From: a virus
Virus record (IMG/VR): IMGVR_UViG_3300036944_001286
Coordinates: 1 to 20,184 of that record
Reading direction: 5' to 3' (one strand)
DNA: 20,184 nt
How positions within the stretch are numbered: position 1 is the stretch's first letter; every line of letters begins with the position of its first letter. Positions 1-20,184 of this stretch are shown here, piece by piece. The notes beneath the pieces were generated by a model that was not told the DNA's origin, searched no databases, and saw only the letters and a program-made list of their open reading frames with translations. A program made the translations under genes and the position numbers.

Positions 1-1
1 G

Positions 2-1405
2 CTTGGGGATGAGTTCACATTCTTTGCGCCTAACTACAAGTTTCACCCGAAGTATCGCTCGCGTATGTGGGACGGGCGCATCCGGTTGGTAAACACACTA
101 ACTGGTTATCTGTATGCTGGTCTCGCACAACGTGTTAAAAAATTCTGCGAAGCTCGAGACTACACATTCAGACTTGATGATAAGCTTCTTTATGAAGACG
201 TGTCAGAGCATGAGATCAAAGAACACATCAAGAAGCTAAAGATTCCAAAAGAATACGATGAGCGTCAATACCAAGTTGACTCTATTGTAAAATGTATTCG
301 TACAGGACGTAGAACACTTCTATCACCTACCAGTTCAGGTAAGTCTCTGATCATCTATGTTATCAGCACATGGTATTCGAAGCACAAGAAGCTGATTATC
401 GTTCCGACTATCTCGCTTGTCAACCAGTTGGAAGGTGACTTCCGTGATTATGGTTACAAAGGTAAAGTGCACAAATCAACGGATAAAGGTGGTCTCTCAA
501 AAGAGATGAACATCAAGGCTGATGTTGTTATCACCACATGGCAGTCGCTCAATAATGGTAAGACGAAGATGCCGAAAGGTTGGTATAACCAGTTCGGTGT
601 GGTGTTCGGGGATGAAGCTCACGGCGCTAAAGCTACTTCGCTGATCCAGATTCTATCAAGCATGACAGAGTGCCGTTACCGTTTCGGAACCACAGGAACT
701 CTGGATGGCGAACCTTTGAATGAAACAACAATCGAGGGTTTGTTTGGGGCAAAATACCAGTCTATTACGACTCGTGAATTGATTGATCAAGGATTTGCTT
801 CCAAGTTCCAGGTAAAGTGTCTGGTACTACGTTATTCAGATGCTGACTGTAAATTGGTTAGGAAGATGGAATACCCTGATGAGGTGAAATTCCTTATTAA
901 CCATCCTAAAAGAAACAAGTTCATAAAGAACTTGACTTTGAGCCTAAAAGGGAATAAACTTGTATTCTTCCGTCAACGTGACCATGGCGATATCATCTAC
1001 CAACTAATTATGGATGGGAAGAAAAAGAAGAACGTTTTCTACATTGACGGCACTATTAGTGGTGAGGTGCGCGAGCAAATTCGTCACGCTATTGAGGATG
1101 AAGAAGATGCAACTCTGATTGCATCGCTTGGAACTACCTCAACAGGAACGAACATTAAAAGACTGCATCACATGATTTCTGCCTGGTTGGGGAAAGGCAA
1201 AATCAAGGTCTTGCAGTCTATTGGTCGTATGCTACGTCTGCATGCTGAAAAACAAGCTGAGGGTGCTATCCTCTATGATATCGTGGATGACCTAAGTATT
1301 AAAGACCACAAGAACTATGCTTTAAAACACTTCGCACAGAGATGCGAGATCTATGACTCTGAAGAGTTCGAGTACAAGATCTATAACATAGGATTAGGTA
1401 AATGA
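2..1405 (+). CDS. uvsW: UvsW-like recombination DNA/RNA helicase (5' end outside window)
   Basis: Superfamily 2 helicase that in T4 unwinds R-loops and branched recombination intermediates and helps switch from origin-dependent to recombination-dependent replication. The reading frame is open to the window edge: the bases before the first ATG (65) encode FHPKYRSRMWDGRIRL, matching the UvsW N-terminal domain (T4 has RYGNWDGRIRL), so the true start lies upstream. Visible motifs are a Walker A variant (TSSGKS, about 300-350), a DEAH box (GDEAHGAK, near 610; T4 has DECH), FGTTGTL (motif III region), and QSIGRMLR (motif VI, near 1215). The C-terminus is complete. Its stop overlaps the next ATG (ATGA), indicating an operon. 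Family assignment is firm; the activity is inferred from T4. Confidence 0.93.
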   Translation, partial: LGDEFTFFAPNYKFHPKYRSRMWDGRIRLVNTLTGYLYAGLAQRVKKFCEARDYTFRLDDKLLYEDVSEHEIKEHIKKLKIPKEYDERQYQVDSIVKCIRTGRRTLLSPTSSGKSLIIYVISTWYSKHKKLIIVPTISLVNQLEGDFRDYGYKGKVHKSTDKGGLSKEMNIKADVVITTWQSLNNGKTKMPKGWYNQFGVVFGDEAHGAKATSLIQILSSMTECRYRFGTTGTLDGEPLNETTIEGLFGAKYQSITTRELIDQGFASKFQVKCLVLRYSDADCKLVRKMEYPDEVKFLINHPKRNKFIKNLTLSLKGNKLVFFRQRDHGDIIYQLIMDGKKKKNVFYIDGTISGEVREQIRHAIEDEEDATLIASLGTTSTGTNIKRLHHMISAWLGKGKIKVLQSIGRMLRLHAEKQAEGAILYDIVDDLSIKDHKNYALKHFAQRCEIYDSEEFEYKIYNIGLGK

Positions 1406-1797
1406 GTACAACAATTATTCGCCTTATGAGTAGTGAAACTATTATTGGTGAAATTGTTGGAAGAGATTCAGATGCTCTTATAATTAAGCATCCAGTCTCA
1501 CTAGAAACAGTATATAATGATGGCTCTCGGTATGTTCTAATGCGTGATATGTTAAAAGACAGCTTAGAAATACATATGCCGATTAATGCTATCAACATAA
1601 TGTACACCTTTCCAGCAGCACCCGAAGTCGAAGATTACTACAAGGGTTGCTTACCAACTTTCGAGAAAGCAAAAATCGCACATCGTGGAATGTATGTTGA
1701 TATGCTAAAAGAATTGGTAGAAAGTACATTAGAAGAAAACATGTTCGACATTAAGGATGGGCAGATTTTACAGCCGTCCTCAACAACTGAGAACTAA
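1402..1797 (+). CDS. Small conserved phage protein, possible Sm/LSm-like fold
   Basis: A 131-residue protein translated from an ATG overlapping the uvsW stop. The first 70 residues have the alternating beta pattern of Sm-like barrels: IIRLMSSETIIGEIVGRDSD, then a strand ending in KHPV, and a later IHMPINAINIMYTF strand pair. T4-like phages of marine and soil bacteria often carry such a protein beside gene 55 or uvsW. The last 60 residues are helical and acidic (LKELVESTLEEN). An Sm fold would suggest RNA binding, but no residue seen here proves that. No signal peptide or membrane segment. It sits 11 bases ahead of gene 55 and is probably co-transcribed with it. Confidence 0.6.
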   Translation: MSTTIIRLMSSETIIGEIVGRDSDALIIKHPVSLETVYNDGSRYVLMRDMLKDSLEIHMPINAINIMYTFPAAPEVEDYYKGCLPTFEKAKIAHRGMYVDMLKELVESTLEENMFDIKDGQILQPSSTTEN

Positions 1798-1808
1798 AGG
1801 AATAGAGT

Positions 1809-2405
1809 ATGGCAAAACAAGCGAGAGTCCATTATGTGGACAACAAGAGACTGTATGATGAGATGGTTCAATTCATCACGGCATATCGACTTGCCGAAAA
1901 GGAAGGAACTACCAAACCACGTATTCCAGAATACGTTGGTGAGTGTATTCTAAAGATCGCTCAGCGTTTGTCACTACGTCCTAACTTTATTGGCTATACA
2001 TATCGCGATGAGATGGTTGGTGATGGCATCGAGAATGTCCTCACCTACATTCACAATTATGATCCTGAGAAGGCAAATCCGTTTGCATACTTTACTCAGA
2101 TTATCTACTTCGCCTTTCTTCGCAGGCTTGATAAAGAAAAGAAACAATCATACATCAAACATAAGATGCTTGAGCAAAGTTCTCTGATGAACCTGCTTGC
2201 AGATATGCCTGGTGGTGAGACGAATGATGATTCACACTCAGTAACTGTGATGACAAATGTTGATGGTCGTCTCAATGATCTGGTTAATAAGTTTGAGAAG
2301 AAGGGCGTCAAGTCCAAAAAGAAACGTGGTGTTGAGAAGTTTGAAAGCGAAGACCCACCTTTCCTTGATCCCCACCCTGATGAAGAAAAAAAGGAGTCTG
2401 CATGA
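1809..2405 (+). CDS. 55: gp55-like sigma factor for late transcription
   Basis: Phage sigma factor that directs host RNA polymerase to TATAAATA late promoters and, in T4, is activated by the gp45 sliding clamp. The 198 residues (T4: 185) align along their length: YVDNKRLYDEM at the N-terminus (T4 YVNNKELLQAI), NFIGYTYRDEMVGDGIENVL (T4 NFSGYTQ..EMIADGIEAS), then HNYDPEKANPFAYFTQ, the sigma region 2-like core, and a basic RRLDKEKK stretch. AAGGA at about 1797-1801 precedes the ATG. The C-terminal tail is highly charged and has only PPFLD as a possible clamp-binding remnant, rather than a clean hydrophobic-acidic motif at the very end. The stop overlaps the gene 47 ATG. TATAAATA boxes in this window are its expected targets. 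Confidence 0.9.
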   Translation: MAKQARVHYVDNKRLYDEMVQFITAYRLAEKEGTTKPRIPEYVGECILKIAQRLSLRPNFIGYTYRDEMVGDGIENVLTYIHNYDPEKANPFAYFTQIIYFAFLRRLDKEKKQSYIKHKMLEQSSLMNLLADMPGGETNDDSHSVTVMTNVDGRLNDLVNKFEKKGVKSKKKRGVEKFESEDPPFLDPHPDEEKKESA

Positions 2406-3460
2406 AAATAGCTATTATCACCGATACTCACTGGGGAGCTCGTGGGGACAGTGCTATTTTCGCCGATTTCTTTAACAAATTCTATGATGAAACCTTTTTT
2501 CCATACTTGAAAGAACACAATATCACAAGAGTGTTTCACCTTGGTGATATTGTGGATCGTCGTAAGTATATCGCTTACATGACGGCTCGTAATCTACGTA
2601 ACTTCGTTGAGAAGTGTACAGAGTTGAATCTCGAACTTGATGTTATTGTTGGTAACCACGACACAACATTCAAGAATACGAATGAAGTCAACTCCATGCG
2701 TGAGTTGTTTTCGAACAGCAAACTGAACATTCGTTACTATGATTCACCACAAGAAGTTGAAGTTGACAACACAAAGATCGCGATGTTACCTTGGGTTTGC
2801 TCGGGTAACTATCAAGAATCAATGGAATTTGTGAATAACACCAAGGCTCAAATTCTATTCGGACACCTTGAGATTGATGGCTTCGAAATGTACCGTGGCT
2901 CTTATGCTGATGGTGGTTTTGATGCATCTATCTTTGAGAAGTTTGAGATCGTTTGCTCCGGCCACTTCCACCACAAGTCTACACGTGGAAACATCAACTA
3001 TCTTGGTGCACCATATGAGATGACTTGGTCAGATTATGATGATGATCGTGGCTTCCATATCTTTGATACTGAGACGCGTGAGCTTACCTTCATCAAGAAC
3101 CCATTCACCATCTTCGAGAAAATCTACTACCGCGATGAAGAATGGACGATGAAGAACATCACAGACTTTGATGCTGAACAGTATCGCGGTAAGTATGTAA
3201 AGCTGGTTATTGAGAATAAGACAAATCCATATCTCTTCGGTCTGCTTATTGAGAAACTGGAAAAGGTTGGTCCGGCCAATCTACAGGTTCTTGAAGATTT
3301 CTTCACAATGAATCCTGAAGATGAAGAAGCAATCAACGAAACTGAAGATACAATGACTATCTTAAAGAAAGTTGTTGAGCAGCTGGATGTACAGGTTGAC
3401 AAGAAATCGCTTGACAATTTCCTCGGAAAGTTGTATACTGAAGCGATGGCTGTCGAGTAG
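2402..3460 (+). CDS. 47: gp47-like recombination nuclease subunit (Mre11/SbcD family)
   Basis: Nuclease subunit of the gp46/gp47 complex, which processes double-strand ends for phage recombination and degrades host DNA. The 352 residues (T4: 339) carry the calcineurin-like phosphoesterase motifs in order: DTHWG (residues 8-12), GDIVDRR (about 48-54), GNHD (about 86-89), GHLEIDGF (about 154), and SGHFHHK (about 192). All expected metal-binding Asp and His residues are present. AAGGAG at about 2391-2396 is well placed, and the start overlaps the gp55 stop (ATGA). In T4 gene 46 lies close by; here an HNH endonuclease gene separates the two. Confidence 0.93.
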   Translation: MKIAIITDTHWGARGDSAIFADFFNKFYDETFFPYLKEHNITRVFHLGDIVDRRKYIAYMTARNLRNFVEKCTELNLELDVIVGNHDTTFKNTNEVNSMRELFSNSKLNIRYYDSPQEVEVDNTKIAMLPWVCSGNYQESMEFVNNTKAQILFGHLEIDGFEMYRGSYADGGFDASIFEKFEIVCSGHFHHKSTRGNINYLGAPYEMTWSDYDDDRGFHIFDTETRELTFIKNPFTIFEKIYYRDEEWTMKNITDFDAEQYRGKYVKLVIENKTNPYLFGLLIEKLEKVGPANLQVLEDFFTMNPEDEEAINETEDTMTILKKVVEQLDVQVDKKSLDNFLGKLYTEAMAVE

Positions 3461-3483
3461 GTTGGTACAGCCATCACTATTTT

Positions 3484-3491
3484 TATAAATA
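3484..3491 (+). promoter_or_regulatory. Late promoter TATAAATA of the HNH gene
   Basis: Perfect match to the T4 late -10 box, five bases ahead of the HNH ATG. T4 late transcripts start about six bases after the box, so the predicted 5' end coincides with the start codon (leaderless). No Shine-Dalgarno is visible in front of the ATG. Confidence 0.8.
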
Positions 3492-3496
3492 GATGT

Positions 3497-4090
3497 ATGA
3501 GAAAACTTAAAGAAACAACTAAAGAAAAAATGCGAGCAGTTCACCTATCTGGAAAGATAGATTATGTTGCTCGCGAGAGAAAACGTAAACAAACTCTGAA
3601 GAATAATGGTTCTGTTTCTGGTCGTCCAAAAGGAACTGGTAAGAAAAATGGCATTAATCTTCCTTGTCCAATTTGTGAGATAGGTGTTTATCATACGCAA
3701 GGTGAAATAAAACAAAAGAAAAGAAAACACTGCTCAATATCTTGTTTGATGCAAAATAAAGAATATAGAGAAAAATTACGAAAGGCTGATAAATCGTACA
3801 TGCAGTCTGAAAAATATAAAAACACTTTAAGAAAAGAAAATGTACCTGAATACAAAAGATTCCAAAGACAGGTTATACGAGAAACTGAAAAAACATATGC
3901 TAACTATATTGAATTGATAAATCCACAACGTCATCCAAGAACTCTTTGTGGTGTTTCTGGTGGTTGGCAGTTAGATCACATAAAATCTATTCGTTCATGC
4001 TTTGATGATGGTATGAGTATACAAGAAGCATCTAGAAAAGAAAACTTACAGATGCTTCCTTGGCTTGACAACTTGTTAAAGGGTAAATAA
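3497..4090 (+). CDS. Free-standing HNH homing endonuclease
   Basis: A 197-residue basic protein inserted between genes 47 and 46. The N-terminus is a Lys/Arg-rich DNA-binding stretch including GRPKGTGKKNG. A zinc-ribbon-like set follows (LPCPICEIG, then HCSISC, residues about 55-85). The C-terminus has an HNH core: WQLDHIKSI, a helix with SIQEASRKEN, and LQMLPWLDN. This is the layout of phage homing endonucleases that cut an empty allele and spread with flanking DNA. Rich in AAA and AGA codons and visibly more A/T-rich than genes 47 and 46, suggesting separate acquisition. Start 3497 is chosen because the late promoter lies exactly upstream; ATG 3530 is an alternative. The stop overlaps the gene 46 ATG (TAATG). 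Confidence 0.87.
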   Translation: MRKLKETTKEKMRAVHLSGKIDYVARERKRKQTLKNNGSVSGRPKGTGKKNGINLPCPICEIGVYHTQGEIKQKKRKHCSISCLMQNKEYREKLRKADKSYMQSEKYKNTLRKENVPEYKRFQRQVIRETEKTYANYIELINPQRHPRTLCGVSGGWQLDHIKSIRSCFDDGMSIQEASRKENLQMLPWLDNLLKGK

Positions 4091-5814
4091 TGCACATCCA
4101 TTTCAAGAGCATAAAATGGCAAAATTTTATGTCAACGGGTAACCAACTCACAGAAGTAAGGCTCGACAAGTCAAAATCCACACTTGTTGTGGGAGACAAT
4201 GGCGCTGGTAAATCCACCATGCTTGATGCTTTAAGTTTTGCTCTGTATGGTAAAGCCTTTCGTGACATCAACAAACCACAGCTGATCAACTCGATCACTG
4301 GCAAGGGTTGCTTGGTTGAATGTGAGTTTAAAATCGGTGGTAAAGAATATCTTGTTAGAAGAGGTATGAAACCATACTTCTTTGAAATCATTCAGAATGG
4401 TAAGCTTCTTAATCAAGACTCGCGAGTAACTGAGTATCAGGACATGCTTGAGAAACATATTCTGAAGCTCTCACACAAGTCATTTGGTCAGATTGTGGTA
4501 CTTGGTTCAGCGAACTTCGTACCATTCATGCAGTTGGCTCCATTCGTTCGCCGCGAAGTTATCGAAGATCTTCTTGATATCCAAATCTTTTCTACGATGA
4601 ACTCTCTTCTTAAAGAGAAAGTCAATGAGAATAAATCTTCTATCATGGAAGTTGAACAGCGTATTCTTCTGATTGAAAACAAGATTGATCTTCAGAAAAG
4701 ACACATTCAGTCCATCAAAGATAACAACGACAGCCTTATCGAGAACAAACGTGAAGTAATCCAGGAAACGATGGATAAGATTACTCAGGCAAACCTAGAG
4801 ATAGGTCGCCTTAAGGAAGATCTACAATACAACATGGATGCAATTTCGGATGAACGCAAAGTTCATTCCAAACTGACAAAAACACTTGATCTCGAGAAGC
4901 AACTTAACGACAAAGTCAAAGTAACTAAACGAGAGGTTAAATTCTACCATGATAACGATAGTTGCCCCACCTGCAAGCAAGATCTTGATCAAGGTTTCAA
5001 GACTAACAAGATCACCAAAAAAACGGCCCTCCTCGATAAGTACGTCAACGGGATTGCTCAGCTTGAGGCGGAGATTACTGCAACGGAAGAACGACTTGTC
5101 GAGATCAAGGCAATCAACAAAGTTATCGAAGGCATCAATCGACATATATCGTCCTTTCACAACCAAATTTATTCCTGGAATGAGAACATCACTCTATTAA
5201 ACAATGAGATCGAAACGATCCGAAACAACACTAAGATGATCGACGGAACTAAGTCTGATGTGAAGAGACTGAAGGAAGATCACAAGATCGAGTCGAGATT
5301 AAGGCATGATTTATTTGAAGAAAGGACACTGATTAACATCTCCAGCTTCCTTCTCAAGGACAATGGCGTTAAGACCAAGATAATTCGTCAATATGTGCCA
5401 GTGATGAATAAACTCATCAATAAGTACCTGAGTGCATTAGACTTTTTTGTACAATTTGAGCTCAATGAGAAATTTGAAGAAAGCATCAAATCTCGCTTCC
5501 GTGATGAGTTCAAATACAACTCATTTTCAGAGGGTGAGAAGATGAGAATCGACCTTGCCCTGCTCTTTACGTGGCGTACGATCGCTAAGATGCGTAATTC
5601 CGCCTCAACCAACCTTTTGATCATGGATGAGGTCTTCGATAGCTCGCTGGACACCACAGGTACTGACGAGTTCATGAAGATTCTGGAAGGTCTAACTTCT
5701 GATGTTAACGTGTTCGTAATAAGCCACAAAGGTGACCAGCTTTACGACAAATTCCAATCGGTCATTAAGTTCAAGAAAGAAAAGAACTTCAGCCGCATGG
5801 AGCTACGTGCATAG
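4090..5814 (+). CDS. 46: gp46-like recombination nuclease ATPase subunit (Rad50/SbcC family)
   Basis: SMC-like ATPase partner of gp47. The 574 residues (T4: 560) show the full Rad50 plan: Walker A GDNGAGKS (35-42), coiled coil about 170-285, zinc hook CPTC (292-295), return coiled coil about 310-410, ABC signature FSEGEKMRIDLAL (479-491), Walker B NLLIMDEV (508-515) and the histidine switch ISHKG near 544. The hook should bridge two gp46 molecules through zinc. Translation likely uses AAAGGG at about 4077-4082, which lies inside the end of the HNH gene, so the inserted endonuclease provides or preserves the ribosome site for gene 46. Confidence 0.95.
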   Translation: MHIHFKSIKWQNFMSTGNQLTEVRLDKSKSTLVVGDNGAGKSTMLDALSFALYGKAFRDINKPQLINSITGKGCLVECEFKIGGKEYLVRRGMKPYFFEIIQNGKLLNQDSRVTEYQDMLEKHILKLSHKSFGQIVVLGSANFVPFMQLAPFVRREVIEDLLDIQIFSTMNSLLKEKVNENKSSIMEVEQRILLIENKIDLQKRHIQSIKDNNDSLIENKREVIQETMDKITQANLEIGRLKEDLQYNMDAISDERKVHSKLTKTLDLEKQLNDKVKVTKREVKFYHDNDSCPTCKQDLDQGFKTNKITKKTALLDKYVNGIAQLEAEITATEERLVEIKAINKVIEGINRHISSFHNQIYSWNENITLLNNEIETIRNNTKMIDGTKSDVKRLKEDHKIESRLRHDLFEERTLINISSFLLKDNGVKTKIIRQYVPVMNKLINKYLSALDFFVQFELNEKFEESIKSRFRDEFKYNSFSEGEKMRIDLALLFTWRTIAKMRNSASTNLLIMDEVFDSSLDTTGTDEFMKILEGLTSDVNVFVISHKGDQLYDKFQSVIKFKKEKNFSRMELRA

Positions 5815-5822
5815 GCTGGTTG

Positions 5823-5830
5823 TCTAAATA
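5823..5830 (+). promoter_or_regulatory. Possible late promoter variant TCTAAATA
   Basis: Seven of eight match to TATAAATA in the short gap after gene 46, 24 bases before the deformylase ATG and followed by a good Shine-Dalgarno. The placement is plausible, but the mismatch at the second base weakens it. Confidence 0.35.
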
Positions 5831-5854
5831 CTATTGAATATAACAGGAGTTATT

Positions 5855-6427
5855 ATGGAACAAGAACAATTCAATACTACGGGTCTAGTTAGTTTGATAC
5901 CTCAAGCTCTACCTCTGGTGGCAGAAGACGATCCCATTCTTAAACAAAAAACTGAACGGTTTGATTTTGAGAATCCACCGATCAATCCAGTTGAGCTTTA
6001 CCAAAATTTGGGTCAAACACTAAGATCACATGACGCTCTTGGACTGGCTGCACCGCAGGTAGGGCTCCCTTACCGTTGTTTTGTGATTAGAACAGAAAAC
6101 ATTCTTGGAGTTTTTAATCCGATTTTGGTTGACAAATCTGATGAACAGGTTATAATGGAGGAAGGTTGTCTCTCGTTCGAGAACCTTTTCATTAAAGTAA
6201 AAAGATCCCAACGCATTCGTGCCCGCTTTACTACACCCGATGGTCAAACCCAAACCGCAGCGTTTGAAGGAATGACTGCTCGTGCGTTTCTACACGAGTA
6301 TGATCACCTTGAAGGTATCACATTCGACAAGATTGCTAATAAGTTCTTTGTAGAAGCTGGTAGGAAAAAACGTAAGTTGATTAATTCCGGACGCTACACC
6401 GTGACGCATGTCATCAAGGAGGCCTAA
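5855..6427 (+). CDS. def: Peptide deformylase
   Basis: Metalloenzyme that removes the formyl group from new proteins. All three family motifs are intact in this 190-residue form: GLAAPQVG (63-70), EGCLS (103-107, metal-binding Cys105) and HEYDH (147-151, two metal-binding His and catalytic Glu148). Start 5855 is preferred over an in-frame TTG upstream because AGGAG at about 5845-5849 is correctly spaced. Residues 1-20 and the basic tail (about 170-190) go beyond the catalytic core. Cyanophages and some other T4-like phages carry deformylases, thought to serve the burst of phage or organelle-type protein synthesis. It ends immediately before the dioxygenase gene, whose Shine-Dalgarno lies in its last codons. 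Confidence 0.92.
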   Translation: MEQEQFNTTGLVSLIPQALPLVAEDDPILKQKTERFDFENPPINPVELYQNLGQTLRSHDALGLAAPQVGLPYRCFVIRTENILGVFNPILVDKSDEQVIMEEGCLSFENLFIKVKRSQRIRARFTTPDGQTQTAAFEGMTARAFLHEYDHLEGITFDKIANKFFVEAGRKKRKLINSGRYTVTHVIKEA

Positions 6428-7822
6428 TTGATTAAGACCGTCGACACTAGAAATAGAGTGAACGTTGTTGTCGCGAAAACAAAACTAGACTGCGAGCATT
6501 TGCTTGGTCAGTATCTAGATGAGTCACATTACGACACACTCATTACTGAAGACACCGATGGTTTCTTGCCACCTAACTGTGATATCGGCCTTCAAACTCA
6601 GTGTGGCGGAAGCTGCGAAGCTTGTCCATCCGGTAAAGATGAACGACGCGTTGCTTTCAAATTTCGCAAGAATTACTTCTCAAAGAAACTAAGGGTGCCA
6701 GCTTATGAAGGACTTAAAGAAGCAGCGACAGAGTCCCAGAATAGAGGATTGGCTGCAGGCCCTCGCGGCGCTAGTTTATCTGTTGATGGTCGTGGCGGGC
6801 GTGATTGGGTTACTGATTATGAACTTGAAGTTCTAGATTTCTTTCTGTCCGACAGAGCTGTCATCTTTGACGAACGCTCTGTCGATGCCATTAGAAAATC
6901 ATACAAAGATAAAGCTAAGTCCGATGAGACACGCGGCACAGTTTGGCTTCGTTCACAAGTAACCAAAGAGTACCCAGAGTACCACAATTGGTTTGACAAG
7001 TGGGTTGACAAGGTAAAGGAACTTCCTCGTGATGAACAAAAAGCCGCTGCCAAGATCGTCGCCGAAAAGTGGATTAGCTATACCAATTATGCTAAATCAG
7101 TTTATTCTGGAGTGGCAGGCTGGTACGATAGATATCCGCGCATCCCTTTCGGACGTGCAACATCGTATACGCGAGACAATCCGGAAAAATTCGCTCTCGC
7201 GTTTCCCTTCCTTCAGGCTCTCAACAAGGGATATCGTGAACTACTCCCTTGGAGGTATGGGAATCAAAGAGCCGCAGCCGATAAGCTTGACAGTAGATAC
7301 CTTGTCCCGGAAACTGTTTTTAGCACAATTACCGTCAACAAGTCCTTCCGTACTGCGGCCCACAGAGACGCGGGTGACTTTTCAGATGGTGTTTCCAATC
7401 TTCTCACACTCGGTGATGGTGAATACACAGGCGGGTACTTAATTTTCCCGGAGCTTCGTATTGCTGTTGATGTTCGACCCGGTGATCTTCTTCTGGTGAA
7501 CAACCACGAGATTATCCACGGTAACACCGAGATCAAACTGAACTTTCCAGAAGCTGAACGTATCTCAATCGTTTGTTATTTGCGTGAGAAAATGCTCGAG
7601 CTTGGAAGTTTTGAATACGAAAAAACTCGGGAGCAGTATGTTGAAGACCGAAGAAAAAACAAAGACCACCCATCACAACGTCCCTTGTGGAACGGCATTA
7701 CACCCGGAATGTGGGATGAACGTGAGTGGTATGACTATCTTGGGGATAGACTTGGGGAAGAAGCCGTCCGTCAGTACCATCCGGATGCATTCGCCTCATC
7801 ACTTGATTCGTTCTTCTCGTAA
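6428..7822 (+). CDS. TET/JBP-family 2-oxoglutarate/Fe(II) dioxygenase, probable DNA base hydroxylase
   Basis: Predicted to oxidise the methyl group of a DNA base (5-methylcytosine, or thymine as in JBP). The catalytic half matches the TET/JBP pattern: TVNKSFRTAAHRDAGDF with iron ligands His312 and Asp314, a GGYLIFPELRIAVDVRPGDLL core, distal ligand His364 in IIHGNT, and Arg378 (ERIS) for 2-oxoglutarate. Residues 1-80 contain a Cys cluster (C51, C59, C63, C66) that might bind metal. Residues about 395-464 form a charged extension ending in SSLDSFFS, identical to the tail of the downstream glycosyltransferase. The start is TTG 6428 with AAGGAGG five bases upstream; no ATG fits. Nearby glycosyltransferases support hydroxymethyl-base glycosylation. 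No methyltransferase or thymidylate-synthase-like gene is in the window, so the substrate base is open. Confidence 0.85.
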   Translation: MIKTVDTRNRVNVVVAKTKLDCEHLLGQYLDESHYDTLITEDTDGFLPPNCDIGLQTQCGGSCEACPSGKDERRVAFKFRKNYFSKKLRVPAYEGLKEAATESQNRGLAAGPRGASLSVDGRGGRDWVTDYELEVLDFFLSDRAVIFDERSVDAIRKSYKDKAKSDETRGTVWLRSQVTKEYPEYHNWFDKWVDKVKELPRDEQKAAAKIVAEKWISYTNYAKSVYSGVAGWYDRYPRIPFGRATSYTRDNPEKFALAFPFLQALNKGYRELLPWRYGNQRAAADKLDSRYLVPETVFSTITVNKSFRTAAHRDAGDFSDGVSNLLTLGDGEYTGGYLIFPELRIAVDVRPGDLLLVNNHEIIHGNTEIKLNFPEAERISIVCYLREKMLELGSFEYEKTREQYVEDRRKNKDHPSQRPLWNGITPGMWDEREWYDYLGDRLGEEAVRQYHPDAFASSLDSFFS

Positions 7823-7839
7823 TTAAAGGTTGCCTAAAT

Positions 7840-7971
7840 ATGTCTAATACGTTCCGCCGCTGGATTATCGTTTTGATCTTTGGAGCAGTGTTTCTTGCGG
7901 CTGCTGTTTTATCAGAAAAAGGCATCTACTATGAGGGATCTATCAGAGAAACAGCTTCTAAAGAGAATTAA
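7840..7971 (+). CDS. Small single-pass membrane protein, function unknown
   Basis: A 43-residue ORF starting MSNTFRRW. Residues 9-25 are a strongly hydrophobic segment (IIVLIFGAVFLAAAVL) after a basic N-terminus, the signature of a small inner-membrane protein or uncleaved signal anchor. AAAGG at 7825-7829 is an acceptable ribosome site. The ORF overlaps the next small gene in another frame. The assignment as a gene rests on the clean hydrophobic profile, tight fit between two real genes and the ribosome site; no family is recognised. Confidence 0.55.
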   Translation: MSNTFRRWIIVLIFGAVFLAAAVLSEKGIYYEGSIRETASKEN

Positions 7972-8110
7972 AGCTGCAACGAAATCCTTTGGGGCAAATT
8001 TTTATCGCCATGGAATTAAGGGTGAACCATATACTGGTAATTCAGAAGAAGAGAAAGATCTTCGACGTCGCCGCCAGGATTACGAAAAAACTAAACAACA
8101 ACGACCCTAA
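7931..8110 (+). CDS. Small charged hypothetical protein
   Basis: A 59-residue, strongly basic and charged ORF from ATG 7931 (MRDLSEKQLLKRIKAATKSF), with AAGG about eight bases upstream. A longer in-frame start at 7880 lies inside the membrane-protein gene and lacks a ribosome site. The C-terminus is a helical Arg/Lys/Glu run (EEEKDLRRRRQDYEKTKQQR). It lies 18 bases ahead of the GT-B glycosyltransferase and is probably co-transcribed with the modification genes. I do not recognise the family. Confidence 0.6.
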   Translation: MRDLSEKQLLKRIKAATKSFGANFYRHGIKGEPYTGNSEEEKDLRRRRQDYEKTKQQRP

Positions 8111-8128
8111 TAATATGAAAGATTGATT

Positions 8129-9475
8129 ATGAAGATTATGGTAGCTATGCACGTCTTCAACAACTTTGGAGGCATTCTGAATCATAATGAACAACTTATC
8201 GCAGGCCTTAAAGATCTTGGCCATGATGTCACATTCGCCTATCTTAAGACAACAACCAAACCAAATTATTCTGTCGACACTTCCAAGTGTCCAGATGGAT
8301 ACGAACTGGGTGAAGGAACTGGTTTGCCCCTCCACCAAGGAAACGGTTACGTATCACCATATTACTCCATCAAAGATAAAGACTCCATCGCCAAGTTTGT
8401 CAAAGAGGCAAACAAGCACGACATCCTTATCTGGCAGTCGATTTTTGGTTTTAAGCAAAGCGCGACAGAGAAGGACAAATCATGGCTTCCTATGATCGAA
8501 GATGTAACTGCAAAACAAATTGCTGTCATTCACGATGGGAACCTGAAGAAACTCTACAGTTGGATACACCGTGTGACGCCCCACCTGGCAGGCCTAGCCT
8601 GTGTCCATCCGGCTGCTATGAAGCAAGCGGATTTTATGCCTGTGCCTCGCAACATGATTCTCAACCCACAGGATGTCTCAGAGGTAGAACCTGTACGATT
8701 CACCCAGCGCAAAAACCAACTCCTAGCTCCACAGACGTTCAAACGTTGGAAACGCGTAGACGACCTGGTCTCGGCTGTGCCATATATCAATGGTTCCGTT
8801 CTCGTAGCAGGTGACGGGATGGAGCGAGCCTATATGGCTTCAGAAGAAAAGTGTAAACCAGAATACTACTGCACCAAAGAGCTTGATCCTGATGCTACAG
8901 AGGATCGCCTTGGTAAACGTATCTGGCAAAATGCACTTGACTCTGGAAAAATGGAATATCTCGGGTTCATCACAGGTGCCGATCGTGACAAAATACTAAA
9001 TACTAGTAAGTTCCTCCTTGATCCCAGCTGGTCGCTGACGTATGGAGAACACTTCAACCGTTCTATCGTTGATGCTATGCGCGTAGGATGCGTTCCTATT
9101 GCTCGTAACTACGGTATTAGTGATAACCCTATGGGTTGTGGAACCCTTTTCTTACCTGGGAAAAACTACTTCATGATCCCACATGATGTTACACCAAAAC
9201 AGTTTGGTGGGTTTGTTAACCAGTATTTCAATGTGTCTGAAGAAATGTATCTTGACATCGTTGATGCGAATAAAGAAGTCATCAAGAACTTCGATCGCAG
9301 GAAAATCGCACAACAGTTTATCAATCTTGCACTTGGCAAGAAAGGTAGTGGATATTACGACAAGGCTGAAACTGGCCGTCTCAATATCGACAACAACGTA
9401 GCCCAGAAAACGGGCGACAAAATTTGGGACGAACACTTTGAAGTCCCTTCTTCTCTTGATAGTTTCTTCTCATAA
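8129..9475 (+). CDS. GT-B fold glycosyltransferase (GT4-like), probable DNA-modifying
   Basis: A 449-residue enzyme. The N-terminus (KIMVAMHVFNNFGGILNHNE) has the first beta strand and glycine loop of the GT-B acceptor domain. Around residues 300-325, the stretch from LTYGEHFNRSIVDAMRVGC matches the GT4 sugar-nucleotide motif (E-x7-E/D-AM-x-G-C-x-P). ATG 8129 is chosen over TTG 8123. The last eight residues, SSLDSFFS, equal those of the dioxygenase, although the codons differ. Two genes separate it from a second, GT-A, glycosyltransferase. I infer that it adds a sugar to hydroxymethylated bases. A role on virion protein or lipopolysaccharide is possible, but the shared tail and neighbours favour DNA. 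The ribosome site is weak. Confidence 0.82.
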   Translation: MKIMVAMHVFNNFGGILNHNEQLIAGLKDLGHDVTFAYLKTTTKPNYSVDTSKCPDGYELGEGTGLPLHQGNGYVSPYYSIKDKDSIAKFVKEANKHDILIWQSIFGFKQSATEKDKSWLPMIEDVTAKQIAVIHDGNLKKLYSWIHRVTPHLAGLACVHPAAMKQADFMPVPRNMILNPQDVSEVEPVRFTQRKNQLLAPQTFKRWKRVDDLVSAVPYINGSVLVAGDGMERAYMASEEKCKPEYYCTKELDPDATEDRLGKRIWQNALDSGKMEYLGFITGADRDKILNTSKFLLDPSWSLTYGEHFNRSIVDAMRVGCVPIARNYGISDNPMGCGTLFLPGKNYFMIPHDVTPKQFGGFVNQYFNVSEEMYLDIVDANKEVIKNFDRRKIAQQFINLALGKKGSGYYDKAETGRLNIDNNVAQKTGDKIWDEHFEVPSSLDSFFS

Positions 9476-9486
9476 GGTGATAATGA

Positions 9487-9876
9487 ATGGCCCGTAAGAC
9501 AACCCCAACAGTTTCAAAAACTAATGTTGATCTCAATGTCGGTGGTGTGAAGCACGACATTGGTAAAAATCCGCTAGACCTTCTTCCTTTCGGGGCACTT
9601 GAAGACGTCGGTCGAGTTCTAGAATTTGGCGCTAAGAAATATTCTGCTTGGAATTGGTCTAAAGGAATGGTGTATTCCAGACTGATTGCAGCTTCTCTAA
9701 GGCACATTTTCTCCTTCGCCAAAGGTGAGAATAATGATCCCGAAACCGGCATCTCTCACATCGCGCATGCTCTTTGTTGCCTTCTTTTTCTTCAAGAGTA
9801 TATTAATCGCGGTGGCGACTTTACGAAGTTTGATGACCGATATATTTGGCCAAAACAAGAATCAGAAGAAACCTGA
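9487..9876 (+). CDS. dATP/dGTP diphosphohydrolase-like protein (DUF5664 type)
   Basis: A 129-residue all-helical protein with the pattern of phage proteins named dATP/dGTP diphosphohydrolase: KHDIGKNPLDLLPFGALEDV (about 22-41), then VLEFGAKKYSAWNWSKGM (about 44-61), and an LRHIFSFAKGENNDPETGISH helix pair (about 71-91) with the expected His, Glu and Asp positions. Family members hydrolyse purine dNTPs and in some phages act in base-substitution pathways. Here it may trim a nucleotide pool in support of the modification genes around it; that link is inference. ATG 9487 overlaps a four-codon ORF at 9483, with AGGTGA upstream. Confidence 0.75.
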   Translation: MARKTTPTVSKTNVDLNVGGVKHDIGKNPLDLLPFGALEDVGRVLEFGAKKYSAWNWSKGMVYSRLIAASLRHIFSFAKGENNDPETGISHIAHALCCLLFLQEYINRGGDFTKFDDRYIWPKQESEET

Positions 9877-9884
9877 TAATTTGC

Positions 9885-9913
9885 TTGCCTTTCGGGGCGA
9901 CCTAAGCTATAAT
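9885..9913 (+). promoter_or_regulatory. sigma70-type early promoter
   Basis: TTGCCT (9885-9890), a 17-base spacer, and a perfect TATAAT (9908-9913). The predicted start near 9920 gives a short leader containing AAGGA (9923-9927) ahead of ATG 9934. Likely drives the GT-A gene and possibly 45-44-62-regA early in infection. Confidence 0.72.
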
Positions 9914-9933
9914 TGACAAACATAAGGAATAAC

Positions 9934-10839
9934 ATGGAAAACGAAAGCGTAGGACCGTCCCCAAGTCCAGCACCAAATGGGGGAATGCAAATCCAAATCC
10001 CTATTGAAAAATTGCGTGAGAGAAAACTCTTTATAGCAACCCCGATGTATGGTGGACAGTGTAGTGGTATGTTCGCCCGCTCGTGTGCTGACCTATCAGC
10101 ACTGTGCACAAAGTACGGCATTCAGCTACGCTACTACTTTCTATTCAACGAATCTCTGATCACTCGCGGGCGTAACTATTGCGCCGATGAGTTCCTCCGT
10201 AGCGGCGACACCAATATGATGTTCATCGACTCGGACATTGGATTCAATGCGAATGATGTGATTGCTCTTCTCGCCATGCAATCTGCTAATCCAGAAGATG
10301 ACGATTACGATATTCTCTGCGGGCCATATCCTAAGAAGTGTATCTCTTGGGAAAAGATCAAGATGGCCGTTGATAAAGGATTTGCCGATGAAGACCCAAA
10401 CGTTCTAGAACGCTTCGTCGGTGATTATGTTTTCAATCCTGTAAATGGAACGAGAACAATCCCACTAAACCAGCCAATTGAAATTCTAGAAGCTGGTACT
10501 GGGTTTATGATGATCCGTCGTAATACCTTCGAGAAATTTGCTGCTGCCTACCCTAAGCAATCATATAAACCTGACCACGTTAGAACTGCCCACTTTGATG
10601 GTTCGCGTGAGATCATTGCTTACTTCGATACGCCTATCGACCCAGAAACTAAACGCTACCTTTCAGAAGATTATATGTTCTGCCAATGGTCTCGCAAGAT
10701 CGGCCTGAAAGTGTGGTTCTGCCCATGGATGAAGCTCCAACATGTTGGGTCTTATATCTTCGGTGGCTCTCTTGCTGATCTTGCACAAATCGGAGCTTCA
10801 GCAACTGCTGACCAAGCTAAAATCAAGAAACCAAAGTGA
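9934..10839 (+). CDS. GT-A fold glycosyltransferase, probable DNA-modifying
   Basis: A 301-residue enzyme from ATG 9934 with AAGGA seven bases upstream; an upstream in-frame start at 9913 lies inside the -10 box and is rejected. After a Pro/Ser/Gly-rich leader (residues 7-17), the stretch from KLFIATPMYGG opens a GT-A nucleotide-binding fold. MFIDSDIGF gives the metal-binding D99-S-D101, EAGTGFMMIRR the acceptor-side loop, and SEDYMFCQWSRKIGLKVWF the late E-D motif. Similar single-domain glycosyltransferases occur in other T4-like phages. With the TET-like dioxygenase and GT-B gene it may make a two-sugar or alternative base modification. It lies 14 bases before gene 45. Confidence 0.8.
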   Translation: MENESVGPSPSPAPNGGMQIQIPIEKLRERKLFIATPMYGGQCSGMFARSCADLSALCTKYGIQLRYYFLFNESLITRGRNYCADEFLRSGDTNMMFIDSDIGFNANDVIALLAMQSANPEDDDYDILCGPYPKKCISWEKIKMAVDKGFADEDPNVLERFVGDYVFNPVNGTRTIPLNQPIEILEAGTGFMMIRRNTFEKFAAAYPKQSYKPDHVRTAHFDGSREIIAYFDTPIDPETKRYLSEDYMFCQWSRKIGLKVWFCPWMKLQHVGSYIFGGSLADLAQIGASATADQAKIKKPK

Positions 10840-10853
10840 TAGGATAACACATA

Positions 10854-11513
10854 ATGCAACTTTCTAATGAAACTACCGCCGTACTGAAAAACTTTGCCAG
10901 CATCAACCCTAACCTGCTGGTCAAACCCGGTACAAGCCTACGTACTATTTCACCAACCAAATCTGTTATGGCTCGCGCCACGGTTGAGGAAGAGTTCGAC
11001 AAAGGCTTCGCGATCTTTGATTTGAGCCAATTCCTTGGTCGTCTCTCTCTGTTTGATAAGCCAGAACTGACTATCAACGATGCCTTCATGGAGATCTCTG
11101 AAGGTGAAGAATATTCTGAGTTCGCATTCGCCGCTCAGGAAAACATCGTGGCTCCTCCTGAGAAAGAGATTACTCTTCCCAAGCCCGAGATCAAATTCGA
11201 GCTCACCGAGAAAGACTTCTCTAAAGTCATGAAGGCTATGAGCGTATCCGGTCTCCCAGAGATCGCGGTAACGGGCGACGATGGTAAGCTTTCGCTTCAA
11301 GCTATCGACTCCAAGGGCGTAAGCAAAGACGTATTCACAATCAATATCGGTAAGACTAAGCTCAAGTTCCGCATGATCTTCCGTGCTGATAACCTGAAGA
11401 TCATTCCTGGTGATTATGCAGTCGAGATCTCTTCCAAAGGTCTTGCGCACTTCAAAGCCGAACAGGTTGAGTACTGGATCGCCGTGGAACAGAATAGCAA
11501 GTTCGAAGGCTAA
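10854..11513 (+). CDS. 45: gp45-like sliding clamp
   Basis: DNA polymerase processivity clamp; in T4 a trimeric ring that also activates late transcription with gp33 and gp55. The 219 residues (T4: 228) begin MQLSNETTAVLKNFASINPNLLVKPG and show MARATVEEEFDKGFAIFDLSQFLGRLSLFDKPEL (residues about 40-74), closely resembling T4 gp45 domain 1, and a second PCNA-like half from about residue 115. AGGA at 10841-10844 lies upstream. Position directly before gene 44 is as in T4. Expected partners include gp55 and, by inference, the dioxygenase and GT-B tails. Confidence 0.93.
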   Translation: MQLSNETTAVLKNFASINPNLLVKPGTSLRTISPTKSVMARATVEEEFDKGFAIFDLSQFLGRLSLFDKPELTINDAFMEISEGEEYSEFAFAAQENIVAPPEKEITLPKPEIKFELTEKDFSKVMKAMSVSGLPEIAVTGDDGKLSLQAIDSKGVSKDVFTINIGKTKLKFRMIFRADNLKIIPGDYAVEISSKGLAHFKAEQVEYWIAVEQNSKFEG

Positions 11514-11523
11514 ATATTGAAAC

Positions 11524-11706
11524 GGTTGGGTTGAAAGCCCAACAGCTGGTGGATAATAGGAATGTTTCAGCTGCGCCTCCGTGCGATTGATCTGAACTGG
11601 CCTGTTCTCGCGACCAGCATTTTTTAGGGGTTGGAATGGTAAGCCAACAAGTTGGTGGAGATAGGGGTCAAAACCCAGGCCAGTTCTCGCGACCGACAAT
11701 TTTTAA
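11524..11706 (+). repeat. Two-copy structured repeat in the gene 44 leader
   Basis: Two imperfect tandem copies fill the 208-base gap between genes 45 and 44: copy 1 about 11524-11626, copy 2 about 11630-11706. Each begins with a hairpin (GTTGGG/CCCAAC in copy 1; GTTGG/CCAAC in copy 2), followed by GGTGGA and ATAGG, then the conserved GGCCwGTTCTCGCGACC, and ends in a T-run. A second helix closes each copy: GCTGGT with ACCAGC in copy 1, GTTGGT with ACCGAC in copy 2. One base pair changes from C-G to T-A between copies, and another from T-A to T-G, so pairing is kept while sequence changes. This favours a folded RNA, perhaps a cis-acting control of clamp-loader synthesis. Confidence 0.7.
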
Positions 11707-11721
11707 TTATGGAGCTATATT

Positions 11722-12660
11722 ATGATGATTCGCGAAGAGTTTCTCTGGGTAGAGAAGTATCGCCCAAAGACCATTGCTGATTGTATTCTGCCTGAAAAAC
11801 TAAAGTCTACCTTCCAAAAATTCGTTGACCAAAAAGAAGTACCAAACCTTCTGCTTACGGGTGGACCAGGTGTTGGTAAGACCACAGTTGCACGCGCCAT
11901 GCTCGAGCAGCTTGGTTGTGACTACATCGTTATCAACGGTTCTATGAACGGTGGTATCGATACTCTGAGAACTGACATCCAAAACTTCGCTTCATCTGTA
12001 TCACTTACAGGTGGGCGTAAGTACGTTATTCTAGATGAGGCGGATTACCTCTCATCTGCAACTCAGCCTGCTCTCCGTAACTTTATGGAGGAGTTCTCTA
12101 AGAACTGCGGCTTCATTCTCACTTGTAACTTCAAAGATAAGATTATTGCTCCTCTCCACTCACGATGCTCCGTCGTTGACTTCAAGATTACCAAGGCTGA
12201 GAAGGAAGATCTCGCGCGCCAGTTTCTGAAGCGTGCAATGCACATTCTTAAAACTGAAGGTGTCGAAGCTGAGAAACCAGCCGTCGCTGGCGTTATTATC
12301 AAGTTCTTTCCTGATTGGCGCAGAGTTCTCAACGAGCTCCAGCAATATGCCGCTACTGGTAAGATTGACTCTGGTATTCTAACCAATCTCCAAGACGTCA
12401 ACCTGACGAAACTCATGGAGTATCTGAAGTCTAAGAACTTCACCGCCATGCGTAAGTGGGTTGGTGAATCTGATCTTGATGGCGTGGCGGTGTTCCGCGT
12501 CATCTATGATAAAGCCGAACAGTATGTCACCAAGGAATCAATCCCTGGTCTTGTCATCCTGATTGGTAAGTATCAATACCAACACTCATTCGTTTCTAAT
12601 CCAGACATTAACATCGTTGCGTTCCTCACCGAATGCATGGTGGAATGCGAGTTCAAGTGA
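11722..12660 (+). CDS. 44: gp44-like clamp loader ATPase large subunit
   Basis: AAA+ ATPase that with gp62 opens and loads the gp45 clamp. The 312 residues (T4: 319) show EKYRPKTIADCILPE (box II), Walker A GGPGVGKT (47-54), Walker B YVILDEADYL (about 103-112), the NFMEEFSKNCGFILT sensor 1 region, and SRC (about 150; arginine finger). GGAG at about 11710-11713 precedes two consecutive ATGs (11722, 11725); the first has the better spacing. The long structured leader may control its translation; RegA represses gene 44 in T4. Confidence 0.95.
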   Translation: MMIREEFLWVEKYRPKTIADCILPEKLKSTFQKFVDQKEVPNLLLTGGPGVGKTTVARAMLEQLGCDYIVINGSMNGGIDTLRTDIQNFASSVSLTGGRKYVILDEADYLSSATQPALRNFMEEFSKNCGFILTCNFKDKIIAPLHSRCSVVDFKITKAEKEDLARQFLKRAMHILKTEGVEAEKPAVAGVIIKFFPDWRRVLNELQQYAATGKIDSGILTNLQDVNLTKLMEYLKSKNFTAMRKWVGESDLDGVAVFRVIYDKAEQYVTKESIPGLVILIGKYQYQHSFVSNPDINIVAFLTECMVECEFK

Positions 12661-12896
12661 GTTGGGTATCAAAGCTCTTTAACTTCTTCGGTTTGCATAT
12701 TGAAAAGATCCCAACAAGGGTTTGCTCTTTGTGTGATGCTCCGCTTCCAGAAGAACCAGCCAAGGTGGTCGTTAATGACGGCTCCGAGATTGAAATCTGC
12801 GAAATCTGTGAGAAGATTCTTGAGCTATCCAACAAAGCTGTAATAAAAGGTAGAACTCCGGAAAAGGACGAAGAAGATGGCGACGAACCCCTTTGA
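12657..12896 (+). CDS. Small zinc-ribbon hypothetical protein between clamp-loader genes
   Basis: About 79 residues from GTG 12657, which overlaps the gp44 stop (GTGA). ATGs at 12633 and 12645 are in-frame alternatives without better ribosome sites. CSLC and CEIC, separated by about 27 residues, form a likely zinc ribbon. The N-terminus WVSKLFNFFGLHIEKIP is amphipathic, and the tail is acidic (TPEKDEEDGDE). The gene overlaps the gp62 start by 20 bases. T4 has no gene between 44 and 62, so this is an insertion into the clamp-loader operon. Function unknown; a small protein that touches the clamp loader or RNA polymerase is a guess only. Confidence 0.65.
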   Translation: MSWVSKLFNFFGLHIEKIPTRVCSLCDAPLPEEPAKVVVNDGSEIEICEICEKILELSNKAVIKGRTPEKDEEDGDEPL

Positions 12897-13254
12897 TTTC
12901 GTAAACTCTGTAAACTTCACCAAGCGTCACCTTATCAATGAAGGCGAAGCTGATGAGAAGTCTTATCTCCCATTCATGGTGAACACCGCCCTGTCTTACT
13001 TCCCAGACACGGTTGAGTATGCCAACCAGATGAACATGAATTATCACCTGGATAACAAACTACAGTATGACTTTCTCATAAATATAGTTAGACCTAAGAA
13101 ACGGTTCAGTAAATGGACCAAGAAAGAGGTCAACGAGGATTTAGAGGCAGTTCAGACTTGGTTTGGGTATAATGTTACTCGTGCTAAGGAAGCGTTGCGG
13201 ATTCTATCACCCTCTCAACTAGAAGACATAAAGAAAGCACTAGGTGAAAGATGA
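12877..13254 (+). CDS. 62: gp62-like clamp loader small subunit
   Basis: Non-ATPase partner of gp44. At 125 residues it is shorter than T4 gp62 (187), but LPFMVNTALSYFPDTVEYANQMN (about 28-50) matches T4 [22 protein letters not shown], and RPKKRFSKWTKK matches PRGKRYGKWAK. The remaining helices (VQTWFGYNVTRAKEALRIL) fit the C-terminal part. The T4 N-terminal segment is reduced to about 25 residues. AAGGA at about 12862-12866 lies ten bases ahead. It overlaps both neighbours, the zinc-ribbon gene and regA (ATGA), as expected for a tightly coupled operon. Confidence 0.88.
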   Translation: MATNPFDFVNSVNFTKRHLINEGEADEKSYLPFMVNTALSYFPDTVEYANQMNMNYHLDNKLQYDFLINIVRPKKRFSKWTKKEVNEDLEAVQTWFGYNVTRAKEALRILSPSQLEDIKKALGER

Positions 13255-13646
13255 ATGTTGTTGATAGTCTACTAGAAGTCAATCTTAAAGAAAAAGATGA
13301 TTTTCTGAAGGTCATGGAGACCTTGACCCGCATTGGCATTGCCTCGCGGAACGAGAAAGTGCTTTACCAATCCTGTCATATTCTGCATAAGAAAGCCCGT
13401 TACTACATCGTCCATTTTAAAGAGTTGTTTAAGATAGATGGAAAACCGACGGATCTTTCCGAATCTGATATCCAGCGAAGAAACGCCATCGCGCTACTTC
13501 TTGAAAGCTGGGGACTATTAGAAATCGTCAATAAACAAATTGCAGAAAAGAATACTGTCTCGCCTAATACTATCAAAGTTATCCCATTTAAAGAGAAAAA
13601 CGAGTGGGCTCTGACTCCGAAATATAGTATTGGAAAGAAACGCTAA
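13251..13646 (+). CDS. regA: RegA translational repressor
   Basis: RNA-binding protein that represses translation of many early phage mRNAs by covering their start regions. The 131 residues (T4: 122) align nearly end to end: DDFLKVMETLTRIGIASRNEKVLYQSCHILHKKARYYIVHFKELF (residues about 16-60) is almost the T4 sequence, followed by SWGLLEIV and the C-terminal EWALTPKYSIGKK. AGGTGA precedes the ATG by five bases. In T4 gene 43 follows regA; here a minus-strand GIY-YIG gene follows tail to tail with a four-base overlap, so polymerase must lie elsewhere. Confidence 0.95.
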   Translation: MNVVDSLLEVNLKEKDDFLKVMETLTRIGIASRNEKVLYQSCHILHKKARYYIVHFKELFKIDGKPTDLSESDIQRRNAIALLLESWGLLEIVNKQIAEKNTVSPNTIKVIPFKEKNEWALTPKYSIGKKR

Positions 13647-14218
13647 AGATAGTTTTTCTTCAATAAATATGCAGTTGTTTTGTAGTATCTTGCCGCCTCT
13701 TTTATCGTTACGAAGGTTTTGTCCTTTATCGTTACTTGTTTAGCGGCCGGATTTTTCTCACCAATCAGTTTGCCTTTATTCTTTATACTTATCAGATTCT
13801 TAGATTCTTGAGACATTCCACCTTTACGAATATAATGAAGTCTACCTTTTTTCCACCCAATTGGAATTTCGGTTACTCTTTTTGTGGTTGTTCCGTTGTT
13901 TACCCAATATTTGTTTGTTGTAGCACCGAAACAACCATCACCACCTTCTGTCATGTTGTATCCATATCGTAGTGTATCGTAAAATTTAATAAAGTGTCTT
14001 TCTGCGAAATTCAAACAGTAATTTTTATCTTTGGATTGATATAAAATTTCCCATGTAAAAGCACCCCAACCGTATTTTCTTAACGCTGAATAAAAATTTG
14101 AATCAGCGTATTTGTGTTTACTTTTGTGTGTGCGTTTTCTCTTTGGCCAATTTGAATCAAATCCAATATAGGCTTTACCGTTAATTGTGTTAGTGGCTTT
14201 GTATATTGTACTTATCAT
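13643..14218 (-). CDS. GIY-YIG homing endonuclease
   Basis: A 191-residue protein on the opposite strand to every neighbour. The start IYKATNTINGKAYIGFD is the GIY-YIG motif; a basic RKRTHKSKHK follows with the catalytic Arg, then a helix with the catalytic Glu in AERHFIKFYDT, and YNMTEGGDG. The C-terminus (KQVTIKDKTFVTIKEAARYYKTT) looks like a NUMOD-type DNA-binding helix-turn-helix. A longer frame reaches 14320, but ATG 14218 is preferred because it opens directly on the conserved motif and lies five bases after a perfect late promoter. A/T- and AAA-rich compared with regA. Not interrupted by, nor within, an intron; it is a free-standing mobile gene at the regA boundary. Confidence 0.9.
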   Translation of the reverse strand: MISTIYKATNTINGKAYIGFDSNWPKRKRTHKSKHKYADSNFYSALRKYGWGAFTWEILYQSKDKNYCLNFAERHFIKFYDTLRYGYNMTEGGDGCFGATTNKYWVNNGTTTKRVTEIPIGWKKGRLHYIRKGGMSQESKNLISIKNKGKLIGEKNPAAKQVTIKDKTFVTIKEAARYYKTTAYLLKKNYL

Positions 14219-14223
14219 ACCAC

Positions 14224-14231
14224 TATTTATA
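14224..14231 (-). promoter_or_regulatory. Late promoter TATAAATA of the GIY-YIG gene
   Basis: Perfect late box read on the minus strand, five bases before ATG 14218. The same spacing and flanks occur at the HNH gene, sharing TATAAATAGnnGTATGA. The transcript is predicted to be leaderless. Confidence 0.8.
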
Positions 14232-14294
14232 CATTTGATAAAGTAGGTAAAAAACGTTAAGTTACAAGGGTCTAGGAAAAAACCCAGAAAAGGC

Positions 14295-14323
14295 TTGACA
14301 AAAAGACCGAAAAGGCGCATACT
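14295..14323 (+). promoter_or_regulatory. sigma70-type early promoter
   Basis: TTGACA (14295-14300), 17-base spacer, CATACT (14318-14323). The predicted start near 14330 leaves AGGAGA (14335-14340) in the leader of the gene at 14349. It likely drives the small-gene cluster and the first tRNA. Confidence 0.68.
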
Positions 14324-14348
14324 GAGACAGTGATAGGAGAAACGCCCT

Positions 14349-14531
14349 ATGGAAGTCTTAGTTTACCGCCTCGCAACGCTCGATGATGGTCTTGACCGTG
14401 TTGAGCGCCTTGCCTATGAACTCGATTCACGTTATCGCCGTGGGGAAACCCTCGCGGATGAAGAGCTCGATTGGCTCGATTGGGCCAACGGTGTCACCAC
14501 CACAGCCAATTCACAACCGGTGTCTGCATAA
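14349..14531 (+). CDS. Small acidic hypothetical protein
   Basis: 60 residues (MEVLVYRLATLDDGLDRVER), first gene behind a good early promoter. AGGAGA is eight bases upstream of the ATG. Mostly helical and acidic, with an ELDWLDWANG motif near residue 40; no signal peptide or membrane segment. The stop overlaps the next ATG. Such small acidic early products in T4-like phages often act on host proteins, but no family is recognised. Confidence 0.7.
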   Translation: MEVLVYRLATLDDGLDRVERLAYELDSRYRRGETLADEELDWLDWANGVTTTANSQPVSA

Positions 14532-14665
14532 TGTCGGAGAAAGCTTATGAAGAGGCTTGTAAAGAGCTAGATGAAATGCTCGCTCGAGGTGAGTTGACTC
14601 AGCACGAGTATTACTTTGAGTGTCGCGCTCTTGAACGAGAATTTTATGGAGACGACTATGTCTGA
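14531..14665 (+). CDS. Small hypothetical protein
   Basis: 44 residues from ATG 14531, overlapping the previous stop (TAATG), so probably translationally coupled. The sequence MSEKAYEEACKELDEMLARG resembles a short helical SHOCT-like segment (LDEMLARGELTQHEYYFECRALE), a pattern of short domains found in many bacterial and phage proteins. Acidic and soluble. Its end overlaps the next gene by eight bases. Confidence 0.6.
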   Translation: MSEKAYEEACKELDEMLARGELTQHEYYFECRALEREFYGDDYV

Positions 14666-14825
14666 TGAAGATCAGAAAATGCTGGTTGATTTCGTTCGTG
14701 CTTGTGCTGATAAGCACGGCGCTTCCGATATCGACATTGAACGCGAGTTTACCCAAATCGTGAATGGCGCCAGACTAATTGTTTGGGGTCTTGAAAATTC
14801 TGCAGGAGATGCACGTGTCGATTGA
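14658..14825 (+). CDS. Small acidic hypothetical protein
   Basis: 55 residues from ATG 14658, with TGGAGA five bases upstream; ATG 14646 in the same frame is less well served. It begins MSDEDQKMLVDFVRACADKH and is predicted helical and acidic. The stop overlaps the next GTG start by about ten bases. No family recognised; the assignment rests on ribosome site and tight operon packing. Confidence 0.58.
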   Translation: MSDEDQKMLVDFVRACADKHGASDIDIEREFTQIVNGARLIVWGLENSAGDARVD

Positions 14826-15120
14826 AATGACCGTATACGATTTCGTTCAACAGGTTAATGTACCAGTCGCGGTACGTTATTCTGTTGCGGGTGGAAAGCA
14901 CGCCGTCCAGATGTGCGTACCTTTCAAACGCTGGCTTGAGTTGTGTGAGTTTCATTCGGAAACACTTGAAGATGATGGTTATCGTACTCCCGACGGTCGT
15001 TGGTCACCAGCGAAACACCACATGGCATATTGGTTAAAAGACGCTGAGTATGTGAATTGGACCTATGTTGAGAATGTTCCTGCTTCTCATACTAAAGGAA
15101 CAGAGAGATCGTTTCTTTAA
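14815..15120 (+). CDS. Hypothetical early protein, GTG start
   Basis: 101 residues from GTG 14815, chosen because AGGAG at 14804-14808 is six bases upstream; ATG 14827 is the alternative. Mixed alpha/beta with conserved-looking aromatics (DGRWSPAKHHMAYWLKDAEYVNWTY). It ends seven bases before tRNA-Arg, so the two probably share a transcript. No recognisable family. Confidence 0.62.
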   Translation: MSIEMTVYDFVQQVNVPVAVRYSVAGGKHAVQMCVPFKRWLELCEFHSETLEDDGYRTPDGRWSPAKHHMAYWLKDAEYVNWTYVENVPASHTKGTERSFL

Positions 15121-15126
15121 CCAGTT

Positions 15127-15203
15127 GACTCCGTAGCTCAACTGGATAGAGCAACGGCCTTCTAAGCCGTAGGTTGCTGGTTCGAGTCCAGCCGGGGTCG
15201 CCA
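15127..15203 (+). tRNA. tRNA-Arg (anticodon TCT)
   Basis: 77 bases with seven-pair acceptor (GACTCCG/CGGGGTC, one G-T), anticodon stem ACGGC/GCCGT around CTTCTAA, TTCGAGT T-loop and encoded CCA. It reads AGA/AGG, codons common in the A/T-rich homing endonuclease genes of this window. Confidence 0.96.
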
Positions 15204-15212
15204 TTTTCAAAA

Positions 15213-15220
15213 GATAAATA
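15213..15220 (+). promoter_or_regulatory. Probable late promoter GATAAATA
   Basis: Seven of eight match to TATAAATA, 32 bases before ATG 15253, with an AGGGA ribosome site between. It makes the downstream gene a late-gene candidate. Confidence 0.5.
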
Positions 15221-15252
15221 CTCTGTCAGTCGCTTTAACAGGGAATTAATGT

Positions 15253-15762
15253 ATGAAAACGCTTGCCGAAGTATTCTTGGAAACTCTCTCAGAAAGAGAT
15301 AAGCCTCTCGTCCGTATGGATTCAAAGGGAAAAACTGCGGTAGTGCTTGACCCAAAAACGATTTCTGGAAATCGTAGAGTTGAAGCGAATCGTCACGAAA
15401 TTGAAAGGGGTCATTTCCTGCGCAATGCAGAAAACACTCACGAGCGGGCTTTGTACATCAGTCATGTTAAAGAACTCCCAAGACACCCTGACCATGGTGG
15501 AAGACAAGTAGAAGTTACTGCACACCACACGAATAAAATATTTGCATCCGATAAGCCAATTGGCGGATATTCTTCTCGTAGACCAGACAATGCTTCAAAC
15601 GTCCCACCAAAACGTTTGGTGAAACCAAAGAAAATTGTTTTAGTTCAACATCCAAGAAATAATGGTCGTTGGATTGGTGGGGGTTATATGGCTGTTGTCC
15701 CAAAAGATACTCAAACACCAAGAGTCATTAAGACAAAGAGACCCGGTTACGGTGGTTTTTAA
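15253..15762 (+). CDS. Basic hypothetical protein, possibly late
   Basis: 169 residues, with CAGGGA about nine bases upstream of ATG 15253. Strongly basic and rich in His, Arg, Asn and Gly, especially the second half (PPKRLVKPKKIVLVQHPRNN, then GRWIGGGYMAVV and a KRPGYGG tail). Residues 1-15 (MKTLAEVFLETLSER) form an amphipathic helix of the kind seen at the start of many T4-like virion or assembly proteins. The candidate late promoter and flanking tRNA separate it from the early small genes. No family is recognised; virion or nucleic-acid-associated roles would fit the charge. Confidence 0.72.
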   Translation: MKTLAEVFLETLSERDKPLVRMDSKGKTAVVLDPKTISGNRRVEANRHEIERGHFLRNAENTHERALYISHVKELPRHPDHGGRQVEVTAHHTNKIFASDKPIGGYSSRRPDNASNVPPKRLVKPKKIVLVQHPRNNGRWIGGGYMAVVPKDTQTPRVIKTKRPGYGGF

Positions 15763-15778
15763 AAATTACAATTCCTGA

Positions 15779-15807
15779 TTGACATGTGACCCGTTCGCGG
15801 GTATATT
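15779..15807 (+). promoter_or_regulatory. sigma70-type promoter with an inverted repeat in the spacer
   Basis: TTGACA (15779-15784), 17-base spacer, TATATT (15802-15807). The spacer holds the inverted repeat ACCCG-TTCG-CGGGT (15789-15802), a possible operator. The predicted start near 15814 falls after the AGGTGA (15808-15813) that serves ATG 15817. Confidence 0.68.
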
Positions 15808-15816
15808 AGGTGAATA

Positions 15817-16362
15817 ATGAAGCAAATTATTGGAAAGACGCTCCCCGAACTGGTCATAATGGTCGGTCCTTCCGGAGCAGGTAAATCGAAGATCGCCGCA
15901 AGGACAGGATACCCAATTGTTTCAACGGATATGATCCGCTTGAACCTGTTTGGTTTCGGCCCTGATGGAAAGATCGCTGCTGAGGCTTATACGCCAGATG
16001 GTTTTCATGACACCTTTGCTGCGGCGAAGTTTATCGTTGAAGGATATCTTCGTGGTGGTCAGAGCGTTGTGTATGATGCGACAAACCTGACACGTATTGA
16101 TCGAGTCAGCTTTCTTCGTTGGCTTGAATTTGGTGGTGGGTACGCCAGCAACACTCAAGCTCGTGTAGTTTACTACATCGTTGATCGTTCTCTTGAAGAA
16201 AAACTGAAATCGTATAACGCCAATATCAAGGCCGGTATTCCAGTTCCGCATACCACCGATGAGATTATCATTCGCCACCACACTAAGATGATCAATAATG
16301 TGGAAGGTGCTCTGCTTGGTGACAACCTTGGTTATGTCGAAGTCAGGGATTTTCGGTCATGA
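15817..16362 (+). CDS. Polynucleotide 5'-kinase-like protein (kinase domain only)
   Basis: P-loop kinase resembling the N-terminal domain of T4 Pnk. In 181 residues: Walker A GPSGAGKS (17-24), STDMIRLN (substrate Asp), VVYDATNLTRIDRVSFL (about 87-103; T4 SDTNLNPERR) and a C-terminal helical lid. T4 Pnk is 301 residues with a second, DxDxT-type phosphatase domain that removes 2',3'-cyclic phosphate; no such domain is present here or in the next ORF. With the RNA ligase downstream it would form a tRNA repair pair, re-phosphorylating 5' ends cut by host anticodon nucleases. AGGTGA sits three bases before ATG. Other P-loop kinases cannot be excluded. Confidence 0.8.
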   Translation: MKQIIGKTLPELVIMVGPSGAGKSKIAARTGYPIVSTDMIRLNLFGFGPDGKIAAEAYTPDGFHDTFAAAKFIVEGYLRGGQSVVYDATNLTRIDRVSFLRWLEFGGGYASNTQARVVYYIVDRSLEEKLKSYNANIKAGIPVPHTTDEIIIRHHTKMINNVEGALLGDNLGYVEVRDFRS

Positions 16363-16556
16363 GAGACTTTTTTGGTAATGAACTTGTTGTTGGTGATGAG
16401 GTCGCTTTCTGTGAACCCGGTTATCGCAATTTAGTTGTTGGTAAAATTCAACACTTCACACCTGAGAAGGTACGGGTTCAATATCTCAGTATTGAGAAAG
16501 AAAAAACCACTTATCTTGGGCAACCGAATTTCTTCATCAAGAAAGTTTCTTTGTAA
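16359..16556 (+). CDS. Small conserved phage protein, beta-rich
   Basis: 65 residues, ATG overlapping the kinase stop (ATGA). The pattern NELVVGDEVAFCEPGYRNL, then VVGKIQHFTPEKVRVQYLS, is typical of small SH3/KOW-like beta barrels found as hypothetical proteins in T4-like phages. No catalytic residues are evident, and it does not supply the phosphatase missing from the kinase. Co-transcription with the kinase is likely. Confidence 0.7.
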   Translation: MRDFFGNELVVGDEVAFCEPGYRNLVVGKIQHFTPEKVRVQYLSIEKEKTTYLGQPNFFIKKVSL

Positions 16557-16916
16557 CTAAATAACTCGACACTGAGTAAAGGTATTTACCTTCGGTTATT
16601 CTAGAAAGTCAAGTAGAATTCTTGATACTCAGTTGTCTTAGGAGCGCCAAAACAGCACCGTGGTTGGTGTAACAAATCGCTCGCCCGTTTAACCAAACGG
16701 GAACTACGCGAAACAGCTAGAAGGAGCGGAAGCTCTGATAAACTGAATCGCGGCGCTGGTAGTCCGCTTTTTGCGGCGGCAATCCGGAACAGGCCACCAG
16801 CGTATTATAATTGACAGCCGGACCACTCGGGTGATTGTGGTCGCGAAAGCCAGCGCAGAAGGCTTGACTTTGGTGGGGTGAGAGAGAAACGCCCACACAG
16901 TTTTAAGGAAGAGAAT
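16557..16916 (+). ncRNA. Gene-free structured region, candidate non-coding RNA(s)
   Basis: 360 bases without a credible ORF but full of inverted repeats. Module 1: GACACTGAGTA (16568-16578) pairs with TACTCAGTTGTC (16626-16637, one bulge), enclosing AAGGTATTTACCTT and the hairpin TCAAG/CTTGA (16609-16625). Module 2: AGCGCC (near 16643) can pair with GGCGCT (near 16752), enclosing CACC/GGTG, the perfect CCCGTTT-AACC-AAACGGG and GAGC-GGAA-GCTC. Module 3: CCGC-TTTTT-GCGG and GACCAC/GTGGTC, with CGCTGGT able to pair with ACCAGCG (16796-16802) instead. T4 has stable RNAs C and D of unknown function in its tRNA cluster, a positional precedent. RNA boundaries are unknown. Confidence 0.55.
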
Positions 16917-17279
16917 ATGAGTCAGCTTGATGGTTACCAAATTGATGCCGGTGCCTGGTTACAAAAGGTTTTCCCTCAGGAAATTGCTTTTGACAACATA
17001 GAGCGGTGTAGCCGATTTATCGAAGAAGCACTTGAGCTTGTTCAAGCTCTCGGGTATGACAGAGAAAAAGCTCATGTCCTAGTCGATTATGTCTTCGATC
17101 GCCCGGTTGGTGAGAAGCGCCAAGAGCTCGGTGGTGTTATGGTGACGCTTGCTATTCTTTCTTATGTGCATTCTATGCATATGTGGGATGAAGGCAAGTT
17201 TGAGTTGAATCGTATTAGTAAACCAGAGATCATTGAAAAGATCAAAGAGAAACAAAAGTCGAAACCAAAGTTTGAATAG
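16917..17279 (+). CDS. MazG-like nucleotide pyrophosphohydrolase
   Basis: 120 residues from ATG 16917, with AAGGA at 16905-16909; an in-frame ATG at 16878 lacks a ribosome site. RFIEEALELVQALG (about 32-45) is the E-E-x-x-E metal-binding helix of MazG-like proteins, and EKRQELGGVMVTLAIL (about 68-83) the second helix, with Glu and Gly-Gly where many members have E-x-x-D. A Lys-rich tail follows. Family members hydrolyse (d)NTPs or the alarmone pool; phage versions are thought to tune host nucleotide signalling. It is the second nucleotide-hydrolase-type gene in the window. Confidence 0.75.
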   Translation: MSQLDGYQIDAGAWLQKVFPQEIAFDNIERCSRFIEEALELVQALGYDREKAHVLVDYVFDRPVGEKRQELGGVMVTLAILSYVHSMHMWDEGKFELNRISKPEIIEKIKEKQKSKPKFE

Positions 17280-17288
17280 GAAAAGAAA

Positions 17289-17477
17289 ATGAAATTTGCA
17301 ACACTAATCACAGCATCAGCACTTTTGCTTGCTTCTTGCAATAGCAGCGACGTAGAACCAAGGCCAAATGATCAAGATGGTGTTGAGCGCATTTGCACCA
17401 CAGAAGATCTCGGTCAAGGTCCAGTTGAAATTTGCATATGCAAAACCGCTACTGAAGCTACCGATTGTCCTGCTTAA
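17289..17477 (+). CDS. Small predicted lipoprotein
   Basis: 62 residues. MKFATLITASALLLASC is a classic lipoprotein signal with lipobox LASC; cleavage before Cys17 would leave a 46-residue lipid-anchored, acidic peptide with four more Cys (ICTTED, ICICK, DC), probably disulphide-linked in the periplasm. GGAAAAG lies about seven bases ahead. Some phages use small lipoproteins to block their own receptor (T5 Llp is an example), so superinfection exclusion is a reasonable but untested guess. It is next to tRNA-Asp in an early-type region. Confidence 0.75.
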   Translation: MKFATLITASALLLASCNSSDVEPRPNDQDGVERICTTEDLGQGPVEICICKTATEATDCPA

Positions 17478-17484
17478 AGTTTAA

Positions 17485-17560
17485 GGCTCCTTAGTTCAGC
17501 GGTTAGAGCGCTGCGTTGTCTGCGCGGATGTCGTCGGTTCGAATCCGACAGGAGTCGCCA
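17485..17560 (+). tRNA. tRNA-Asp (anticodon GTC)
   Basis: 76 bases: acceptor GGCTCCT/AGGAGTC, anticodon stem CTGCG/CGCGG around TTGTCTG, T-arm GTCGG-TTCGAAT-CCGAC, discriminator G and encoded CCA. Confidence 0.96.
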
Positions 17561-17576
17561 TTATTATGAGGATGTG

Positions 17577-18686
17577 ATGTTTCCAATAATCAAACATATA
17601 GATGATGTTCTTCCGCACATCGCGGATAAACCTGAGATCGCTCGTATTGAGAAAGACAATTACACCGTCCTCGACTACATCTACGCTGGTGAGAACACTT
17701 TTGATAATCCGTTCGCCCGCGAATGCCGTGGTCTTAAGTTTGACTTAGACGGAAAACTAATCGGTCGGCCATTCCACAAATTCTTCAATCTTAATGAGAA
17801 AGAAGAAACGAAGTTCGAGAACCAAGATTGGCTTGAACCATTTACCTTGTACAACAAGTGGGATGGTTCTATGATCCACCCGGCTCTTGTTCGTGGTGAG
17901 CTTGTGTTCATGACTCGTAAGGGTGTAACTGATGTTGCAATGCAAGCGATGCGCGAATGCGACTATGATGCGGATGAAATGATCGCGATGCTCAAGTCGG
18001 GGTTTACTCCGATCTATGAGTTTATCTCACCGAACAACAAGATCGTTCTTCACTACGATGAACCGAGACTTGTTCCGCTTAATATTCGTGACAGACAAAC
18101 TGGTGAATACTTCACTAATTTCGCTGAGACGCATAGTCCTCTTGGTGATCATCTAAAAGGAAACTCTATCGAAGAGATTCTTGATTCGATTAGGAAAGCC
18201 AAAGATCTTGAAGGAACTGTAATTCAGTTTCACAAAAGCAAACGTTTCATCAAGTTCAAAGCCGATGACTACGTTGCTCTGCATCGCGTCATTGATGAGA
18301 CCGCCCATGAAAAGCGGGTTCTTGCCTTGATCATGGATGATAAGCTTGATGATGTAATTCCTCTTGTTGCTCCGGCACGTGCGGAACATCTGAAAGATTA
18401 TGCAAAACAGGTCAACTGGATTCTTCTCTGCAGAGCAAAGTACATAAGTAACTACGTTTTCTACAGGCAAGATTACACCCAAAAAGATTTTGCTCTTGAT
18501 GTGAAATGTTTGAAACAAGATCTACATCGTTTCTTGTTTAAGGCAAGATCTCTTGATCTTTGTGATGTTCCTACGATTATCGCAATGCTCAAGGATTACT
18601 TCAAGAAAACTCTCACAACTCAAACTAAAGTTGATGAGTGGAGAGAGTTTATTGGTGCTCCTAAGTTTGAGATGAAGATTGACTAA
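17577..18686 (+). CDS. rnlA: RNA ligase 1 (T4 RnlA type)
   Basis: ATP-dependent RNA ligase that seals broken tRNA anticodon loops in T4. The 369 residues (T4: 374) include RECRGLKFDLDG (48-59), HKFFNLNE (67-74), nucleotidyl motif I KWDGS with Lys94 as the likely AMP acceptor, IYEFISPNNKIVL (motif IIIa region, about 141-155), LEGTVIQF (motif IV), and IKFKADDYVALH (motif V with two Lys). The C-terminal half fits the Rnl1 tRNA-binding domain. ATG 17577 follows AGGA by four bases; GTG 17574 is an alternative. It lies between tRNA-Asp and tRNA-Pro and about 1.2 kb after the kinase gene, supporting a role in tRNA repair. Confidence 0.93.
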   Translation: MFPIIKHIDDVLPHIADKPEIARIEKDNYTVLDYIYAGENTFDNPFARECRGLKFDLDGKLIGRPFHKFFNLNEKEETKFENQDWLEPFTLYNKWDGSMIHPALVRGELVFMTRKGVTDVAMQAMRECDYDADEMIAMLKSGFTPIYEFISPNNKIVLHYDEPRLVPLNIRDRQTGEYFTNFAETHSPLGDHLKGNSIEEILDSIRKAKDLEGTVIQFHKSKRFIKFKADDYVALHRVIDETAHEKRVLALIMDDKLDDVIPLVAPARAEHLKDYAKQVNWILLCRAKYISNYVFYRQDYTQKDFALDVKCLKQDLHRFLFKARSLDLCDVPTIIAMLKDYFKKTLTTQTKVDEWREFIGAPKFEMKID

Positions 18687-18701
18687 ATAGATTACAATTA
18701 C

Positions 18702-18778
18702 CCGTATGTAGCTCAGCCTGGTAGAGCTCCTGGTTTGGGGCCAGGAGGTCGTTGGTTCGATTCCAGCCATACGGACCA
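18702..18778 (+). tRNA. tRNA-Pro (anticodon TGG)
   Basis: 77 bases: acceptor CCGTATG/CATACGG, anticodon stem CCTGG/CCAGG around TTTGGGG, T-arm GTTGG-TTCGATT-CCAGC, encoded CCA. Confidence 0.96.
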
Positions 18779-18976
18779 TTAACGGTTCTCCTTAGGAATC
18801 ATGGGAGACGCAAGTGTCACAAGACCCGCCAGTGGCAGCCAAATTATAATTCAAATTCTGTGAGTCAAGTCCTCGAGGATGACGACAATCAGAAGGTAGG
18901 TCGCCAAGACTAATGGGTACGAAAGTCTCATGAGCTTTTGTGAAAGAAGAAATTGTCGTCCTTCGCCTACCACCAT
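18779..18976 (+). ncRNA. Candidate structured RNA between tRNA-Pro and tRNA-Leu
   Basis: 218 bases with no ORF separate two tRNAs. The core (18870-18975) has GACGACAAT (18881-18889) perfectly complementary to ATTGTCGTC (18952-18960), extended by GAGG (18875-18878) with CTTC (18961-18964, one G-T). Inside are hairpins AGACT/AGTCT (18907-18928) and CTTT-TGTG-AAAG (18935-18946). GGTAGG (18895-18900) inside the loop matches CCTACC (18966-18971) outside it, giving a pseudoknot or switch, and ACCA follows directly, as in a tRNA 3' end. No canonical T- or anticodon arm exists. The upstream half has weaker hairpins (TCTCC/GGAGA, 18787 to about 18808). Confidence 0.55.
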
Positions 18977-18978
18977 TA

Positions 18979-18986
18979 TATAAATA
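18979..18986 (+). promoter_or_regulatory. Late promoter TATAAATA ahead of tRNA-Leu
   Basis: Perfect late box ten bases before the mature 5' end of tRNA-Leu. With the terminator at 19354 it would define a short late unit: tRNA-Leu, small basic ORF, tRNA-Met. Confidence 0.7.
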
Positions 18987-18996
18987 AATCCAGAAC

Positions 18997-19079
18997 GCCC
19001 ATATGACGGAATTGGTAGACGTGCCAGATTTAGGTTCTGGTGTTTCGGCGTGGGAGTTCGAGTCTCTCTATGGGTACCA
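18997..19079 (+). tRNA. tRNA-Leu (anticodon TAG)
   Basis: 83 bases, class II with extra arm: acceptor GCCCATA/TATGGGT, anticodon stem CCAGA/TCTGG around TTTAGGT, variable arm near TGTTTCGGCG, TTCGAGT T-loop, encoded CCA. Confidence 0.95.
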
Positions 19080-19085
19080 AATAAT

Positions 19086-19265
19086 ATGAAAAAGAAAGAA
19101 ACCTTTTCCAGTAAGTTTGTAAAAGTTGCTGCACCAATATTTTTGAAATCCATCGGAAATTCTGAGGGTGCTGCAGCTAAGAAAGCTGGTAAGAAAAAAG
19201 AAGAAAATCCATATGTGAGTGGTAGTGATATCCACAATCATTGGAATGACGGATACGATAGATAA
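19086..19265 (+). CDS. Small basic hypothetical protein
   Basis: 59 residues from ATG 19086, seven bases after tRNA-Leu; the same frame extends back into the tRNA but that part is not credible. Lys-rich start (MKKKETFSSKFVKVAAPIF), a KKAGKKKEE patch, and a distinct C-terminus (YVSGSDIHNHWNDGYDR). There is no clear Shine-Dalgarno. It fills the gap between two tRNAs and ends five bases before tRNA-Met. Moderately confident that it is a real gene. Confidence 0.5.
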   Translation: MKKKETFSSKFVKVAAPIFLKSIGNSEGAAAKKAGKKKEENPYVSGSDIHNHWNDGYDR

Positions 19266-19269
19266 TTAT

Positions 19270-19346
19270 TGCGGGGTAGAGCAGCGGTCAGCTCGCCAGT
19301 TTCATAAGCTAGGAGGTCGGTGGTTCGAATCCACCCTCCGCAACCA
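19270..19346 (+). tRNA. tRNA-Met (anticodon CAT), initiator-like body
   Basis: 77 bases: acceptor TGCGGGG/CTCCGCA, D-stem GAGC/GCTC (A11-T24, as in initiators), anticodon stem CCAGT/GCTAG with a C-A mismatch at 28-42 around TTCATAA, T-arm GGTGG/CCACC, encoded CCA. The three G-C pairs needed by bacterial initiators are absent. A tRNA-Ile with lysidine-modified CAT cannot be excluded. Confidence 0.9.
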
Positions 19347-19353
19347 AATAAGG

Positions 19354-19382
19354 AAAAAGACGCCATTATGGCGTCTTTTTTT
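19354..19382 (+). terminator. Intrinsic terminator after tRNA cluster
   Basis: Stem GACGCCA/TGGCGTC (19359-19375) with TTA loop, A-run before and seven T after. The A-run can also pair with the T-run, so it may act in both directions. It ends the tRNA region. Confidence 0.93.
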
Positions 19383-19385
19383 ATG

Positions 19386-19393
19386 CATAAATA
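19386..19393 (+). promoter_or_regulatory. Late promoter CATAAATA
   Basis: Seven of eight match to TATAAATA, three bases after the terminator and 28 bases before GTG 19422. Expected to drive the collagen-like gene late in infection. Confidence 0.68.
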
Positions 19394-19421
19394 CTAGGAA
19401 ATAAACATTGGAGTTTAAGTT

Positions 19422-20184
19422 GTGCGATTCATAGTTTCTAAAATCCTCACAGACGCTGATGTCCAGTTAAGGAATCAATCTACAGAAAATTCGTTTTTAG
19501 TAGACAAGAAAACTGTGGTTTTTGATGGCGTGGAATATTGCCTGCATTATGGTTCTGTTGTTGTATCTGAGGGTAAAGAATTATACGTTAATGAGAATAG
19601 TGTATCTGATGAAAAGTTTGACAACCAATTCGAAAGAGAGTGGAATCTAAAACAAGAAGGTGTTCCTGCATCAGATGGGAAAAGGTATCTACTTAAAGTG
19701 CCGCCTGGTTATTACCCCAATGATACCAAGATGTTTGAGCAGTACAATAATTGTATCGTCTCATTGCGTGCTGTAGATTCTATACATGTTGAGAGACCAA
19801 CTGAAGGTGGGCTCTATTATAACAAAGAACTTGATGTGCCGTTACATTTTAGTTCTGGTGATTTTCTCAAGTACACAAAAACTGAAGAAACTATTGTTGA
19901 AACAGAAAAGAATGTTTCTGATAGAAAATCTAAACTCGACGAATTAATTGATTATGGACTTAGATACACCGAAGATATCACATCACTAAATGAGAACGCC
20001 GATGCCATCTTCAAAGATGATGTTGGAGATTTGTATCTTCGTTTCAAAAATGATGTCCGGGTTCTGTTAGAAAAACCAGAAAACGGTAAAGACGGCGTAG
20101 ATGGTAAAGATGGCTTACCAGGCGCAAACGGCAGAGATGGTTTAGAAGGTTCTAAAGGCCCAAAGGGTGATAAAGGTGATCGCG
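19422..20184 (+). CDS. Collagen-like virion protein, N-terminal part (3' end outside window)
   Basis: An open frame of 254 codons runs from GTG 19422 to the window edge without a stop; GGAG at 19410-19413 is eight bases upstream, and a late promoter precedes it. Residues 1-220 are a mixed, acidic region with several aromatic-rich strands (YCLHYGSVVVSEG; KRYLLKVPPGYYPND). From residue 222 (base 20085) 11 consecutive perfect Gly-X-Y triplets follow (GKDGVDGKDGLPGANGRDG...), a trimeric collagen-like helix typical of phage tail fibres and other virion surface proteins. The rest of the gene lies outside. Which structural protein it is cannot be told from this part. Confidence 0.85.
   Translation, partial: MRFIVSKILTDADVQLRNQSTENSFLVDKKTVVFDGVEYCLHYGSVVVSEGKELYVNENSVSDEKFDNQFEREWNLKQEGVPASDGKRYLLKVPPGYYPNDTKMFEQYNNCIVSLRAVDSIHVERPTEGGLYYNKELDVPLHFSSGDFLKYTKTEETIVETEKNVSDRKSKLDELIDYGLRYTEDITSLNENADAIFKDDVGDLYLRFKNDVRVLLEKPENGKDGVDGKDGLPGANGRDGLEGSKGPKGDKGDR

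Follow-up and report, generated by a model that had tools for sequence, protein, structure and literature searches.

The window analyzed here, the whole 20,184-nucleotide stretch of IMG/VR virus record IMGVR_UViG_3300036944_001286, contains a T4-type replication island encoding UvsW, gp55, gp47, gp46, gp45, gp44, gp62 and RegA, and the genes of two predicted DNA-modifying enzymes sit within it. The features relevant to these enzymes are listed here.

1809-2405: gp55 late sigma factor, ending PHPDEEKKESA
6428..7822, plus strand: TET/JBP-family 2OG-Fe(II) dioxygenase, predicted DNA-pyrimidine hydroxylase (PF12851, phrog_24024, AlphaFold model)
7796..7819, plus strand: dioxygenase C-terminal tail SSLDSFFS, codons TCATCACTTGATTCGTTCTTCTCG; predicted gp45-binding motif
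8129..9475, plus strand: GT-B (GT4-like) glycosyltransferase, predicted DNA sugar transferase (sub-threshold PF00534; Foldseek)
9449..9472, plus strand: glycosyltransferase C-terminal tail SSLDSFFS, codons TCTTCTCTTGATAGTTTCTTCTCA; predicted gp45-binding motif
10854..11513, plus strand: gp45 sliding clamp, predicted partner of both tails (PF09116, E 8e-15; phrog_223, E 1e-69)
11722..12660, plus strand: gp44 clamp-loader large subunit (phrog_168, E 3e-119)
12877..13254, plus strand: gp62 clamp-loader small subunit (PF16790, E 4e-13)

Both enzyme identities proposed in the first-pass annotation are borne out. The dioxygenase matches Tet_JBP (PF12851; E 8e-25, over the cut-off) and phrog_24024 (E 7e-155), and its AlphaFold model has a TET-like fold that matches CcTet and NgTET1; on homology, its start may be the GTG at 6458. 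The glycosyltransferase has only sub-threshold Pfam matches (PF00534 and PF13692), and its GT-B fold is evident from Foldseek matches to PimA, BshA and T4 alpha-glucosyltransferase (E 1e-12 to 1e-8). It does not match PF11440, the T4 alpha-glucosyltransferase family, with which it has the GT-B fold alone in common. Because the TET-like and GT-B folds differ, we rejected the idea that the two enzymes are homologous. When the region was compared with phage records by megablast, only tRNAs matched, and tblastn with the glycosyltransferase gave nothing in these records; ten relatives of this enzyme were found in IMG/VR.

The first-pass annotation placed the clamp gene after the island, and gp45 indeed lies downstream of the glycosyltransferase. 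Its product matches the RB69 and T4 gp45 structures 1b77, 1b8h and 1czd (E 1e-22 to 1e-21). Besides the window, 25 of 28 related contigs carry gp45. Between a dGTP/dATP hydrolase gene and the clamp gene is a phrog_1574 protein (9952-10839) that appears glycosyltransferase-like by eye, does not carry the tail, and has a seeming counterpart in DLP6 (locus AAY80_034). Likely homing-endonuclease ORFs occur between gp47 and gp46 (3497-4090; HNH-like by eye) and after RegA (13643-14320, minus strand; weak SegE GIY-YIG match). Five tRNA genes (Arg, Asp, Pro, Leu and Met) are found at 15127-19346, amid small ORFs and a T4 RnlA-like RNA ligase.

SSLDSFFS forms the last eight residues of both enzymes and is followed directly by TAA in each, as the first-pass annotation had reported. 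Based on C-terminal composition, an identical octamer would arise by chance with a probability of ~1.6e-10 per pair, or 3e-8 over the 190 pairs among ~20 genes, and pure chance was rejected on these figures. The two tail-coding stretches share 18 of 24 bases and have 4 of 8 codons in common; over the 120 bases that precede them, ungapped identity is only 28%. With half of the codons different and unrelated DNA upstream, a recent DNA duplication is unlikely and was rejected, in agreement with the original argument from codon usage. In the window, a degenerate pattern for the tail plus stop codon hits the two enzyme tails and nothing else, and the reversed control has no hit.

Relatives of both enzymes carry similar tails. 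In an alignment of 34 dioxygenase sequences, the tail Leu is invariant and lies 20-30 residues past the last conserved Trp. Nearly all of eighty further dioxygenase loci (55-96% identity) end in [S/T/N]L[D/E]xFF, and tails among the glycosyltransferase relatives are STLEDFFT, GLDDFFG, SLEDLFG and DLDEFFA. The consensus core is L-[D/E]-x-F-F, located at the C terminus or a few residues short of it, after a flexible linker. We observe 43 DNA versions among 49 distinct tails, with all six Leu codons in use, which argues for selection on the peptide. In AlphaFold models, pLDDT is ~55 at the last residues of the dioxygenase, where residues 459-463 form an isolated helix, and below 50 at residues 435-440 and 442-448 of the glycosyltransferase. 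A low-confidence tail with a short isolated helix is as expected for a tethered linear motif. A fixed structural C terminus was rejected, given the low pLDDT and the variable length of the linker.

PIP boxes have the core [ILM]xx[FY][FY], whose spacing equals that of L-x-x-F-F. The likeness to PCNA-type LxxFF boxes noted at first is therefore genuine in the spacing of the core, but it does not extend to the complete box, Qxx[ILM]xx[FY][FY]: Ala/Pro-Ser-Ser precedes the Leu in the window tails, and we rejected a canonical PIP box because the Gln three residues ahead of Leu is absent. The window tail also differs from a PIP box in being strictly C-terminal and in its predicted partner, gp45.

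The proposed resemblance to T4 clamp-binding tails holds for the ends of T4 gp43 (KASLDFLFG), gp55 (SPSLDFLYEAND, with SLDFLYEAND) and gp33 (NTLDFLL). These T4 tails bind gp45 in experiments and stay functional when exchanged for one another (PMC2988020); clamp-binding T4 tails were also shown experimentally in PMC9690074, where the LDFL motif is named. Like this motif, also called SCBM, the window tails are hydrophobic-acidic, lie at the extreme C terminus after a flexible linker, have an L-D/E-x-F/L-F/Y core, and occur with a phage-encoded gp45. The difference lies in the carriers, which are a dioxygenase and a glycosyltransferase here and other DNA-modifying families in relatives, rather than a polymerase and transcription factors.

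The first-pass annotation suggested examining gp43 of the same phage for the motif. This gene lies outside the 20-kb fragment and was not found on the contigs of the two closest relatives, and the comparison was made with other relatives. On contigs with the same dioxygenase, all 12 complete gp43 genes end in the motif. Polymerase ends in relatives with both enzyme genes include TLEDFFS, SSLEDFFS and TLEDFFA, and those of isolates include ATLDSFFA (DLP6), ATLEDFFG (C48C1), TLEDFFG (Melnitz) and, as a variant, DLSSLFD (Cr30). Three contigs with a 61%-identical glycosyltransferase have a gp43 ending in IATLEDFFS; in this lineage the glycosyltransferase ends in STLEDFFT and the dioxygenase in TSLEAFFA. 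The polymerase and dioxygenase cores agree in Leu at position 1 (15 of 16 gp43 and 88 of 90 dioxygenases), Glu or Asp at position 2 (16/16 and 76/90), the first Phe (15/16 and 81/90) and the second Phe (15/16 and 64/90). Likeness within a genome is seen in G014, where gp43 and TAGT both end in TLEDFFG, and in Cr30, where the TAGT ends in DLSKLF. The reading of SSLDSFFS as a clamp tether is thus supported by the gp43 tails of relatives and by the known T4 tails, and binding is predicted.

Unrelated folds carry the tail as well, including TAGT (PF20691), ADDT (PF18724) and a D12 adenine methyltransferase of C48C1 whose gene adjoins gp43. Most ADDT tails are a variant, GLExF[F/Y/M/T]. GNAT acetyltransferases probably carry it too: near dioxygenase genes, we detected one with a clear match to this family that ends in SSLENFLC (L046, 12699-13469) and one with a weak match that ends in SSLESFLS (L054, 7762-8403), and their location suggests acylated modified bases. 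Genes of a family of 259-261 amino acids (L101, 11317-12096; L102, 1548-2333) occur after the dioxygenase and have the tails STLDNFF and RSLDEFF. This family has no Pfam or PHROG match, and its position and tail make it a candidate for a new DNA-modifying enzyme. The tail is absent from T4 alpha-glucosyltransferase (which ends in FKEQFDIITK), T4 beta-glucosyltransferase and T4 Dam, and from the TAGT of the T4-sized Acinetobacter phage AB1I1M-1.

To relate the tail to the clamp, we sorted dioxygenase-bearing contigs into those with T4-type markers, both replicative and structural, and those with podo-/siphophage markers. Among 133 loci with T4 markers, 98 have the strict tail and 29 a loose form; in the first scan, none of 16 loci without T4 markers has it. 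A second count, in which the P12024L lineage was added and obvious variants were admitted, gave 134 of 135 T4-marker loci and 0 of 28 podo-/siphophage-type loci, the pattern having been loosened after the variants were seen (the strict figure is 98/133). A scan seeded by a tail-less siphophage enzyme recovered only two T4-marker matches, 36-41% identical, both of which end in TLEDFF; one of the two contigs additionally encodes gp45 and a polymerase with the end SIDDFF. On the L347 contig, PolB (L354, 469-3065; G035) is divided into two ORFs of 530 and 323 amino acids, the second of which ends in NSIDDFF, possibly reflecting a split polymerase, an inserted element or an assembly error.

On a tree of 53 dioxygenase representatives, clamp status changes twice and tail status three times. 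The correlation on this tree alone thus amounts to one or two independent contrasts and is not strong statistics; independence comes from the unrelated enzyme families. As an exception, Cr30 has the clamp and a dioxygenase that ends in TGATLF, without the tail. In S-CBWM1, gp45 and PolB were not detected and the dioxygenase is tail-less; its TAGT ends in HELEDLLP despite the lack of a detected clamp. Neither the dioxygenase nor the TAGT of the clamp-less P12024L has the tail.

Taken together, the tails are very probably gp45-binding motifs that hold the modifying enzymes on the clamp behind the replication fork. SSLDSFFS would tether the dioxygenase and the glycosyltransferase to trimeric gp45 where the polymerase tail docks. 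The two enzymes would then hydroxylate bases of freshly synthesized duplex and attach a sugar to them, either near the fork or while clamps stay on the DNA, so that the tail would act as a portable gp45 tag linking in-DNA hypermodification to replication. Physical binding, coupling to replication and thymine as the base hydroxylated in the window lineage are what we infer.

Other roles for the tail are much less probable. The tails might bind gp45 chiefly in its transcription-activating role, or might just regulate enzyme turnover. The motif on gp55 and gp33 does serve T4 late transcription (PMC2988020, PMC7892883). However, the tailed enzymes are DNA modifiers, gp43 has the tail, and the C terminus of the window gp55 lacks the T4 clamp-binding tail, which makes this role improbable. 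The SLDFL form is likewise absent from gp55 of DLP6, Cr30 and C48C1, and bivalent clamp tethering of late transcription in this clade may therefore differ from that in T4.

Enzymes that presumably act in sequence in one pathway carry the tail, which could instead be a docking peptide by which they bind each other, building a modification complex without the clamp. This proposal is highly improbable, since gp43, gp33 and gp55 bear the tail too, G012 and G013 have the strict form on gp43 and one enzyme alone, and the related pathway enzymes of clamp-less P12024L do not have it. We consider it least probable of all that the tail is an ordinary structural C terminus or a chance hydrophobic end with no partner. 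A strict-pattern scan of six related large contigs and C48C1 matched 23 of 1197 long ORFs, and shuffled ends give 4.3 matches on average, with a maximum of 12 in 500 shuffles. The 23 matches comprise 18 gp43 or modification enzymes, three baseplate hub proteins and two that seem spurious. Low model confidence, variable linker length and the lack of the tail in homologues of clamp-less type also speak against a merely structural end. The gp26-like hub proteins (PF12322/phrog_150; L173, 5723-6433; L206, 13946-14656; L222, 5099-5806) have the ends GIDSFF, SLDDFFTLG and GIDDFF, and T4 gp26 ends in RGLKEFFELL. Either these ends only look like the motif or the hub proteins make a clamp contact not suspected before; a short FF tail alone is thus no proof of clamp binding.

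The genes found in related phages bear on which base is modified. Of 24 related records, only Melnitz has a C5-cytosine methyltransferase, and ADDT is present in 13 of 26. On this basis, the dioxygenase of the window lineage more likely converts thymine in DNA to 5-hydroxymethyluracil, and the next addition would be a sugar here and an amino acid in ADDT phages. In the Melnitz lineage, where the C5 methyltransferase gene adjoins, oxidation of methylcytosine is more likely.

The annotation also pointed to a report that T4 alpha-glucosyltransferase contacts gp45. This contact is real: according to PMC13216743, which cites Sommer 2004, alpha-glucosyltransferase pulls down gp45 and beta-glucosyltransferase does not. 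As in the arrangement proposed for the window, a DNA glycosyltransferase with a GT-B fold uses the same clamp, and the contact is thought to couple modification with replication. The T4 enzyme lacks the LDxFF tail, however, so it must bind gp45 by another surface and serves as a functional precedent only. T4 makes hydroxymethylcytosine before replication, unlike the in-DNA modification proposed here.

A TET/JBP dioxygenase is likewise paired with a glycosyltransferase acting on DNA bases in the JBP1/2 and base-J glucosyltransferase system and in phage TET and glycosyltransferase pathways. In the open literature searched, clamp-binding tails are not described for any of these, and we found no report of a tail linking phage TET/JBP, TAGT or ADDT enzymes to the clamp. 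The motif and the clamp-toolbelt principle are already known; their systematic use on these three enzyme classes was not found in that literature.

On balance we favor a broader model, in which many T4-type phages use gp45 as an all-purpose toolbelt for hypermodifying DNA after replication. Unrelated enzymes for oxidation, glycosylation, amino-acid transfer, acetylation and adenine methylation would each have gained the polymerase's tag, and bases would be modified in place by enzymes on the clamp, right behind the fork; as for base J, the base in question would probably be thymine in the window lineage. The isolated, two-decade-old observation on T4 alpha-glucosyltransferase and gp45 would thereby be broadened into a recurring signature that is visible in the sequence. 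In clamp-bearing phages, the tail could help to flag proteins of unknown function as likely DNA modifiers, such as the 259-amino-acid family described above, and to tell in-DNA modifiers from nucleotide-pool enzymes. If the model is true, phages that oxidize bases in DNA modify their whole genome fast because the modifying enzymes ride the replication clamp.
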